This document shows, one piece after another, positions 1 through 64,000 of a stretch of DNA of 64,000 bases. The position numbers and the translations under genes are program-made. Source of the DNA: Paracoccaceae bacterium (GTDB lineage Bacteria > Pseudomonadota > Alphaproteobacteria > Rhodobacterales > Rhodobacteraceae); assembly GCA_004153385.1 (NCBI GenBank), contig SDAL01000001.1, positions 1,488,001 through 1,552,000 of the forward strand, written 5' to 3'. Below the pieces are notes generated by a model that was not told where the DNA came from, ran no database searches, and was given only the letters and a program-made list of their open reading frames with translations. Positions within the stretch are counted from its first letter, which is position 1. The number at the start of each line of letters is the position of its first letter.

Positions 1-591
1 GGCAAGGCCGTTGCCCTCGACATTCGCACAAGCCGTTTCTACCGCGACCGGATCGATATCGGACGCCAGAACCGTTTCCGGCCAGATTTTGGCCGCAGCC
101 ATTGCCAGCACAGCTGTCCCGCAACCTACATCAATCGTATTACGGGCATGAAAGCCGCTTTGTTCCAGCGTATCGAGCGCCAGAAGACAGCCCAGCGTTG
201 TGCCATGGTGGCCGGTGCCAAAGGCCATGGCCGCATCGATGCGCAAGGCGATGGCGTCTTGTGGCACCTTGTCGGCATCGTGGCTGCCATACACGAAAAA
301 TCGCCCTGCCGCGACGGGCGCCAGCTCGCGGCGCACATGCGCGACCCAGTCCTGATCGGGTAATTCGGACACAGCGAAATCCTGCGCGCCGTTGACGGCT
401 GCCAGAAGCGCAAGCCCGATCGCATCGGGGTTTTCCGTGAAATAGGCGCCAACCTCGTAGCGCCCCGAACCATCCTCGATTTCGAACACACCTGTCCCGT
501 AGGGCGCAGGGGTCAACGCTTCCAGTTGCGCCTCCAGTGCCTCGGCGGCGTCACGTTCTGCAAGGGTGGTGTAGGCGGTATAGGTGGGCAT
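1..591 (-). CDS. prmA: Ribosomal protein L11 methyltransferase, partial (C-terminus off the left edge)
   Basis: This enzyme uses S-adenosylmethionine to methylate ribosomal protein L11 in the cytoplasm. The reading frame stays open from the ATG at 591 to the left edge, giving 197 codons; the family is normally about 290 residues, so the C-terminal third is missing. A class I methyltransferase SAM-binding motif (DVGCGTAVLAMAAAKIWP) follows an AFGTGHHGTT stretch, the usual PrmA signature. A good Shine-Dalgarno sequence (GAAAGGAACC) precedes the ATG. The gene reads away from msrA, which is on the same strand further right. The call rests on the PrmA-specific GTGHHGTT motif and I am confident of it. 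Confidence 0.93.
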   Translation of the reverse strand, partial: MPTYTAYTTLAERDAAEALEAQLEALTPAPYGTGVFEIEDGSGRYEVGAYFTENPDAIGLALLAAVNGAQDFAVSELPDQDWVAHVRRELAPVAAGRFFVYGSHDADKVPQDAIALRIDAAMAFGTGHHGTTLGCLLALDTLEQSGFHARNTIDVGCGTAVLAMAAAKIWPETVLASDIDPVAVETACANVEGNGLA

Positions 592-742
592 GATCTGGTT
601 CCTTTCGGCGTCATCTCTGCTTTGGCGGGGATTGGGCGCGGGGTCAAGCGTAAGACGGGCGCGTTGCATCACGCACACACGCCCCCCCCTGTCCTTTTGT
701 AAAAGCATGCACCATTGGTATACCGCCCTTATCTGTCAGGCG

Positions 743-1378
743 TTACACGTGCAGCCCGATCGGGCAAGTAACCCCTGTGCCACCCAAGCCGCAGTAGCCG
801 CGCGGGTTCTTGGCCAGATACTGCTGGTGCGGATCTTCGGCGAAGTAAAACACCGGCGCTGGCCGGATTTCCGTGGTGATGCCGCGATGGCCCGCTTGCG
901 CGAGACGCGCCGCATAGGCGGTACGGCTGGCCTCTGCGGCGCGCGCCTGCTCGGGGCTGAACACATAGATGCCGGAGCGGTATTGCGTGCCGCGATCATT
1001 GCCTTGGCGCATGCCTTGGGTCGGGTCATGCCCTTCCCAGAACACTTTCAAAAGCGCCTCATAGGTGATCACATCCGGATCATAGATCACCCGCACCACC
1101 TCGTTATGACCGGTCATGCCGGTGCATATCTCGTCATAGGTGGGATTAGGCGTGGTTCCGCCAGCATAGCCCACCATCGTAAGCCATACGCCGTCGAGTT
1201 GCCAAAACAGCCGTTCCACGCCCCAAAAGCAGCCCATCCCGAAAATTGCCTGCGCCATGCCCTTGGGCACGTCGGCACGCAGATCGCGGTCGAAGACATA
1301 ATGGGGTTGGGTGATAGCCATGGGCATATCGCGCCCCGGCAGCGCCTCTTCCAGCGTCGGCAAACGGGTCATTTTCAT
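743..1378 (-). CDS. msrA: Peptide methionine sulfoxide reductase MsrA
   Basis: MsrA reduces the S-epimer of methionine sulfoxide in oxidised proteins, using thioredoxin as electron donor, in the cytoplasm. The 211-residue protein carries the catalytic GMGCFWGVE motif, then GYAGG and a [16 protein letters not shown] block typical of the family. Two further cysteines near the C-terminus ([13 protein letters not shown]) are the likely resolving residues. The frame is open far upstream, into the shadow of truA, but the ATG at 1378 has a GGGAG ribosome site and starts just before the family's usual N-terminus, so I chose it. Its neighbours are unrelated housekeeping genes and no operon is evident. 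Confidence 0.95.
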
Positions 1379-1576
1379 ATCTGCACTCCCAGATGGTCCT
1401 ACCGCGTTAGATAAGCATGGCGCGCCGATTTTCCAGAGCAGGTACCGCCAAGACATCACGCCATGCCCACCGCAGGCCTCTGCGCCCTTTTCAGGTCGCG
1501 CGAAGCCCCCCGTTTGACGTAGGGGGCCGGACGCAAAAGACTTGCGATGGCAAAGACACGGGGCTATTCGGTCGCA

Positions 1577-2350
1577 ATGCCCAGATTTGCCCTTAAAATC
1601 GAATATAACGGCACCCCGTTTTCGGGGTGGCAACGCCAGACGGATCACCCGTCGGTTCAAGGTGCGATTGAAGCCGCGCTTGGACGGTTGGAGAATGGCC
1701 CCCACACGATCAACGCAGCAGGGCGCACGGATGCGGGCGTTCACGCCACATCCCAAGTGGCCACTGTCGATCTGCAACGTGAGTGGACCGGTTTCAGGCT
1801 GGCAGAGGCATTGAACTTTCACCTTAAGCCTGATCCGGTCGCGATTTTGCAAGTGGCGCGCGTCGCCCCCGATTTCCATGCACGGTTTTCCGCGCTGGAG
1901 CGGCGCTATATGTTTCGTCTTGTGGCACGCCGCGCCCCTGTGACCTGTGACGCAGGCCTGGTCTGGCAGGTCAAAAGCCCGCTTGATGTGGCCGCCATGC
2001 GCGAAGGAGCAGCACATCTGATCGGGCATCATGATTTCACCACCTTCCGCAGCTCCATCTGTCAGGCGAAATCGCCGATGAAAACGATGGACGAAATCGT
2101 GATCGAAGAACATGCCATCCCCTATGGTCAGGAGGTTCGGTTCTACCTGCGCGCCCGCAGCTTCCTGCACAATCAGGTCCGCTCTATCGTTGGCACGTTG
2201 GAAAAGGTCGGGGCGGGGGTCTGGCCGCCCCAGCGCGTCGCCACCGCGCTGGCCGCGGCCGACCGCGCTGCATGCGGTCCGGTGTGTCCACCCCAAGGGC
2301 TTTACCTGAACGGCGTGGGCTACAGCGATGATCCGTTCAAAGAGGCGTAG
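1577..2350 (+). CDS. truA: tRNA pseudouridine(38-40) synthase TruA
   Basis: TruA isomerises uridines 38-40 in the anticodon stem-loop of tRNAs. The catalytic aspartate sits in the [11 protein letters not shown] motif, and the N-terminal [17 protein letters not shown] block is diagnostic. The family's KTMDEI and [14 protein letters not shown] segments follow in order. Length is 257 residues from the ATG at 1577, normal for the family. An in-frame ATG at 1547 would add ten residues; neither start has a clear ribosome site, and I prefer 1577 because homologues begin near MPRFALK. A 7-bp hairpin without a U-tract at 2354-2377 follows the stop codon. Confidence 0.94.
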
Positions 2351-2377
2351 GCGCGGCATCTGACCACGTGGATGCCG

Positions 2378-3060
2378 ATCAAACCCTCTAGCGATTCACC
2401 AGCTGATCTGCCTTCAGACAACAAACACAGGCGTCAATGCTGGAACCTGACGCTTGCGATGTCAGGTCGGGGCATCCCCGTTTGACGAAGGAATCCAAGC
2501 CCCCCTGCTCAAACGCAGCATACTTTGCCAGCGTCGCGCTATGACGTGTCGGTGGGGACTGTGGCGGATGGATTTCGGGCCTACGAATGCCTGATCCCGA
2601 TGTGATGGCCCGAGATCAACGCGTGCGTGGAGCGCGCATCACCGTTATCGGCCCCACCGAAGATCCCGTCACCGCACAGGTGGCGCGGCTCGTGGCTGGG
2701 GCTCCGGTCGATCAAAGGGCAACCACTGCTTCGCCCAATGCCGAATACGCCTGCCATTTGTAGGTGAGCGGGCTCTGCGGTCCAGTTCCCTTTGTCGATC
2801 AACACCGCAGATCTTCTCAAGCTGATCCAGATCACGGGACCAATGCCAGCCGTCGTGCCCGCCCGCAGCTCTCGTGACTGTCCGGCTCTCGGCCCCGTCC
2901 CTTTCCGCAACAAATGGCAGGCGTTGTCGAAGACCGCTGAAGACAGCACGACCGAAATGGATTGACCGCGTGTTCCCGCTACCATTGCCCCCGAGAAACC
3001 CAACCTCGTCCGGTACAAGCGCATACGCAGCTGGCAACGGACCGTTTCACGGCTGCGGCG
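2378..3060. other. About 680 bp without a credible gene
   Basis: Short overlapping reading frames occur on both strands. One of 58 codons on the plus strand runs from 2587 to 2763, and others on the minus strand reach about 145 codons, but none has a recognisable motif, a ribosome site or consistent codon use. The stretch lies between truA and the polysaccharide genes and may be decayed coding DNA. I see no insertion-sequence signature in it. Confidence 0.4.
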
Positions 3061-5025
3061 TTATTGGGCGGGGGTCGGGCCATCGTTCTTGCCGCGGTTG
3101 CGCGCCAGCTCGCGGGCCTTGTGATCGCGGATGATTTGCAACTGTGGCGCATCTGCGGGCAGGCTTTGGGGGTTATATTCCGGCACGGCCCGCACCATGA
3201 TCGAGAAAATTTCCAGATCATCCCCACGGTCCACCGCCTCGCGCAGATCGCGCAAAACGGCGGCAGTTTCGATCTCCGACAACTGGTCTTCGCGCACACG
3301 GATAATTTTGGGGTGCTCGGTGGTCTGCGCCCCTTTGCGCACCATCAGCTCCTCGTGCAGCTTTTCACCCGGACGCAGACCCGTGGTGACAATTTCGATA
3401 TCCCCATCAGGATTGTCGGTGTTGCGCTCGCTATAGCCTGCGGCGGCAATCAGCTTGCGGGCCAAATCGATGATTTTCATCGGCCGGCCCATATCCAGCA
3501 CATAAACCTCGCCACCTTCGGCGAAAGAACCTGCCAGCAGCACAAGCCGCGCCGCCTCGGGAATGGTCATGAAATAGCGCGTCACGCGCGGGTCGGTTAC
3601 CGTGACAGGCCCGCCACGCGCGATCTGCTCGCGAAAAAGCGGAATGACAGAGCCCGACGAGCCCATGACATTGCCAAACCGCACAATAGAGAAAATCGTC
3701 TTGTTCGAACGCGATGCAAGATCCTGTACCGTCAGTTCGGCCAGCCGCTTCGAGGTGCCCATCATATTGCCCGGACGCACGGCCTTGTCGGTCGATACCA
3801 GCACGAAACGGCTGACATCCAGATCGCGCGCGGCGCGGGCGATCACGGCCGTACCAAGCGAGTTATTGGCAATCCCTACGCGCGCGTTGGCCTCGACCAG
3901 CGGCACATGTTTGTAGGCTGCCGCATGCAGCACCACATCCACCTTATGGGCAATAATCGCCTGACGCACATGCACCGCATCGCACACACTGCCCAGAACC
4001 GGCACGATCTCGCATCCGATCGCCTCGCCCAGCACCCGCATCTCGGCTTCGGCGTTATAAAGGGCGAATTCCGACATCTCGAACAACACAAGCTTGGCCG
4101 GACGGCAGGTCATCACCTGACGGCACAGCTCGATCCCGATAGAGCCGCCCGCGCCGGAGATCATGATCGTCTCGCCGCGATAGGCGGTGCAGCCCGTCAC
4201 AATGGAACTGGCAAGGTTTTCGCGCGGCAACAACGCAGAGGTCCCTGCAGGCATCAACTTGCCCATCAACTTGTCGCCCCCCAGCAGTTGCGCGAACGCA
4301 GGCAGGGTTTCGACCTCGATCCCGAGTTTTGCCAGCCGCTTCGAGATGAACGTCTGTTTTTGCACCGACACCGACGGCATGGCCAGAATGATCCGGTTGA
4401 TCTTGTATTTGTCGATCAGGCGCTCTGCATGTACGGCGGAATAGATCGGCAGGCCGTTCAGGTTCATCCCGCTGAGTGTGCCGTTATCGTCGAGAAACGC
4501 ATATACCATCAGGCCTGCGCGATTGTGCAACTCATGCGCCAACGCCATCCCCGTGCGCCCTGCGCCGTAAATCGCGATCCGGCTGACCACATTGGAGCGG
4601 CGATAGATCTGCACGAGAACAAAATACAGCAACCTGCGGGCGGCGAATGTGGCAATGAAATGCACCAGTGCAAAAACCACATGCACCGCTGGACCAAGCC
4701 CGATTTGCGATAATCGTGACAACGCATAGGAGCACATGCCCAGCGTGATCGAGATCAGGAGACTGCGCAGAATCGCATCGCCGTCATACTCTTTCAGCTT
4801 CAACCGCAGCATGCCAAGCACATAGCTCATGGAGAAACTCGCCATGAGCAGGAAAGGCAGATATGACAGCGTGTCCAGAAAGCTTTGGTAGGCGCCTTGC
4901 ACACCTGATTGCAACAAAATCGCAATCCAGAAGGCAAGCGGTACAAGGATCAGGTCAACGGCGGTCAATATCCAGAATTTGTAACGCTGGTTCAGCGCAA
5001 TGACACGTTGAATGAGTGGTCCCAT
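3061..5025 (-). CDS. Membrane-anchored nucleoside-diphosphate-sugar dehydratase/epimerase (CapD/FlaA1/WbpM family)
   Basis: This 654-residue protein probably performs 4,6-dehydration of a UDP-N-acetyl-hexosamine, an early step in making a surface-polysaccharide sugar. The first ~140 residues contain about four hydrophobic segments that anchor it in the inner membrane. A CoA-binding-like Rossmann segment with AIYGAGRTGMA is near residue 150. The catalytic SDR domain starts with GAGGSIG at 291-297. The active-site segment NMMGTSK (420-426) has methionine in place of the usual tyrosine, as is normal for this long-form family. It lies upstream-facing with a sugar transferase and an epimerase on the same strand, a polysaccharide cluster. 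The exact sugar product cannot be read from sequence. Confidence 0.9.
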   Translation of the reverse strand: MGPLIQRVIALNQRYKFWILTAVDLILVPLAFWIAILLQSGVQGAYQSFLDTLSYLPFLLMASFSMSYVLGMLRLKLKEYDGDAILRSLLISITLGMCSYALSRLSQIGLGPAVHVVFALVHFIATFAARRLLYFVLVQIYRRSNVVSRIAIYGAGRTGMALAHELHNRAGLMVYAFLDDNGTLSGMNLNGLPIYSAVHAERLIDKYKINRIILAMPSVSVQKQTFISKRLAKLGIEVETLPAFAQLLGGDKLMGKLMPAGTSALLPRENLASSIVTGCTAYRGETIMISGAGGSIGIELCRQVMTCRPAKLVLFEMSEFALYNAEAEMRVLGEAIGCEIVPVLGSVCDAVHVRQAIIAHKVDVVLHAAAYKHVPLVEANARVGIANNSLGTAVIARAARDLDVSRFVLVSTDKAVRPGNMMGTSKRLAELTVQDLASRSNKTIFSIVRFGNVMGSSGSVIPLFREQIARGGPVTVTDPRVTRYFMTIPEAARLVLLAGSFAEGGEVYVLDMGRPMKIIDLARKLIAAAGYSERNTDNPDGDIEIVTTGLRPGEKLHEELMVRKGAQTTEHPKIIRVREDQLSEIETAAVLRDLREAVDRGDDLEIFSIMVRAVPEYNPQSLPADAPQLQIIRDHKARELARNRGKNDGPTPAQ

Positions 5026-5130
5026 GTATGGCGCTCTGCTTGAAATATGCTTTTACTAATACTCTCACAACACCACTCACGCAAGCGCGGGTACGCAAAC
5101 ACGCATCCCCACGCCTGAAAGCGGCGGTTT

Positions 5131-5736
5131 TCAGCTTAGAACACGTTTTATCGTGCGGATCACCAGTATCAGATCAAAACAAACCGATTGATTGCGCTGA
5201 TACAACATATCCAGCTTTGCTTTCGCCGGAATGCAGGTCTCGCAATACACGCGGTCGGTTTCCTCGGCGGTCGCACAGCGCGACAGCAGCCACTCCTCGT
5301 GGCGGTGATAATACAGCGATGCAATCCCCGTGGCACCGGGGCGTGATTGCAAAACCTGGCCGTAAATCTCTGGAAATCGCTGGACATATTCGCGCAGCGG
5401 CGCACGCGGGCCTACAAAACTCAGATCGCCGCGCAGAATATTCCAAAGCTGGGGCAGCTCGTCACCGCGCGTCTTGCGCAATATCCGCCCGATCCGCGTG
5501 ACCCGCGCCGCCTTGTTGCCCCCCGACACACCGCTGTCGTCGGGGTCCACTGACATCGTGCGGAATTTCCAAAGGCGAAACCCTTGTGTGGGGGTTTTCA
5601 TACGCTCGGCTGCATAGAAGTAAGGGCGGCCTTCGGTGAACATCAACGTGACCAGCACGATCACCATCAGTGTGAGCAACAGCGGCGCCAGCACAAGCGC
5701 CAGCGCAAGGTCGAACAGTCGCTTGGACCATGTCAT
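5131..5736 (-). CDS. Undecaprenyl-phosphate sugar phosphotransferase (bacterial sugar transferase family)
   Basis: Enzymes of this family move a sugar-1-phosphate from a nucleotide sugar to undecaprenyl phosphate at the inner membrane and so start assembly of a surface polysaccharide repeat unit. The 201-residue protein has one hydrophobic segment (about residues 10-33), then FRLWKFRTM, RITRIGRILR-like and ELPQLWNILRGDLSFVGPR motifs, and RPGATG, all diagnostic. It is the short monotopic form with no N-terminal multi-helix domain. Its ATG overlaps the end of the epimerase gene by 4 bp, so the two are translationally coupled; the dehydratase gene lies 105 bp downstream on the same strand. Confidence 0.92.
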   Translation of the reverse strand: MTWSKRLFDLALALVLAPLLLTLMVIVLVTLMFTEGRPYFYAAERMKTPTQGFRLWKFRTMSVDPDDSGVSGGNKAARVTRIGRILRKTRGDELPQLWNILRGDLSFVGPRAPLREYVQRFPEIYGQVLQSRPGATGIASLYYHRHEEWLLSRCATAEETDRVYCETCIPAKAKLDMLYQRNQSVCFDLILVIRTIKRVLS

Positions 5737-6620
5737 CGGGCGCGTTCCTCTATCGTGCGAAGTTCCATCAGATCGGCCACGAGCGTCTGGGCACGTGCGG
5801 GGGTTTCCCCCACCAGCCCCAATGCCACGGCGCGCCCAACATCCATCGCCACGCAGCCAATCGCACCGTCGGGGGCGGGGCGTGTGGAAAACGGCTCGCC
5901 AGCTGCGCGCAAGATATCATCCATCGCGACCACATCAGGCAAGGCAAGGTTGATCACCGCAGGCACCTGCGCCCCATAGGCCGCCAGCCGCGCCAGCCGC
6001 GCCAGCGCCCGCGCCAAGGCCTGTGGCCCGATAAAGCTGCGCCGCGGGCCGGACCCGTCGGCAAAGACATCGACCACGCGGCCGCCTTCCGGGGCCGCGC
6101 GGCCCAATAGTGCATCCGCCCCCAGCACATTGCCGATCCGCACACAACACACACCGGACTGGCCCGCGACCGCCTGCTCCATCTCGTATTTTGCCGCGCC
6201 ATAGGGGCTTTGCGGGCGCGGCATATCGTCTTCGTGAAACACCTGCCCCTGATCGGGGGCGCCGTAGACGGCCGCCGAGGAGGCGATGATCACCGGACGG
6301 CCTGCGGCACGGGCCGCCGCATGGGCCGCCTGCGCCAGATCGCGGTTACAAGACAGCGTCTGCGGCGTGCCGGCGGTCGGGCCGGCCAGATGCAAGATCA
6401 CATCGCTTGTGCGCGCCTCGGCTTCAAACGCATCGGGCTGGGTCAGCGGATCAAAGATCACAGAACCGCCCTGCCCCTCGCGGCGCGCCTGAAACACCGG
6501 CTCCAGACCAGCAGGACCCAGCGCCCATGCGCGCGCCAAAAGCGGCCCCAACCGCCCCGTTCCACCGGTTACAAGGCATCTGACGGGTGCCTTGGCACCC
6601 AAATGTGTCGCGACAGGCAC
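5733..6620 (-). CDS. NAD-dependent epimerase/dehydratase
   Basis: This is a 295-residue extended short-chain dehydrogenase that likely changes a nucleotide sugar feeding the adjacent sugar transferase. The nucleotide-binding motif GGTGRLG lies near residue 20. The catalytic pair is visible as YGAAK in the context SPYGAAKYEME, preceded by an IASSAAVYG strand. The start is GTG at 6620, chosen because GGAG lies at the right distance upstream. It is the first gene of a three-gene minus-strand polysaccharide set. The substrate is not determinable; homologues are annotated as UDP-glucose 4-epimerase-like. Confidence 0.85.
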   Translation of the reverse strand: MPVATHLGAKAPVRCLVTGGTGRLGPLLARAWALGPAGLEPVFQARREGQGGSVIFDPLTQPDAFEAEARTSDVILHLAGPTAGTPQTLSCNRDLAQAAHAAARAAGRPVIIASSAAVYGAPDQGQVFHEDDMPRPQSPYGAAKYEMEQAVAGQSGVCCVRIGNVLGADALLGRAAPEGGRVVDVFADGSGPRRSFIGPQALARALARLARLAAYGAQVPAVINLALPDVVAMDDILRAAGEPFSTRPAPDGAIGCVAMDVGRAVALGLVGETPARAQTLVADLMELRTIEERAR

Positions 6621-6937
6621 TCTGTTGCTCCGCTTTTAGAAATAGGCCGGCATATATGGCAAGCCTTTGGCCGCTTATCGGAAGAAATCGCTTTTACAGC
6701 AAGCAGCTTGTGCAGGCGCGGGGCTGTTTTCACGACAAAACGGTATAATTTCCACTTGGCTTTGGCATAAAACGGGCCCGTACCGGATGACAGGAGGCAC
6801 ATCCCGGACGGGCGCATAACCGTGCAACCACCCGCCACCGTCGCGCTATAAAGCGTCTTTGCACAGCCCTTCGAGCAAACCGGTTCTGGACCTTTGCGCG
6901 CCGCAGTGATTGTTTGGCCCAAATTGTGGAGAGAAAA
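6621..6937. other. Divergent intergenic region, about 320 bp
   Basis: This stretch separates the polysaccharide set (minus) from the aminotransferase gene (plus) and should hold promoters for both. It is less GC-rich than its surroundings, with runs such as the TATAATTTCC near 6745. I see no gene, repeat or recognisable operator. Confidence 0.4.
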
Positions 6938-7804
6938 ATGGCTTTCGGAAAAAACATCCGCACCTTTTATGATGGCGCGTGGCATGATGGCGACCAGATG
7001 GTCATGCGCGCAGGCGATCACGGGCTTTGGCAAGGCTCCAACGTCTTTGACGGCGCACGTCTGTTTGACGGGCTGGTCCCCGATCTGGAGGGGCATTGCG
7101 CACGGCTGAACCGCTCGGCCGAGGCCCTTATGATTACCCCGACCGTCGATCCCGATCACATGGTGGATATCGTTCGCGAAGGGCTCAGGCCCTATGGCAA
7201 TGATCGCGCGGTTTACATCCGCCCGATGTACTGGTGTATCAACGGATCGGAACTTGGCGTGGCCCCTGCCCCCAATTCCACCGGATTCGCGATTTGCCTT
7301 GAGGAGGTCGCGATGCCGCCGGCCGAGGCGATGACCACGCTGACCACCACCAGCTTCCGCCGTCCGGTTCTGGCCGATAACGTCTGCGATGCGAAAGCGG
7401 GATGCCTTTATCCCAACAACGCGCGCATGCTGGTGGAGGCGCAGCGCAAGGGATTCGGCAATGCGCTGGTGCAAGATGCGCTTGGCAATGTCGCCGAAAC
7501 GGCGAGCGCGAATGTCTGGATGGTCAAGGACGGTGAATATTTCACCCCGATCGCCAATGGCACGTTTTTGTCCGGTCTGACCCGCAAACGTCACATGCTC
7601 AACCTGCGTGCCGACGGGTATACCGTGCACGAGGCTGTGCTGACGCTTGATGATTTCCGCACCGCAGACGAGGTGTTCCTGACCGGCAACTTCTCCAAGG
7701 TGCAAGGTGTTTCAGCGTTTGACGATGTCAGCTACGCCTACGGCTCCTACACACGCAAAGCGCGCGAATTGTATATGGACTGGGCACAAACCTGCCCGAT
7801 GTAG
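6938..7804 (+). CDS. Class IV aminotransferase (branched-chain amino acid aminotransferase-like)
   Basis: A pyridoxal-phosphate enzyme that probably interconverts branched-chain amino acids and their 2-keto acids in the cytoplasm. The 288-residue protein has the fold-type IV layout: an early FYDGAWHDG segment, GLWQGSNVFDGAR, then AKAGCLYPNNARMLVEAQ carrying the lysine region and LGNVAETASANVW near the cofactor phosphate site. The start ATG at 6938 is preceded by GTGGAGAG; a TTG at 6914 is in frame but lacks a ribosome site. A strong intrinsic terminator follows at 7871. D-amino acid aminotransferase or aminodeoxychorismate lyase are related alternatives in this fold, so I leave the symbol blank. 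Confidence 0.85.
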   Translation: MAFGKNIRTFYDGAWHDGDQMVMRAGDHGLWQGSNVFDGARLFDGLVPDLEGHCARLNRSAEALMITPTVDPDHMVDIVREGLRPYGNDRAVYIRPMYWCINGSELGVAPAPNSTGFAICLEEVAMPPAEAMTTLTTTSFRRPVLADNVCDAKAGCLYPNNARMLVEAQRKGFGNALVQDALGNVAETASANVWMVKDGEYFTPIANGTFLSGLTRKRHMLNLRADGYTVHEAVLTLDDFRTADEVFLTGNFSKVQGVSAFDDVSYAYGSYTRKARELYMDWAQTCPM

Positions 7805-7870
7805 GACGGGTACAGGCCCGCTCCCATCGCACGCCACGTTTCGGGGCCATAGGCGCAGGGGGCATTATTG

Positions 7871-7907
7871 GACCGCGCACAGGCCAAGAGGCCATGCGCG
7901 GTCTTTT
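7871..7907 (+). terminator. Rho-independent terminator
   Basis: A perfect 9-bp stem (GACCGCGCA at 7871-7879 with TGCGCGGTC at 7895-7903) and a 15-nt loop is followed by TTTT. It lies 67 bp after the aminotransferase stop codon and should end that transcript. Confidence 0.85.
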
Positions 7908-8061
7908 ATAAGGCACGCCTTCATTCATTCCCGCCATTTTCACCCCCTTGCGCGCAAGACCTGTTGCCAAGGCCCGATGCGCGCGCAATGATGCGGCCTG
8001 TTTTGCAGATGTTTGCGCCCTGCGTGCGCCGATATCTGCCCATCCAACAAGCGGAGCTTTC

Positions 8062-8517
8062 ATGCGTAAATTTCTGGTGGTTCTTGATGATACACGCGAA
8101 TGTTTGAACGCCATGCGATTTGCCGCGATGCGGGCTGCAAAATCCGGTGGGGGTGTGACCATCATCTCTGTGATCCCGCCAGAGGAGTACCAGCACTGGA
8201 TGGGCGTGGCAGAAATCATGCGCGAGGAGGCCCGTGAACGCATCGAGGCGCATTTCGAGGTGTTTGCCAAATGGATGCGCGACCGTCAGGGGGTCACCCC
8301 GAAGCTGGAGATCCGTGAGGGCGAGCCGCTTAAAGAAATCCTTGATCTGGTCGAATCGGATCCGCAAATCGGGGTTCTGGTGCTGGGGGCGGGTATCGAC
8401 AAAGGTGCGCCCGGCCCGCTGGTCACGCAACTGACGAAAATCGCAGGCTCGCTGCCCTGCCCGTTGACCATCGTGCCCGGCGACATGTCGAAAGAAAAGC
8501 TCGAACAGATCACCTGA
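8062..8517 (+). CDS. Universal stress protein (UspA family)
   Basis: A 151-residue single-domain Usp protein, a small cytoplasmic nucleotide-binding fold linked to stress survival; the biochemical role of individual members is usually unknown. It starts MRKFLVVLDDTRE, the usual first strand with an acidic cluster. The end has the LVLGAGIDKGAPGPLVTQL segment, matching the G-2x-G-9x-G(S/T)-like phosphate loop, then CPLTIVPG. The ATG at 8062 follows GCGGAGCTTTC. The frame is open upstream to 7948 but without a ribosome site. It stands alone, with the iron box of nfuA beginning 31 bp after its stop. Confidence 0.88.
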   Translation: MRKFLVVLDDTRECLNAMRFAAMRAAKSGGGVTIISVIPPEEYQHWMGVAEIMREEARERIEAHFEVFAKWMRDRQGVTPKLEIREGEPLKEILDLVESDPQIGVLVLGAGIDKGAPGPLVTQLTKIAGSLPCPLTIVPGDMSKEKLEQIT

Positions 8518-8547
8518 GGGCGCAGGCGTGCCGGAAGATCTCACATA

Positions 8548-8564
8548 TTTAGAACCGTTCTAAA
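8548..8564 (+). promoter_or_regulatory. Irr-type iron control element (ICE box) upstream of nfuA
   Basis: TTTAGAACCGTTCTAAA is a perfect 17-bp palindrome 57 bp before the nfuA start. It matches the iron control element of the alphaproteobacterial iron regulator Irr (TTTAGAA...TTCTAAA). A TTGACA-like hexamer follows at 8567, so the site would cover or precede the promoter. Regulation by Irr is inference from the motif. Confidence 0.8.
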
Positions 8565-8621
8565 CATTGACATGACCCACCCGAGGGCGCATATCTGTGA
8601 CCCAATCCAAGGAGCGCGCCG

Positions 8622-9191
8622 ATGTTCATCCAAACCGAGTCCACACCGAACCCAGCCACGCTGAAATTCCTGCCCGGACAGACCGTTCTTGACGCAGGCA
8701 CAGCCGATTTCCCGACCGCCGAGGCCGCTGTCAAATCGCCCCTCGCCACGCGTATCTTCGCGGTATCGGGTGTGACGGGCGTGTTCTTTGGCAATGATTT
8801 CGTGACCGTCACCAAAAATGATGCGACCGACTGGGACCACGCCAAACCGGCCATCCTTGGCGCAATCATGGAGCATTTCCAATCCGGTGCACCGGTGATG
8901 GACGGCGAAGGCGCCCCTGCATCCGGTCACACCGCCCATAACAGCGATCATGAAGACGGCGCGATCATCACGCAGATCAAGGAATTGCTGGACACCCGCG
9001 TGCGCCCGGCGGTGGCCCAGGACGGTGGCGATATCACCTTTCACGGATTTGAGCGTGGCGTCGTCTATCTGCACATGCAAGGGGCCTGCGCGGGTTGCCC
9101 GTCGTCCACATTGACGTTGAAAATGGGGATCGAGAACCTGCTGCGTCACTATATCCCCGAGGTGACAGAGGTCCGTCCCGTTGCCAACTGA
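8622..9191 (+). CDS. nfuA: NfuA/NifU-like iron-sulfur cluster carrier
   Basis: This 189-residue protein carries assembled Fe-S clusters to client enzymes. The N-terminal half is the degenerate Nfu_N domain (MFIQTESTPNPATLKFLPG). The C-terminal half is the NifU C-terminal domain with RVRPAVAQDGGDI and the cluster-binding CAGCPSS motif. The ATG has AAGGAG upstream. Its stop codon overlaps the start of tsaB, and rimI follows, a conserved gene order in Rhodobacteraceae. The Irr box at 8548 suggests control by iron or heme status. Confidence 0.95.
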   Translation: MFIQTESTPNPATLKFLPGQTVLDAGTADFPTAEAAVKSPLATRIFAVSGVTGVFFGNDFVTVTKNDATDWDHAKPAILGAIMEHFQSGAPVMDGEGAPASGHTAHNSDHEDGAIITQIKELLDTRVRPAVAQDGGDITFHGFERGVVYLHMQGACAGCPSSTLTLKMGIENLLRHYIPEVTEVRPVAN

Positions 9192-9867
9192 GCCTTTGAT
9201 CCTTGGGTTTGACACATCGGCCGCGCATTGCGCGGCCGCTTTGCTGCGCGCTGACAAGGTGCTGGCCACGCGCCACGAAGACATGAAACGCGGTCAGGCC
9301 GAACGCCTGATGCCGCTGCTGCAGGACGTCTTGCAGGACGCGGGCCATAGCTGGCGCGATCTTGACGCGATTGCCGTGGGTATCGGGCCCGGTAATTTCA
9401 CCGGAATCCGCATCGCGGTATCGGCGGCACGCGGGCTGGCACTGGCGCGCAAAATTCCGGCGGTCGGTGTATCGTCATTCGAGGTTATGGCCGAACATGC
9501 CACCATATCGGGCGAGGAGGGTGCGCTGATCTGCATCCCTGCCCCGCGCGATCAGGTGTATCTGCAGCTGTTCGACGCGCACGGCCCGCGGGCCAAGCCC
9601 GTGCAGATAGATCCCGCCGCCCCTGACGGCGCGCTTGGCGTTCTGGGGGCCACGCAGGTGGTGGGCGCCATGGCCGACCCTATCGCACAGGCTTTGGGCA
9701 TCACGCAGGCGAAAACAGTAGACATATCGCGCATTGCACTGCATATCGCGCAAATCGCAGCGCGTAAGCTGGCCACAGGCCAGACTATCGCGCGTGCGGC
9801 CCCGCTGTATATCCGGCCAGCCGATGCGGCCCCTCCCTCTGATCCGCCACCGAAAGTCCTCGACTGA
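9181..9867 (+). CDS. tsaB: tRNA threonylcarbamoyladenosine biosynthesis protein TsaB
   Basis: TsaB is the non-catalytic partner of TsaD in making t6A at position 37 of ANN-decoding tRNAs. The 228-residue protein starts with LILGFDTSAAHCAAALL, the ASKHA-fold first loop, and has GIGPGNFTGIRIAVSAARGLA, the family signature. The best start is TTG at 9181, inside the last codons of nfuA, because AGAGG lies about nine bases upstream; a second TTG at 9196 is possible. The gene overlaps rimI by one base, so nfuA, tsaB and rimI form one translationally linked unit. Confidence 0.92.
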   Translation: MPTEPLILGFDTSAAHCAAALLRADKVLATRHEDMKRGQAERLMPLLQDVLQDAGHSWRDLDAIAVGIGPGNFTGIRIAVSAARGLALARKIPAVGVSSFEVMAEHATISGEEGALICIPAPRDQVYLQLFDAHGPRAKPVQIDPAAPDGALGVLGATQVVGAMADPIAQALGITQAKTVDISRIALHIAQIAARKLATGQTIARAAPLYIRPADAAPPSDPPPKVLD

Positions 9868-10289
9868 TGACACCTTCCCAGATGGCCGCGATACATGCGC
9901 AATGTTTCAAAACACCACGGCCCTGGAAGGCACATGAATTCGCGCAGACACTGGAAAAAGACTATAATTTCTGTCTGCATGAAGCGCAGGGGTTTATTCT
10001 GGGGCGCGTGATCGCGGGCGAGGCCGAATTGACCACCCTTGCGGTGGCCCCCGCCGCACGCCGCCAAGGCATCGCACGCCGCCTGATGGACCGCTACCAA
10101 GCCGAGATCAAGCGCCGCCGTGCCGAAATGGCCCATCTCGAAGTTGCCCTCGACAACCATGCCGCACAAGCCCTGTATCTTGCCTGCGGCTGGCATGAAT
10201 CGGGCATTCGCGAGGGGTATTACCGTCATCCCAACGGCACCAGAAGCGATGCGCTGATCATGATGCTGGACCTTGAGGCCCCTTATTAA
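9867..10289 (+). CDS. rimI: Ribosomal-protein-alanine N-acetyltransferase RimI (GNAT)
   Basis: A 140-residue GNAT-fold acetyltransferase, expected to acetylate the N-terminal alanine of ribosomal protein S18. The acetyl-CoA loop is visible as AVAPAARRQGIARRLM, followed by LEVALDNHAAQALYLACGW, the alpha-4/beta-5 region shared by RimI proteins. The ATG overlaps the tsaB stop in an ATGA. The position directly after tsaB is the conserved location of rimI and strengthens the call over other GNATs. Confidence 0.9.
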   Translation: MTPSQMAAIHAQCFKTPRPWKAHEFAQTLEKDYNFCLHEAQGFILGRVIAGEAELTTLAVAPAARRQGIARRLMDRYQAEIKRRRAEMAHLEVALDNHAAQALYLACGWHESGIREGYYRHPNGTRSDALIMMLDLEAPY

Positions 10290-10460
10290 GGCGGGCAAAA
10301 ACTGATCAACTGGACAAATCTCGATAAGCTCTTTGGGATAAAGAAGGAAACCGTCTTGACGCTGACCCCGCTCTGCGGTCTGAATTGTACAACCTGCGGC
10401 GGGCTTCAGCCGCCAACTCCGGCCCCGAAGGCTGGTCATAAAAACGACCGGGAGAACTCC

Positions 10461-11450
10461 ATGACTGTTATGAAATCTGTCCTTGGCGCAGCTGCAATGT
10501 TCGCGCTGTCCTCGCACGCATCGCTCGCCGATCCGGCGCTGATCTACGATCTGGGGGGCAAATTCGACAAAAGCTTCAACGAGGCCGCCTATCGCGGGGC
10601 TGCACGCTGGGTCGAAGAAACCGGCGGCAGCTACAAAGAGTTGGAGATGCAATCGGAAGCCCAGCGTGAACAGGCGCTGCGCCGTCTGGCCGAGTCGGGT
10701 GCAAATCCGATTGTGACCACAGGTTTTGCCTTTGCCGACACGCTCAACACCGTGGCCCCCGATTATCCCGATACCACTTTCGCGATCATCGATTCCATCG
10801 TCGACCAGCCCAATGTCCGTTCCATCGTGTTCAAAGAAGAGCAAGGCTCGTATCTGGTGGGCATGCTTGCGGCCGAAGCGTCGAAAACGGGCACGGTAGG
10901 TTTTATCGGCGGCATGGATATCCCGCTGATCCGGAAATTCGCCTGTGGCTATGTGCAAGGTGCCAAAGCCGCCAATCCTGACATCAAGATCTTGCAAAAC
11001 ATGACTGGCAGCACCCCGGCTGCGTGGAACGATCCGGTGAAAGGCGCGGAACTTGCCAAAGCGCAAGTCAGCCAAGGCGCCGATGTGATTTATGCGGCCG
11101 CCGGCGGCACCGGCATCGGGATCTTGCAGGCCGCAGCCGATGAAGACATCCTTTCGATCGGGGTCGATTCCAACCAGAACATGCTGCATCCGGGCAAAGT
11201 ACTGACCTCTATGGTCAAGCGTGTGGATAACGCGGTGTTTGACATGTTCAGCGCTGGCGCTGATCTGGAGCCCGGCACCGTCACCCTTGGTCTGTCCGAC
11301 GACGGCGTGGCTTACGCGATGGACGAAAACAACGCCGATCTGGTCACCGATGCGATGCGTGCTCCTGTCGACGCGGCCGGTGCGAAAATTGCCGCAGGCG
11401 AGATCGAGGTCCATGACTACACAACGGATAGCGCCTGCCCGGTCCAGTAA
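10461..11450 (+). CDS. BMP-family nucleoside ABC transporter, periplasmic binding protein
   Basis: The 329-residue protein has a typical signal peptide (MTVMKSVLGAAAMFALSSHA, cleavage after ASLA) and the BMP-domain motifs LIYDLGGKFDKSFNEAAY near the mature N-terminus and VGFIGGMDIPLIRKF. Members of this family (PnrA/Med) bind purine nucleosides in the periplasm. The ATG at 10461 follows GGGAGAACTCC. It is the first gene of a set with the ATPase, two permeases and purine nucleoside phosphorylase, which points to nucleoside uptake and salvage. The 170-bp leader can fold into GC hairpins but I recognise no riboswitch. Confidence 0.92.
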   Translation: MTVMKSVLGAAAMFALSSHASLADPALIYDLGGKFDKSFNEAAYRGAARWVEETGGSYKELEMQSEAQREQALRRLAESGANPIVTTGFAFADTLNTVAPDYPDTTFAIIDSIVDQPNVRSIVFKEEQGSYLVGMLAAEASKTGTVGFIGGMDIPLIRKFACGYVQGAKAANPDIKILQNMTGSTPAAWNDPVKGAELAKAQVSQGADVIYAAAGGTGIGILQAAADEDILSIGVDSNQNMLHPGKVLTSMVKRVDNAVFDMFSAGADLEPGTVTLGLSDDGVAYAMDENNADLVTDAMRAPVDAAGAKIAAGEIEVHDYTTDSACPVQ

Positions 11451-11453
11451 TCC

Positions 11454-13145
11454 ATGAACAACACAACACAGTCCCAGACGCGGCGGCATTCTGCCGCGTC
11501 TTCCTCTTCGCAGGGCGCCGCCAAAGCGCCCGCAATCGAGCTGCGCAAAATCTGTAAAAGCTTCGGCACAGTGCGCGCGAACAAAGATATCTCGATCAAG
11601 GTCCAGCCCGGCACCATCCACGGGATCATCGGCGAGAACGGGGCCGGAAAATCGACCCTGATGTCGATCCTTTACGGCTTTTACAAAGCCGATTCCGGCG
11701 AGATATTGATCAACGGTCGTGAGACCATCATTCCCGACAGTCAGGCCGCGATCCGTGCGGGGATCGGCATGGTGTTCCAGCATTTTAAACTGGTGCCCAA
11801 TTTTTCGGTTGTGGAAAACGTGATTCTGGGGGCCGAGGACGGCAGGCTTTTGCGGCCCTCCATTGCCAAAGCGCGGCGCGAGCTGAAACGGCTTGCGCAG
11901 GAATACGAGATGGATGTCGATCCCGACGAGACGGTCGAGAACCTGTCCGTGGGCCACCAGCAGCGCGTCGAGATTCTCAAGGCGCTTTACCGTCAGGCCG
12001 ATATCCTGATTCTGGACGAGCCGACAGGTGTTCTGACACCGGCCGAGGCCGACCACCTTTTCCGGATACTCGACTTTCTGCGTGCCGAGGGTAAAACGAT
12101 CATTCTGATCACCCACAAGCTGCGCGAGATCATGGAAATCACCGACACAGTCAGCGTGATGCGCCGTGGCGAGATGACAGCGACCGTCACCACCAGCCAG
12201 ACCAGCCCGCAGGCGCTGGCAGAGCTGATGGTCGGGCGCGAAGTATTGCTGAACGTCGAGAAAACAAAGGCCAAGCCCGGTGCCGAAATACTTCAAATCA
12301 AGGATTTGCGGGTCTGGAACGACGAGAAGGTCGAGCGGCTGAAAGGCATCGACCTGACCATACGTTCTGGCGAGATCTTGGGGATCGCCGGCGTATCTGG
12401 CAACGGGCAGACCGAGCTTTTGGAAGTTCTGGGCGGGTATCGCACGGGGCGCGGCACGATCACCGTTAACGGCAAGACGCTTGATCTGAGCGGGCGCAGT
12501 GATGCGCAATCACGCCGCCACGACGGGATTGCCCATGTGCCAGAAGATCGCCATCATCACGGGCTGATCCTTGATTTTCCGGCGTGGGAAAATTTCATTT
12601 TCGGCTATCACAACGCGCCTGAATACCAGAAAAACACCGTTTTAATGGACAACGCGGGCATTGTGCGCGCCACCGAAGAGGCCATGCAGCGGTTTGATGT
12701 GCGCCCGCCGATCCCCGCGCTTGCGGCAAAGAATTTCTCCGGCGGCAACCAGCAGAAAATTGTTCTGGCCCGCGAGATCGAACGCAATCCGGCCGTATTG
12801 CTGATCGGCCAGCCGACACGCGGCGTGGACATTGGTGCGATCGAGTTTATCCACAAGCGGATCATAGAGCTGCGCGATGCAGGCGCTGCGATCTTGTTGG
12901 TCTCCGTCGAGCTTGACGAGATCCGCGCCCTGTCAGACAGGATCGCGGTGATGTTCGACGGCGAGATTATGGGCGAGCGACTGCCTGAGGACACAGACGA
13001 AAAAGACCTTGGATTGCTGATGGCAGGAATGCGTGACCGCAATCGGGTCGCAGATGAAGAAACGCCCAACGATTATAACGATCCGCGCGACGATAATGAC
13101 GACGACGGCGCGGATGGCGGTGACGCGGGCGGAGAAGGCGAATGA
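11454..13145 (+). CDS. Nucleoside ABC transporter ATP-binding protein (two ABC domains)
   Basis: A 563-residue protein with two fused ABC domains, as in sugar/nucleoside importers of the RbsA/NupA type. Domain 1 has the Walker A GENGAGKST, signature LSVGHQQR and Walker B ILILDEPTGVL. Domain 2 has a degenerate Walker A (GVSGNGQTE), signature FSGGNQQK and a Walker B ending GQPTRGVD, again normal for the family. The last ~35 residues are strikingly acidic (runs of Asp and Gly), an unusual tail. The start is 3 bp after the binding-protein gene and the end overlaps the permease by 4 bp. Confidence 0.93.
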   Translation: MNNTTQSQTRRHSAASSSSQGAAKAPAIELRKICKSFGTVRANKDISIKVQPGTIHGIIGENGAGKSTLMSILYGFYKADSGEILINGRETIIPDSQAAIRAGIGMVFQHFKLVPNFSVVENVILGAEDGRLLRPSIAKARRELKRLAQEYEMDVDPDETVENLSVGHQQRVEILKALYRQADILILDEPTGVLTPAEADHLFRILDFLRAEGKTIILITHKLREIMEITDTVSVMRRGEMTATVTTSQTSPQALAELMVGREVLLNVEKTKAKPGAEILQIKDLRVWNDEKVERLKGIDLTIRSGEILGIAGVSGNGQTELLEVLGGYRTGRGTITVNGKTLDLSGRSDAQSRRHDGIAHVPEDRHHHGLILDFPAWENFIFGYHNAPEYQKNTVLMDNAGIVRATEEAMQRFDVRPPIPALAAKNFSGGNQQKIVLAREIERNPAVLLIGQPTRGVDIGAIEFIHKRIIELRDAGAAILLVSVELDEIRALSDRIAVMFDGEIMGERLPEDTDEKDLGLLMAGMRDRNRVADEETPNDYNDPRDDNDDDGADGGDAGGEGE

Positions 13146-14227
13146 AAAAATTACCCCTCTGGGCCGATCTGGTTCTGGTCCCGCTGATCTCTATCGTGCT
13201 GGCGGCCCTGATTTCCGCGCTGGTGATTCTGGCCATCGGCGGCGATCCGGTCGAAGCTGTGAGCGTGATGTTCGAAGGTGCACTCGGCAGCCCTTATGGG
13301 TGGGGCTATACACTGTATTACACCACCAGCTTCATCTTTACCGGCCTTGCGGTCACTGTGGCCTATCACGCAAGCCAGTTCAACATCGGTGCGGAAGGTC
13401 AGGCACAGCTGGGTGGTTTGGGCGTGGCGCTGGTGTGTCTGGCGCTGCCATGGCCACATTGGGCGCTGGCGCTGCCGGCGGCGATGGTGGGGGCTGCACT
13501 TTTCGGGGCCGCATGGGCTGCAATTCCTGCGTGGCTTGCGGCCAAACGCGGCAGCCATATCGTGATCACCACCATTATGTTCAACTATATCGCCTATTCC
13601 CTACTGCAATATCTGCTGGTAACGGTGCTGCGCCCGGCTGGGCAAATGGATCCGGCGACGGCGCGCTTTCCCAGCGGCGCATCCTTGCCCACCTTCCACG
13701 ACATTCCGGGATTGTCGGGCATATTCTCGCCCTCTGTTCCAGCCAATATCAGCTTTTTCGTCGCGATCATCGCCTGTGTGGCGGTGTGGGTACTGCTTTG
13801 GAAAACCCGTTTGGGCTATCAGATCCGCGCCTTTGGCAAAAACGAGCAGGCCGCCGATTATGCCGGTATCTCGCGGACCAAGGTGATCGTGATCTCGATG
13901 TTGATATCGGGCGCTCTGGCGGGGCTGATGTCGATCAACAACGTCATGGGCGAGGCAGAGCGGCTGTTGCAAAACTCGGCCGAAGGGGCGGGCTTTATCG
14001 GGATCGCGGTGGCTTTGATGGGCCGCAATCACCCGCTGGGCGTGTTCTTGGCTGCATTCCTGTTCGGGTTTCTGTATCAGGGCGGCGCGGAAATGGGCCT
14101 TTGGACCGATATCCCGATCGAGCTGCGGCTGTTGTTGCAAGGTTTGGTCGTGTTGTTCACCGGCGCACTGGACGAGATGGTGCGCATGATGATCACCCCG
14201 TTCTTTCGCCGTAAGGAGGCGCGTTGA
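13142..14227 (+). CDS. Nucleoside ABC transporter permease 1
   Basis: This 361-residue integral membrane protein has about ten hydrophobic segments and belongs to the BPD_transp_2 (LivH/RbsC-like) permease family. The cytoplasmic-loop motif GKNEQAADYAGISRTKVI contacts the ATPase in related systems. It overlaps the ATPase gene by 4 bp and the next permease by 1 bp, so the two permeases are presumably made in equal amounts and pair as a heterodimer. Confidence 0.92.
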   Translation: MKKLPLWADLVLVPLISIVLAALISALVILAIGGDPVEAVSVMFEGALGSPYGWGYTLYYTTSFIFTGLAVTVAYHASQFNIGAEGQAQLGGLGVALVCLALPWPHWALALPAAMVGAALFGAAWAAIPAWLAAKRGSHIVITTIMFNYIAYSLLQYLLVTVLRPAGQMDPATARFPSGASLPTFHDIPGLSGIFSPSVPANISFFVAIIACVAVWVLLWKTRLGYQIRAFGKNEQAADYAGISRTKVIVISMLISGALAGLMSINNVMGEAERLLQNSAEGAGFIGIAVALMGRNHPLGVFLAAFLFGFLYQGGAEMGLWTDIPIELRLLLQGLVVLFTGALDEMVRMMITPFFRRKEAR

Positions 14228-15192
14228 TGGATTATCCGACACTGATCGCGATCCTTGATTCCACTTTACGGCTGGCGACACCACTTTTGCTGGCGTGTCT
14301 GGCCGGACTTTATTCGGAACGCTCGGGCGTCGTGGACATCGGTCTGGAAGGCAAGATGCTGATGGCCGCGATGGCCTCGGGCGTCGTGGCCTATCTGACA
14401 GGGAATGTCTGGGCGGGTGTAGGGGCCGCCATCGGGGCATCGATCCTGTTTTCGATGATCCACGGGCTGGCTTCTATCACCTTCCGCGGCAACCAGCTGA
14501 TTTCCGGCGTGGCGCTGAACTTTCTGGCAAGCGGGCTTACCGTTCTGATTGCGCAGGCGCTGTTCCATCAGGGCGGGCGAACGCCTGCGCTTTCCGGCAA
14601 TGCGCGGTTTTCCACGATCACACTGCCGTTCGAGGCCGAAATCCGGCAGGTTCCGATCCTCGGGCCGCTGTACTCCGATGTGCTCTCGGGCCATTCCATT
14701 CTGGTCTATGTGGCGCTTTTGGCTGTGCCCGTCACGTGGTGGGTGCTGTATCGTACGCGCTTCGGGCTGCGGCTACGGGCGGTGGGCGAAAACCCTGAAT
14801 CGGTTGATACGGCGGGGATTTCTGTTGTGGGTATGCGCTATGGGGCGCTGGTCATCACAGGTCTTCTATGTGGCTTGGCCGGTGCCTATATGTCCACCGG
14901 ACTGCAAGCGGGCTTTGGCCGCGAGATGATCGCCGGGCGTGGCTATATCGCGCTTGCCGCATTGATCTTTGCCAACTGGCACCCGTGGCGTGCGTTGGGG
15001 GCCACAATGCTGTTCGGCTTTCTACAGGCGCTGGCACTGCGTCCCGATGTGCTGTCAAACTTCGGGCTGTCTGTTCCGGATGCGTTTCTTGACGCCCTGC
15101 CCTATGTTCTGACAGTCATCGTTCTGGCCGGCGTTGTCGGCAAACCCACCCCCCCAAAAGCCGGAGGCCAACCCTATGTCAAAGAGCGCTGA
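14227..15192 (+). CDS. Nucleoside ABC transporter permease 2
   Basis: A 321-residue partner permease of the same family. The motif VGENPESVDTAGISVVGMRYGAL corresponds to the coupling loop, and GLSGVVDIGLEGKM-like sequence (RSGVVDIGLEGKMLMAA) near the N-terminus is characteristic of BMP-linked permeases. I chose the ATG at 14227, which overlaps the preceding stop; an in-frame TTG lies three bases earlier. The end overlaps the phosphorylase gene by 17 bp. Confidence 0.92.
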   Translation: MDYPTLIAILDSTLRLATPLLLACLAGLYSERSGVVDIGLEGKMLMAAMASGVVAYLTGNVWAGVGAAIGASILFSMIHGLASITFRGNQLISGVALNFLASGLTVLIAQALFHQGGRTPALSGNARFSTITLPFEAEIRQVPILGPLYSDVLSGHSILVYVALLAVPVTWWVLYRTRFGLRLRAVGENPESVDTAGISVVGMRYGALVITGLLCGLAGAYMSTGLQAGFGREMIAGRGYIALAALIFANWHPWRALGATMLFGFLQALALRPDVLSNFGLSVPDAFLDALPYVLTVIVLAGVVGKPTPPKAGGQPYVKER

Positions 15193-15979
15193 ACTCGCCC
15201 GTCTGATCCGCGTGTATACCGGCGACGAAGGGCCCGAAATCGGTCTGGTGCTGGGATCCGGTCTGGGTCATCTGGCCCAAGAGGTGGAAGGCATCGCCAT
15301 CCCCTACAGCGACCTGCCGGGATTTCCACAGGCGGGTGTGTCGGGCCACAACCCGAATCTGGTGATCGGCACACTGGAAGGCGTGCGGGTTGCGGTCTTC
15401 GGAGGGCGCGCCCACTATTACGAGCGGGGCAATCCTGACGAGATGCGCCTGCCGCTGGAAACCCTGCGCGCGCTTGGGTGTGACAAGCTGCTGTTGACGA
15501 ATGCCGCAGGCTCGCTGCGTGCCGACATTCCGCCCGGTGCGTTGATGATGTTGAACGATCATATGAACTTCTCGGGGTTGAACCCCCTGATCGGTGAGCC
15601 GTCGGACGCCCGTTTCGTGCCCCTGACCGATGCGCATGATGCGCAAATGCGCGCGGCCTTGAGCCATGCCGCCCAAGCCGAGGGCCTGCCCTTGGCCGAA
15701 GGGGTCTATGGCTGGTTTTCGGGGCCTAGTTTTGAAACCCCTGCCGAAATCCGTGCAGCCCGTATTCTGGGCGCCGATGCGGTGGGCATGTCGACTGTGC
15801 CTGAAATCATTCTGGCGCGGTTCTTGGGATTGCGTGTCGCGGCGGTATCGGTCATCACCAATATGGGCGCTGGCCTGAAACCGGACGAGGCGATCAGCCA
15901 CGAACAGACCAAAGCCATGGCCCCTGTGGGCGCGGCAAAACTGGAAAAAATCTTACGACGATATTTGCAATCGCTTTGA
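15176..15979 (+). CDS. Purine-nucleoside phosphorylase
   Basis: The enzyme splits purine (deoxy)nucleosides with phosphate to give the base and (deoxy)ribose-1-phosphate. The 267-residue protein is of the trimeric PNP/MTAP type: phosphate-binding GLVLGSGLGHL, then FGGRAHYYERG, LLLTNAAGSLR, GVYGWFSGPSFETPAEIR and SVITNMGAG. The ATG has GGAGG eight bases upstream and lies inside the end of the permease gene, so the importer and the first catabolic enzyme are co-expressed. Confidence 0.93.
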   Translation: MSKSAELARLIRVYTGDEGPEIGLVLGSGLGHLAQEVEGIAIPYSDLPGFPQAGVSGHNPNLVIGTLEGVRVAVFGGRAHYYERGNPDEMRLPLETLRALGCDKLLLTNAAGSLRADIPPGALMMLNDHMNFSGLNPLIGEPSDARFVPLTDAHDAQMRAALSHAAQAEGLPLAEGVYGWFSGPSFETPAEIRAARILGADAVGMSTVPEIILARFLGLRVAAVSVITNMGAGLKPDEAISHEQTKAMAPVGAAKLEKILRRYLQSL

Positions 15980-16040
15980 TATGATGCACCGGCGCAGGGT
16001 GTCGCGCGGGTTTCAATGTTCCTTCTGCCGGTGAAGACAT

Positions 16041-16958
16041 ATGCAAGTTTATCTGCCGATTGCTGAAATATCAGTCAATATCTTTCTATTGTTCGGAATT
16101 GGCGGACTGGTGGGCGTGCTCTCCGGTCTGTTTGGTGTGGGCGGGGGCTTTTTGATCACGCCCTTGTTGTTCTTTATCGGTATTCCGCCGACCGTTGCGG
16201 TCGCCACAGGTGCCAATCAGGTTGTGGCGTCGTCGGTGTCGGGCGTTCTGGCCCAGCTCAAACGCAAGGCGGTGGATATCCGCATGGGATTTGTCTTGCT
16301 GGCAGGCGGGCTTATCGGATCGGCGTCGGGCATCTATCTGTTCAACCTGTTGCAGGCAATGGGCCAGATCGATCTGGCGGTGCAGTTGAGCTATGTCGTG
16401 TTTCTGGGTGGCGTCGGCCTGTTGATGTTTCTGGAATCACTGCGCGCCATGCGCCGCACACGCGGCGGCGCCAAACGCGGCAAACGCCATGTGCATACTT
16501 GGGTACACAAACTGCCGCTAAAGATGAAATTCCGCACGTCGGGACTTTATATTTCGGTCATCCCGCCTCTGTTGGTGGGCATGTCGGTCGGGGTTCTGGC
16601 CGCGATCATGGGCGTGGGCGGCGGGTTCATCATGGTGCCCGCGATGATCTACCTGCTGGGTATGCCGACGAAGGTCGTGATCGGCACATCGCTGTTCCAG
16701 ATCCTGTTCACCTCGGCATTTACCACCATGCTGCATGCGATCACCAACCAGTCGGTCGATGTGATGCTGGCGGTAATGCTGATTTTGGGCGGTGTCGTGG
16801 GGGCCCAGATCGGCAGCCAGCTTGGCGGTCGGATGAAGGCAGAGCAGCTACGCATCCTGCTGGCGGCACTGGTCTTGCTGGTGGCCATCAAGCTGGGGGT
16901 CGATCTGGTCTTGCGCCCGAGCGAATTGTACTCAATCGCGCCCGGAGGTGAACAATGA
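16041..16958 (+). CDS. TauE/SafE family sulfite/organosulfur exporter
   Basis: A 305-residue inner-membrane protein with two related halves, each beginning with a glycine-rich hydrophobic helix (GLFGVGGGFLITPLLF near residue 30 and IMGVGGGFIMVPAM near 190), the hallmark of the TauE/SafE family. A basic cytoplasmic loop rich in Arg and Lys lies between them. Members export sulfite, sulfoacetate or similar anions. The stop overlaps the next gene by 4 bp; this pairing is common in Rhodobacteraceae and suggests that the two proteins work together. The true substrate is unknown. Confidence 0.88.
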   Translation: MQVYLPIAEISVNIFLLFGIGGLVGVLSGLFGVGGGFLITPLLFFIGIPPTVAVATGANQVVASSVSGVLAQLKRKAVDIRMGFVLLAGGLIGSASGIYLFNLLQAMGQIDLAVQLSYVVFLGGVGLLMFLESLRAMRRTRGGAKRGKRHVHTWVHKLPLKMKFRTSGLYISVIPPLLVGMSVGVLAAIMGVGGGFIMVPAMIYLLGMPTKVVIGTSLFQILFTSAFTTMLHAITNQSVDVMLAVMLILGGVVGAQIGSQLGGRMKAEQLRILLAALVLLVAIKLGVDLVLRPSELYSIAPGGEQ

Positions 16959-17710
16959 TCCGCCTTGTCTTTTTGCTGTGCCTGCTGCTGGCATCCCCTG
17001 CGCGCGCCGAACAGGTGGTGGCGGGTCTTTCGCGCGACAGTATCGGGATCACCGCGTCTTTTGACGGGTCCGAGATTCTGATTTTCGGTGCGGTCAAGCG
17101 GTTCGCCCCTGAACCTGACGGGCCACTTGATGTGATCGTCACTCTGGAGGGGCCGCACGGGCCTGTCACTGTGCGGCGCAAATCGCGGGAATTCGGGGTG
17201 TGGGTGAACACATCCTCCGTCGAGATCCCTTCGGCCCCGAGCTATTATGCCGTTGCCACAACCGCCCCCATGCACGAAATTCTGGCCCATGAGGTCGACG
17301 AGATCTTCCGTATCTCGGTGCCCGAAGCCATGCGCAGTTTTTCGGATGCGGTCGAACGCGCCAATGCAGCCCCCTTCGCACAGGCCCTGCAGCGCATCCG
17401 GTTCAAGGATGGCAGCTACCGGCTGAATACCGGCGATGTCAGCTTGCTGGAGGACACGTTGTTTCGCGCCGATTTCGCTTTGCCTGCCAACCTGATCGAG
17501 GGCGACTATGTGGTGCGGATCTTCCTGCTGCGCAAATTCCGCGTGATCGACGATTACAGCGCCCCCGTCAAAGTGCGCAAGGTCGGGCTGGAGCGGTGGC
17601 TCTATAGCCTGTCGCAAGAGTATCCCCCGCTTTATGGCCTGCTGTCTTTGGCAATTGCGGTGTTTGCAGGATGGGCTGCAGCTGAAGTCTTCCGCCGCAT
17701 CCGCGGATAG
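16955..17710 (+). CDS. TIGR02186 family envelope protein
   Basis: A 251-residue protein of unknown function. It starts with a clear signal peptide (MIRLVFLLCLLLASPARA) and ends with one transmembrane helix (about residues 225-243) followed by a short basic tail, so most of it should lie in the periplasm, anchored at the C-terminus. It matches the alphaproteobacterial family TIGR02186, which is almost always found next to a TauE/SafE exporter. The genes overlap by 4 bp. A role as a periplasmic accessory to the exporter is inference. Confidence 0.82.
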   Translation: MIRLVFLLCLLLASPARAEQVVAGLSRDSIGITASFDGSEILIFGAVKRFAPEPDGPLDVIVTLEGPHGPVTVRRKSREFGVWVNTSSVEIPSAPSYYAVATTAPMHEILAHEVDEIFRISVPEAMRSFSDAVERANAAPFAQALQRIRFKDGSYRLNTGDVSLLEDTLFRADFALPANLIEGDYVVRIFLLRKFRVIDDYSAPVKVRKVGLERWLYSLSQEYPPLYGLLSLAIAVFAGWAAAEVFRRIRG

Positions 17711-17729
17711 ATCCGTTACTGCGCAGGGG

Positions 17730-19283
17730 CTATTCGGGGGGCGGCTCCTGCGCCTCCAGCGTCAGGGCCTGTGCGGCCCCTTTGGGCAGATCATCGGTGC
17801 GCAATGGCCCCGTGGGCCGCGCCAGACGCGCCCGTGTGACCCACAGCAGACGATGCTCGGCACGGGTGATGGCGACATAGGCCAACCGCTTCCACAGCGG
17901 AATGCCTGCCTCGACCCGTCCGGCCCGTGCCGCGGCATACAGATCGGGCGCGAACACCTGCACATCGCGCCATTGCGACCCTTGGGCCTTGTGGATGGTT
18001 ACGGCCGCCCCGTGCAAAAACGTGGCCCCCATACGCGCGGCAAACGGAATGAACGGCTCGTCCTCGTCCGGCAGTTCGATTTTCACGATCGAGGCCGCAG
18101 ACAGGCGCGGATCTTCGGACCCGATCACATGCAGGCGCGAGAAACCGGGCTTTTTACCCGGCCCCAGATAAACCACCTGCGCGCCTTTGATCAGCCCGCG
18201 CGCCTCCAGATCGATGCGCCGCTTGCGATGTTTGAGCGGCAGCTCGATCCCGTCGCAGATCAGCGGCTCTCCCGGCAGCAATTCATCCACAGGCGCGTTG
18301 AATGCCCCGCGAAACGCGTGGATCAGCCTGATGCGCGTGGCATTGCGCCACACCAGAACAGGCGAACGTGACAACAGATCACTTTCTACACGGCTGGCCC
18401 ATACCACGCGCTCGTCTTGCGCGGCCCTGTCTTCGATCATCCGCTCGAACTGGTCGAACTGCAGCGCATCGTCTGCCAGCGCATGTGCCAGATCAAGGAT
18501 CGGGTTATCGGCGGTTTGGCGGTGAATGCGGTGCAACACATGCTTTTGCGCCTCAGGCAGCCGCTCGAAAGACATCTCGCCCGACTGGTTCACCGGCGCC
18601 AGCTGGGCCGGATCGCCAAACAGAACCAATGTGGGGAAAATCTCGCGCAAGTCATCAAACTGGCGTTCGTCCAGCATCGAGGCCTCGTCCACAAACCCGA
18701 TATCGAGCGGCTCGTCGCGCCGCTTCCAGCCGGAAATGAAATCGGACCCGCGCAGCCCTGCAGATGCCAGCGCCCCGGGGATCGATTTATGTATTTCATA
18801 AAACGCATGTGCGCGGTCCAGCATGTCTTCGGTCAGACCGGTTTTTTGCAGCAGATCAACATTGGGGCGCTGGCCCTGCCCCATCAACCACTCCGCGATG
18901 CGTTCGTATTCCGGATCATAGACGGGCGTATACAGTATGCGGTGAATTGTGGTTGCAGGCACACCGCGGCTGCGCAAAACACTGGCGGCTTTGTTCGTGG
19001 GGGCAAGGATCGCCAAGGTGCGGCGGTCTTTCTTGCGCTTGGCTTCGTAATCACCAGACACCAGATCAACGCCCGCCTCGTCCAGCGCTTTGTAGAGCGA
19101 TGACAGCAGCATGGTTTTACCAGATCCCGCCTTGCCGATGACCGAGCGCACGCGAGAGCCACCGCTATCGCCGGTCGTCGTGCCATCGTCGATATCGACG
19201 CCCGCCTCGCGCAGGGTATCTGCAACAGCATCCCAGGCCTCGGCCTGATCTTCGGAAAACGTAATCTGGGGTGTCTTGGTCAT
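17730..19283 (-). CDS. RecD-like ATP-dependent DNA helicase (SF1, UvrD/REP C-terminal)
   Basis: A 517-residue superfamily 1 helicase. Walker A is GKAGSGKT near residue 55, Walker B is FVDEASM near 210, and the C-terminal motifs TIHKAQGSQW and LAYVAITRAE mark the UvrD-like C-terminal domain. It is shorter than true RecD and has no RecBC neighbours. It fits the stand-alone RecD-like/Dda-like AAA helicases common in alphaproteobacteria, likely acting in DNA repair or replication restart. ATGs at 19283 and 19295 are both possible and neither has a good ribosome site. It converges on TIGR02186, and a decayed ecm fragment lies just upstream. Confidence 0.85.
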   Translation of the reverse strand: MTKTPQITFSEDQAEAWDAVADTLREAGVDIDDGTTTGDSGGSRVRSVIGKAGSGKTMLLSSLYKALDEAGVDLVSGDYEAKRKKDRRTLAILAPTNKAASVLRSRGVPATTIHRILYTPVYDPEYERIAEWLMGQGQRPNVDLLQKTGLTEDMLDRAHAFYEIHKSIPGALASAGLRGSDFISGWKRRDEPLDIGFVDEASMLDERQFDDLREIFPTLVLFGDPAQLAPVNQSGEMSFERLPEAQKHVLHRIHRQTADNPILDLAHALADDALQFDQFERMIEDRAAQDERVVWASRVESDLLSRSPVLVWRNATRIRLIHAFRGAFNAPVDELLPGEPLICDGIELPLKHRKRRIDLEARGLIKGAQVVYLGPGKKPGFSRLHVIGSEDPRLSAASIVKIELPDEDEPFIPFAARMGATFLHGAAVTIHKAQGSQWRDVQVFAPDLYAAARAGRVEAGIPLWKRLAYVAITRAEHRLLWVTRARLARPTGPLRTDDLPKGAAQALTLEAQEPPPE

Positions 19284-19344
19284 GGGCGCGACCATAAACA
19301 AGCCCAAGGCCCTGCGGAAGAGCGAATACTCCCTTCCCTGAAGG

Positions 19345-19735
19345 CGCGGCGGAGCGCGAGATTACAGGCCACCGCGCCAGAGCAGGCGCGATGATACCGT
19401 CCATAATCCGGTTCATCTCGACCTCCTCCGGCGGGTAGATACGCGCCACGCCGATCTGTTTCAGGCGCGGGGCGCCGCCGCCCGGGAATCAGACCGCCCA
19501 ACACGCACCTGCAGATCCTAGGCGCGTGGGGCTTTTTCCATCCTGTCAGCCCCGGCCTCGACCAACTGCCGCTGCGAGCCTGACAAAACGGCTGCCGGCG
19601 CTCGCAAAAAAGAAACCCGTCCCACCATCCGGGGAGACACCTCCGCTTTGACCTCGGTCTACACATCGTCCAGCACCGCGATTGCTGTGGCCAAGGCAAA
19701 GGCCAGCCCCCTGCTGGGGTGCGGAACCTGCCCTT
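19345..19735 (-). pseudogene. Remnant of ethylmalonyl-CoA mutase (ecm/meaA)
   Basis: Reading the minus strand across frames gives pieces in the order expected for the C-terminal half of a B12-dependent acyl-CoA mutase. They are VPHPSRGLAFALATAIAVLD, an in-frame stop, SPRMVGRVSFF, ASAGSRFV, then VLGGLIP, APRLKQIGVARIYPPEEV and EMNRIMDGI. The last block corresponds to the (G)VARVYTPKDFELNRIM ending of ethylmalonyl-CoA mutases. At least two frameshifts, one stop and an internal deletion are visible, so no protein can be made. It is divergent from the ccr remnant at 20797, as expected for a former ecm/ccr pair. Confidence 0.75.
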
Positions 19736-19786
19736 TGCAGATGGTTGGAATACACAGTCGGACACACCGGTTTTTCATGCTTTCTG

Positions 19787-20580
19787 CTATTCTGCGCCGG
19801 TTTGGCGGCCTGAGGCCTGCGGGACGCGGCTTATCAATGTGCCTTGAAATATGCCTGCGGAGTTTTCTGCCAATTCGCGATGTGTCCTGGACCCTCCGGT
19901 CCGACTTCCAGATCCCGGGTCACACTGGGCGTGGGGTCTGGCGGCGTCGCTGAACAAGGCGGCGCATGTTGTAGGCAAGGTTTTTCCATCCCGATCTTGG
20001 CCTTCGCGCGCCTGATGCCGCTGGTGCGCACCAGCGTTTCGCCCCATAGCGTTGGTCTGCGCGCCAAAAATATGCCCGACCCGGGCGCGCACGGTGGACA
20101 TGGTGCGGCTGCCGGATTGGCCTTGTTCCACACGCGGTGCGCCGCGCTTGCGTGCGCGGTGGGCGTGGCTCTCAAGACCGCGGGCGCGCAGCTTGGCTTC
20201 CACCTCCTCGACGCGATAGGCGGGGTCGGTTCAAACGCCGGACCCCGTGCGACCCCGCATCAGCAGGTAATCCGCCGTCTGGATGTCATGCAGCGCCACG
20301 TCGCTGACATGATAGCGGCGGACCGGCTTGAGCTGGCGGCCCACGTCCACATGCTCCGTGTCGCCGTTGTGCGTTTTTTCGTGTGTCTTGGCCCCTCGGG
20401 CCTTCATATCTTTTCTCGACCGCATGGCGATCGTCCGCACATGTCGATCATCACGGACGTCGTCTCGCCATGCCGAGCCACCTGACCGGCCTATTATCTG
20501 CGCGTAGCCCCCTATCGCGCCACCGCGTTCAGTGGTTGTAGAGCGCCTTGTGCGGCCCACACTCTTTCGGAGCCGCACAC
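19787..20580 (-). pseudogene. Relic of an IS5-family transposase
   Basis: Two minus-strand frames joined by a shift near 20210 give the C-terminal two thirds of an IS5-type DDE transposase. The first frame holds QLKPVRRYHVSDVALHD and LLMRGRTGSGV; the second holds MEAKLRARGLESHAHR, TVRARVGHIFGAQTNAMG and the basic tail. The protein is broken by frameshifts and I cannot find clean terminal inverted repeats, so it is an old, immobile copy. It sits exactly between the ecm and ccr remnants. Confidence 0.75.
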
Positions 20581-20796
20581 CACCTCAAACCATTGCGGTT
20601 GATGGGTAGACTGCCGCACGCTACGCGCAGGTCATCAACGCCAAGGCGTGCCGTGGGACTTCAGACAACAGGGCTGCAAGCGCGCGATCGGCGCGTCGGT
20701 CAGCCAACAGAGGGTAGGCCCGTGGCCGCGCCTTTTTGGCGAGCGGCGAGCCATGCAGCAGATCTGAAATCACTGCGCGCTGCGCCGAGTGCGGCC

Positions 20797-21985
20797 TAGG
20801 CTATGATCTCTCCGGCGGGCGTGAAATGCCGCCCGTGTGGGATACCTGCCGGCCAATACGTATGCATGGGCCAGCCGAAGCCGTTTTTCCAGCAGCAGGT
20901 GTGGGACATGTGGCAGATAGAGCGCAGCGCGGGTCTGGTGATGGCGGCCGGAGGCAATTATAATGGTGTTCTGGCAGGATTGGGCGTGCAGGTCCGCCCG
21001 TTCGATGTGCCCAACTGCCGCTTTCTTATCGCAGGGTTGGATGCGTCGGGCATCGTGTGCGCTGTGGGTGACAAGGTCAAACCTGAAAAGGCGGCGAAGA
21101 GGTCCTGATCCACTGTCATCAGGACGATGGCAATGAGGCGGAATATAACGGCGGCGCTCCGGTATTTCGCCCTAGTCAGCGGATCAACGGCGATGAAACG
21201 TCAGACGGGTCGTTTTCATAATTAACCCGTGTTCAGGCGCAGCAACTGATGCCCTGCCCGCGCCATGTGACATGGGATGACCGTGCCTGCTACGCTGGCG
21301 CGTGCCACGGCCTGCCGGAGATTGTTCGGCCATCCCCCGCACAAGCGGAAACCCGACCAGATCGTGCGGGTCCGGGGCGCGTCGGGGGGCTAGGCCGCCT
21401 ATGCGATCCAGATTGCCGATACTGCCGGTGCAATCGTGATCCGGGTGATATCGAATGAAACCAAGCACGATTTCAAAATAGGGCCAGTGGCCCACTCAAC
21501 CGTAAAGAGTTCGAGGGCCGGGGCCAGTTGCCCACGGTGACCGGCGGCACCTACACCGCATGGCTGAAGGAAGCCCGCCGCTTTGACAGGGCGATCTGTG
21601 AGATCACCAGCAAGGACGTCAGCGTCGATATGGTCTGCGAGTATTGGGGAGAGGCGACCTTTCCCGCCTTGGCGCTTGTGGTCGAAAAGGGCGCGATGGT
21701 GGTAATCGGTGCGGGCACCTCTGGGGTCAACTGCAGCTTTGACATGCGTGATATGTGGAGGCCTTCAAAGCGCCTGCACGGTGGCAATTGTGCCAATCTC
21801 TAACAGGTGGCATCTGCCGAGCGATGATGATCGCGCGTCGTCCTGATCGGTCTATGTCGGAAGTGTTGGCGTGCACGAGATCCCCCCGAGCCCATAGCCA
21901 GATGCGCCTTAATGCAGATACGCCCGGAAATATGGCCGGTCTTGGTCCCGTCCCCCGAGACCGGATGACGCATGTTTGCCGATGC
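20797..21985 (+). pseudogene. Decayed crotonyl-CoA carboxylase/reductase (ccr)
   Basis: Pieces of Ccr appear in the correct order over 1.2 kb but in several frames. They include REMPPVWDT, VMAAGGNYNGVLAGLGVQV, FLIAGLDASGIVCAVGDKV, a degraded HCHQDDGNEA region, then QQLMPCPRHVTWDDRACY. The 21528-21803 frame follows with TYTAWLKEARRFDRAICEIT, GEATFPALALVVEKGAMVV and KRLHGGNCANL, and last MSEVLACTRSPRAH and TPGNMAGL. These match the crotonyl-CoA carboxylase/reductase sequence from near its N-terminus to its C-terminus. Multiple stops and shifts make it non-functional. The intact enzyme is the key step of the ethylmalonyl-CoA pathway. Confidence 0.85.
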
Positions 21986-22156
21986 ACCGGAGACGCGCCG
22001 GAGCTGGGTCGGAGATGGGACAGAGATCGTGACGAAGATCGCAAAACCCATCCTCCCGCCCGTGCTCCTTTGCCTTCTTGCGCGAACCCCGCCCTAGAGT
22101 TCGAATATCCTCAGGGCCATTTCAGCAAAAATCCGGAAAGCTCCGGACAGCAATGG

Positions 22157-22846
22157 TCACTCGGGCCGCACCCGCAGACGACGCATGGACAGGATCTGCA
22201 ATCCGGCTTCGTGCAGCGGCACAGTCCGGAACATGTCGCGCAGCATGGCCGCATCCGCCCGCAGCCCGCGCACCCATCCGCCCAGTTTCGTGTGTTTGTA
22301 AGGGCTTGCAACATCGGGCCATTCCACCACCGCGATCCGCGCGTGACGTGCGATCAGCATGCGGTTCATGTGAACTTCCAGCCCGAAATGCGGCAGCGTG
22401 TCCAGATCATCCAGAACCCATTCACGTGGCACCAGCCGCTCGCCAGAGATATAATCCAGCCCGATGGCGCGCCACACGACAGGCGCATTGCGCCGCAGAC
22501 TGATCGACATATCTGCACGACCATCATGCACGGGCGCGATCAGTTGGCTGATATGCACCCCCGACAGCCCTTGCAGGTCACTGTCCAGCAACATCACATG
22601 GGTGCCGCTGGCCGCCGCAATCCCGCGCGCCACGGCAGCGGACTTACCGCTGTTGGTGGCCTGACGGATCAATCGCACAGATGGAAGCCCCGCCACGATA
22701 TCGGCGGTGCCGTCATGCGAGCCGTCATCCACCACGATCACCTCGGCGATCTGCGGATGGCACATCACCGCAGCCAGTACCCGCGCGATACGCGGCGCCT
22801 CGTTATAGGCGGGGATAACGCAGCTGATCGTCAGGTCTGTGTGCAT
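22157..22846 (-). CDS. Glycosyltransferase family 2
   Basis: A 229-residue GT-A-fold enzyme without membrane segments. The nucleotide-sugar site is seen in CVIPAYNEAPRIARVL near the start and EVIVVDDGSHDGT near residue 40; the metal-binding DSD motif appears as MLLDSDLQGL near residue 90. It is the last gene of a four-gene minus-strand operon (phosphoesterase, GT21, DedA, GT2), overlapping DedA by 16 bp. This context suggests transfer of a sugar to a lipid, but the acceptor cannot be read from sequence. Confidence 0.85.
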   Translation of the reverse strand: MHTDLTISCVIPAYNEAPRIARVLAAVMCHPQIAEVIVVDDGSHDGTADIVAGLPSVRLIRQATNSGKSAAVARGIAAASGTHVMLLDSDLQGLSGVHISQLIAPVHDGRADMSISLRRNAPVVWRAIGLDYISGERLVPREWVLDDLDTLPHFGLEVHMNRMLIARHARIAVVEWPDVASPYKHTKLGGWVRGLRADAAMLRDMFRTVPLHEAGLQILSMRRLRVRPE

Positions 22847-23418
22847 GAGCGGTGCTTTCTGCGATAGATGAGCCAGATGATGACGCCGATCACCAACAGC
22901 CCGAGAACGGCCAGAGATCCGCCCGAGATCCAGCTGTCGATACGCGAATAGGCAGAGCCTGCGAAATACCCCAACGCCATGAATGCCAGCGTTTTGGGCA
23001 CAGAGGCGACAAGATTATACAAAAAGAACGGCACAATCGGCATGCGCGCCACACCGGCTGCGGCCAGAACCGCCGCGCCCGCCGAATGGGTCAGTTTGCC
23101 CATGATCAACGTCCGCCCGCCTTTGGCTCTGAAATGGCGCAGCATCCGCCCCAGCCGCCTCGGCCCAAGGCCCAGCCGCCTCCGCCACTTTGCCGAAAGC
23201 GCCCCAAGCCCGTACCGCCCCAGCGCATAAATAGCCAGATCACCCACCAGATCGCCCGCCAGCAGCACCGCCCCCAGTGGCCAGAGATCGAACATGCCAT
23301 TCGCCGCAAGCCATGTGCTGAGCACCGACACAATCGGCCCTTCGATCAGGGCAAGCCCGCCCACCAGCCACAAGCCGTGAGAGGCGATCAGCGCAATCAC
23401 TGTGTCCAGCCCGAACAT
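22831..23418 (-). CDS. DedA-family (VTT domain) membrane protein
   Basis: A 195-residue inner-membrane protein with four to five hydrophobic segments and the VTT/SNARE-associated domain. The central part is unusually arginine-rich and resembles the usual DedA motif region (KLTHSAGAAVLAAAGVARMP in place of F.GR..P....AG...M). DedA proteins are lipid scramblases or flippases, including carriers of undecaprenyl phosphate or phosphatidylethanolamine. In this operon it may move the lipid made or consumed by the neighbours, which is inference. It begins 4 bp after the GT21 stop. Confidence 0.82.
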   Translation of the reverse strand: MFGLDTVIALIASHGLWLVGGLALIEGPIVSVLSTWLAANGMFDLWPLGAVLLAGDLVGDLAIYALGRYGLGALSAKWRRRLGLGPRRLGRMLRHFRAKGGRTLIMGKLTHSAGAAVLAAAGVARMPIVPFFLYNLVASVPKTLAFMALGYFAGSAYSRIDSWISGGSLAVLGLLVIGVIIWLIYRRKHRSCTQT

Positions 23419-23421
23419 CGT

Positions 23422-24546
23422 TTACTCCACCACCTTGGGGCGCACCAAGGCACCATGACGATCCATCGCGGATCCCCGCCACTCGAACCCGCGCCGCGCC
23501 CATGTCACGGCCCACAGCGCAGGCATCAGGACATCGCGCACAATCATAGCCACCAGATCGGCGGGACGATGCGGCCAACCGGCCACACGCGCCAATCCCC
23601 ATTCCACCCCATACCACAGCACAAGTCCGGCAGGCACAAACCATGCCCCGCCGATTGCGGTCAGGCAGAGCACAGGCAGCCACGGTCCCAGCACGATTTC
23701 GGCCACAAAGATCGCCAGAAATCCGTCGCGCCGCACACGAGCCCAGCGCAACTGCCTGTCCCAAACGGCCCGAAACGACCGCTGTCCGATAGGCTGGGCA
23801 AAAGGCTGCCGCACCACCCGCACCGAAAGCCCTTGCGCCCGCACCGCCTTGGTGGAGGCCACGTCTTCTGCCAGATCATGGCCCAGCGCGACAAGGCCGC
23901 CGGCGCGCTCCAGCACCTCGCGCCGCCAGCACAGGGTTTTACCCTGCGCGAACCCCAGGCCGAGACTGTCGGCGGCCAGTTGCCAGCGCGCCTGAAAACT
24001 GTTGAGAAACGCCCCCTCTACCCGCGCCCAGATCCCCTCGGCCTGCACCCCGATGGGCGGGCTTGTCACCAGACCGGTTTTGGCATCCGCCACCGCCAGC
24101 AACCGTGTGATGTAATCGGTCGGCAGGTCAAGGTTGGCATCGGCCATGGCAATCCATTGGCCTTGTGCGACCTCCCAGCCTTTTTGCAGGTTGTTCAGTT
24201 TGGGGTTACCGGTGATCGGATCGTCACCGATCAAAAGCTGCGCGCGCGTATCGGGATAGCGGGCAATCAGGCGGCGGAGCATGGCCACGGCAGGATCGTT
24301 TTCCTGCGCCGCACAGAAAATCACCTCGTAATCGGGATACTCGAGTGTGAAGCTGCTCTCAAGGGTTTGCGCATCGAAACGGTCCAGACCACACACGGGG
24401 CGCAAGAGGGTGACCATCGCAGAGCACGTCTCTGGTGGGGGGGCAGCAGCGGTCGGGCTTCGATATCGCCACAAGCAAAGCCCCGTGGTGAGCAGATGCA
24501 CCAAGACCAGCACACACAAGATTACGCCCCATATCCAGATCATCAT
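23422..24546 (-). CDS. agt: GT21 (ceramide glucosyltransferase-like) glycolipid synthase, Agt-like
   Basis: A 374-residue membrane glycosyltransferase. It has an N-terminal transmembrane helix (about 3-24), a catalytic domain with the family-21 motifs D1-D3 (NPKLNNLQKGWEVA, ADANLDLP, LAEDV) and the (Q/R)XXRW element as DRQLRWARVRR, then two or three C-terminal helices. In Agrobacterium and marine bacteria Agt makes glucosyl- and glucuronosyl-diacylglycerol. Here it overlaps a PlcP-like gene by one base. That pair is the known phosphorus-free lipid-remodelling module, so I favour diacylglycerol over ceramide as acceptor. Confidence 0.8.
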   Translation of the reverse strand: MMIWIWGVILCVLVLVHLLTTGLCLWRYRSPTAAAPPPETCSAMVTLLRPVCGLDRFDAQTLESSFTLEYPDYEVIFCAAQENDPAVAMLRRLIARYPDTRAQLLIGDDPITGNPKLNNLQKGWEVAQGQWIAMADANLDLPTDYITRLLAVADAKTGLVTSPPIGVQAEGIWARVEGAFLNSFQARWQLAADSLGLGFAQGKTLCWRREVLERAGGLVALGHDLAEDVASTKAVRAQGLSVRVVRQPFAQPIGQRSFRAVWDRQLRWARVRRDGFLAIFVAEIVLGPWLPVLCLTAIGGAWFVPAGLVLWYGVEWGLARVAGWPHRPADLVAMIVRDVLMPALWAVTWARRGFEWRGSAMDRHGALVRPKVVE

Positions 24547-25358
24547 CACGCCTGTACCTCTGCTGGTTGCCGCACCTCCGTTTGTGGCGCACAAACAGGG
24601 CGCAGTTCAAGAAGTTCCAACCGCCCGTCTTCGGTTTCGACCAGCGCGGTCTGGTTATCGATCCAGTCACCACAGTTGGCATAGATAATGTCGTGGTTGC
24701 GATGCAGCGCAGGTTTGTGAAAATGCCCGCAAATCACACCGTCATGCCCACCGTCGCGGGCCTGCGCCACCAACCGGTCTTCGAAATGATTGCCAAGCTG
24801 CATCAGCACATTCACGCCTGCAATCAGCAACTCTACCACATTGCGTTCAGGGCGCTGGGACACCGCACGCAGAAGATGCCGGCGCGCCCAGTCATCCAGC
24901 CTGCGCAGCCATGCATCGGCGCGGCTGCCGATACGGGTCATGATATGGAAGCGCAACACCCGCATATCGCATTGGTCGCCATGCAGCACCAAAAACCGCC
25001 GCCCGTCGCAAGCGACATGGGTGATTTCGTCAACCAGCTCCATGCCTTGAAATGTACGGCCCAGCCGTTTGCGCAAGACGGCATCATGATTGCCGGGCAG
25101 ATATACAACCCGCGTGCCACTGCGCACCCTGCCCCGTAACTCGTCCATGATCGCATCATGGGTAGGCGTCCAGAGCGGCTTGCCGCAATGCCAGATATCC
25201 AGAATATCGCCCACCAGATAAATCGTGCTGGCATCCGTCTGCCGTAGGAATTCCAGAAACTGTCGCGGTCGACTGCCCCACGCCCCCAGATGCAAATCCG
25301 ATACAAACAGCGCCCTGACCTGTCTGCGTTCTCGCGACGACACGAAGGTTGCGGTCAT
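24546..25358 (-). CDS. plcP: Metallophosphoesterase, PlcP-like phospholipase C (LpxH/UDP-2,3-diacylglucosamine hydrolase fold)
   Basis: A 270-residue cytoplasmic calcineurin-fold enzyme of the COG2908 group. The five metal motifs are clear: SDLHLG, GDILD, GNHD, a histidine in VLHGDQ, and GHFHKP. In alphaproteobacteria PlcP removes the head group of phosphatidylcholine and phosphatidylethanolamine during phosphate starvation and gives diacylglycerol to Agt. The ATG at 25358 follows AAGGATCG; the longer reading frame lacks a ribosome site. The one-base overlap with the GT21 gene and the Pho-box-like repeat upstream support PlcP over true LpxH. Confidence 0.82.
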   Translation of the reverse strand: MTATFVSSRERRQVRALFVSDLHLGAWGSRPRQFLEFLRQTDASTIYLVGDILDIWHCGKPLWTPTHDAIMDELRGRVRSGTRVVYLPGNHDAVLRKRLGRTFQGMELVDEITHVACDGRRFLVLHGDQCDMRVLRFHIMTRIGSRADAWLRRLDDWARRHLLRAVSQRPERNVVELLIAGVNVLMQLGNHFEDRLVAQARDGGHDGVICGHFHKPALHRNHDIIYANCGDWIDNQTALVETEDGRLELLELRPVCAPQTEVRQPAEVQA

Positions 25359-25414
25359 GCTACGATCCTTTTGCACGTTCAGGTCGTTTGGTGCCAAGCC
25401 AGTGCGACCCCTCG

Positions 25415-25443
25415 TTAACAGTCACATGAAGCTTTTATGACCG
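25415..25443 (-). promoter_or_regulatory. Pho-box-like repeat upstream of plcP
   Basis: Read on the minus strand, three 7-bp units spaced every 11 bp are CGGTCAT (25443-25437), GCTTCAT (25432-25426) and CTGTTAA (25421-25415), separated by AAAA and GTGA. The consensus PhoB unit is CTGTCAT with the same 11-bp period. The first unit matches 6 of 7 positions, the others less well. It lies 57-85 bp before the plcP start, where PhoB would activate a weak promoter. Confidence 0.6.
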
Positions 25444-25557
25444 GTGGCAAGGCGAAAATTTCACAATAGCGGGAACAAATGACAGGTTTGTGCGTTATTG
25501 CACCGATATTATGATGGTACGCAGATCCGTATTCATCTGCGCTTTATGGAGAAACCG

Positions 25558-25827
25558 ATGAGAAAAGCATTGATCCTAGTGCCGGCAATTTTCGCACTTG
25601 CCGCTTGCCAGACCGCCAACCAGACGCGCACCGCAGGCGCGCTGACAGGGGCCGCTTTGGGTACGAATATTGCGAAAAACAAAGGCAGCAATCGGATCTC
25701 CGGCGCGGCAGCCGGTGCAGCTGCAGGCCTCCTTGCAGGTGAAGTCGTGGCGCAAAACCGCAATGCCGATGCAAACCAGTGCCGTTACCGCGATGCCTAC
25801 GGGCGCGAGTATGTCGCGAACTGCTGA
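25558..25827 (+). CDS. Small glycine-zipper outer-membrane lipoprotein
   Basis: An 89-residue protein. The signal peptide ends in a lipobox (LAAC, Cys at residue 16). The mature part has a glycine-zipper helix (GALTGAALGTNIAKN, ISGAAAGAAAGLLAGEVV) and a short C-terminal domain with two cysteines (QCRYRDAYGREYVANC) that could form a disulfide. Such proteins (YMGG/17-kDa-antigen-like) sit in the outer membrane; their function is mostly unknown. The ATG at 25558 follows GGAGAAACC. A strong terminator follows 27 bp after the stop. Confidence 0.85.
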   Translation: MRKALILVPAIFALAACQTANQTRTAGALTGAALGTNIAKNKGSNRISGAAAGAAAGLLAGEVVAQNRNADANQCRYRDAYGREYVANC

Positions 25828-25854
25828 TCGCAAACCGCGTATATACCCCAAAGG

Positions 25855-25883
25855 CGCCTCCGACATCTCGGGGGCGTTTTTTT
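25855..25883 (+). terminator. Rho-independent terminator
   Basis: A 9-bp stem (CGCCTCCGA with TCGGGGGCG, one G-U pair), a 4-nt CATC loop and seven T residues follow the lipoprotein gene. This is a textbook intrinsic terminator. Confidence 0.92.
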
Positions 25884-25903
25884 GAATCCGGTTTCTTTCC
25901 GTG

Positions 25904-25953
25904 CCCGGTCACCAATCAAGCCCGCTCACCATTCAAGCCGGTCAGCATTCAAG
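25904..25953. repeat. Three tandem copies of a 16-17 bp unit, in a 360-bp gene-free stretch
   Basis: Units with consensus CCCGGTCACCATTCAAG run at 25904-25920, 25921-25937 and 25938-25953, each differing at one or two positions. They lie just after the terminator. The rest of the gap, to 26243, holds no gene I can support; it should contain the promoter of the DUF1275 gene. Confidence 0.75.
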
Positions 25954-26243
25954 CCCGGGCCCTTTTCGACTCCGGCCAACTTTCTGTCTCCGCTCGAGGC
26001 GTGGCATGCGATGCGTTCTATATAGCTTTGCTCCCAAACAAACCGGTTCCGTGCGTCCTTCTACGGTCCGTGCAGATATCCCCACAGACCGGCGTAAACC
26101 GCCCCTCCGCACCCTTTTGCACCATACCTTATGCCTCGCCGGACCCGATTGATGGGGATCGGGCAGTGAACGGCCGCCCCCCCTCGACAAACCGTCCTGT
26201 TCGCTTCTAACACTTAGGCACACGTAATAACGAAGGCCATGAT

Positions 26244-26948
26244 ATGTTGATCCGGGTGGGTGAGGCGCGTACCGCGAGCATTGATCTGGTGCTTGCAGGA
26301 TTGCTGTCGTCGGTCGCGGGCGCGCTGAACGCCGCAGGATTCCTGATTGCCGGGTCTTTCACCGCGAACATGACGGGCAATATATCCGCATTCGCCGATT
26401 ATCTGGCAAATGGTGCCAGCTTGATTGCGCTGTCCTTTGCCGGTTTGGTTCTGGCGTTCATCTGCGGTGCAGGATGTGCGGCATTTGCGATTCAAACCGG
26501 TGAACAGCGCAAGTTCCGTGCGATCTATGCCTTGGCGATTGTGGCCGAGGCGTTGATTTTGCTGGCTTTCGGGGCGGTGTTTCTGATTGCACCCGATGCG
26601 GATGCAGAGGCCAGACTGCTTGTGATCCTCAGCTTTGTCATGGGGTTGCAAAACGCGGTCACGACCATGATCTCGCAGGCACGCGTCCGTACGACCCATG
26701 TGTCGGGGATGGCCACCGATATCGGCATCGAGCTTGCCGCCCTCAGCGGCCCCAAGCACGCGCGCAAAACAGCCAGAGACAAGCTGTTGTTGCACAGCCT
26801 GACGCTGGCATGCTTTGCCATAGGCGGGCTGTGCGGTGTCATCCTGTTCAAGATGGTCGGCTTTTGGATCTTTGTTATCGCCGCCCTGATCTTGCTGCTT
26901 ATTGCCCTGCCAGAGGCCCTGCGCGCCCGCCATAAAAACGCGCCATAA
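26244..26948 (+). CDS. DUF1275 (YoaK-like) membrane protein
   Basis: A 234-residue inner-membrane protein with about six hydrophobic segments. The family signature is visible: an early [16 protein letters not shown], then [10 protein letters not shown] near residue 45, and MGLQNAVTT with [11 protein letters not shown] near 135-155. No transport substrate is established for the family. It stands alone; a weak ribosome site precedes the start. Confidence 0.85.
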
Positions 26949-27123
26949 TAGAGCACGCCCCCAGACAAATCCCCGAAGCGCGCATCGATCAAACCGCCGG
27001 ATATACACGAGCGACTTCACACACCATGCCGCACATCATTTGCGAACAGTCACCGGTCCATACATCCGGACCAAGTGTTTTGAAAAAGCCGGCTCGAAAC
27101 CGCAATCGGCGGGCGCGGGTCCG

Positions 27124-28269
27124 TTACGCATGCCCCGCGTGCGGCAGACCTGAAGCAATCTGCCTGTAACGGCGATGGTGATGGAGGGTGGCCGGTTCAC
27201 AAGGCAGATCGCGGGGCAGGTAGAAGTCTTTCACCAGTCCGGCGAAGTGACGGCCCAGCAGCGCGGCGTACTGCGTGCGTGGCCCACCATAAAGGGCGGT
27301 CGCAACATCGATACCCGCAACGGCGCGCAAGGGCACCCGCTCGGCCCGGATGCCCCGTGCGGTCAGCGTCAGGAGGCCGTATCCACCGGGGAAAGACACT
27401 GGCGATGGGACCGCGATATTGTGCAGGCTTGCGCACGCGGCGCGGTTGGCAAGGTGAAGATGTCCGCTGACATGGACCCCAAGCCCCGTGGCCGCCAAAG
27501 CCTCCGAGGTGGCCGTCGCGGGCATGCGCGCGCTCCAGTAAGCAGGCGGTGCGGCCCCGGCGGTGCTGCGCACAAAGTCGATCATCGGGTAATGGGAGAA
27601 GGCGATCAGCTGGACCTGCGCCCTTCTTGCCAAACGTACCGTCTGGGCGATCCGGTCCACAAGGCCGGGCCGGATCGCCCAGACGGCATCCCACGCGGGA
27701 CGCGCGTCCAGTTTCGCGTCGCTGCGCCACACATTCGCGTCCAGCATCAGAAGCCAGACACCGGACAAAGTAACAATATAGGAACGATCTTCCTGCCAGA
27801 GCCGCGGGTGTGCAAAACCGTAGGGCGCGAGGCCAGCACACATTTCCGCCTCGCTCAGCATCACCTGATCGGGCGCATCCGGCAGCGGGTCCCCCCAAGC
27901 GTCATAAAGCGCGGCGGATAGCGGGCGGCGGGCTGTTCCGGCGCAATCGTGGTTGCCCAGAACGGCGTAGAACTGCAGACCGTGATCCCGGCTTGCGCGG
28001 TCCAGAACTGCGCGCAGCGCTCTCAATGCGCCGGGCTGGCCATCATCTGTCATATCGCCCAGCAGAACGACGTCCCGAATGCCGCGCGCGGTGATGTCGG
28101 CCAGACAGGCCACCAGCGCGGCCCGGCTTTCATTGAAAAGCCGGGTCGAGCCGAAGCTGTCTGTCCTGCCGCGCAGCGCCACGCGTCCCTGTGCAGGGTC
28201 GAACAGGCCATATCCCCCATACAGGTCTGTCAGGTGAGCATCGGCGATGACCGCGATCTGCCGTGTCAT
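27124..28269 (-). CDS. Calcineurin-like metallophosphoesterase
   Basis: A 381-residue cytoplasmic enzyme with the metal-binding motifs ADAHLTD, GDMTDDG, GNHDCAG, FSHYPM and SGHLHLA in order. It is the last gene of a six-gene operon with a binding-protein ABC importer and a glycerophosphodiester phosphodiesterase, overlapping the latter by 4 bp. It likely hydrolyses a phosphodiester or phosphomonoester derived from the imported compound. The region beyond residue 300 has no recognised domain. Confidence 0.82.
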   Translation of the reverse strand: MTRQIAVIADAHLTDLYGGYGLFDPAQGRVALRGRTDSFGSTRLFNESRAALVACLADITARGIRDVVLLGDMTDDGQPGALRALRAVLDRASRDHGLQFYAVLGNHDCAGTARRPLSAALYDAWGDPLPDAPDQVMLSEAEMCAGLAPYGFAHPRLWQEDRSYIVTLSGVWLLMLDANVWRSDAKLDARPAWDAVWAIRPGLVDRIAQTVRLARRAQVQLIAFSHYPMIDFVRSTAGAAPPAYWSARMPATATSEALAATGLGVHVSGHLHLANRAACASLHNIAVPSPVSFPGGYGLLTLTARGIRAERVPLRAVAGIDVATALYGGPRTQYAALLGRHFAGLVKDFYLPRDLPCEPATLHHHRRYRQIASGLPHAGHA

Positions 28270-28982
28270 GCGCCGTGTTTTGCACGCGCGGCAACGAACA
28301 GCTCGGTATTATCGGTGTTGATGTAATCCGGCGCGCAGGCGGCGATCTTGGCAAAGACCTCAGGGTCCTGACCACCATAATAGACCATCACCGCAAGCCC
28401 CAGATCCCGCGCGGTGGCCAGCAGATGCGGTTGGCGCCACATCTGATCGACCGAGATTTCAAGGATCGAGGCCGCATGCAGCGGACCTGCCAGTGCAGGC
28501 GAGCCGGCCATGGTAAGCGTGATCATCTTGCGCAGCTCGGGCGCAAGCCTTTGCAGCCCGTCGCGCATTTGTGCCGAGAAGGAGAAATAGAAGGTCTCGC
28601 GTTGTATCCCCAGCGACCGGACCAGAACCGCGACTTTGGCGGGATCGCAGTGCTTCAGCTCGAGGTAGACACCGCAGCGCCCCTTGAGATGCCTGAGATA
28701 GGCATCAAGGCGCGGCACGCGCTGGCCTGCGAACCGGGTGCTGTACCAGCGGCCCGCATCCAGCGCGTCGATCTCGGACGACAAAGCTTCGCCGATGGGG
28801 CCCCGGGCGTTGGTGGTGCGGTCCAGGGTTTCGTCGTGGTGGACGTAAAGCACGCCGTCGGCGCTTTCGCGCACGTCCAGTTCGATATAGTCGGCCCCTT
28901 GTTCCAGCGCGAGGTCCGCGGCGGCAAAGGTATTTTCGGGCGCGTATTTATTGGCCCCACGGTGGGCGACGATTTTGGTCAT
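28266..28982 (-). CDS. ugpQ: Glycerophosphodiester phosphodiesterase (UgpQ-like)
   Basis: The enzyme cleaves glycerophosphodiesters into an alcohol and glycerol-3-phosphate. The 238-residue protein has the catalytic HRG..ENT motif (VAHRGANKYAPENTFAA), ELDVRESADG, HHDETLDRTT and an ELK (YLELKHC). There is no signal peptide, so it works inside the cell on imported substrate, as UgpQ does. It lies 19 bp after the ATPase gene and overlaps the phosphoesterase gene. Confidence 0.9.
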   Translation of the reverse strand: MTKIVAHRGANKYAPENTFAAADLALEQGADYIELDVRESADGVLYVHHDETLDRTTNARGPIGEALSSEIDALDAGRWYSTRFAGQRVPRLDAYLRHLKGRCGVYLELKHCDPAKVAVLVRSLGIQRETFYFSFSAQMRDGLQRLAPELRKMITLTMAGSPALAGPLHAASILEISVDQMWRQPHLLATARDLGLAVMVYYGGQDPEVFAKIAACAPDYINTDNTELFVAARAKHGA

Positions 28983-29001
28983 TGTCTGCTTTCGGGAAAG
29001 A

Positions 29002-30078
29002 TTATGCGTCGAGCGGCGCGCGCGCCGTCAGGGCGGTGTCGGTGACGCGCTGACCGTACCCGTCGAAAAGTAGCGCGTGGTCGTTGGAGATATCGAAGCC
29101 CAGCGCCTCCCCTTCGGCAAAGCGGGGGTGTTCGCCGGCTTCCAGCGCGTGCAAAGGGCCCATTTCGGTTTCCAGACGATAAAAGACTTCGCGGCCCAGA
29201 GGTTCGATCATCTGGACACGGCCCGCGATACTCCCACGGCCCAGACGGATGTCTTCGGGCCGCAGACCCAGCGTGACGGGACCTGCCAATGCGCGCGTCA
29301 GCGGCAACCGCATACGCCCGACCTGCAGCGTGTGGCCCATGGCCTCGGCCGCCAGCTGGTTCATGGGGGGCGATCCGATGAAGCCTGCGACAAACAGATT
29401 GGCCGGTCGGCGATAGAGGTCCTCGGGCGTGCCGATCTGAACGACGCGGCCCTCGTTCATGCAGATGATCCGGTCGGCCATCGTGATCGCCTCGAGCTGA
29501 TCATGGGTCACCAGTAGCGTGGTCATACCAAGACGCTTCTGGATCGCCTTCAGTTCGGATCTCATAGCAATGCGCAGTGTGGCATCCAGATTCGAAAGTG
29601 GTTCGTCCAGCAGCAGGATATTAGGCTCTTTTACCAACGCGCGGGCCAAGGCGACGCGCTGCTGCTGGCCGCCCGACAGCTGCGAGGGCTTGCGCTCCAG
29701 CAACCGGGTGATCTGGACCTGCCGCGCGGCGTCTTCGACCCGCTGGGTGACGCCTGCCTTGTCGACCTGCTGAAAGCGCAGCGGGAAGGCAATGTTCTCG
29801 CGGATGGTGAGATTGGGGTAGAGCGCATAGCTCTGGAACACGACGCCGACGTTGCGGTCACGGGCGTCGACGCGGTTCACGGTGTGACCATCAAAGGCAA
29901 TCTCGCCGCTAGTGGCCGCATACAGGCCGGCCAGCAGAAACAATGTGGTCGACTTGCCGCAGCCAGAGGGCCCGAGGATGGCCACAAACTCGCCATCCTC
30001 GATCTCTAGGGACATGGGCTGAAGAACCTGCGTCTCGCCCCAGGATTTCGTGACGTCAGAAAGGGTGATGCGGGCCAT
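29002..30078 (-). CDS. ABC transporter ATP-binding protein (UgpC/MalK type)
   Basis: A 358-residue single ABC domain with a C-terminal TOBE regulatory region. Walker A is LGPSGCGKST, the signature LSGGQQQRVALARAL, Walker B NILLLDEPLSNLDA, switch histidine VTHDQ. The MalK-type tail includes GLRPEDIRLG. It energises the two permeases upstream and has 4 bp between it and the permease stop. The operon's phosphodiesterase supports a glycerol-phosphate or glycerophosphodiester substrate, but sugar remains possible. Confidence 0.92.
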   Translation of the reverse strand: MARITLSDVTKSWGETQVLQPMSLEIEDGEFVAILGPSGCGKSTTLFLLAGLYAATSGEIAFDGHTVNRVDARDRNVGVVFQSYALYPNLTIRENIAFPLRFQQVDKAGVTQRVEDAARQVQITRLLERKPSQLSGGQQQRVALARALVKEPNILLLDEPLSNLDATLRIAMRSELKAIQKRLGMTTLLVTHDQLEAITMADRIICMNEGRVVQIGTPEDLYRRPANLFVAGFIGSPPMNQLAAEAMGHTLQVGRMRLPLTRALAGPVTLGLRPEDIRLGRGSIAGRVQMIEPLGREVFYRLETEMGPLHALEAGEHPRFAEGEALGFDISNDHALLFDGYGQRVTDTALTARAPLDA

Positions 30079-30082
30079 GAGG

Positions 30083-31123
30083 TTATCCCTTGATGCCGCC
30101 GAAGTTCATCTGGGTGATGTACTTCTGCGTGAAAATGTAAAGGACGAGGACGGGCAGAAGGTAGATCACACCAACGGCGGCGATCAGACCGTAATCGGCC
30201 CCCATACTGTCTTGGGCGACGAAGAACAGATACAGGCTCATCGTAAGGGTTTCATTGTCCAAAAGCAGGGTCTGGACAAAGACGTATTCTTCCCATCCGC
30301 GCAGAAAGGCGAAGGTCGCAACCGCGATCAGCCCGGGCAGAACCTGCGGCAGAACGATCATGCGGAAGGCCTGGAACCGGGTAGCACCATCGGTCACGGC
30401 GCTCATCTCTGTGTCCCAAGGCGCGGCATCGAAGAAGCTCTTCAGAACGAAGATGGTGAAGGGCAGCTCCAGCGCGGACATTACCAGCATGACGCCCCAG
30501 ATGCTGTTCAGCAGCCCCATGAACCACAGCTGGACGAAGACTGCGACGGTCAGTGCAAGCGCCGGAAAGGCGTGTAGGATCAGCAACCCGCGCAGCGCCG
30601 TTTCGCGCCCGACAAAGGCAAAACGCGACAGGGCATAGGCGGCGGGCGCGGCCGTCACAGTGACGATTATTGTCTGCCCCAAGGCGAAGGCCAGCGAGGT
30701 TGCCATTGCCTCCCAGATCGAAGGCATCATGTCAGAACGCGCGCCGGTGGCTTCGATGTCACGGGTCCACAAGAAGCGATAATTCTCCAGCGTCAGGTGC
30801 GGTACGACCAGCAGGGCAAGAAGACCTGCCAGAACAAGGCCAAGCACGGCCCATGCCTGCGCAGGAGCGCGTCCCGACACCAAGGTCAGTCCGACGGCAC
30901 CGGCATAGCCCAGCACGGCGATGCCCGCGCTGCGCCACAGCACCGACATGGCCATCGGGTCGCCCTCTGCGGTGAAAGATTTCACCAGCAACCAGAGGTA
31001 GGGGATCACCAGCGGCAGGGTCAGTACGGTCAGAAAGACCAACACTGCTGAAAGAAAGCCCAAGCGGCCAAGCAGCCCCCGACGTTCCAGCGCCGCCCAG
31101 TCCGGAATGGATATCATTGCCAT
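30083..31123 (-). CDS. ABC transporter permease (UgpE/MalG type)
   Basis: A 346-residue inner-membrane protein. The EAA motif contacting the ATPase is AVTDGATRFQAFRMIVLPQVLPGL (only the conserved G-x9-LP part is certain). It has six core helices plus two extra hydrophobic segments between residues 45 and 105, making it longer than typical MalG proteins. The ATG at 31123 overlaps the stop of the first permease (TAATG), so the two are translationally coupled. Confidence 0.9.
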   Translation of the reverse strand: MAMISIPDWAALERRGLLGRLGFLSAVLVFLTVLTLPLVIPYLWLLVKSFTAEGDPMAMSVLWRSAGIAVLGYAGAVGLTLVSGRAPAQAWAVLGLVLAGLLALLVVPHLTLENYRFLWTRDIEATGARSDMMPSIWEAMATSLAFALGQTIIVTVTAAPAAYALSRFAFVGRETALRGLLILHAFPALALTVAVFVQLWFMGLLNSIWGVMLVMSALELPFTIFVLKSFFDAAPWDTEMSAVTDGATRFQAFRMIVLPQVLPGLIAVATFAFLRGWEEYVFVQTLLLDNETLTMSLYLFFVAQDSMGADYGLIAAVGVIYLLPVLVLYIFTQKYITQMNFGGIKG

Positions 31124-32031
31124 TACAGCACCTCGATCTTGGGCGCGGCGAAAGTGTCGCGCATGTTGGTCAACCGCCATTGCAGCAGGGTAATCACGAC
31201 GCCGATCACCATAAGACCAAGCGCCAGCGCCGCCCCGTAGCCGTAGGCACCGTTCTCGAAAGCGCGGCGATAGATATAAAGCGCGTAAGGCGTGCTGTCA
31301 TAGACCGGCCCGCCACCGGTGATGATCAGGATGTACTCGTAGGTCGTTAGCAAAGAGAGCACCTGATACATGGTAATAAAGCGCACCGGCGCCCATAACG
31401 CGGGAAGGGTCACGTGGCGCAACACCGACCACTCGCTGGCCCCGTCGACCCGCGCGGCATCCGCCAGATGCGCCGGAATCGACCGGATGGCCGAGGTCAG
31501 GATAATCATCGCGAACGAAGCGCCCACGACGCCGTTGATCACCACGATAAGCATCAGCGGGTGGTCATTACGCAGGTTCATCTGCGGCAGACCCAAAGCG
31601 CCCGTGACCTGGTTCAGCAGGCCCGCCCCTGTCGGGTCGACGATCCAGATCCACAATATACCGTACAGCACCGCCGGGCTCATCCGCGGCAGCAGCCACA
31701 AACCGCGAAACAGGTTGCCAAGGCGCTCGGGCACCGCCGAGGTCGCCACAGCAAGGCTCGCCCCCAAAGTGACGTTGAACAAAAGCAGCGTGCTGGCCAC
31801 ATAGACCAGCGTCGTCAGCAGGATTCCGGGCAGGCGCATATCACGTTGCACGATGCGCTGGAAATTGCCCAGCGAGAAGCCGTCGATCTGCAGCGTGGCC
31901 CCCATGTCGGTGAAGGCGATCACCGTATTGACGAGAATGGGCCCCAGAAAAAACACCGCGAGGACCGCGATGGCGGGAGCCAGAAACAGAATGGGCCGCG
32001 TCGGTCGTGGCCGGCGGTAGGCGGTGTGCAT
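31123..32031 (-). CDS. ABC transporter permease (UgpA/MalF type)
   Basis: A 302-residue inner-membrane protein with six hydrophobic segments. The EAA loop appears as DAARVDGASEWSVLRHVTLP, diagnostic for binding-protein-dependent permeases. The start at 32031 is taken from the family N-terminus; it has only a weak GGGTGA ribosome site, perhaps because translation re-initiates from the binding-protein gene 58 bp upstream. Confidence 0.9.
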   Translation of the reverse strand: MHTAYRRPRPTRPILFLAPAIAVLAVFFLGPILVNTVIAFTDMGATLQIDGFSLGNFQRIVQRDMRLPGILLTTLVYVASTLLLFNVTLGASLAVATSAVPERLGNLFRGLWLLPRMSPAVLYGILWIWIVDPTGAGLLNQVTGALGLPQMNLRNDHPLMLIVVINGVVGASFAMIILTSAIRSIPAHLADAARVDGASEWSVLRHVTLPALWAPVRFITMYQVLSLLTTYEYILIITGGGPVYDSTPYALYIYRRAFENGAYGYGAALALGLMVIGVVITLLQWRLTNMRDTFAAPKIEVL

Positions 32032-32089
32032 AAAAATCACCCGTGAGTTGGGGCGCCCGGACAGGCCGGGCGCATCGCAGGGAAGCGTG

Positions 32090-33463
32090 TCAGCCTTCGA
32101 GGCTGTCCACGATGATGACATCATCGCCCATCTGCAGGTCGATCTCGTCCGCGATGAACTCGATGGCTTCATCAGCGGTCATCGCACCGGTTTCCACAGC
32201 CTGCAGACCGTTGAACAAGATCCGGTTGTAGCTGCCAAATTCGGTATGGTTGGGCACGAACTTCGCCCGGTCCATCAGCTTGGAGGCCGCCGACAGCGCC
32301 CAGTTGTCACGGTAGGCCGGCATTGCTTCCTGTGCGTGACTGATCGCCGTGTGATAGGAACTGACCGCGTGCTGGTTGTTGAAGTATGGCAGCGTCGCAA
32401 GCGCCACCAGCTCGGCGGCAAGCTCGGCATGATCGCTCTCGGGGTTCACGGTGTAAAGCAGCGGGTGCGACAGGTTCACCGGTGCGCCGCCCTTATGCGC
32501 GGCGGGCGCAGGGATCCAGCCGATCTTGTCGAAATAGCCGTCACCGTCGGTCGGCCAGCTGTTGGCGATGTCGTCACCAGCCTGCCATGCGACGGCCCAG
32601 ACCCCTTGATGGAAGAGAAAAGCGTTCTCCTGCTTGAAGTTTGACTTGATGGTGTCCCAGCTCATCTGGGTGTTGTCACGGGGCGTAACCCCCTGATCTG
32701 CGGCATTCTGGTACCACGCCAAAGCATCGCGCATTTCCTGCTTGGGCAGTTGCAGCTTGCCGGTATCGGGGTCCATGAACTCCACGCCGAAGGACTGGAA
32801 CACCATCAGGTAGTCGATGCCCACGTTCGGGCGGTGCAGCATGCCGTATTCGGCGGCGCCATCGTCAACCACTTCCTTGGCCAACGCAGTCAGATCATCC
32901 AGCGTGAAATCGCCTGCTTCAACAGCTGCGGGCAGACCATCGATAAAAGCCTCGTCCTTACCGATCTCGCGCAGCATGTCCTTGTTGTAGAAAAACATTC
33001 GGATCTCGGCATCCTGTGGCACGCCATAGATGCTGCCGTCCGACCCTTTGGCTGCCTCCCAGAGATTTGGCAGGATGTCACCGTAGACCCAAGGCTTGGC
33101 GGCGATTTCGGCATCCATATTCATGGCATACCCTGCATCTGCGAACTGGCCGATCCATTCATGCGGCAGCACCGAGATATCGGGCCCCATCCCGACCGCA
33201 AAAGCCTTGAGCGTGTCGAGGGCCAGATCGTCCCAGCCCTGAACGGTCGAAGCGTTCGCATCGATCACCACGCGGGTGTCGCTGCCGGCGGCCTCGAATT
33301 GATGGTTCATCAGGTCGGCTGCTGCCTCGATGTTGGTCACACGCGCCGGGGCCGAGCGGTCTGCCAGTGTCCAGAGCTTGATCGTGATGTCTTCGGCATG
33401 CGCGGCGGCGGCCGTCATCGCGATGGTGGAAACCGTCAGGCAAAAAGAGCGGAGGAGTATCAT
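32090..33463 (-). CDS. ABC transporter extracellular solute-binding protein (family 1)
   Basis: A 457-residue periplasmic protein with a signal peptide (about residues 1-23, cleavage after AHA). The mature protein begins EDITIKLWTLADRS and has the family-1 features MGPDISVLPHEWIGQFADAGY and YGVPQDAEIRMFFYNKDML. It is the first gene of the importer operon, transcribed away from the ROK regulator. Composition and context fit UgpB-like proteins, although the ligand cannot be read from the sequence. Confidence 0.9.
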   Translation of the reverse strand: MILLRSFCLTVSTIAMTAAAAHAEDITIKLWTLADRSAPARVTNIEAAADLMNHQFEAAGSDTRVVIDANASTVQGWDDLALDTLKAFAVGMGPDISVLPHEWIGQFADAGYAMNMDAEIAAKPWVYGDILPNLWEAAKGSDGSIYGVPQDAEIRMFFYNKDMLREIGKDEAFIDGLPAAVEAGDFTLDDLTALAKEVVDDGAAEYGMLHRPNVGIDYLMVFQSFGVEFMDPDTGKLQLPKQEMRDALAWYQNAADQGVTPRDNTQMSWDTIKSNFKQENAFLFHQGVWAVAWQAGDDIANSWPTDGDGYFDKIGWIPAPAAHKGGAPVNLSHPLLYTVNPESDHAELAAELVALATLPYFNNQHAVSSYHTAISHAQEAMPAYRDNWALSAASKLMDRAKFVPNHTEFGSYNRILFNGLQAVETGAMTADEAIEFIADEIDLQMGDDVIIVDSLEG

Positions 33464-33492
33464 TGCAGGTGTCCCGGGTTGGTTGTTTTTTA

Positions 33493-33515
33493 TTTAATTA
33501 ACTTGCTTTAGTAAA
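33493..33515. promoter_or_regulatory. Palindromic operator between the importer operon and the ROK regulator
   Basis: Arms TTTAATTAA (33493-33501) and TTTAGTAAA (33507-33515) form an inverted repeat with 7 of 9 positions matching around CTTGC. The AT-rich dyad lies 30 bp before the binding-protein gene and 62 bp before the ROK gene, the expected place for a ROK repressor site. A weaker Pho-like unit (minus-strand CAGTCAT at 33528-33522) adjoins it. Confidence 0.6.
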
Positions 33516-33576
33516 TCTTTTATGACTGCTTGGGAGATATGCACGGTTCCTCATGCCCACCGAAAGGGGCCGATAA

Positions 33577-34710
33577 GTGTCTGAAAAGATTACGTTGAAA
33601 CTGCAAATTCTGCGTTACCTACTGCGCCTGCGAACCGCGCCGCGCTCGCAGCTTGCAGAGCTGTGTCAGGTGTCGGCTGCAGCCGTTAGCACAGCGAGCC
33701 GCGATCTGATCGCCCGTGGGCTGCTGCTGGAGGGGGAGAAAATCCCGGTCAAGCGCGGTGCGCCGCAGATCGCCTTGTCGCTCAATCCCAAAGCGGGGCA
33801 TGCGCTGGGTCTGCACGTGGCGACACATCGCATTACAGCAAGCCTGCTGAATGCTGCCGGGGACGAACTGGACACGATGGAGATCACGGGACATTTCCGC
33901 GACCTTGATGCGGCGCGCGCGGCTCTGCGCCACGTCAGGGAGTGGACCCTGACCGACGCAGGCCGCCACGCCAAGGGCCCTCTTTTGGGGGCCGGGCTCG
34001 CACTGCCGACCCGATTTCGTAGTGGCGGTCTGGACCATGCGCCCGAAATCGAGAGCTGGGCCCGTGCCGATCTTCCCGCCCTTTTTGAGAAAGACCTCGG
34101 CTGCCACACCTTCATCGAAAATGACGGCAATGCCGCCGCGATGGGGGAATTGTGCTGCGGCAATGCCGCCGGCCATGCCGATTTCGCCTATCTTTATCTG
34201 ACAGAGGGGCTTGGCTGCGGCATCGTTCTGAACAACCAGCTCCATCGCGGCCGGCTTGGCAACGCGGGCGAGATCGGGACATTGCCGGCGTTCTCGGATG
34301 TGCGCCCCACATTCCGGGACCTTGCAAAGTTCTGCGCGGCGCACAACGCCCCATCGGGGCGTTGTGCGGGCGAATGGGCGCAGTATCTGACCTCACACCC
34401 CGAGATCGTGCAGGCGTGGCTGGCGCGGGTTGGTCCGGGCGCGCGCGCTCTTACCTTGATCCTTGGCACAGTATTGGCGCCCGATGCGATTTTCCTTGGC
34501 GGTGACCTGCCACTGAAAGCGCGCGAGGCCCTTCGCGCCCACCTTCTTGCGGCCGATGCGCAAGATCCTCCGCGCATCCCCGCGCCGAGGCTGGAATTGC
34601 CGATGATCACCGCCAGAAGCGCTGCGGCCTTTGGCGCGGCGACGATGGTCCTGTATCCATCAACAGCAAGAGACTGGTCCCCTGACACGTCCGGGATCGC
34701 CAGAATCTGA
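33577..34710 (+). CDS. ROK-family transcriptional regulator
   Basis: A 377-residue protein with an N-terminal winged helix-turn-helix (about residues 5-60, SQLAELCQVSAAAVSTASRDL) and a ROK sugar-kinase-like domain (GLALPTRF, FIENDGNAAAMGE, YLTEGLGCGIVLN, GNAGEIG). The zinc-binding CxCGxxGC cluster normal in ROK repressors is absent; only GRCAGEW stands near that place. The start is GTG at 33577 with AAAGGGG upstream. It is divergent from the importer operon and probably represses it until a ligand binds. Confidence 0.87.
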   Translation: MSEKITLKLQILRYLLRLRTAPRSQLAELCQVSAAAVSTASRDLIARGLLLEGEKIPVKRGAPQIALSLNPKAGHALGLHVATHRITASLLNAAGDELDTMEITGHFRDLDAARAALRHVREWTLTDAGRHAKGPLLGAGLALPTRFRSGGLDHAPEIESWARADLPALFEKDLGCHTFIENDGNAAAMGELCCGNAAGHADFAYLYLTEGLGCGIVLNNQLHRGRLGNAGEIGTLPAFSDVRPTFRDLAKFCAAHNAPSGRCAGEWAQYLTSHPEIVQAWLARVGPGARALTLILGTVLAPDAIFLGGDLPLKAREALRAHLLAADAQDPPRIPAPRLELPMITARSAAAFGAATMVLYPSTARDWSPDTSGIARI

Positions 34711-35418
34711 TCGAAGACATCTCAGGGTGAGGGAATAATTGACCGACTAACTGCGGCCACCCTCCCAGGTCTTGGCGTCGGGCAAAAAGCCGCGTGCCGG
34801 CTGCGGTGTCTGCGTCAAGCCCCGTCCCTGCCACAGCGCACATATCCCGGCGTGATGCGGCCGAAGCGCGATCAGCGCACTAACCGCCGGTATCGTGGAC
34901 AAGGTCGGACACAGGTATTCTGCACGCAGCGCCCCTGCAAGCAACGGGCCGGTCAGCCGCGCGATACCAAAGACCAGAAGCCCCGTGTCTGTCCAGAAAA
35001 GACCGGCACCGAAGGTCCACCATAGGGGCGGCTGTCCGCTCCTTATGGAATGCCTTTCACTTGAAGTGCCGTTCGGTGTGCCACACACGCATCTGGCTCG
35101 GGCCCAGCGCCCTGGCGCCTGACATCTTGGGATGTTGTACAAAATAATCGCCGCCCAGCAGGCCTTTGTTCCTCACCTCGCCACGTGATGAACATGACAC
35201 ACCGTTCCGGTGAAGCTGCGCCGCAGCCGATCGGCACCGCGATGATGGCATATCTTGGGCCGGTGATGTCGGTTAACCACTGGTGGCTTGCGCTCCTTCA
35301 CGGCCTGAAACCTGCAGCGTTGTCATGTGGACAACGCTGTCGTCTTTAAAAAAGTACGACAATCCCGCTGTTTTCAATTCCAATCGCTTTTATAGCAGCC
35401 AATCCGCCGGAAAACCGA
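34711..35418. other. About 700 bp, probably decayed coding DNA
   Basis: A minus-strand frame from about 35060 down to 34747 reads like the end of a membrane protein (LFWTDTGLLVFGIARLTGP and a hydrophobic stretch), but it lacks a plausible start and breaks near 35050. I do not recognise the family. No tRNA, repeat or insertion-sequence end is evident. Confidence 0.35.
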
Positions 35419-36363
35419 TCAAAAACCTGACGCTTTGCCCGATGACACCTCCACTGTCACATGCTCTATTCCGGTTGTCTGATGGACACGGTCCTTAACG
35501 GCGCGGCGAACTTCGTCCGCATTTTCCCCCGTGGCCAGCTCGATTTCGAGCGAGGCCATCGGCCGTTCCTGCGTGATGGACCAAGCGTGGATGTGGTGGG
35601 CACGCGCAACGCCTGACACAGTGGTTTCCAGATCTGCTGCAACAGCACGACCATCAAAGCCCGCTGGCGCGGCTTCCAGCAGAATGTGGCTGCTTTCGCG
35701 CACCACTGTCCACGCAGAACGCAAGATCAGGATGACCACAATTACAGACAGGATCGGGTCGATCGGGGTCCAGCCGGTCCACAAGATCACAAGCGATGCC
35801 GCAATGGCCGCGATCGACCCCAGCAGATCGCCCATTACATGCAAGGCCGCGGCGCGAACGTTCAGGTTGTCGCCCTCTGCCCGGCTCAGCACGAGGAATG
35901 CGATGACATTCACCACCAGACCTCCGGCGGCAATCCAGAGCATCAGTCCCCCCATCACGTCTGACGGCTCAAACAAACGCCTGATGGCTTCGACCAAAAT
36001 CCATGCCGTGATGGCAAACAGGCTCAATCCGTTTACAAAGGCCGCCAACACAGAAAACCTGTCAAACCCGTAGGTCCGTTTCCAGTCCGCAGGCCGTCGC
36101 GCGATCCGGAACGCAAAAAATGCCAGCAGGAGCGATGCGAAGTCCGTCAGCATGTGTCCCGCATCCGCTAACAAAGCCAGCGAGCCAGAGACCAGCCCGC
36201 CCACGACCTCCGCCAACATAAATCCACCTGTCAGCATCGCTGCGATCAGAATCGCGCGCTCTTTCGAACGGCGCGCCTCGGGCGTATCGTCGGCAGACAG
36301 GTTCGGTCCGTGGGAATGGCCCGAATGATCATGGCCGTGATCATGATCGTGATATGTGCTCAT
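35419..36363 (-). CDS. Cation diffusion facilitator (zinc/cadmium/cobalt exporter, CzcD/ZitB type)
   Basis: A 314-residue inner-membrane metal/proton antiporter. The N-terminus is a histidine-rich loop (HDHDHGHDHSGHSHG). Six transmembrane helices follow, with the metal site HxxxD in helix 2 (LLADAGHMLTD) and in helix 5 (AALHVMGDLLGS), then a cytoplasmic ferredoxin-like domain with VARAHHIHAWSI. The ATG at 36363 has GGAGACCCC upstream; the open frame continues 90 codons further but without a ribosome site. It is divergent from a MerR regulator, and a MerR-type promoter at 36551-36581 points to it. Confidence 0.93.
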   Translation of the reverse strand: MSTYHDHDHGHDHSGHSHGPNLSADDTPEARRSKERAILIAAMLTGGFMLAEVVGGLVSGSLALLADAGHMLTDFASLLLAFFAFRIARRPADWKRTYGFDRFSVLAAFVNGLSLFAITAWILVEAIRRLFEPSDVMGGLMLWIAAGGLVVNVIAFLVLSRAEGDNLNVRAAALHVMGDLLGSIAAIAASLVILWTGWTPIDPILSVIVVILILRSAWTVVRESSHILLEAAPAGFDGRAVAADLETTVSGVARAHHIHAWSITQERPMASLEIELATGENADEVRRAVKDRVHQTTGIEHVTVEVSSGKASGF

Positions 36364-36550
36364 CTTGAGGGGTCTCCAATAGTTGGCCGCTCTATGCTTG
36401 CCACACGGTGTCAGAGCCTGCGGCCCTGTTCGGCCCGGCCCCCTGCCCAGATCGGGCCACATACCAAGCAAGCATGGAACTGCCGTAAGCAGGTGGGTCC
36501 GGGCGTGTGATCTGTCCTGTGACGGCCCTTGATTCTTAGCGTTCGGATGG

Positions 36551-36581
36551 ACCATACGATCTACAGCGGCTATAGCTTCAA
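36551..36581 (-). promoter_or_regulatory. MerR-type promoter/operator of the CDF exporter gene
   Basis: On the minus strand, -35 TTGAAG (36581-36576) and -10 TATGGT (36556-36551) are separated by 19 bp, the over-long spacer that MerR-family activators need. The spacer holds the dyad CTATAG-CCG-CTGTAG (36575-36561). The transcript would have a leader of about 180 nt before the exporter start. Confidence 0.75.
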
Positions 36582-36592
36582 GAGGAAACACG

Positions 36593-37015
36593 ATGCAGGG
36601 ACATTCTATCGGGGCACTGTCCAGACGCACGGGCGTGAAAGTGACAACGATCCGCTTTTACGAGGGGCGCGGTCTTATCGCAGACCCAGGACGCACCGTG
36701 GGTGGCCAGCGTCGATATGGGGACGCAGACCTGCACCGGCTGTCGTTCATAGCCCATGCCCGCCAGCTTGGGTTCGACCTTGATGCCATTGCCGAACTGA
36801 TCGCGTTACACGAAACGCCATTTGACGCACATGGCGACGCGCACCGGATTGCCAGCGAAAGGATTGCCGAGATACGGGAAAGGATTACCCGGCTTCGACG
36901 TCTGGAAGCCGAACTGGTTCGCGTTGTGGCAGCCTGTGATGGCCATTGTGATGATCGGCCGTGTCAGGTGCTGGAAGCGCTTGCTGATCATGAGGCCTGT
37001 CACGGCGAGCACTGA
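36593..37015 (+). CDS. MerR-family metal-responsive regulator (ZntR/CadR-like)
   Basis: A 140-residue regulator. The N-terminal winged helix begins IGALSRRTGVKVTTIRFYE and continues with GGQRRYGDADLHRLSFIAHARQLGF, matching the MerR DNA-binding domain. A dimerisation helix follows, then a metal-binding C-terminus with Cys and His (CDGHCDDRPCQ, HEACHGEH). This layout fits divalent-metal sensors more than copper ones. The gene starts 12 bp from the operator dyad, so the protein should control both itself and the divergent exporter. Confidence 0.9.
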   Translation: MQGHSIGALSRRTGVKVTTIRFYEGRGLIADPGRTVGGQRRYGDADLHRLSFIAHARQLGFDLDAIAELIALHETPFDAHGDAHRIASERIAEIRERITRLRRLEAELVRVVAACDGHCDDRPCQVLEALADHEACHGEH

Positions 37016-37532
37016 GAACTGCGGTCCATGTCCACTGCGCAAAACCCCTCGCCGGGAAAGATGTTGAAGCGGCCATCCAAGCCCGAGCAACCCAGCCCCA
37101 CATGCCGCACCGCGCACGATAGTCAGCTGTGCGCAGAAGAACGCCCTTCGCAAAGTCCGGGACTGACCGTCAGATCAGGGGCGCGGGCGACCCACACACG
37201 CCGTTTGTGGCCGATGCAACGAAGGTCAGCCTGAAGCCCATGTTGTAAGATTTCTGCTTCGCAGCGAACGTTGGCTGTCAGGAGACGGTCAAAAACCTTC
37301 AACAAGGTCTTGGGTTTGCAACAGGGCTTGTGGCAGCGTCAATCGAAGTCGTTTACGCCCGTTCCAAAACCGAGGGTCTGTGGAACAATTGTGAGGGTCA
37401 GCTGAACGGGCTTAGTTGCCAGCCTCGTTGTCGAAGTGCAAAATTCCTAGTTAGAGAGATAATTAGGTGTTTGATCTCACGGTTTAGTGGTGCGATCATT
37501 TTTACAAGAAGCATGAAAAGCTAGCGATTTAG
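37016..37532. other. About 520 bp without a recognisable gene
   Basis: Reading frames are short and overlapping, none with a motif or good ribosome site. Base composition falls from GC-rich to AT-rich near 37420, which marks the edge of the foreign-looking segment holding the next small gene. Confidence 0.4.
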
Positions 37533-37883
37533 ATGGGACACCTGTCTGTCAAAAAAGACGATATCGACAGCATCAATAAGCACTATGAAGAGTGCAAAAA
37601 GGCCCAAGAGCCTTATGTCATCTGTAGGCGCAGGAGGACCAAGGCAGACGTAGATTTCGATCACATTTCATTCGATAAACCAGTCGATAACGTCCTGAAG
37701 GATAACCGCGAAGACATCGTCTCCAAAGCAATCGAAATCATCAATAAGCACTCAAGTAAAGGGGCAAAATATAACGTCAGCGCCTGTTTGATCTCGTTCA
37801 GCAATCTCGAAGTCAACCAGGCTGAACAAGCAGCTTCTGAGGTCTTCTACATGATTTCAGAAGTGTTGAACCGTTCGCGCTAG
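37533..37883 (+). CDS. Small hypothetical protein in an AT-rich patch
   Basis: A 116-residue hydrophilic protein rich in Lys, Glu and Asp with no signal peptide or membrane segment. I do not recognise it. Its base composition is clearly lower in GC than the neighbours and it uses AT-ending codons, which suggests recent transfer. It could be a short phage- or plasmid-derived gene. No clear ribosome site is seen, so expression is uncertain. It lies between the MerR gene and a GFA pseudogene. Confidence 0.5.
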   Translation: MGHLSVKKDDIDSINKHYEECKKAQEPYVICRRRRTKADVDFDHISFDKPVDNVLKDNREDIVSKAIEIINKHSSKGAKYNVSACLISFSNLEVNQAEQAASEVFYMISEVLNRSR

Positions 37884-38391
37884 CACCCTAGCACCTCCCG
37901 AGAGCGGGCCTCCGCTCCTACGGGGGCTAACGTGGCGTGTAACGCTAGCAGGACATGTAACTTGTCAGCGTTAGACTTGGTTTTGCTACGCAAACCCCTT
38001 TGGACGCGGGAATTGTTTGAGGTTCCCAGAGCGTTACACCAAGAATGGCGATTTTGGCCCGGTAAGCGGCTGGCAGCCGCCTTCGTCCTAGCTAAGAGAT
38101 TGGCGACTGCACTGTCTTCCAAGAACCATTGCTTGTGGAATGGTCCTGAAGGTCCGGTGTGCGGACATCTATCTGGTTGAGGTGGAAGGTTGCTTCGTCC
38201 CGCTCAGCAGACCTTCGGCGAAAAGGTGCAGCACCAAAAGCCCAACGCCTGCTTTGGGGAAGCTGCAGCGCGGCGACATTCGTCCATGGCGCGTCATTTC
38301 CGGACCATGACGGTCGGCAAAGCCAGACGAAGCCGACGGTCGCGTCCTTGTCGTTTGGCTGTGCTCCGCGTTGCATCATCGTCGCGACCGT
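37884..38391. other. About 500 bp without a credible gene
   Basis: Both strands hold open frames of about 80-145 codons that overlap one another, without domain motifs or ribosome sites. I treat them as non-coding or decayed. Confidence 0.4.
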
Positions 38392-38834
38392 TCAGCCGGG
38401 AAGCGCGTTGATCCTTTCGAGGGCGGCAAGATCGATGTCCCAGTTCGCGCGACCAAAACAGCTGACATGTGCGTTTGGTCCTGTGTCGCGACGGCGGTCA
38501 AGCGATCCTGCTGGCACCACAAGCAAACCGGCCTCCGGTTGGAAAACAGCCAGCGCGGCCCCGCAGTCGGAGCAAAAGCGCTTCAGGTGGAGATAACCGG
38601 AGAGCCGGAGAGCCGGAGAGCCGGAGAGCCGGAGAGCCGGAACGGCTTGATGTTTCCCTCCCCCGACATTCAGGTCGTTGTGGCCGTGGACGAAAACAGG
38701 TTTGCCGAATGGGCCGGACCGCTGTCCTTGCGGCAGCGTGCGCAGTGGCACAGCAAAACGCTCTCGAATTCTCCCGATATGCGGAATTTCACAGCGCCAC
38801 ACAGGCCTTGTCGGGTGGCCGGAGTGTCGTCCAT
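38392..38834 (-). pseudogene. Broken GFA-family (glutathione-dependent formaldehyde-activating-like) protein
   Basis: From the ATG at 38834 the first frame reads RQGLCGAVKFRISGEFES, then VLLCHCARCRKDSGPAHSAN, the zinc-binding CGAV...CHCxxCRK start of GFA proteins. A TGA then falls where homologues have Trp (STATTT, stop, MSGEGNIKPF). After an octanucleotide repeat the frame shifts and resumes as LKRFCSDCGAALAVFQPEAG and VPAGSLD, ending at 38392. The original protein of about 145 residues would bind zinc through its cysteines. With one nonsense and one frameshift it cannot be made as a single chain. Confidence 0.8.
38597..38641. repeat. Octanucleotide tandem repeat, GGAGAGCC x 5.6
   Basis: Five perfect copies of GGAGAGCC run from 38599 to 38638, flanked by partial copies. 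The array lies inside the GFA pseudogene. Because eight is not a multiple of three, each gain or loss of a unit changes the frame; one or four copies would restore the frame across it, five do not. Confidence 0.95.
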
Positions 38835-39025
38835 TCACACGTCTCTCGACAGACACCCCCCCTGCCACCAGTCGAATTCATTACCCCCTTGTATCCGCGT
38901 GTTGGATCAAGTGGCCGGTCAGTGTATCCTTTTTCACTGGGTTTTCATCCAACCGCTACCACCCGTGTGGAGAGCGATTGAGCAAACAAACCGCACTGCA
39001 TGTTCGATCGCCTTTTGAAGAGCCA

Positions 39026-39931
39026 TCACCAAACGCTCGAAAGCTGTTCAAAAAGTGCCGCAATCACCGGGTGATCTTTTCTTTCGTCCAGGGTCTGGAT
39101 GACAAGACACGCGGGGACGCGCAAGTCCTCACAAACAGCAAGCCCGAAAGTTTGCCGTTGATGCAAGGCGACCGACTCTCGGCTCAGGCTCAATCCGACG
39201 CCCGAGCGGACCATCTCGAGCATCGACGCTTCCTGATCGACCATTGCGACCGAATTCTGCACGCAACCATGTGCGTTGAAAATTCGTGTCAGCAGCCGAT
39301 TATGCACCGAAGTCGGGGAGGTGCCGATCCAAGGCAGGCTGGCCAGCTGGGCCCAGCCTGCACCGGCGAGACGCGCGTCCCACCCAACCGGCGCGATGAC
39401 GCGGTAGTCGAAGTCAGCCAGTTTCCGGCTATGCAGCGGTCGCTCTGCGGGCATGCTGTCCACCTCGTCAGGCGAGGTCAGGTAGAACCCCACATCGATC
39501 TGCTGACGCGTCAGTTTTTCGAGTATCTCCCCGCTGACGCCATGTATCAGTTCCGTGCTGATATTGGGGTGTTCGGTGCCAAGACGGCTTAGCAGGCGAC
39601 CGAGGCGAATGAACTGCGGATCGACAATGGTGCCGATCTTCAGCTTGCCCGAAACCTGACCGCACTGCTTGCTGGCGCAGCGGCGGAATTCGGCCATTGC
39701 GTTCAGCACCTGCTCGGCCTTTGGCAGCATCGCGGTTCCGTCCGGAGTGAGATCCAGACCGTGTGGCGTGCGCTTGAACAGCGTAATCCCGGTTTCTTCG
39801 CTCAATCGTCGTATCTGATGGCTGATTGCCGGCTGCGTCAGGTTGAGTATATCAGCGGCGCGCGAAACGCTGCCCTCACGCGCGACCGTCACAAAGGCCA
39901 AAATACTGTTCAGGTTCGAGAATCTTTCCAT
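39026..39931 (-). CDS. LysR-family transcriptional regulator of the DMSP cluster
   Basis: A 301-residue regulator with the N-terminal LysR helix-turn-helix (SVSRAADILNLTQPAISHQI, residues ~21-40) and a periplasmic-binding-protein-like effector domain. It is divergent from the GMC oxidoreductase, DddD and BCCT genes. LysR regulators (DddR) activate dddD in other bacteria, sometimes in response to DMSP or 3-hydroxypropionate, so the same role is likely here. Two dyads in the 180-bp gap are candidate binding sites, one overlapping its own start codon. Confidence 0.85.
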   Translation of the reverse strand: MERFSNLNSILAFVTVAREGSVSRAADILNLTQPAISHQIRRLSEETGITLFKRTPHGLDLTPDGTAMLPKAEQVLNAMAEFRRCASKQCGQVSGKLKIGTIVDPQFIRLGRLLSRLGTEHPNISTELIHGVSGEILEKLTRQQIDVGFYLTSPDEVDSMPAERPLHSRKLADFDYRVIAPVGWDARLAGAGWAQLASLPWIGTSPTSVHNRLLTRIFNAHGCVQNSVAMVDQEASMLEMVRSGVGLSLSRESVALHQRQTFGLAVCEDLRVPACLVIQTLDERKDHPVIAALFEQLSSVW

Positions 39932-39948
39932 ATTACGAAAGTTAATAT
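39930..39948. promoter_or_regulatory. LysR-type binding dyad 1, over the regulator start
   Basis: ATATTA (39930-39935) and TAATAT (39943-39948) are perfect inverted arms around 7 bp and contain a T-N11-A element, the LysR core. The dyad covers the regulator's start codon, so binding there would repress the regulator. Confidence 0.6.
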
Positions 39949-39954
39949 CACGCA

Positions 39955-39981
39955 GAGAAATTTGTCATTAGCAAATCTCTC
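39955..39981. promoter_or_regulatory. LysR-type binding dyad 2, in the ddd promoter region
   Basis: GAGAAATTTG (39955-39964) and CAAATCTCTC (39972-39981) form an inverted repeat with 9 of 10 positions matching around TCATTAG. It lies 132 bp before the GMC oxidoreductase start, a typical place for a LysR activation site. Confidence 0.6.
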
Positions 39982-40112
39982 GTAAGCTACTTAGGCCTTG
40001 GCTAGTTGCTGCGCTGGGAGGAGCGTATGGCACACGAGACCGCCCTGCCTGCAGGGTGTTTCGGGTGTTCGGTCATCTCTGGTGCTGCGGGACAGACCAG
40101 GAGGACATAGCA

Positions 40113-41777
40113 ATGCCGAATACTCAGACGGAGTTTGACTACATCGTTATCGGTGGGGGCTCTGCGGGATGTCTTCTGGCCAACCGGCTGAGCGCGGTGG
40201 CGACCAACCGGGTTCTGCTGCTCGAGGCTGGCAAAGCCGATACCTACCCGTGGATCCATATCCCGGTGGGGTATCTCTATTGCATCGGCAATCCGCGCAC
40301 CGACTGGATGTATAACACAGAACCCGACAAGGGGCTGAACGGTCGCGTCCTGCGCTATCCGCGCGGCAAGACCCTAGGTGGATGTTCGTCGATCAACGGC
40401 ATGATCTACATGCGGGGCCAAGCGCGCGACTATGACAACTGGTCGAAGCAGACGGGTGAGCAGGAATGGGGCTGGGAAGCCTCGTTGCGCGACTTCAAGG
40501 CCCATGAAGATCATTGCAAGCTCGATGACGGTGCCGACCCGGCGACGGGCGAGAATAGCCGGTTTTCCGACTTGCATGGCCACGGCGGGGAATGGCGCGT
40601 CGAAAAGCAGCGTCTGCGCTGGGACGTGCTGGACAGTTTCGCGGATGCCGCCGTGCAGGCCGGGATCGAGAAGACGGACGATTTCAACAGCGGCGACAAT
40701 GCGGGCGTTGGCTATTTCGATGTGAACCAGCGGTCGGGCTGGCGGTGGAATACCTCGAAAGCCTTCTTGCGGCCCGCCAAAGCCCGCCCCAATCTCACGA
40801 TCTGGACCGAGGCGCAGGTCGAAAAGCTCACCTTCGAAAAAGATGCGACGGGCGCGCTGCGCTGCACCGGCGCTCGTGTCCATCGGAACGGGCAGAGCAT
40901 GACCGTCAGCGCAAAAACCGAAACGCTGCTGTCGGCGGGCGCGATCAACTCGCCGAAAATCCTGCAGCTGTCGGGCATCGGGCCTGCGGCGCTGTTGAAA
41001 TCGCACGGGATCGAGGTGCTGCGCGATGCGCCCGTGGGCGAGAACCTGCAAGATCACCTGCAGATCCGGGCTGTCTTCAAGGTCAAGGGCACGCGCACGC
41101 TCAACACCCTTGCGGGCAACCTCTGGGGCAAGGCGATGATCGGCGCGGAATATCTGCTAAAGCGTTCCGGCCCGATGAGCATGTCCCCCAGTCAGCTTGG
41201 TGCCTTCACCCGATCGGATCCCGGCCGCAGCCATGCCAATCTTGAATATCACGTGCAGCCACTCAGCCTCGAGGCCTTTGGCGAGGGGTTGCACGACTTC
41301 CCCGCGATGACGGTCAGCGTGTGCAACCTCAACCCCACGAGCCGGGGCCATGTGCGCATTCGCTCGGGCAATTTCCAGGACGCGCCGATGATCCTGCCCA
41401 ACTATCTCGACACCGCCGATGATCGCAAAGTCGCGGCAGACAGCCTGCGGCAGGTGCGGGAACTGATGTCGCAGCCCGCGATGAAGCAATACCAGCCCGA
41501 GGAATTCAAGCCGGGGCTGCAATATCAAAACGACGACGATCTTGCCCGGCTGGCCGGCGACATCGCGAGCACGATCTTTCACCCGGTGGGAACGGTGAAG
41601 ATGGGGCGCGCCGACGACGACAGCGCCGTGCTCGATCCGCATCTGCGCGTCAAGGGGGTTGCCAGCCTGCGGGTCGTCGACGCCAGCATCATGCCCGAAA
41701 TTACCAGCGGCAACACCAATTCCCCGACCCTGATGATCGCTGAAAAAGCGGCCCGCTGGGTCCTTGCCGGTCGCTAG
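40113..41777 (+). CDS. dddA: GMC-family FAD alcohol dehydrogenase (DddA/choline dehydrogenase-like)
   Basis: A 554-residue flavoprotein. The FAD-binding motif is [15 protein letters not shown] near residue 15; [14 protein letters not shown] and the GMC signature 2 region ([15 protein letters not shown]) follow. The C-terminal catalytic part has [10 protein letters not shown] and [16 protein letters not shown]. The ATG at 40113 follows CAGGAGGAC. In Halomonas, DddA is a GMC dehydrogenase that oxidises 3-hydroxypropionate to malonate semialdehyde. The position directly upstream of a dddD-like gene makes that role more likely than choline oxidation. Without the operon I would call it BetA-like. 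Confidence 0.82.
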
Positions 41778-41813
41778 ACCTCTGACTTAAGACTTTTGCC
41801 ATCTGGAGAGACC

Positions 41814-44324
41814 ATGCGTAAATCGTTTTCCAATCTGCCGCTGACCGGGGTCAAGGTCGTCGACTTCGGACAGTATATCGCCGGACCCGCAGTCGCGATG
41901 CTGCTGGGCGATCTGGGCGCGACGGTCGTGCATATCGATCCGCCCGACGGCCCGATGTGGGACAGCCCCGCCAATGCGGCCCTGATGCGCAACAAGCTGA
42001 TCGTCAATCTCGATCTGAAATCCGAGGACGGGCTGGCCAAGGCGCGCGCGCTATGTGCCGAGGCCGATATCATCGTCGAGAATTTTCGCCCCGGAAAGCT
42101 CGCGAAACTGGGGATCGATTTCGCCGCGATGCGCGAGGAGCGGCCAGAGCTGATCACGATTTCCATTCCCGGCTTTGCCTCGAATGACGAACTTCGCCGC
42201 GAGCAACGCGCCTTCGAGAGCGTCGTGGCCGCCAGTTCGGGCGTGTTCACCGACATGGGGCTGAACCGGGTGCTGATGGGGCTGAACCCGTCCTTCTCGC
42301 CGCTGCCGCTGTCGTCGGCCTATGCATCGCAGATCGCCGCGTCGGCGACGGTTCTGGCGTTGCAATCACGCCAGCTGACCGGGCTTGGCGACCAGATCGA
42401 GGTGCCGCTCGCCGCCGCCGTGATGGAGGGGCTGTGCTACAACTCCATTCAGGTCTCCGATGTGCCCAAACGCTATCTCACGCAGCGCGAGATCGAGATC
42501 GAGCGACGCCGCGTCGAAGGTCTGCCGATGAATGTCTCCTACGATGATCTGCAGGAGCTGCTCGACCCGTTCTTCCGCAGCTACATGTGCAAGGACGGGC
42601 GGATGTTCTACGTCGTTTGCCCCAGCCACAAGCATCACGCGCGCCGTTGCCTGGAGGTTCTGGGGATTTACGACGAGATGGTCGCGGACGGCCTGCAGGA
42701 GGAGGACGACACTTACAAACCGCAGGCGGAGTGGAAGACAGATACCTCGCTCGGTGTCTATCCGATGCCGAAATTCTGGGCGGACAAGCTCGCCGCGCGG
42801 ATGAAAGAGGTGTTCATGACCCGCACCTCGCATGAATGGAAGCGTATGTTCGGGCGCGCGGGTATTCCGGGCGCGCCGCAGCGTTGGTTGCAGGAATGGA
42901 TCAACGACGAATATGCCGAGGCCTCGGGTTTGATGATCGACCTGTGGGATCCCGAATATGGCGAGATGACGCAGCCCGGCCCCGTGGTCTGGATGGAGGA
43001 AAGCGGCGAGGAGGCGCTGGCGCCCGCGCCGCGCCGCTGGGTCGAGTTCGACGAGGCGCTCAAGGTTCTGCGCAAGCTGCGCACGGAGATCCCGGACCCC
43101 GAAGACGGCATTGAGCAAGAGGGCTGGCTGTCGGGCGTGCGCGTTCTAGACATGTGCAACGTGATCGCGGGGCCGCATTCGGCCAGCTACCTTGCCCGTT
43201 TCGGCGCCGAGGTGATCAAGATCGATCCGGCGACACCGCTCTATGACAGCTGGAACACCGTGATGTATGGCATGAGCCAGGGCCGCGGGAAGCGCTCGAT
43301 TCTGGCCGATGTGAAATCCGAACATGGCCGGAAGGTATTCGAGGATCTGGTGAAATCGGTCGACGTGATCTTCTGGAACGCGCCCGACAGCCAGATCAAG
43401 CGGATGGGGCTGGATGCCGACAGCCTGCGCAAGCTGAACCCGGAGGCGATCTTCTGCAAGCTCGATTGCTTCAGCGGTGTGCGGCGCGGCGTGCGCAGCG
43501 ATTACATCGGCTATGACGATCTGGTGCAGGCCACCACCGGCATCATGCTGCGCTTCGGCGGCGCGATGGACCGGCCCGAAGAACACGCGCATGTCGGCAC
43601 GATCGACGTGATGTGCGGCTTTGGCGGGGCGCTGGCCGTGGCTGCGGCCCTGTATCAGAAACACCGCTTCGGCCGGATCGGACGGGGGCGCACCTCGCTC
43701 AGTGCCAATAGCGGACTGCTGCAGTTGCCCTTTGCCTATGACTTCCGCGGGCGCGGTCTGTTCGACGAGCCCTCTGGGCCGGACGTCAACGGCTATGACG
43801 CGCTCAACCGGTTCTACAGCACCGCTTCGGGCATCTATATCCTGCTGAGCGCCTATGAGAGCGATCTGCCGCGTTTTCGGAATGTCGAGGGGCTTGAGGA
43901 TCTGGCCGAGACCCCCGAGGCCGACCGCGCGGCCTTTCTGGCCGGGGCGTTCCAGTTGCTCCCCGCGACCGAATGGATCGACAGGCTGCGCGCGGCCGAT
44001 ATCGGCTGTGCGATCTGCCACAATATTGATGCGCTGCGCGCCGAGAGCCTGCGCGAGCCCGACGGGACGCCGGGCATCGACAAGGGCAGCTATTCGTTCT
44101 CGCGCTACGAAGATCACCCCAGCGGCCATGAGGTTATCCAGCTTGATCCCTATGCGGTCAGACCCGTGCGCGGGCGGGTCTTTGCCCTGCCCCCGACAGA
44201 GAAATTCGGGGCCTCGACACGGGATATCCTGAACCAGCTGGGCTATTCCGCCTCAGCCATCGAACGGATGCTGAAATCCGGCCAGCTCAGCGAGAGCTGG
44301 AGCGAGGAATACTTGCCCAGCTAA
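41814..44324 (+). CDS. dddD: DMSP acyl-CoA transferase/lyase DddD
   Basis: An 836-residue protein made of two class III CoA-transferase (CaiB/BaiF) domains, about residues 10-400 and 440-836. This doubled form and length are characteristic of DddD, which attaches CoA to dimethylsulfoniopropionate and releases dimethyl sulfide, leaving 3-hydroxypropionyl-CoA. Domain starts are visible as GVKVVDFGQYIAGPAVAML and GVRVLDMCNVIAGPHSASY. The probable catalytic aspartate is D598 in GTIDVMCGFGG, close to the position known in characterised DddD. The ATG at 41814 follows CTGGAGAG; a TTG 18 bp earlier is in frame. BCCT and GMC neighbours complete the usual cluster. Confidence 0.88.
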   Translation: MRKSFSNLPLTGVKVVDFGQYIAGPAVAMLLGDLGATVVHIDPPDGPMWDSPANAALMRNKLIVNLDLKSEDGLAKARALCAEADIIVENFRPGKLAKLGIDFAAMREERPELITISIPGFASNDELRREQRAFESVVAASSGVFTDMGLNRVLMGLNPSFSPLPLSSAYASQIAASATVLALQSRQLTGLGDQIEVPLAAAVMEGLCYNSIQVSDVPKRYLTQREIEIERRRVEGLPMNVSYDDLQELLDPFFRSYMCKDGRMFYVVCPSHKHHARRCLEVLGIYDEMVADGLQEEDDTYKPQAEWKTDTSLGVYPMPKFWADKLAARMKEVFMTRTSHEWKRMFGRAGIPGAPQRWLQEWINDEYAEASGLMIDLWDPEYGEMTQPGPVVWMEESGEEALAPAPRRWVEFDEALKVLRKLRTEIPDPEDGIEQEGWLSGVRVLDMCNVIAGPHSASYLARFGAEVIKIDPATPLYDSWNTVMYGMSQGRGKRSILADVKSEHGRKVFEDLVKSVDVIFWNAPDSQIKRMGLDADSLRKLNPEAIFCKLDCFSGVRRGVRSDYIGYDDLVQATTGIMLRFGGAMDRPEEHAHVGTIDVMCGFGGALAVAAALYQKHRFGRIGRGRTSLSANSGLLQLPFAYDFRGRGLFDEPSGPDVNGYDALNRFYSTASGIYILLSAYESDLPRFRNVEGLEDLAETPEADRAAFLAGAFQLLPATEWIDRLRAADIGCAICHNIDALRAESLREPDGTPGIDKGSYSFSRYEDHPSGHEVIQLDPYAVRPVRGRVFALPPTEKFGASTRDILNQLGYSASAIERMLKSGQLSESWSEEYLPS

Positions 44325-44483
44325 GGGCAAAGGCAGGGCGCCCCCGACGGAGCGCCCTGATGCGTTCGTGCACACAAGGCGGCGCAACCGTAGTTCTTAC
44401 GATCGTTCGGGTTGGTCATGTCGGAAGCATATCCGGCAAACGGAGGAGGCTGCCCGGACCTCAGGTGCCAGAATGGAGGACAC

Positions 44484-46130
44484 ATGGCCAAGAGACCCCC
44501 CTTGATGGATTTGCACATCCCGACGGCAAAGAGCGGCTTTTATTCGGGCTTTTCTAAAAACGTCGCGATCCCTTCGAAAATCCTTGTCAGCGCACTGATC
44601 GTCTGGGCGATCGCCGTGCCCGAGAACGCCGCCGCCGTTCTGAACGCGCTGAACGGAACGATCCTGAAGAACTTCGCGGCCTGGTATATCTATGTCGCGG
44701 CCGCGTTCCTTATCCTGTGTCTCGCGCTGGCGCTGGTGCCCCCGACGGGCAGGCTGACGCTTGGCCGGACCGGTGATCAACCGGAATTCTCGCGGTTCTC
44801 GTGGTTTTCCATGATGTTCGGCGCGGGCATCGGGGTGGGAATGCTGACCTTCGCCACCGCCGAGCCGATGTATCACTTCGCCAACAACCCAAACGTCATC
44901 ATGGGGCAGACCACCGCTTCGGGCGCCGATAACGTGACCGATGCCTATGTCTGGTCCTTCCTGCATTGGGGCTTTTCGGCCTGGGCCTGCTATGCGCTGG
45001 TCGGTCTGTGCCTGGCCTATTTCTCCTATCGACGGAACCTGCCGCTGACAGTGCGCTCTGCGCTGACACCGTTGTTTGGCAAACGGCTTTCGGGCACGGG
45101 TGGTGATGTCGTCGACATCGTCGCCGTCGTGGCAACCATCCTTGGCGTCGCACAGACGCTAGGCTTCGGCGTCGAGCAATTCATCGCTGGTCTTCAGCGC
45201 ATCGGTTTCGGGAACTGGATCGTTAAGACGGATGGCCAGCCCAGCACAGCGGGCATCATTGTCGCACTGGCCGTGATCTTGGGAGCATCGACGCTCTCCG
45301 CGCTTTCGGGCGTCGGCAAGGGCATCAAGTGGCTGTCCAATCTGAACATGGGCCTCAGCTTTTTCGTGCTGGCCTTCTTCATACTTTTCGGCTCGACCTT
45401 TTTCGGTTTGAATGCACTTTTCTCAGGGCTGGTCGCCTATGTGGCAGACCTCCCTCGCCTGCTGTTCACCGTCTGGCGCCCGGACGGCACGGAAACCGGC
45501 AATGCCTTGGCTGCCTGGCAAGAGGGCTGGTCGGTCTTCTACTGGGCCTGGTGGATCGCCTTCGCCCCCTTCGTCGGGGTTTTCCTTGCGCGGGTCTCGC
45601 GCGGCAGAAGCATTCGGGAATACGTGATGGGCGCGATCATCGTCCCCTCGCTGATGTGCTTTGTCTGGTTCACGCTGGTGGGTGGCACGGCGATCCACTT
45701 GACGCTGGACGGAATCGCGGGCGACGCGATCGCAAGCGCCGGTCAGGAAAGCCAGCTGTTCGTGATGCTCGATCTGATCCTGCACGGCGGTTGGGCCTGG
45801 GCGATGGCGGTCATCGTCGTGGTCTTGCTGTTGACCTATCTGGTGACCACCGCGGACTCGGCTATTCTGATCGTCAACACGATCAATGCCGCGGGCGAGG
45901 AAAGTCCGAAGGGGCGCGGTCATATCATCTTCTGGGGCCTCGCACTCAGCTTCGTCGTGGGCGGCCTGCTTCTCGTTGGCGGGCTTGAGGCGATCAAGAC
46001 GGCGATGGTGATCGGCGCTTTGCCGTTCAGCTTCGTGATGGTCCTGATGTGCATTGCGCTCGTCAAAGCGGTGATCCGTGACGCGATCCGCGAAAGAAAC
46101 GGTGTTCAAAGCATCCATACAGAAGTGTGA
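44484..46130 (+). CDS. dddT: BCCT-family transporter (DddT-like DMSP/betaine carrier)
   Basis: A 548-residue inner-membrane carrier with about twelve helices. Family motifs include SWFSMMFGAGIGVGMLTFATAEPMYHF-type sequence in helix 3 (FGAGIGVGML) and the signature WAWWIAFAPFVGVFLARVSR with GRSIREYV. BCCT carriers import betaine, carnitine, choline or DMSP with sodium or protons. The ATG at 44484 follows ATGGAGGAC. Its place after dddD supports DMSP import; about 160 bp separate the two genes. The family alone does not fix the substrate. Confidence 0.87.
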   Translation: MAKRPPLMDLHIPTAKSGFYSGFSKNVAIPSKILVSALIVWAIAVPENAAAVLNALNGTILKNFAAWYIYVAAAFLILCLALALVPPTGRLTLGRTGDQPEFSRFSWFSMMFGAGIGVGMLTFATAEPMYHFANNPNVIMGQTTASGADNVTDAYVWSFLHWGFSAWACYALVGLCLAYFSYRRNLPLTVRSALTPLFGKRLSGTGGDVVDIVAVVATILGVAQTLGFGVEQFIAGLQRIGFGNWIVKTDGQPSTAGIIVALAVILGASTLSALSGVGKGIKWLSNLNMGLSFFVLAFFILFGSTFFGLNALFSGLVAYVADLPRLLFTVWRPDGTETGNALAAWQEGWSVFYWAWWIAFAPFVGVFLARVSRGRSIREYVMGAIIVPSLMCFVWFTLVGGTAIHLTLDGIAGDAIASAGQESQLFVMLDLILHGGWAWAMAVIVVVLLLTYLVTTADSAILIVNTINAAGEESPKGRGHIIFWGLALSFVVGGLLLVGGLEAIKTAMVIGALPFSFVMVLMCIALVKAVIRDAIRERNGVQSIHTEV

Positions 46131-46384
46131 CCACCGAAGCGCCTGCTGCACCACCTGAAGCCTCAAAACGGCGCGGCGGGCGATTTTTCATTTGATCCTC
46201 GTTGATCGAAACACCGCGAACTCAGGTCTTGGCAGAACGACGGCCGCGGCTTGCGGTTGACGATCGCCCTCCCCCAAAAGGTCATACTGGCGTCGGTAGG
46301 CAGGGGTTTCGGCACGTCCCGCGTTCGATGAGGCCTCGCGTCAATCTACCGACGCCACCGCTTATCCTCCGATCCAGCAAAGTC

Positions 46385-47080
46385 CGCTTGGCGATGCGCA
46401 ACCGCAGCACCTCGCACGCACGGGACACCACATCGAGATCGAGACGGTCGATGCATTGATCGCACCGCCCTTTCAGGATGCAGCCGGTGAGGTACTGCGC
46501 GAACGGTCTGTGGTCTGCGGGGATCATCGGCCGATCTAGGATCCACCCGTAGTGCGTCCGAAGCTGTGCCAAAAATCCCCGGTATCCTTGGAAAGTTTTT
46601 CTGGCGGGAGGCTCACCAGCATGCCGCCATGCTCCGGGCAGCGTCTGATCGACGAAAATTTCCACTTCAGGCGGCGCGGAACACGCCACGATCAGCTGCA
46701 ATCGACGCCTCCGGCCTTACACATTCGGAACAGGCATGAACCCACAGGCGATGAAAACTCTGCGGGTAGGCACACGCGTCTCTGAGGCGAAAATGACCCT
46801 TGCCGAGATGGCGGATGGAGACCCGCTCCAACGCAACCACATCGCACCCGGTCAGCTGTAACAATTCCTCTATCGCCCCCCTCTCACCACGTAACAGGGG
46901 ATCGATTGGAAAGGCAACGTCGCCGCAGAATCGCGGGCGATGGGGCTTGCGTCGTTCCGGGCCGCGAGTCGGGACAGCAAGGACGATGCTGGCTCGAGGC
47001 TCGAACGCAGCATGCCGCAAGGGAGGCGTCGAATGCCGCGTATCTCCGACGCTTGTCTGAGTCTTGTCAGTGGGCCGTGC
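46385..47080 (-). pseudogene. Broken tniQ copy, paralogous to the intact gene at 60962-62521
   Basis: Minus-strand frames reproduce the N-terminal half of the TniQ protein encoded at 60962-62521. Matching pieces are SLEPASSLLSRLAAR, FCGDVAFPIDPLLRGERGAI, ERVSIRHLGKGHFRLRDA, then LRTHYGWILDRPM and SRACEVLRLRIAK. At least two frameshifts break it, and the C-terminal half is missing after about 46385. The nucleotide match is also strong in places, for example around 46800-46920 against 62253-62373. It marks the left side of the accessory island. Confidence 0.85.
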
Positions 47081-47439
47081 CAAGCAATTCCGACCCAAAT
47101 GCCAACCATTTGTTGACCCAGCCGGATCTTCGGCATCAGGGCGCAAGGAGGGTCGCTATGTACAGGGGAGCGAGCGTGGTTCTCGAGCGAATGCGATCAC
47201 GTCTCCTGACGCTTCCGGCCCCCAGCCGGTCATTGGCTTGGATCACCATTGCCTTAGCGCGGCTTCACCATACCAGACCTTCATGGCACCGCGCAGCATA
47301 GTCCAGAGCCCCAAGGTCAGCAGCGCGGACGAAGCAGTCGTTGGCCGAGCCCCGCCTGAGTATCCGCTTTAGCTATCATCTACGTTGGAGCCTCGCATCG
47401 AACCGTTATCGACTTGCTACACGCTACGCCGGGCCAGTC
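47081..47439. other. About 360 bp without a gene
   Basis: Short overlapping frames occur on both strands between the tniQ relic and an IS3 relic. I see nothing that supports a gene or RNA. Confidence 0.4.
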
Positions 47440-47564
47440 GGATGCCGATAAGGACGCCGCCAAGGAGTAGCCCAGCGCGCGTGACCACGATAAGCGTAAC
47501 CCCGATCCTCGCTCTGGGCCACTGCATCGCGCTTGAACTCATCTGTGGATTTAGCTCCGGGCAT
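47440..47564 (-). mobile_element. IS3-family OrfA fragment
   Basis: From the ATG at 47564 the minus strand encodes KSTDEFKRDAVAQSEDRGYA, the start of IS3-family OrfA proteins (a DEFKRDAVAQ..ERGY block), then loses similarity. Only the first ~30 codons remain. No inverted repeat could be matched to it. Confidence 0.6.
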
Positions 47565-47634
47565 CTCGTCCTTATTGCTTCCAAAATTGCCAAGCAAAGC
47601 GTCTACAAATCCAAGGGCTATTCACTCAGGCGCA

Positions 47635-48237
47635 TCATCGGCCAGATCTCGCGGACTGAATTGCGGCCATCAGGGCTTTGCGATCCAGGGCTCCAGGATA
47701 GAGCGTCCTTCCCGCCACAAAACCCGGTGTGCCGAAAAACCCAAGGCCTGTCGCCTGCGTATCATTGCGGACCAGAAGAGCGTCGATCTTTTTTGAGGCA
47801 TTTTCATAGTTTCGTTCAGCCGCACCCACTTGAATACCTGCATCTTTCAAAGCCTTATCAACCTGTTGATTGCTTAGGCGCGCTTGGGTTGCCATCAGCG
47901 CATTCAAAGCAGTTTCGTAGCCGCCACCTTCATGGGCGCCGAGTACAAGCTGGGAGGCCCGACGAGATACCGGACCAAATACAGGCCAGTCTTTCATCAC
48001 CAGCCGTAGACCGGGGTCTTGGGCCATGACCTCTTCGACAACGGGATGGTTACGCTTGCAATAGGGGCATTGGTAATCAAAGAACTCGACCAGCGTGACA
48101 TCGCCTTGGGGATGACCAAGTGCGGGGGCATCCGGATCATGAAAGACCATGTCAGGAGCCAAAGGGTCGGCGTAGCTTCCAGAGGGTGCAGCCAGTGCTG
48201 CGCTTGCAATGATAAGGAAGTTACGGCGGGCAATCAT
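47635..48237 (-). CDS. DsbA-family periplasmic thiol:disulfide oxidoreductase
   Basis: A 200-residue protein with an N-terminal signal sequence (MIARRNFLIIASAALAAPSG) and a DsbA-like thioredoxin fold carrying the redox motif CPYC in FFDYQCPYCKRNHP. The cis-proline loop is GTPGFVAG near residue 170. Its place after dsbD suggests it is kept reduced and acts as an isomerase or reductase (ScsC/DsbG-like) rather than an oxidase. It overlaps the transpeptidase gene by 4 bp and is the last of three genes. Confidence 0.88.
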   Translation of the reverse strand: MIARRNFLIIASAALAAPSGSYADPLAPDMVFHDPDAPALGHPQGDVTLVEFFDYQCPYCKRNHPVVEEVMAQDPGLRLVMKDWPVFGPVSRRASQLVLGAHEGGGYETALNALMATQARLSNQQVDKALKDAGIQVGAAERNYENASKKIDALLVRNDTQATGLGFFGTPGFVAGRTLYPGALDRKALMAAIQSARSGR

Positions 48238-48989
48238 TGAAGCTCTCCTTCAGTTTTGACGGGATCATAAGTGACAGGCGGCAAAGCGACCCCAGGGGGA
48301 ACCGTGCCTTTGCCGGTTTCGGCTTGGGAGAGCACGATCACATGGGTGCCGGACTTCACGCGTGCGGCAAGGTCGATAATGTCCTGGTTCCACAACCGGA
48401 TGCAGCCCGCAGAAGTGGCCTCGCCGATACTCCATGGCTGCATCGTTCCGTGAATACGGTAGAACGTATCTCGGTTCCCCTTGTGCAGGTAGAGCGCCCG
48501 GGCCCCCAACGGATTGTCGAGGCCACCCGCCAAACCGTTTTGCACAGGTCCGTAAAGCTCGGGATCTTCAGAGATCATGTTCTGCGTGGGTTTCCAGCTG
48601 GGCCAATCACGCTGATAGGGAATATGCGCCGTGCCCGAAAACCCGCGCCCCTCTTCGCCGACAGCTACGGTATATCGTATTGCGCGGTTGTTCTTTTGCA
48701 CAAAGTAGAGTTTGCGGGCCCAAGGGTCGACAATAATCGTACCGGGCTTTTCATCGGTCCAGTAGTCGACCTCCTGACGGGCTTTTTCGGCAGAGAGATA
48801 TTTCGGGTCAACGGCCGGAATAATCCGGTCTTCGTCCTGCTCGGAGCCATATTTCGCCAACACATCAGCGGGTATCTCTGGCGCGGGAGGGGCCGCTGGC
48901 ATATCCGGTGCGGGGCTACAGGCCGCCAGCAATAGCGGACCCAAGAGAGCCAGCGAGATCAGGGTGACCCTTTTGCGTGCTGCGATCAT
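48234..48989 (-). CDS. L,D-transpeptidase (YkuD) lipoprotein
   Basis: A 251-residue envelope protein. The signal sequence ends in a lipobox (LLLAACS), so it is probably lipid-anchored. The YkuD catalytic motif is IGEATSAGCIRLWNQD, with the active Cys in SAGCIR and an upstream HG (RIHGTMQP). Such enzymes cross-link peptidoglycan stems or attach proteins to it. The active cysteine must stay reduced, which makes sense of the flanking dsbD and dsbA genes. The ATG at 48989 follows AAAGGAAAGAGC. Confidence 0.9.
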   Translation of the reverse strand: MIAARKRVTLISLALLGPLLLAACSPAPDMPAAPPAPEIPADVLAKYGSEQDEDRIIPAVDPKYLSAEKARQEVDYWTDEKPGTIIVDPWARKLYFVQKNNRAIRYTVAVGEEGRGFSGTAHIPYQRDWPSWKPTQNMISEDPELYGPVQNGLAGGLDNPLGARALYLHKGNRDTFYRIHGTMQPWSIGEATSAGCIRLWNQDIIDLAARVKSGTHVIVLSQAETGKGTVPPGVALPPVTYDPVKTEGELQ

Positions 48990-49011
48990 TATCTGCTCTT
49001 TCCTTTGTTGA

Positions 49012-50685
49012 TTATTGGCTTGCATGCGCGGTCTTGAGCTGTGCCTGCATATCCCGAAGGGAGATTTCGCCCAGCAGACGCTCGTTCTGCCCGCCTTGGG
49101 TGAAGATCATTGTCGGGGGGCCGACCACACCCAGCGCGTCCATCATGGTCTGACGCTCTGGGTTGATCTGGCTGACATCCAGCATCAGCGTCTGCCAATC
49201 CTTCAATGCATCCTTGATGAGGGGATCGGAGAGCACATGACGGTCGATGCTCCGGCACGAAGTGCACCAGTCTGCGGTGACATAGAGAAGTGTTGGCTGA
49301 CCCGTCGCGAGCGCCGAGTGATAGTCTGCGAGAGAGGCAACCGGCCGGAAGGCCTCTTTATGACTTGGCTGCTCTGGCGTTCTGGATGCACGCAAAGGTT
49401 CGAGCGGTCGGAGCGGATCGTCTGCGCCAAGTGCGGCTCCCACAGCTTGAGTACACCCGATCACAAGAGCGATTGCCCCCAAAGCATTGCCCAGACGTGC
49501 CCGCCCCAACATGGCGCCGCCCAACCCGACAAACAATGCCGACCACAAAGCAAGGATCATGGGTGCGGACAGGATGCGGGCGCAAAGCCAAATGGCAAGC
49601 GCGAGAAACAGCACCCCCATTGACCGGTTCACAACAATGGCCCATGGCCCCATGCGCGGTAGGATGGTCGCGCCGAATAGCCCGACGGCCAAGAGCGGCA
49701 TGCCCTGTCCAAGTCCAAGAGCGAACAGGGCGGCCAGCCCAAGGACCAGATCACCGCTCTGGGCGATATAGACGAGCGCTCCTGCAAGCGGTGCCGTCAC
49801 ACAAGGACCGATGATAAGCGCCGAAGAAAACCCCAGCAACGCTGCCCGTGCCGGATGTCCGGGCTTGGGGGCAATCTTTCCGATCCTTGCGGTAATTTGC
49901 TGTGGCAGGCTTAACTCGAACACTCCGAAGCTGCTCAGCGCCAGAAGCACAAAAAGCGCAACCATCGTGCCCACCGCCCATGGTGTCTGCAAAATGATCT
50001 GGAGATTGGCTCCCGATATCGCGGCGACCGCACCGATCAGTGAAAATGCCAATGCCATAGCCAACACATAAATCGCAGCCAATCCGAACCCACGGGCGGG
50101 TGAGGTTTTGGAGGTTTGTGCGCCGATCATGCCGGCGACGATAGGCACCATCGGCAGCACGCAGGGCGTCAGCGACAGGGCCAGTCCGAAACCGAAGAAG
50201 GCAAGAATGACCCAGACCCTGCCGCCGGCTTGCGCAAGCGAAGCCACCAGCCCATCTGCATCGATGGTCAGATTCCGGCTCTGGGGCGGATAGCACAGCC
50301 CCGCCTCCTCGCAGCCCTGCCAGACAAGCCGAACCTGTCCCGTTACCGGCCCGAAGACGACCCGCGCATGATCATGCCAGATCTCGACCTGTCCGAAATT
50401 CGGATCTTGTTTCGTTTGCGTTCGGGTGGCATCGAGCCGTGCAACAGGAGTGCCGTCAGAGGTCAGGCTCAGGCGGTCACTATAAAGATAATACCCTTTC
50501 TCAATGTCCATAGTCACAACCAGGTTCTTGCCCTGCTGTTCGGTGCGGACATCGAAGGCTGCCTCGGGGGACAGGGGCTGGGCTTTGGGCGAAAGGCGCT
50601 CAAAGGCGCTTTCCTGCCCGAATGCCGCGCCTGCCAAGAGTAGTAGGCCGCAAAGGATGGCCAAAAGGGAGTGTCTATGCTTCAT
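49012..50685 (-). CDS. dsbD: DsbD-type transmembrane thiol:disulfide interchange protein
   Basis: This 557-residue protein carries reducing power from cytoplasmic thioredoxin to the periplasm. It has a signal peptide (ends near FGQES), an N-terminal DsbD-alpha-like domain with QGCEEAGLCYPPQ, about eight membrane helices with the redox cysteines in SLTPCVLPM and IIGPCVTAP, and a C-terminal thioredoxin domain with ADWCTSCRSID. All three redox cysteine pairs are present. It is the first gene of the dsbD-transpeptidase-dsbA operon, and the palindromic box at 50707 lies 22 bp upstream. Confidence 0.93.
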   Translation of the reverse strand: MKHRHSLLAILCGLLLLAGAAFGQESAFERLSPKAQPLSPEAAFDVRTEQQGKNLVVTMDIEKGYYLYSDRLSLTSDGTPVARLDATRTQTKQDPNFGQVEIWHDHARVVFGPVTGQVRLVWQGCEEAGLCYPPQSRNLTIDADGLVASLAQAGGRVWVILAFFGFGLALSLTPCVLPMVPIVAGMIGAQTSKTSPARGFGLAAIYVLAMALAFSLIGAVAAISGANLQIILQTPWAVGTMVALFVLLALSSFGVFELSLPQQITARIGKIAPKPGHPARAALLGFSSALIIGPCVTAPLAGALVYIAQSGDLVLGLAALFALGLGQGMPLLAVGLFGATILPRMGPWAIVVNRSMGVLFLALAIWLCARILSAPMILALWSALFVGLGGAMLGRARLGNALGAIALVIGCTQAVGAALGADDPLRPLEPLRASRTPEQPSHKEAFRPVASLADYHSALATGQPTLLYVTADWCTSCRSIDRHVLSDPLIKDALKDWQTLMLDVSQINPERQTMMDALGVVGPPTMIFTQGGQNERLLGEISLRDMQAQLKTAHASQ

Positions 50686-50706
50686 AGGGCGCAGACAGGA
50701 TATCCA

Positions 50707-50725
50707 CCTTAAGACAGTCTTAAGG
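50707..50725. promoter_or_regulatory. PmrA/QseB-type operator between dsbD and the two-component genes
   Basis: CCTTAAGACAGTCTTAAGG is a perfect 19-bp palindrome and also a direct repeat CTTAAG-N5-CTTAAG, the box bound by PmrA/QseB-subfamily response regulators. It lies 33 bp before the response-regulator start and 22 bp before the dsbD start, so one site can serve both directions. Confidence 0.78.
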
Positions 50726-50757
50726 TACATCATGCTCCTGACACCAAAGGAGATGTT

Positions 50758-51435
50758 ATGCGCCTACTGGTTGTCGAAGATGATACTGTGCTGGCTGACG
50801 GGCTTGTGGCGGGCTTGAAGATTGCGGGTTTTGCAGTGGATCTTGTAGGAACGCTTGCAGATGCGCGTCATGCGCTGCACGGGGGCGAATATGCGGCGGT
50901 CGTGCTGGATCTGATGCTGCCCGATGGCAGTGGGCTTGATCTGTTGTCCGAGGAACGACGGGGCCATAGCATGGTGCCGATCCTACTGCTCACAGCGCGC
51001 GATCAGGTGATGGACCGCGTAGCAGGGCTGGATGCGGGGGCCGATGACTATCTGGGCAAGCCGTTCGAGCTGGAAGAGTTGGCGGCAAGACTGCGTGCGT
51101 TGACCCGCCGCGCCGAGGGACGAGCGGAGGCTATGGTCACCTTCCGCGGGCTGACCCTTTATCCGGCTGAACGTCGTGCCGTTTTCGAGGGCCGTGACCT
51201 CTCCCTGTCGCGGCGGGAATATGCTGTGCTTTTGGCACTTGTGGAGCGTCCGGGTCGTGTTCTGGCCAAGACCGATCTGGAAGACCGGCTTTACGGATGG
51301 GGCGACGAGATCGAAAGCAACGCCGTCGAGGTCCATATCCATCATCTGCGTGCCAAGCTAGGACGCAGGTTTATCGAAACTCTGCGTGGCATCGGTTATC
51401 GCGTCCTTCCCGAAGAGCCACGCCCATGTCGATAA
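50758..51435 (+). CDS. OmpR-family response regulator, QseB/PmrA subfamily
   Basis: A 225-residue regulator. The receiver domain has the acidic pair (VVEDD), phosphoacceptor Asp in VVLDLMLPDGSGL, Thr in LLTARDQ and Lys in YLGKPF. The C-terminal winged helix has YGWGDEIESNAVEVHIHHLR, the strong signature of the QseB/PmrA group. It overlaps the histidine kinase gene by 10 bp. The CTTAAG box upstream matches this subfamily, which suggests autoregulation and control of the divergent dsbD operon. Confidence 0.93.
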   Translation: MRLLVVEDDTVLADGLVAGLKIAGFAVDLVGTLADARHALHGGEYAAVVLDLMLPDGSGLDLLSEERRGHSMVPILLLTARDQVMDRVAGLDAGADDYLGKPFELEELAARLRALTRRAEGRAEAMVTFRGLTLYPAERRAVFEGRDLSLSRREYAVLLALVERPGRVLAKTDLEDRLYGWGDEIESNAVEVHIHHLRAKLGRRFIETLRGIGYRVLPEEPRPCR

Positions 51436-52802
51436 AACTTCGTCTTTTTCTGATCCTTACTGCCTCGACGCTGGTCGTCTGGTTATCTGCAGTCATCTGG
51501 ATCGAGCATGTCACACGTGCACAGGTCGAGAAGGTTCTTGATGCGCGGCTGATGGAGGCCGCACGCATGGTTGCCTCCCTTGTTGAGAGCGGCGGGGTGC
51601 AGCAAGAAAGGGCCCCAAGCGTGATAAAGGGGGGCCTGTCGAAGGGTCCGGGGTACAGCCAGCAGCAGTTCTGCCAGATTTGGTCGCTAAACGGTCAAAT
51701 GATAGGTCGTTCGGAAGATGCGCCCGGCGGCCAGCTTCTGGAGTTTACCCAAAGCGGGTTTCATGAGGTTACAAGTCAGGGAAAGGCGCTTAGGGTCTAT
51801 GCCATTGTTAATCCGGATCTTGGCATACAAGTCACCGTGGGTGATAGTCTGGAGATGCGCGACCGGTTGATCCATGGAGTGGTCGAGGGGCTTGCATTGC
51901 CTGCGCTGGTGGTGCTGCCCTTGATGGGAGCACTGATCTGGTGGTCGACACGGCGCGGCCTCAAGCCGCTTGACCGGCTGGCCCAGACACTTGGGAGACG
52001 TCACGTCGAGGACGCGGCACAGATCCCGACGGCGCCTGCGACGCCACGCGAAATTCAGCCGGTCCTAAGCGCTTTGAACGAACTTCTGGGGCGCCTTAAT
52101 CGCGCGCGTCAGCGCGAGAAGGACTTTGTTAGCTATGCCGCCCATGAGATGAAAACCCCCTTGGCCGGGCTGAAAATACAAGCCTATGTGGCGCGGCATA
52201 CCTTGGATGATGCGGCGCGACAAAAAGCACTTGAAGCGATCGAATACTCGGTATCGCGGACCGACCGGATGGTGAGACAGCTTCTGGATCTGGCACAGAT
52301 AGAGAACCGAAACCTCCATTTACAACAAGTCGATCTAGCGATGATTGCCCGCCAGCAGATCATCGCACTCACTGAATTGGCAGATCGTTCGGGCGTGACA
52401 TGCGAACTGGAAACCCTCGGGTCATGCCAATTGTCGAGCGACCCTTTTTTTCTAGGACTGGCACTCCGCAATCTTATCGAAAACGCCATATACGCATCCC
52501 CAAAAGACGAAAGGATAATTGTGCGCGTTGAGACCACGGCGACTTCGTTTCATATCGCGGTTATCGATCAGGGCGAGGGGCTGCCCGCAGCAATCGGCGC
52601 GAGATTGGGCGAACGCTTCCTTAGCAATGCGACGAATGTCTGCACCGGAAGCGGGCTAGGATTAGCGATTACCTTTGATGCGCTGACTATTCTGGGGTGT
52701 CAGTTAACGTTTGACCGGACACCATTGGGACACCGTGCTCATATTAGCAATGCGGATCTTTATGACCTGCCACGGGATTTTTCCTCCATGCGCGCGTCGT
52801 GA
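51426..52802 (+). CDS. QseC-like sensor histidine kinase
   Basis: A 458-residue membrane kinase. Two helices (about residues 7-27 and 155-177) enclose a periplasmic sensor domain of ~125 residues. A HAMP-like linker, the H-box YAAHEMKTPLAGLK, N-box NLIENAIYAS and G-box GSGLGLAITF follow. The last residues (FSSMRAS) read into an IS3 transposase remnant starting near 52778, so the native C-terminus was replaced or lost there. The catalytic boxes are intact, so activity may survive. The ATG lies inside the regulator gene. Confidence 0.9.
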   Translation: MSIKLRLFLILTASTLVVWLSAVIWIEHVTRAQVEKVLDARLMEAARMVASLVESGGVQQERAPSVIKGGLSKGPGYSQQQFCQIWSLNGQMIGRSEDAPGGQLLEFTQSGFHEVTSQGKALRVYAIVNPDLGIQVTVGDSLEMRDRLIHGVVEGLALPALVVLPLMGALIWWSTRRGLKPLDRLAQTLGRRHVEDAAQIPTAPATPREIQPVLSALNELLGRLNRARQREKDFVSYAAHEMKTPLAGLKIQAYVARHTLDDAARQKALEAIEYSVSRTDRMVRQLLDLAQIENRNLHLQQVDLAMIARQQIIALTELADRSGVTCELETLGSCQLSSDPFFLGLALRNLIENAIYASPKDERIIVRVETTATSFHIAVIDQGEGLPAAIGARLGERFLSNATNVCTGSGLGLAITFDALTILGCQLTFDRTPLGHRAHISNADLYDLPRDFSSMRAS

Positions 52803-52990
52803 TCACCGCCTGGGCCACCGACGGCAACACAGAATGGCCGCATTCGGCCTTGGATTACCAGACCCCGACCGACTACGCCCGAATCCTGACCACCGCAATC
52901 GCCCACCCCACTGCCCGAGAGGAACGCTCCCGCACGTCGGGCGATTTCTCAACCCGCGCCAATCGGCGTAAACAACCGCCGGGCTCCGGT
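52778..52990 (+). mobile_element. IS3-family OrfB (integrase) C-terminal fragment
   Basis: In the second frame relative to the kinase, the sequence reads FLHARVVITAWATDGNTEW, PHSALDYQTPTDYARILT, the conserved end of IS3-family OrfB transposases. Only the last 60-70 codons remain, fused onto the end of the kinase gene. The catalytic DDE residues are absent, so it is dead. Confidence 0.8.
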
Positions 52991-53335
52991 CGCGGCTGGA
53001 TGAAAGACCCGTGGCCGGTCACTATCCCTCGCGACATCAATCGAAAATTGAACCAGAACGGCCCAGCCGTCTGGGCCGCTCACCCATCGTTGGGGATGCG
53101 TACATCTTGCCGAGCGTCACAAAAGGCAAGCTGTTGGAGGCATCTGCCGCGCTGCCGAAATCAACGTTATGGAGAACCTCCCCTGCTACCTCCGGAAAAC
53201 CGCTCTCGACAAGATCGCGTCGAGGCGCTCCTCACGGGAACGAAGGTAGGTTTTTGGCGGATCTGGTAGACTTCACAGCCCGAATATGAACGATGGCCTC
53301 GCACTGACACGAGATTTATTTCTGCCCCGCGCAGC
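52991..53335. other. About 345 bp after the IS3 fragment, no gene recognised
   Basis: A plus-strand frame of 92 codons (53011-53289) has no known motif or ribosome site. The stretch separates the IS3 remnant from the HWE kinase, and may be more insertion-sequence debris. Confidence 0.35.
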
Positions 53336-54400
53336 TTAAATCTTACCGTGCAGACGATAGATCACTCCCTCAGGATTGAATTCGATTTTTCCGGTGCCAT
53401 AAAAATAGCTCGGACCAACCCGATGAAGGAGTTGAGAACCGAACCCATGAGAAGATGGTGGGCTGGCAGTCGGTCCGTCGCTCTCCAGCCATTCAAGCAA
53501 GAATTGACCGTCGTCCGCACAGCTCCAGCAGATTTTGATGCGTCCGTCCGGCAGGGACAGCGCACCATATTTCAGGGCGTTGGTTGCCAGCTCGTACAGG
53601 ATCAGTGACAGACCAAGGGCTCGATCCGGTGATAAAACAATCTGCGGGCCATCTAGGGAGAGCCGTCCGTGGCGATCTACATGCGCGTTCAGGGAACGAT
53701 TGATCACCTCGGTAATGTCAATCGCAGCGTCCGCTTGCAACAATTGCTGGGCCTCTCCAAGTGCCCTGATCCGCGCAGGCAAGGTTTCCCGTGCGTGCTG
53801 CAGGTCCCGCGAAGAGCGCAGGCTGGAAGAGACGACAGAGGACGTGACTGCAATCATGTTCTTCATGCGATGGGACAACTCTGTCTGCATGGACTCCTGA
53901 AGCCCACGTGCCTTGACATTCTGAGTTTCGTCGACGGCAATATTGATCATCCCGCAGACAATACCGTCATCGTCATAAAGTGGGCTGTAAGAAAACGTCC
54001 AATAGGTTTGCTCATCGTAGCCATTTCGCGTCATGATGAGCGGCAATTCCGAGAAAAATGTTCCTTCACCAACCAGTGCCTTTTGGACGAATGGCAATAT
54101 ATCCGTCCAAACATCAGGCCAAACCTCTTTGGCAGGTTTGCCTAGTGCATCTGGCTGGCGCGCCCCGAGAATGGGAGCATACGCGTCGTTGTATAAAAGC
54201 GTCATGTCCGAACCCCAAAAAATGCACGACGCATGCTGTTGGCCAAGCATTATTCGGACCGCTGAAAGGAGGGACACTGGCCAGGTTTCAATTGAGCCCA
54301 GCGGCGTATTGCACCAATTGAAAGAAGATATATGTCGCGCCATCAAGCCGCTTCCGATTACAGGCAAGGCCCCTTCAGAAGGCGACAAGTCGTGTGACAT
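53336..54400 (-). CDS. HWE-family sensor histidine kinase with PAS domain
   Basis: A 354-residue soluble kinase. A PAS domain (about 55-165, with FWGSDMTLLYNDAYAPILG and WTFSYSPLYDDDG) precedes the HWE domain. The phosphoacceptor is in ELSHRMKNMIAV (residue ~176), and the WxE element is FLLEWLESDG. HWE kinases are common in alphaproteobacteria, often light, oxygen or general-stress sensors. The PAS region lacks a flavin-binding cysteine motif that I can see. No response regulator lies next to it, so its partner is elsewhere. Confidence 0.88.
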   Translation of the reverse strand: MSHDLSPSEGALPVIGSGLMARHISSFNWCNTPLGSIETWPVSLLSAVRIMLGQQHASCIFWGSDMTLLYNDAYAPILGARQPDALGKPAKEVWPDVWTDILPFVQKALVGEGTFFSELPLIMTRNGYDEQTYWTFSYSPLYDDDGIVCGMINIAVDETQNVKARGLQESMQTELSHRMKNMIAVTSSVVSSSLRSSRDLQHARETLPARIRALGEAQQLLQADAAIDITEVINRSLNAHVDRHGRLSLDGPQIVLSPDRALGLSLILYELATNALKYGALSLPDGRIKICWSCADDGQFLLEWLESDGPTASPPSSHGFGSQLLHRVGPSYFYGTGKIEFNPEGVIYRLHGKI

Positions 54401-54876
54401 TTCTTCAGGCCTTTCATGCGACAGAACATAAGTTTATGCGCGTTCTTTGATGATTGAAAGTGGGCTTGCCAGGCGTTTTTCTTCCTGCAAGATCAGTATC
54501 CCGTCATTCCACCATAAGAGGGACGTGAGATTCCTCTCCATTGACACAGTTGCAACTTGAACGCGCGCGCGCTCCACACTGTTCACCTGTAAGGCTTATT
54601 TGGCTGCCGCTAGATTGTTGTCATTGCAAGCCTTCATCGCTGAATTGCAGATTTGGCACAGTACGCCGCAGCATCAGTCGGGAGAACGATCATTAGCTTC
54701 GGGCCGTTCGCTGCGATCAACACTAAGGGCGGATTCTGGACCTTCGCTGCGGCATCGCCCAAGGACCGCTTTTGGCTTTGACTCGCCTATCCGCTCAGCG
54801 AAGAAGACGTGCGAAAAGTTACCCATCAACAGCCAATTCAATCCAAGTCCACCTTTCCGGATTGGCTTCGGAGGGA
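54401..54876. other. About 475 bp without a supported gene
   Basis: It should hold the promoter of the HWE kinase gene on the left side. A plus-strand frame at 54600-54917 is open but has no motif and runs into the helicase gene on the other strand, so I do not count it. Confidence 0.4.
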
Positions 54877-57800
54877 TCACCGACGCCGAGAGCGTGCGAA
54901 TACGCGGCGGACGGTAGCCTGCACCCCGGCATTGAGCACATAGTCATTCGCGAGGTCGGACTGGTCATACAGTCCAAACTCGTCCGGGGACCGGGCAAGC
55001 TCGTAGCCAGACGCGTCGAGCCAGATGACTTCGTCTTCACCGGCCATCGGCAGGACATTGTAGCGTTTCATGGCGCCGGTCGTTCCGGTCAGCTCGGCTT
55101 CCTCCGGCACAACCTTGGCGCGTTCCCGTTCGCGGGAAGGCAGGCTCCGTTCCCAGCCCAGAAACTGCTGGGGATCGATCAGGTCTTCGGAGGTCGGTGC
55201 GTCAATCTCCTCGCCGAGCCATTCCTCGAATGCAGGCCTAAGTGCTTCGGCTTCCTCGCGCGTCTTCGCGCGTCCCTGTGCCAACGCGAAGGCGACAAAG
55301 GGATCGAGCGTTCCCCAGCGCAGCAGCTCGCGCGCCCAGAAGCCGAACCACGGGAGCCCCGTTGTGGCCTTCCATTCGGCAAGTGAGGGAACGGCGAGCG
55401 GATCACCGGCACCAGCAGTCCATTTCTGCGCGACGACCGCGCCGATCGCGACCCCCAAGCGAAACTCCAGATTGTCGGCGACAAAACGCTGGCGGGCGCG
55501 AAGATTGCCAGCTTCGGGCACTTCGCCGCCCGGGGCGCGCATCCACCAGCTCAGTACGTCGGTCCAAGCATCGAGGATCTCACTATCGCCGACCGTATCG
55601 CGGACGCGGAAGCCGAAGCCGCGATCCTCCTTCAAGAGTTCGCCGAGGGCCTCGAACCGCTCCAGACGCTGCTCCGGGGTTTCGAGACCATACTCGGTTG
55701 CCGCCGCCAGCAGATCGACGATTGCCGGCGCGATCGCTTCAAACCGCCTGCCAACATAGGGCGAGAAGCCATATTGATAGAGCCGCCGCCGTTCGTCGGC
55801 GTCGGGGTAGATCTCCCCAATTATCGCGCGCCCGCGGCGGAGGATCGCGTCCTCGAGCCAAGCTTCCTGCGCGGCTGCGGCGACCGTGAAGGTGTTTTGC
55901 CAAAGGACAGCGAGTTTTGCTTCCGCCTGCGCCCCGTCGAGGTCGTCATCAAGCAGGCTGAGTTCTTCGAGCGCCGTCATGACGAATGCATCCAGCTCGT
56001 CGATGGTATCGGCCAGCCGGGCAGCGTCTCCGGTGGCGCCGGTCCCAGCATCGTCGCTGACTTCGCCGGGCTCAATCTGTTCGAGCCATTCAAGAAATGT
56101 CTCGTCGGTCAGATGCCCGAAATAAAGCCGCGCCTTGTTTCGTAGTTCGCCGAGTAGCATCGCGAGCGGACTGAGCGTTGCATTGTCCGCCAGCTCATCG
56201 CGCCGGAGATTCTCGCGCAACGCGGCATAGTCTGCTCGCAGGGCGTCCATCTGATTGCGCTGTGTCTGCATCTGCCCGGGTGCGGTGGTGGCGATCGTGG
56301 TGGGTAAGGCAACCAATGTTAGGCCTTCCATTCCACGCGTCGAGCCCGGCCTGCCAGCACGACCGGAGAGATTGCGGAATTCGGCCGAGGTATAGGGGGT
56401 GATGACCGGTTGCTGCTTCACGTTGTCATAGGCGCTGCGCTTGAGCGAGGTCACGAAGATGATGTCGAATGGGAGGTTGACGCCTTCGGTGAGCGTCGCG
56501 GTCGCAACGGTGATTGGACAGATTTTTCGGTCAATCAGTGCCACCATTTGCCGCCGCACTCGCTGCGGCATCTGGCCATGGCTGGTTGCTATTCCGCGAT
56601 CAAGCAGTCTCACCTCGTAGGAATCTGATCCGCAATAGTCAACGCAAGCTGCCCGGGCTTCGGCGAACAACTCACCGTTTCTTCCTTCGGGTGGCACGAA
56701 AGCCGGCAGACCCTGCCAAGCTGGCAGGTCGAAGGATTCAGCATACCACCCCATTGTTTGTTCGGGCTGCTGGGCCAGTGAGATGAGGATACGGCGTTCA
56801 GCCGCAGCGAGGTGCAGCGCCGTCCAGAGCACCGTTACCTGGTTGAAGCGGTAGAGGCTGGACCGCATCTGAGCGGGCAGCTGCGCCATCGGCGGGATGT
56901 TTAGGTTGAGGTAAACTGGGTCATCACGCCCCTGTACATAGAGCGGTTGCCCATTCATCAACTCAAGTAGCATCGTGCTGCGCCGCTCCGATGCGGTCTC
57001 GAGCACGCCAACCACTTGCCGGGTACTGCGATAGTGCGTGCCGATCGCTGATGCGTCAGCTGTGCCTTCCATCCAGCGCGCTACAGGTCCGGCGGCACCG
57101 CCAGCGACCGCGGTCAGCGCGATACGAACGATATCTGGCGCTTGGGTGAGCAAGCGAGCGACGAAGCTTTCAAGCCTAAGCGAGCGACTGCTATGATCGG
57201 CGAAGTCACTACGACCGCTTTCTGTATCCTCTGGCAGGACCTGATGCGCTTCGTCGACGATCAGGAGCTTGAGACGGCTAAGAAGCAGCGGAGCGAGATA
57301 GCGCATAAGCGCATCGGCCTTTTCGACAGTGGCGATAAGCACGGTCGGGCTGTCAGCATTCAGCCAATAGTCGGTGATGCCCCAGTCGGCGCCGCCATAA
57401 AGGCCGGTGATGATAAGATCGCGGCCGAGCTCGGAAGTCAGTTTGGCTTCGACCTCACCAGCGAGCGCACGGGAAGGGACGAGGTACAGGGCCAGTGGCA
57501 CGACCTCGCCGTGATCGCGCAGCAGTAGTTCCTTCACGAGGCCGAGATTGGCGACGAGCGTCTTGCCCGAACCGGTCGGCGTGCAGAGCGCGAAGGATGA
57601 GTTTTCGAGAAGGCGGGTGAGACCAGCGCGCTGCGACGACCATAATATGCCGCGGCCGCGCGAGAACTGTGCACGAGCAAAGGCCAGCAAGCGAGACATG
57701 CGCCTGGGATTGAGTTCGCCAAGGGCACGGGCCGAACGATAGATGCTGGCGTCGGTAAACCGTTCGGCAACTTGTCGCAACAAGCTGATGAGCAGCGAAA

Positions 57801-58500
57801 CATCGTCGCTGAAAGTGCGCACGGCCATAGAATCGAGCGCCTTGAGCTTCGCAGCGGCCTTGGCGAGGCGGTCATCGGCCCCACGCCGGATCGAATCCGC
57901 AAAAAGGCCCAACGCGCGAATGAGTTCGACCGTGAAATACCAGCTAAGCCGGTCATCCCTGTCTTCTTCGAGGATACGGAGGGAAGAGCCAGGAGCCCTC
58001 AGATCGCCATTTTGACCCCAGAAAGCCATGGTATGGAGGAGCACTGCGTCGAAATCGCCTTGGATAAACGCGGCGAAAAGCTTTGGGCCGTCTTCCTCGA
58101 GATCCAATTGGCCGAGAAGACCAGATGCCATTGCGGTCAGACCTCCGAGCTGGAAAGCGGCGCCGGCAAGTAGTTCGACCGGCGCGATCGTTCGAACGTC
58201 GTCTTCCGAGCGCGCCAGCCATTCGAGGAGCTCACCGGCCCGCCGGTAGCAATCGACGGCGCGACGCGATTGATGTCCCTCGATCTCTACGAAGATCTCG
58301 GCTGCCTGCAGCAGGCTTCGCGCATCTGCCAGCTGACCTTCGGAATCGCTGCGGTTCCAGCCGATCGTGTCGACCTGCCAGCCGATCTGTAGGCAACGGA
58401 CATAGGAGCGCGCCTGATTGGCGGACAATTCGTTCTCCAACGCGAGCCTGGTGCGGGCCCCATTGGCGATCTCGAGCCTCTGCGGGTCGTTTTCCGGCAT
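54877..58500 (-). CDS. hamB: DEAD/DEAH helicase, HamB-like (Hachiman-type anti-phage defence)
   Basis: A 1207-residue superfamily 2 helicase of the Ski2/Hel308-like group. An N-terminal helical region of about 280 residues has no motif I know. Walker A is TPTGSGKT (307-314), the DEAH box is at 416-419, motif III is ALTAV (461-465), motif V ATATLTEGVNLP (666-677), and motif VI GRAGRPG (713-719). About 480 further residues have no clear domain. The start overlaps the nuclease gene by one base (TGATG), so the two are translated together. The nuclease-then-helicase order matches HamA-HamB; the assignment is by architecture. Confidence 0.75.
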   Translation of the reverse strand: MPENDPQRLEIANGARTRLALENELSANQARSYVRCLQIGWQVDTIGWNRSDSEGQLADARSLLQAAEIFVEIEGHQSRRAVDCYRRAGELLEWLARSEDDVRTIAPVELLAGAAFQLGGLTAMASGLLGQLDLEEDGPKLFAAFIQGDFDAVLLHTMAFWGQNGDLRAPGSSLRILEEDRDDRLSWYFTVELIRALGLFADSIRRGADDRLAKAAAKLKALDSMAVRTFSDDVSLLISLLRQVAERFTDASIYRSARALGELNPRRMSRLLAFARAQFSRGRGILWSSQRAGLTRLLENSSFALCTPTGSGKTLVANLGLVKELLLRDHGEVVPLALYLVPSRALAGEVEAKLTSELGRDLIITGLYGGADWGITDYWLNADSPTVLIATVEKADALMRYLAPLLLSRLKLLIVDEAHQVLPEDTESGRSDFADHSSRSLRLESFVARLLTQAPDIVRIALTAVAGGAAGPVARWMEGTADASAIGTHYRSTRQVVGVLETASERRSTMLLELMNGQPLYVQGRDDPVYLNLNIPPMAQLPAQMRSSLYRFNQVTVLWTALHLAAAERRILISLAQQPEQTMGWYAESFDLPAWQGLPAFVPPEGRNGELFAEARAACVDYCGSDSYEVRLLDRGIATSHGQMPQRVRRQMVALIDRKICPITVATATLTEGVNLPFDIIFVTSLKRSAYDNVKQQPVITPYTSAEFRNLSGRAGRPGSTRGMEGLTLVALPTTIATTAPGQMQTQRNQMDALRADYAALRENLRRDELADNATLSPLAMLLGELRNKARLYFGHLTDETFLEWLEQIEPGEVSDDAGTGATGDAARLADTIDELDAFVMTALEELSLLDDDLDGAQAEAKLAVLWQNTFTVAAAAQEAWLEDAILRRGRAIIGEIYPDADERRRLYQYGFSPYVGRRFEAIAPAIVDLLAAATEYGLETPEQRLERFEALGELLKEDRGFGFRVRDTVGDSEILDAWTDVLSWWMRAPGGEVPEAGNLRARQRFVADNLEFRLGVAIGAVVAQKWTAGAGDPLAVPSLAEWKATTGLPWFGFWARELLRWGTLDPFVAFALAQGRAKTREEAEALRPAFEEWLGEEIDAPTSEDLIDPQQFLGWERSLPSRERERAKVVPEEAELTGTTGAMKRYNVLPMAGEDEVIWLDASGYELARSPDEFGLYDQSDLANDYVLNAGVQATVRRVFARSRRR

Positions 58501-59453
58501 CAGGTGGCCCAGAGTGCGTCATAGACGCCGTCGATTAGCATTTCACCGTCATTCAGAATGAGTTCAACCACCTGCAGGTCGTGAGGTGCAGTATAATTTC
58601 CGGGCACTTCCTCCCTAGGGATGAGCGGATGCTTGGACTTCCGACTCGGCGCATCACCACCCGAAATCATGATGAGGTTGGTGCGCGGCAATGGCTCGGC
58701 ATTCCTGACCACCAACACTCGATCGAGTTTCGCGATCGCGGCGGAATAGCCGTCGGGATCGATTTCGCGCAACAGGCGCTGCAACTGCCGAAGCCCGTGC
58801 GGGGCTGGAATATCGCTATTGATCTGGAACCAGATCCCTTTCCCATCATGCTCGCGCTCGCCTGTTTCCTTGTTTTTCTTCTTCTCGCCGTACATCAGAT
58901 CGGCGACAACGGCCGGCTGAAGCTTCTTTCGCCATTTGGCTTCACCAGCGATGAAGCGCTCTATGTCACCATCTTCATTGAGTGCGAGGCCAATGAAGTC
59001 AGAGCCACGCCTCCCATAGACTTGTCGCTTTCGCTCTTCATCCCGCGCGAGTGCGAACAGATAGGCTTCCGCGTCCTCATGAAATCGGAAAAGGAACACC
59101 GGGATCGTCCACTCGTGCTTGCCGATGTATTCGAACCCTTCAGTAAGCATACCAGCCATTACTTCTCCAAACAGTCCACGTCGCGTGATCGACGGCAAAC
59201 AGGTCGGATAGGTGATATGCGGTTCGGGCGCATCGGCATCGGGATGAAGCTCAATACCCATCTGCTCATGAAAAAATTCGCGAGCGTCGGCATGAGCGGA
59301 TTCGAAATAGGGGACTAAATCTGAGATCATGTCGTCATCGCAGTCGCAATCTTGCTCGAGCAACAAGTGCCCGTAGCTACCGTCTTCACTTGGATACGCG
59401 GTGAGCCAGCGTGCCAGCGCAGCTTTCGGTGGTGGGCAATCGTGCAAGGTCAA
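58500..59453 (-). CDS. hamA: PD-(D/E)xK nuclease, HamA-like (DUF1837-type; Hachiman defence)
   Basis: A 317-residue protein with no signal or membrane segment. A nuclease core can be read: a helix with RRGLFGEVMAGML (Glu at 97), then RRGSDFIGLAL with Asp152, and FIAGEAKWR with Glu171 and Lys173, the D...ExK pattern. HamA of Hachiman is a DUF1837 nuclease that its helicase partner keeps in check until phage infection. The start is TTG at 59453, chosen because AAGGAG lies seven bases upstream and no ATG precedes it. The N-terminal ~75 residues are acidic and of unknown role. Membership of DUF1837 needs a profile search. Confidence 0.7.
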   Translation of the reverse strand: MTLHDCPPPKAALARWLTAYPSEDGSYGHLLLEQDCDCDDDMISDLVPYFESAHADAREFFHEQMGIELHPDADAPEPHITYPTCLPSITRRGLFGEVMAGMLTEGFEYIGKHEWTIPVFLFRFHEDAEAYLFALARDEERKRQVYGRRGSDFIGLALNEDGDIERFIAGEAKWRKKLQPAVVADLMYGEKKKNKETGEREHDGKGIWFQINSDIPAPHGLRQLQRLLREIDPDGYSAAIAKLDRVLVVRNAEPLPRTNLIMISGGDAPSRKSKHPLIPREEVPGNYTAPHDLQVVELILNDGEMLIDGVYDALWAT

Positions 59454-59689
59454 TGTTGAACTCCTTGCGCAATGAATATGGGACTTGCGCGATCGTATGA
59501 AGCCTTAATGTTGTTGATTTTCTCCGAAGCGACCAAGATTGGAGCTTGAAGCAGACATTTGATTGGAGTTGGCCGAAAGGCGGTTCAGGGGCGTCTCTGC
59601 CGGGCAGGTCCACTGACCTTGGCATGCTGCACGTCACGGCGCCGCAGGTCTGCTTCGAGCCCGAGACAGGCACTCTTCTTCTAACAAGA

Positions 59690-60727
59690 TCAGCGACGAC
59701 GACGCTTCAAGCGATAGCCACTCCGTCGCCGCAGTAGGCCACGCTCGAAAAGCTTATCGTGAAGCAGCGTTGTAAGACGATCTTGCCATCCATCACTGTG
59801 TAGTACACGATCAAAGTGCGCATCCTGATCGCGAAGAAGATCCAGCCGAGACCGTTGCGACGCCTCATCCCAATCTTGATATAGCAAGTAAATTGCGTTG
59901 CCGTATTTGAGGTTCTCAAAAACGACAAAGTCGTCGGAAAATTTCGCGCCAAAATACGAGCCAAAGCCACCTTGAGCTTTAATGTAGGCTTCCGGCTCGA
60001 ACTCCTCAAACATTTGTACCCGCTCACGAACATGCTTCTCAAAGTCAGGGGCGTTCGTCAGATGCGCCGATCCCATCAAGCGAGCAACAACTTCGTCAGC
60101 GGTTCCTGGTGGGAAAATCTCCCAGTCGAGAATGACGGTTGAAATGTAATCGTCGTGCGTGGCCTCACTCGCGAATATCCCAGTCACGCCGGTATTCTCT
60201 TGCAGAAGATTAATAGTCCAAAGTAGCATCAAGTCGAACTCAGAAAAGCCCCGGCTAATTATCGGCGCGACAGCGAATTTGACTAACACCAGATCGCCGC
60301 CTTTGTCTTCAAGCACACTCGCTTCGATGGTCATGCCTTGAGGTTCGAAAATCTGGTGCTGGTAGACCTCCTTAGTCCAAGAGCGCATGGTCCAGCCGTT
60401 GCGCGCGCCATCCCCAAAGTTGGGTGACTCGAAGGACCAGGTTTTCTGGACCTTCGGCCAATCTTCGCGCTTAAGGTCCCAGCCGCGCGCGTTTCTCTCT
60501 GACCATTTACCAGCGTCGGCGGGAGGCTGGGTTGGGCCAGCTGCAATGATCGAGGAGCCATTCGTTGTTAATCCAACGTGACTATAGCGCCCTGCTTCAA
60601 CATCGCTACGGCTAATCTTCTTGGTCGCAGAGACGACAAGAAGGTCGCTGTCGATATCATTTAATGCGTTTTCAATAGATAGCGGGACTTTGCGGTAATT
60701 GCTCTTCCAAGGAAAACGCTTCGTCAT
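59690..60727 (-). CDS. Unknown protein next to the HamAB-like genes
   Basis: A 345-residue soluble protein that I do not recognise. It has a mixed charged composition, aromatic-rich segments (WSERNARGWDLKREDWPK) and a very basic C-terminus ending in a run of arginines, which could bind nucleic acid. The ATG at 60727 is the best start; a TTG lies 12 bp earlier. It is on the same strand as the nuclease and helicase, 236 bp upstream of them, so it may be a third component or a separate defence gene. No catalytic motif stands out. Confidence 0.7.
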   Translation of the reverse strand: MTKRFPWKSNYRKVPLSIENALNDIDSDLLVVSATKKISRSDVEAGRYSHVGLTTNGSSIIAAGPTQPPADAGKWSERNARGWDLKREDWPKVQKTWSFESPNFGDGARNGWTMRSWTKEVYQHQIFEPQGMTIEASVLEDKGGDLVLVKFAVAPIISRGFSEFDLMLLWTINLLQENTGVTGIFASEATHDDYISTVILDWEIFPPGTADEVVARLMGSAHLTNAPDFEKHVRERVQMFEEFEPEAYIKAQGGFGSYFGAKFSDDFVVFENLKYGNAIYLLYQDWDEASQRSRLDLLRDQDAHFDRVLHSDGWQDRLTTLLHDKLFERGLLRRRSGYRLKRRRR

Positions 60728-60961
60728 TGTCTGTCCCAACTATCAAAAAGATAGCATACGAGGAGCCGGAAGGAGCTGGCAATACCCGCGCGCCAACATT
60801 TTCTAAGGCAAGCCAGCAGACGATGTATGACTTTGCCAGATGTGGCCGCTTCGCCCGCTCTGCTGACTTTGGACTGCCAAACGATGCCTTGGATGACCTC
60901 TTCGGGGCGCTGCGCTGCGGCGTTAGTGATCCAAGCGAATGTTCGAGAAGGGCCGAAAGGG

Positions 60962-62521
60962 TCAAATTTTGGTTGTTGCGTAGGCGCTCACGTCCCCGCG
61001 CCAGTAGATCCGGCTTAGGTCATAGGGCATCGCCAACAGGGCCACATTGGCATTTCTAAGTTTCATCGAAAGTGCGCCTTGTGGGCGCTGCACGAGCTCT
61101 GCGAACTCGCCCAAGGAAATAAAGGTCTCTCGGAAACGCGTCAGACTGTCAGCGGTTACTACAGTCGCCCCTCGGCGGTAGAGCTCTGAGGTATCCACGC
61201 CGCACAACATTCCATGTTGAATCAAATACCCTACTGTTTTGGCCGTCACTCTAAACTGCCCGGCGGCGTCACCGATGGATAGGCGGCTGTCCCCTGCCGC
61301 ATTGATTTCGTCCGAAACAAATGTTCTGGATTTTTCACCTTCAGATGAACGCTTTGCGTTTCGAAAGAACTTCTTCTCGCGCTCGTAGGCGTCGAGCATT
61401 TGCTGGGTTACAAAATTCATTGGTACGATACCGCCGCTAGCGTGACGCTTTGCGAGACCTCGGCAAATCAGATCCTCCGCATTGCGCTTGGCGAGCCCCT
61501 TCAGCGAAACCGACTTCTGTGGGTTCGATGAAGCGATTCCCTTCGAAGGCACGCCAAGCACCAGCACCCCTCTTCTGACCGAAATATTGTCGAAGACGTG
61601 CCGCCGCACAACGTCACGCAGGGGCTCGAATTCATCGCCGAGGCTTCGGCTCTTCAGCCACGCCATCCAAGGGCCAAAGAGTCGACCGAAGAACCTGCCG
61701 TCCACACCGTCCACACGAGCCATCGCAATTAAGCACTCGGAAAGGGCATCAGGACCATCTTTCAGTATGTCGTATCCCAAGGCACCATAGATCATCCAGT
61801 CTGGCTCACTGTGCCCCGCCAGCGCAGCATCTGGCCCCCTTGCGATACGCAGGCCCAGCACTTCACATGCGCGCGACGCCACGTTGAGCTCGAGACGGTC
61901 GATCCATCGGTCGCCCCGCCCGCTCAGGATGCGGTTCGAAATATACGCCTCGAAAGGGCTGGGGGGTGCCTTGACCACCGGCTGATCCAGAATCCAACCG
62001 TGGTGTTTTCGCAGCTGCGCCGCGAAGTCTCTGGCGTCCTTGTGGAGTTTCTCGGCCGGAAAGCTGATGAGCATGCAGTTGTGTTCCGGGCAGCTCCTGA
62101 TCGACGAGAATTTCCATTGGAGGCGACGCGGCACGCGCCACGACTCCGATGCTGACGGCATCTCGGACCGTATGCACTCCGGACAGACGCGGATGCGCCT
62201 GCGCTGAAAGCTCTGAAGGGAGGCGAATTCATCCCGCAGACGGAAATGGCCCTTGCCGAGGTGGCGGACTGAAACCCATTCCAACGCAGCCGCATCGCAC
62301 CCGGCCAGCTGTGCCAATTGTTCGATCGCGACCTTCTCCCCGCGGAACAGGGGATCGATCGGAAAGGCAATATCGCCGCAAAACCTCTGCATCGAAACTG
62401 CGCCGCCCCTGGCCGCAAGCCGCGACAGCAAAGACGATGCCGGCTCGAACGCGGCATGCGGCACAGTCAGCGGTAACTGCGGGAAGTTCGTTCCGGGAGT
62501 GGCAGGCAGACTTTTGACCAA
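60962..62521 (-). CDS. tniQ: TniQ-family protein (orphan)
   Basis: A 519-residue protein with the TniQ domain in its first ~230 residues: LPLTVPHAAFEPASSLLSRL, then GKGHFRLRD, and zinc-ribbon cysteines in RVCPECIRSE and RSCPEHN. The rest resembles the second half of long TniQ proteins, with a helix-turn-helix-like segment (SIGDAAGQFRVTAKTVGYLI). TniQ selects target sites for Tn7-like transposons, but no tnsA, tnsB or tnsC is present here, so it is an orphan. The start at TTG 62521 is uncertain; a GTG about 20 codons later is possible. A broken paralogue lies at 46385-47080. Confidence 0.82.
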   Translation of the reverse strand: MVKSLPATPGTNFPQLPLTVPHAAFEPASSLLSRLAARGGAVSMQRFCGDIAFPIDPLFRGEKVAIEQLAQLAGCDAAALEWVSVRHLGKGHFRLRDEFASLQSFQRRRIRVCPECIRSEMPSASESWRVPRRLQWKFSSIRSCPEHNCMLISFPAEKLHKDARDFAAQLRKHHGWILDQPVVKAPPSPFEAYISNRILSGRGDRWIDRLELNVASRACEVLGLRIARGPDAALAGHSEPDWMIYGALGYDILKDGPDALSECLIAMARVDGVDGRFFGRLFGPWMAWLKSRSLGDEFEPLRDVVRRHVFDNISVRRGVLVLGVPSKGIASSNPQKSVSLKGLAKRNAEDLICRGLAKRHASGGIVPMNFVTQQMLDAYEREKKFFRNAKRSSEGEKSRTFVSDEINAAGDSRLSIGDAAGQFRVTAKTVGYLIQHGMLCGVDTSELYRRGATVVTADSLTRFRETFISLGEFAELVQRPQGALSMKLRNANVALLAMPYDLSRIYWRGDVSAYATTKI

Positions 62522-62676
62522 GCGAGGCTTCCGGGATCAGACAAAGGCTGGATTGGCCGGATCTCACGATCACCAGCTCAACTGGGCAACGCTGCTATGA
62601 TGTCTGGAAATATTGCCGCTTGGGTCAGTTACCTGTCACAAAAGTCGCTTTTGCTTGGCAACTTACAGGAAGCAAA

Positions 62677-62753
62677 TGGCGGACCCGAGAGGATTCGAAC
62701 CCCTGGCCCCTTGATTCGTAGTCAAGTGCTCTATCCAGCTGAGCTACGGGTCC
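62677..62753 (-). tRNA. tRNA-Arg (anticodon ACG)
   Basis: The 77-nt cloverleaf is complete and encodes its own CCA. The acceptor arms are GGACCCG (from 62753) and CGGGTCC (ending 62681), with discriminator G and CCA at 62679-62677. The D-arm is GCTCAGCTGGATAGAGC, the anticodon arm CTTGA-CTACGAA-TCAAG, and the T-arm AGGGG-TTCGAAT-CCTCT. Its 3' end faces the accessory island, the usual arrangement for island insertion at a tRNA. Confidence 0.96.
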
Positions 62754-62990
62754 GCTGTTTGCGTAAGCGGTGATCTACAGATAACGATCAGAGGTCGCAA
62801 GGGGGTTTTTTCAGAAAAATGACATTTCACCACCTGCCGTTGCGGAAGTATATGAAAATATCGAAACACTGCCTTTTTATCCCTCATGCGGAGTTCTGCC
62901 GCGCAACGCCGACACAGCAATTGCAGCCTGACGCCCCGCATCTTCCGTAGGGCGCGTGGGAGAGGTGATTTTGGACAGAGGGGGCGGGAA

Positions 62991-64000
62991 TTACTGCGGC
63001 AGATGCAGCAGGAACTGCGTGCCATTCTCGTCACTACGCACCAGCTCCAGATGCCCGCCATGTCCGCGGATCAACTCCGCAGAGATCGCAAGCCCCAAGC
63101 CCGTGCCCCCTTTACGCGATCCGCCGGTAAACGGCTGGAAAAGATGTTCGCGCGTTTTTTCCGGCAACCCCGGTCCGGTGTCTTGCACACGCAGCCACCA
63201 TTCGTCAGGCGCCTCCCCTGCCCCGATCTCGATCGAACCCGGTGCATTCGTAGCCTCCAGCGCCTGACGGGCATTGCGCACCAGATTGGAAATCACACGA
63301 TACAGCTGCTCGCGGTCGGCGCGAATGGTCAGATTGGGCGCGATATCGATGATGAAATCGATCTGCGCCTCGTCGGCGGGGGACTGTTCACTCTCCACCA
63401 CTTCGGACACCAAAGGCGCCAGCATGAAACGCGACAAACTGGGAGGCGGCTCTTCGGCCTTGCCAAAGGCCAGCGTTGTCTCACACAAATTCACAGCCCG
63501 ACCAATGGAATTCATCAACTTGGGGGCGGCGCGCTTGACCACCGGATCTTCGGAGCTTTCCATACGGTCCGCGAAAAGCTGTGCGGTCGTCAGGATATTG
63601 CGCAGGTCATGGCTGATCTTGGCCACAGCCTGCCCAAGCTGCGCCAGCCGCTCTTTTTGGCGCAATGCCGCCGTCAGCTGGGTTTGCATATCGGCCAGAG
63701 CATCTTCAGCCACACGCAATTCCTGTATGCGCGCATTCGGCTGGATGATCCGGCGATTGTCTTCGGGCGCCTGAGAATAGGCGGCCATATGCGCAACCAG
63801 ACGTTTGATCGGGGTAACCATCAGGCGCTGGACCAATGCAAACAGCAATACGGCGGTGATCGCGGAAATTACAGCCGACAATGTCAGAAGGCGCAGACCG
63901 TATTCCACCATCCCCACCCGCATCGGCTCGGTATCAAGCGTGATCTCGATCACCTGCCCACCCTGCTGGACCGGCTCGCCGATCACCCGGATAATATGCT
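62991..64000 (-). CDS. Sensor histidine kinase, partial (N-terminus off the right edge)
   Basis: The frame is open to the right edge, so only the C-terminal ~336 residues are seen. A transmembrane helix (GLRLLTLSAVISAITAVLLF) is followed by a HAMP region, a coiled linker, the H-box AKISHDLRNIL, the N-box NLVRNARQAL and G-boxes DTGPGLPE and GGTGLGLAIS. The H-box has HDLRN rather than HELRT, a variant seen in alphaproteobacterial NtrB/DctB-like kinases. No regulator is in view. It is the first core-genome gene after the island. Confidence 0.9.
   Translation of the reverse strand, partial: HIIRVIGEPVQQGGQVIEITLDTEPMRVGMVEYGLRLLTLSAVISAITAVLLFALVQRLMVTPIKRLVAHMAAYSQAPEDNRRIIQPNARIQELRVAEDALADMQTQLTAALRQKERLAQLGQAVAKISHDLRNILTTAQLFADRMESSEDPVVKRAAPKLMNSIGRAVNLCETTLAFGKAEEPPPSLSRFMLAPLVSEVVESEQSPADEAQIDFIIDIAPNLTIRADREQLYRVISNLVRNARQALEATNAPGSIEIGAGEAPDEWWLRVQDTGPGLPEKTREHLFQPFTGGSRKGGTGLGLAISAELIRGHGGHLELVRSDENGTQFLLHLPQ

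Follow-up and report, generated by a model that had tools for sequence, protein, structure and literature searches.

A nuclease-helicase gene pair from a Paracoccaceae genome as a probable divergent lineage of the Hachiman (HamAB) system

The locus and its surroundings

The window, i.e. the whole stretch of 64,000 nucleotides that was analysed, carries two overlapping genes on its minus strand. The first in the direction of transcription is a hamA-like gene for a predicted PD-(D/E)xK nuclease (58500-59453, 317 aa, TTG start), which is preceded by AAGGAG seven bases before the start codon. It is followed by a hamB-like gene for a Ski2-like DEAH helicase (54877-58500, 1207 aa, ATG start). The stop codon of the former and the start codon of the latter have one base in common at position 58500, within CTGATG. 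The HamA-HamB order, the one-base overlap and the 1207-residue helicase described in the first-pass annotation are thus all found in the open reading frames.

An adjacent ORF of an unnamed family (59690-60739, minus strand), which we judge to be outside the nuclease-helicase pair, lies 236 bases upstream of the nuclease start. It encodes 349 aa from a TTG codon, or 345 aa from the ATG at 60727, the latter being the 345-residue protein noted previously, and the arginine-rich tail ascribed to it is the terminal RLKRRRR. Beyond it, a TniQ-family gene (60962-62521, 519 aa; Pfam TniQ, E 2.6e-15) separates the 349-aa ORF and the pair from a tRNA-Arg (62677-62753).

DNA similarity with all three of the congeners compared over 16-18 kb reaches the 3' end of the tRNA-Arg and stops there, which places the gene set in a part of the genome that differs between members of the genus. 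The tRNA end was not found a second time within the window. The suggestion that the genes lie in an island next to a tRNA holds as far as the nearby tRNA-Arg and the variability of the region are concerned, although the TniQ gene intervenes.

Homology of the helicase and the nuclease

The best PADLOC match of the window helicase is HamB PDLC00174 (E 8.2e-43, residues 62-1028), so that the proposed comparison with HamB profiles gives a clear answer. When a profile of 17 helicase sequences was compared with the PDB, HamB 8vx9_B was the first among the 31 matches listed (E 6.8e-38, residues 57-1028); with the single window sequence, the Ski2-type 2va8 came top (2.4e-16) and HamB 8vx9_B second (6.2e-14, residues 186-728). 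The Walker A motif (307-314, TPTGSGKT), the DEAH box (416-419) and motif VI (around 710-719) are invariant in 17/17 aligned helicases. In a tree of 32 HamB proteins, the window lineage groups with the ECOR31-type rows with a support of 99/96, at a place where long branches meet, and little weight is given to the distant rows with their long branches. Judged by these alignments, the window helicase is a HamB.

The helicase had been credited with about 280 N-terminal and about 480 C-terminal extra residues of no known role. Since residues 57-1028 align with a HamB of known structure, 8vx9_B, most of this sequence is normal for HamB. The profile alignment begins at residue 57, implying that the region before residue 286 corresponds to the HamB N-terminal region. 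In ECOR31 HamB, the N-terminal helical bundle contributes to HamA binding (PMC12278908). Only the last ~180 residues are unmatched in the HamB profile comparisons with the PDB and PADLOC.

The nuclease is considerably more diverged. Its predicted site residues, D152 and G170-E171-A172-K173, are invariant in all 20 sequences of alignment A1, which is composed of the window nuclease and 19 others with 46-93% identity to it (the alignment numbering is 2 lower). The residues D152, E171 and K173, as originally assigned, are also invariant in 7/7 sequences of alignment A6. The two PADLOC HamA models match the window nuclease at 1.3e-4 and 4.8e-4 over ~40 residues; PDLC00159 is matched by 20/20 and PDLC00155 by 16/20 of the A1 members, in all cases weakly. 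No PADLOC models other than those of HamA were matched at E 0.1, and there was no match in Pfam, including HamA PF08878, or in NCBIfam at the same threshold. The comparison of the nuclease with HamA profiles is thus divided, being positive in PADLOC at ~1e-4 and negative for Pfam HamA.

A profile of the nuclease family, compared with 177,635 PDB sequences, gives HamA 8vx9_A as the first of two matches with E 0.15, which is non-significant alone. In this alignment the D-GEAK residues are in register, and E171 and K173 fall on HamA E138 and K140, whose joint mutation abolished ECOR31 defence (PMC12278908). Profile-profile comparison of the nuclease family with two ECOR31-type HamA proteins (L051 and L053, the latter matching PDB 8vx9_A at E 4.1e-85) yields E 2.2e-7 over 183 columns, and the score of 55.7 compares with maxima of 23.4 for 60 column shuffles and 16.8 for the reversed alignment. 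With nine HamA proteins together, the value is 1.9e-6. The six less similar, Pfam-recognised HamA proteins alone give a non-significant result (hhalign E 0.033, probability 1.6), so the significance of the match requires the ECOR31-type HamA.

Two distant relatives of the nuclease, from L025 and L044, are 26-28% identical to the window protein and match the PADLOC HamA models weakly. They retain the D and E-A-K residues, with L replacing G before E (LEAK). The AlphaFold2 model of the nuclease, built from seven input sequences, has a mean pLDDT of 39.1, and the PD-(D/E)xK fold accordingly keeps the standing of a prediction. Its motifs and profile matches identify the nuclease as a HamA (DUF1837 nuclease) that has diverged strongly. 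The earlier description of a Hachiman-like nuclease-helicase pair is upheld by the PADLOC HamB match, by the HamA profile-profile score beyond the shuffles and by the correspondence of E171/K173 with E138/K140.

It is conceivable that the pair belongs to another nuclease-helicase system that merely resembles Hachiman, for example the PADLOC candidate PDC-M23, with a nuclease that was recruited independently. Such an origin would be compatible with a nuclease falling below the Pfam HamA model, and the helicase does match PDC-M23B with E 4.2e-24. However, the HamB model scores far better over most of the protein, no PDC-M23 match was found in PADLOC for the window nuclease or its family, the only PADLOC models that this nuclease matches at E 0.1 are those of HamA, and its motifs are in register with ECOR31-type HamA. 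We therefore consider this alternative very improbable.

Occurrence of the pair and the upstream 349-residue gene

The nuclease is found in 5/292 genomes of the order, the window's own included, among which one (G273) has a remnant with stops and another (G290) a distant relative, and in 8/394 genomes of the family, again with its own; the two samples overlap. PF08878 HamA occurs in 8/196 genomes of the order, and one of these, G149, also carries the window-type lineage; the window's own genome has no PF08878 match at E 0.001. Plasmids contribute 25 of 72,556 records. Among the matches listed, ten plasmid genera are named, all alphaproteobacterial, three further genera lying outside the listing, and the nuclease in the 20 plasmid rows listed is annotated as 'aminotransferase', as a hypothetical protein or not at all. 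None of 50,697 phage records contains the nuclease. In viral contigs, the single-protein scan confirmed 0/5 candidates and the alignment scan 2/12, giving two loci.

We examined 26 loci, including the window and 11 of the 25 plasmid records and excluding the G273 remnant. HamA and HamB are side by side in 26/26; in L044 and L060 the HamB is split into two pieces. The loci are not all independent, as the window, L001 and L002 form one near-identical group and L018 and L021 another. Because all of them were found via the nuclease, their number is uninformative on HamB proteins that lack such a nuclease.

The DNA common to other genomes spans 54727-59593, composed of both genes and ~140-150 bp on each side without the 349-aa ORF, and over this block the identity between the window and L001-L004 and L020 is 82-99%. 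The downstream edge falls at 54725-54739 in 5/6 loci compared, and the upstream edge at 59585-59593, before the 349-aa ORF, in 3/6, the remaining loci ending closer to the genes. The pair with its short flanks is thus present in different genomic surroundings, and no flanking family occurs in more than 4/26 loci by a simple choice of ORFs. The downstream edge lies inside a dispersed repeat of ~50 bp. A site-specific cassette at the block edge was considered and rejected, and we claim no integration mechanism, because this repeat also occurs elsewhere in the genome, with three copies inside 300 bp in L080.

The 349-aa gene was found in 0 of the 25 other HamAB loci, of which 22 offer an upstream view of more than 2.5 kb and three (L001, L062 and L063) are too short upstream to judge. 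Relatives of its product occur in 2/292 genomes of the sample besides its own (both examined), in 11 plasmid records (four examined) and, by alignment of the family, in 6/69 candidate viral contigs (all six examined); the single-protein scan of viral contigs gave 0/4 candidates. No window-type HamA or HamB was found in the stretch searched around the 12 examined relatives. One of these adjoins a Gabija pair (L038), and another adjoins PDC-M18A and PDC-M18B (L067).

Searches of PADLOC, Pfam, NCBIfam and PHROGs with the 349-aa protein of the window gave no match. Among seven members of its family, two have single weak, chance-like Pfam matches (E 0.035 and 0.2), and a PDB search with a profile of the family is empty even at E 10. 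Its structure model has a mean pLDDT of 77.8; in Foldseek, 0 of the 684 PDB matches listed reach E 0.001, and a viral match (6.7e-4, TM-scores 0.13-0.14) was taken as none. As side observations, phage records contain one weak match to the protein, L068 resembles L067 by ORFs alone, and the ORF next to the relative in L064, L067 and L068 appears integrase-like by eye.

The first-pass annotation had regarded this ORF as a candidate third gene of the system, and the 349-residue protein could in principle act with the pair as a sensor, adaptor or regulator analogous to HamC. Its strand and its distance of 236 bases from the nuclease start would suit such a role, and there is a precedent in PADLOC Hachiman type II, which is defined by HamC, a DUF3223 protein (PMC8565338). 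Nevertheless, the gene is absent from the other loci and outside the shared block, the examined relatives are without window-type HamAB, and the protein, having no Pfam match, is unrecognised as DUF3223. A three-gene system is therefore very doubtful, and the third-gene proposal is not sustained. The most likely view is that the 349-aa gene is a passenger of its own, which shares the variable region with the pair but is separate from it; it is perhaps a defence gene itself.

For the hamA and hamB genes of the window, dN/dS is 0.085-0.137 against L003, L004 and L020 (three pairs); the comparison with L002, which is nearly identical and offers few changes, gives 0.48 for hamA and 0.16 for hamB. 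Both genes are under purifying selection, and the pair is more than a product of chance. That the pair is decayed or non-functional and kept by chance in the island, as the broken relatives might suggest (an IS630 insertion in the HamB of L060, a split HamB in L044 and stops in the nuclease remnant of G273), is highly improbable given these low ratios and a window copy in which both reading frames are open with all motifs present.

Interpretation and relation to known systems

We conclude that the two genes probably represent a divergent lineage of the Hachiman (HamAB) system, with a probability of about 0.88. From homology with the experimentally tested system of E. coli ECOR31 we infer how the complex might form, act and be triggered at the window locus, and how it might defend the cell. 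As described in PMC12278908, HamB would use its N-terminal helical region to bind the nuclease and would patrol intact DNA, keeping HamA in check. A free single-stranded DNA end, or DNA damaged in infection, would then stimulate ATP hydrolysis by HamB and activate HamA. The activated HamA would cut phage and host DNA alike, so that infection ends with the cell.

The nuclease represents a divergent HamA lineage within Hachiman, separate from type II, HamMAB and AbpAB as these are described. The proposal of a new Hachiman subtype is thereby only partly borne out: the HamA lineage does escape the Pfam HamA model, but type II requires HamC (DUF3223), and the neighbouring protein has no Pfam family. 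Among the papers listed on Hachiman, HamA/HamB, DUF1837 and alphaproteobacteria, the lineage is undescribed as far as titles and the beginnings of abstracts go. It may be present, unnamed, in the figures or supplements of published work, such as the HamA trees of PMC12278908 and PMC12799240.

A joint reading of the locus can be offered tentatively, and we hold it to be somewhat less probable than its opposite. The pair would be an alphaproteobacterial Hachiman lineage in which the N-terminal part and the insertion of HamA may alter activation or target. Beside it would stand a solitary, widespread 349-aa family with no recognised domain or fold, which neighbours differing defence genes (the window HamAB, Gabija and PDC-M18) and may act on its own as a new anti-phage protein encoded by one gene. 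This neighbour family is a fresh candidate for one-gene defence.

Since the Pfam HamA model misses the nuclease, and the listed plasmid records call it 'aminotransferase' or hypothetical, counts of Hachiman in alphaproteobacteria and their plasmids may be too low. A profile from the 20 aligned nucleases (A1) would detect the missed lineage. A far-diverged HamA lineage is also a natural comparison for the residues needed in helicase control.

The relationship to previously described systems can be summarised as follows. The window pair resembles the ECOR31 Hachiman HamAB (PDB 8vx9 and related; PMC12278908) in that the nuclease gene is followed by the helicase gene, that the helicases are of similar length (1174 aa in ECOR31 and 1207 aa in the window, aligned over 57-1028) and that the D-E(x)K motif is in register. 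The nuclease differs in having 317 residues instead of 259, an N-terminal conserved part of its own (YFESAHxDAR) and ~20 further residues separating the GE motif from the catalytic Asp in comparison with the ECOR31-type HamA of L051; it also escapes the Pfam HamA model. In addition, the window HamB has DEAH, whereas DEGH is reported for ECOR31 (PMC12278908).

With Hachiman type II, the locus has in common a further gene beside hamAB, although this neighbour belongs to no Pfam family and is not retained in other loci; by Pfam, no HamC (DUF3223) was recognised among the 349-aa ORF, the TniQ gene and the two nearest kinases. HamMAB, which has a protease fused to HamA, has mostly lost D-GEXK and carries an MBL-type nuclease gene upstream (PMC12799240), is similar in its HamA-HamB core. 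In contrast, the window nuclease retains D-GEAK, and no Pfam domain of a trypsin-like protease or MBL-type nuclease is present in it or in the upstream ORF. AbpAB, likewise composed of a HamA-like protein and a helicase, is called a Hachiman variant in PMC12278908, where AbpA is reported to carry an N-terminal fusion and a HamA site that is inactive, whereas the 317-aa window nuclease has its site residues intact.

Repeats around the hamAB block

The downstream edge of the hamAB block shared with other genomes is spanned by a dispersed repeat of ~50 bp (window 54692-54756), with further copies in the same genome at C1:908222, C1:901957, C1:1286231, C3:45057 and C1:661794. In L080, three of this genome's copies fall inside 300 bp. 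Partial copies are located 3' of hamB in L001, L002, L003 and L020. The intergenic segment separating hamA from the 349-residue gene (window about 59574-59662) has relatives in the same genome at C1:905971-906058 and C3:56423-56492; these lie some kilobases or less from copies of the ~50-bp repeat. A separate stretch of ~240 bp (window 52786-53029) recurs at 81-91% identity in five other places of the genome and in one of a congener, and is perhaps an insertion-sequence remnant.

TniQ-family gene at the tRNA

The gene adjoining tRNA-Arg (window 60962-62521) encodes a TniQ-family protein of 519 residues, with a sub-threshold MerR match near residue 415. No transposase was detected among the six window proteins scanned.

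The 349-residue protein and its relatives

The 349-residue protein (window 59690-60739), a candidate single-gene defence protein, belongs to an unnamed family with relatives at L026, L027, L037-L040 and L064-L069, conserved around NFGD, NLLQENTG and FENLxYGNALY. HamAB of the window's kind adjoins none of these relatives; Gabija adjoins one (L038) and PDC-M18 one (L067). In L067 (6401-8978), a PDC-M18A match is followed by a PDC-M18B match, whose gene is overlapped by the family gene, and the three may compose a single set. Judged by its ORFs, L068 (6608-8951) resembles this arrangement; the PDC-M18 scan covered L067.
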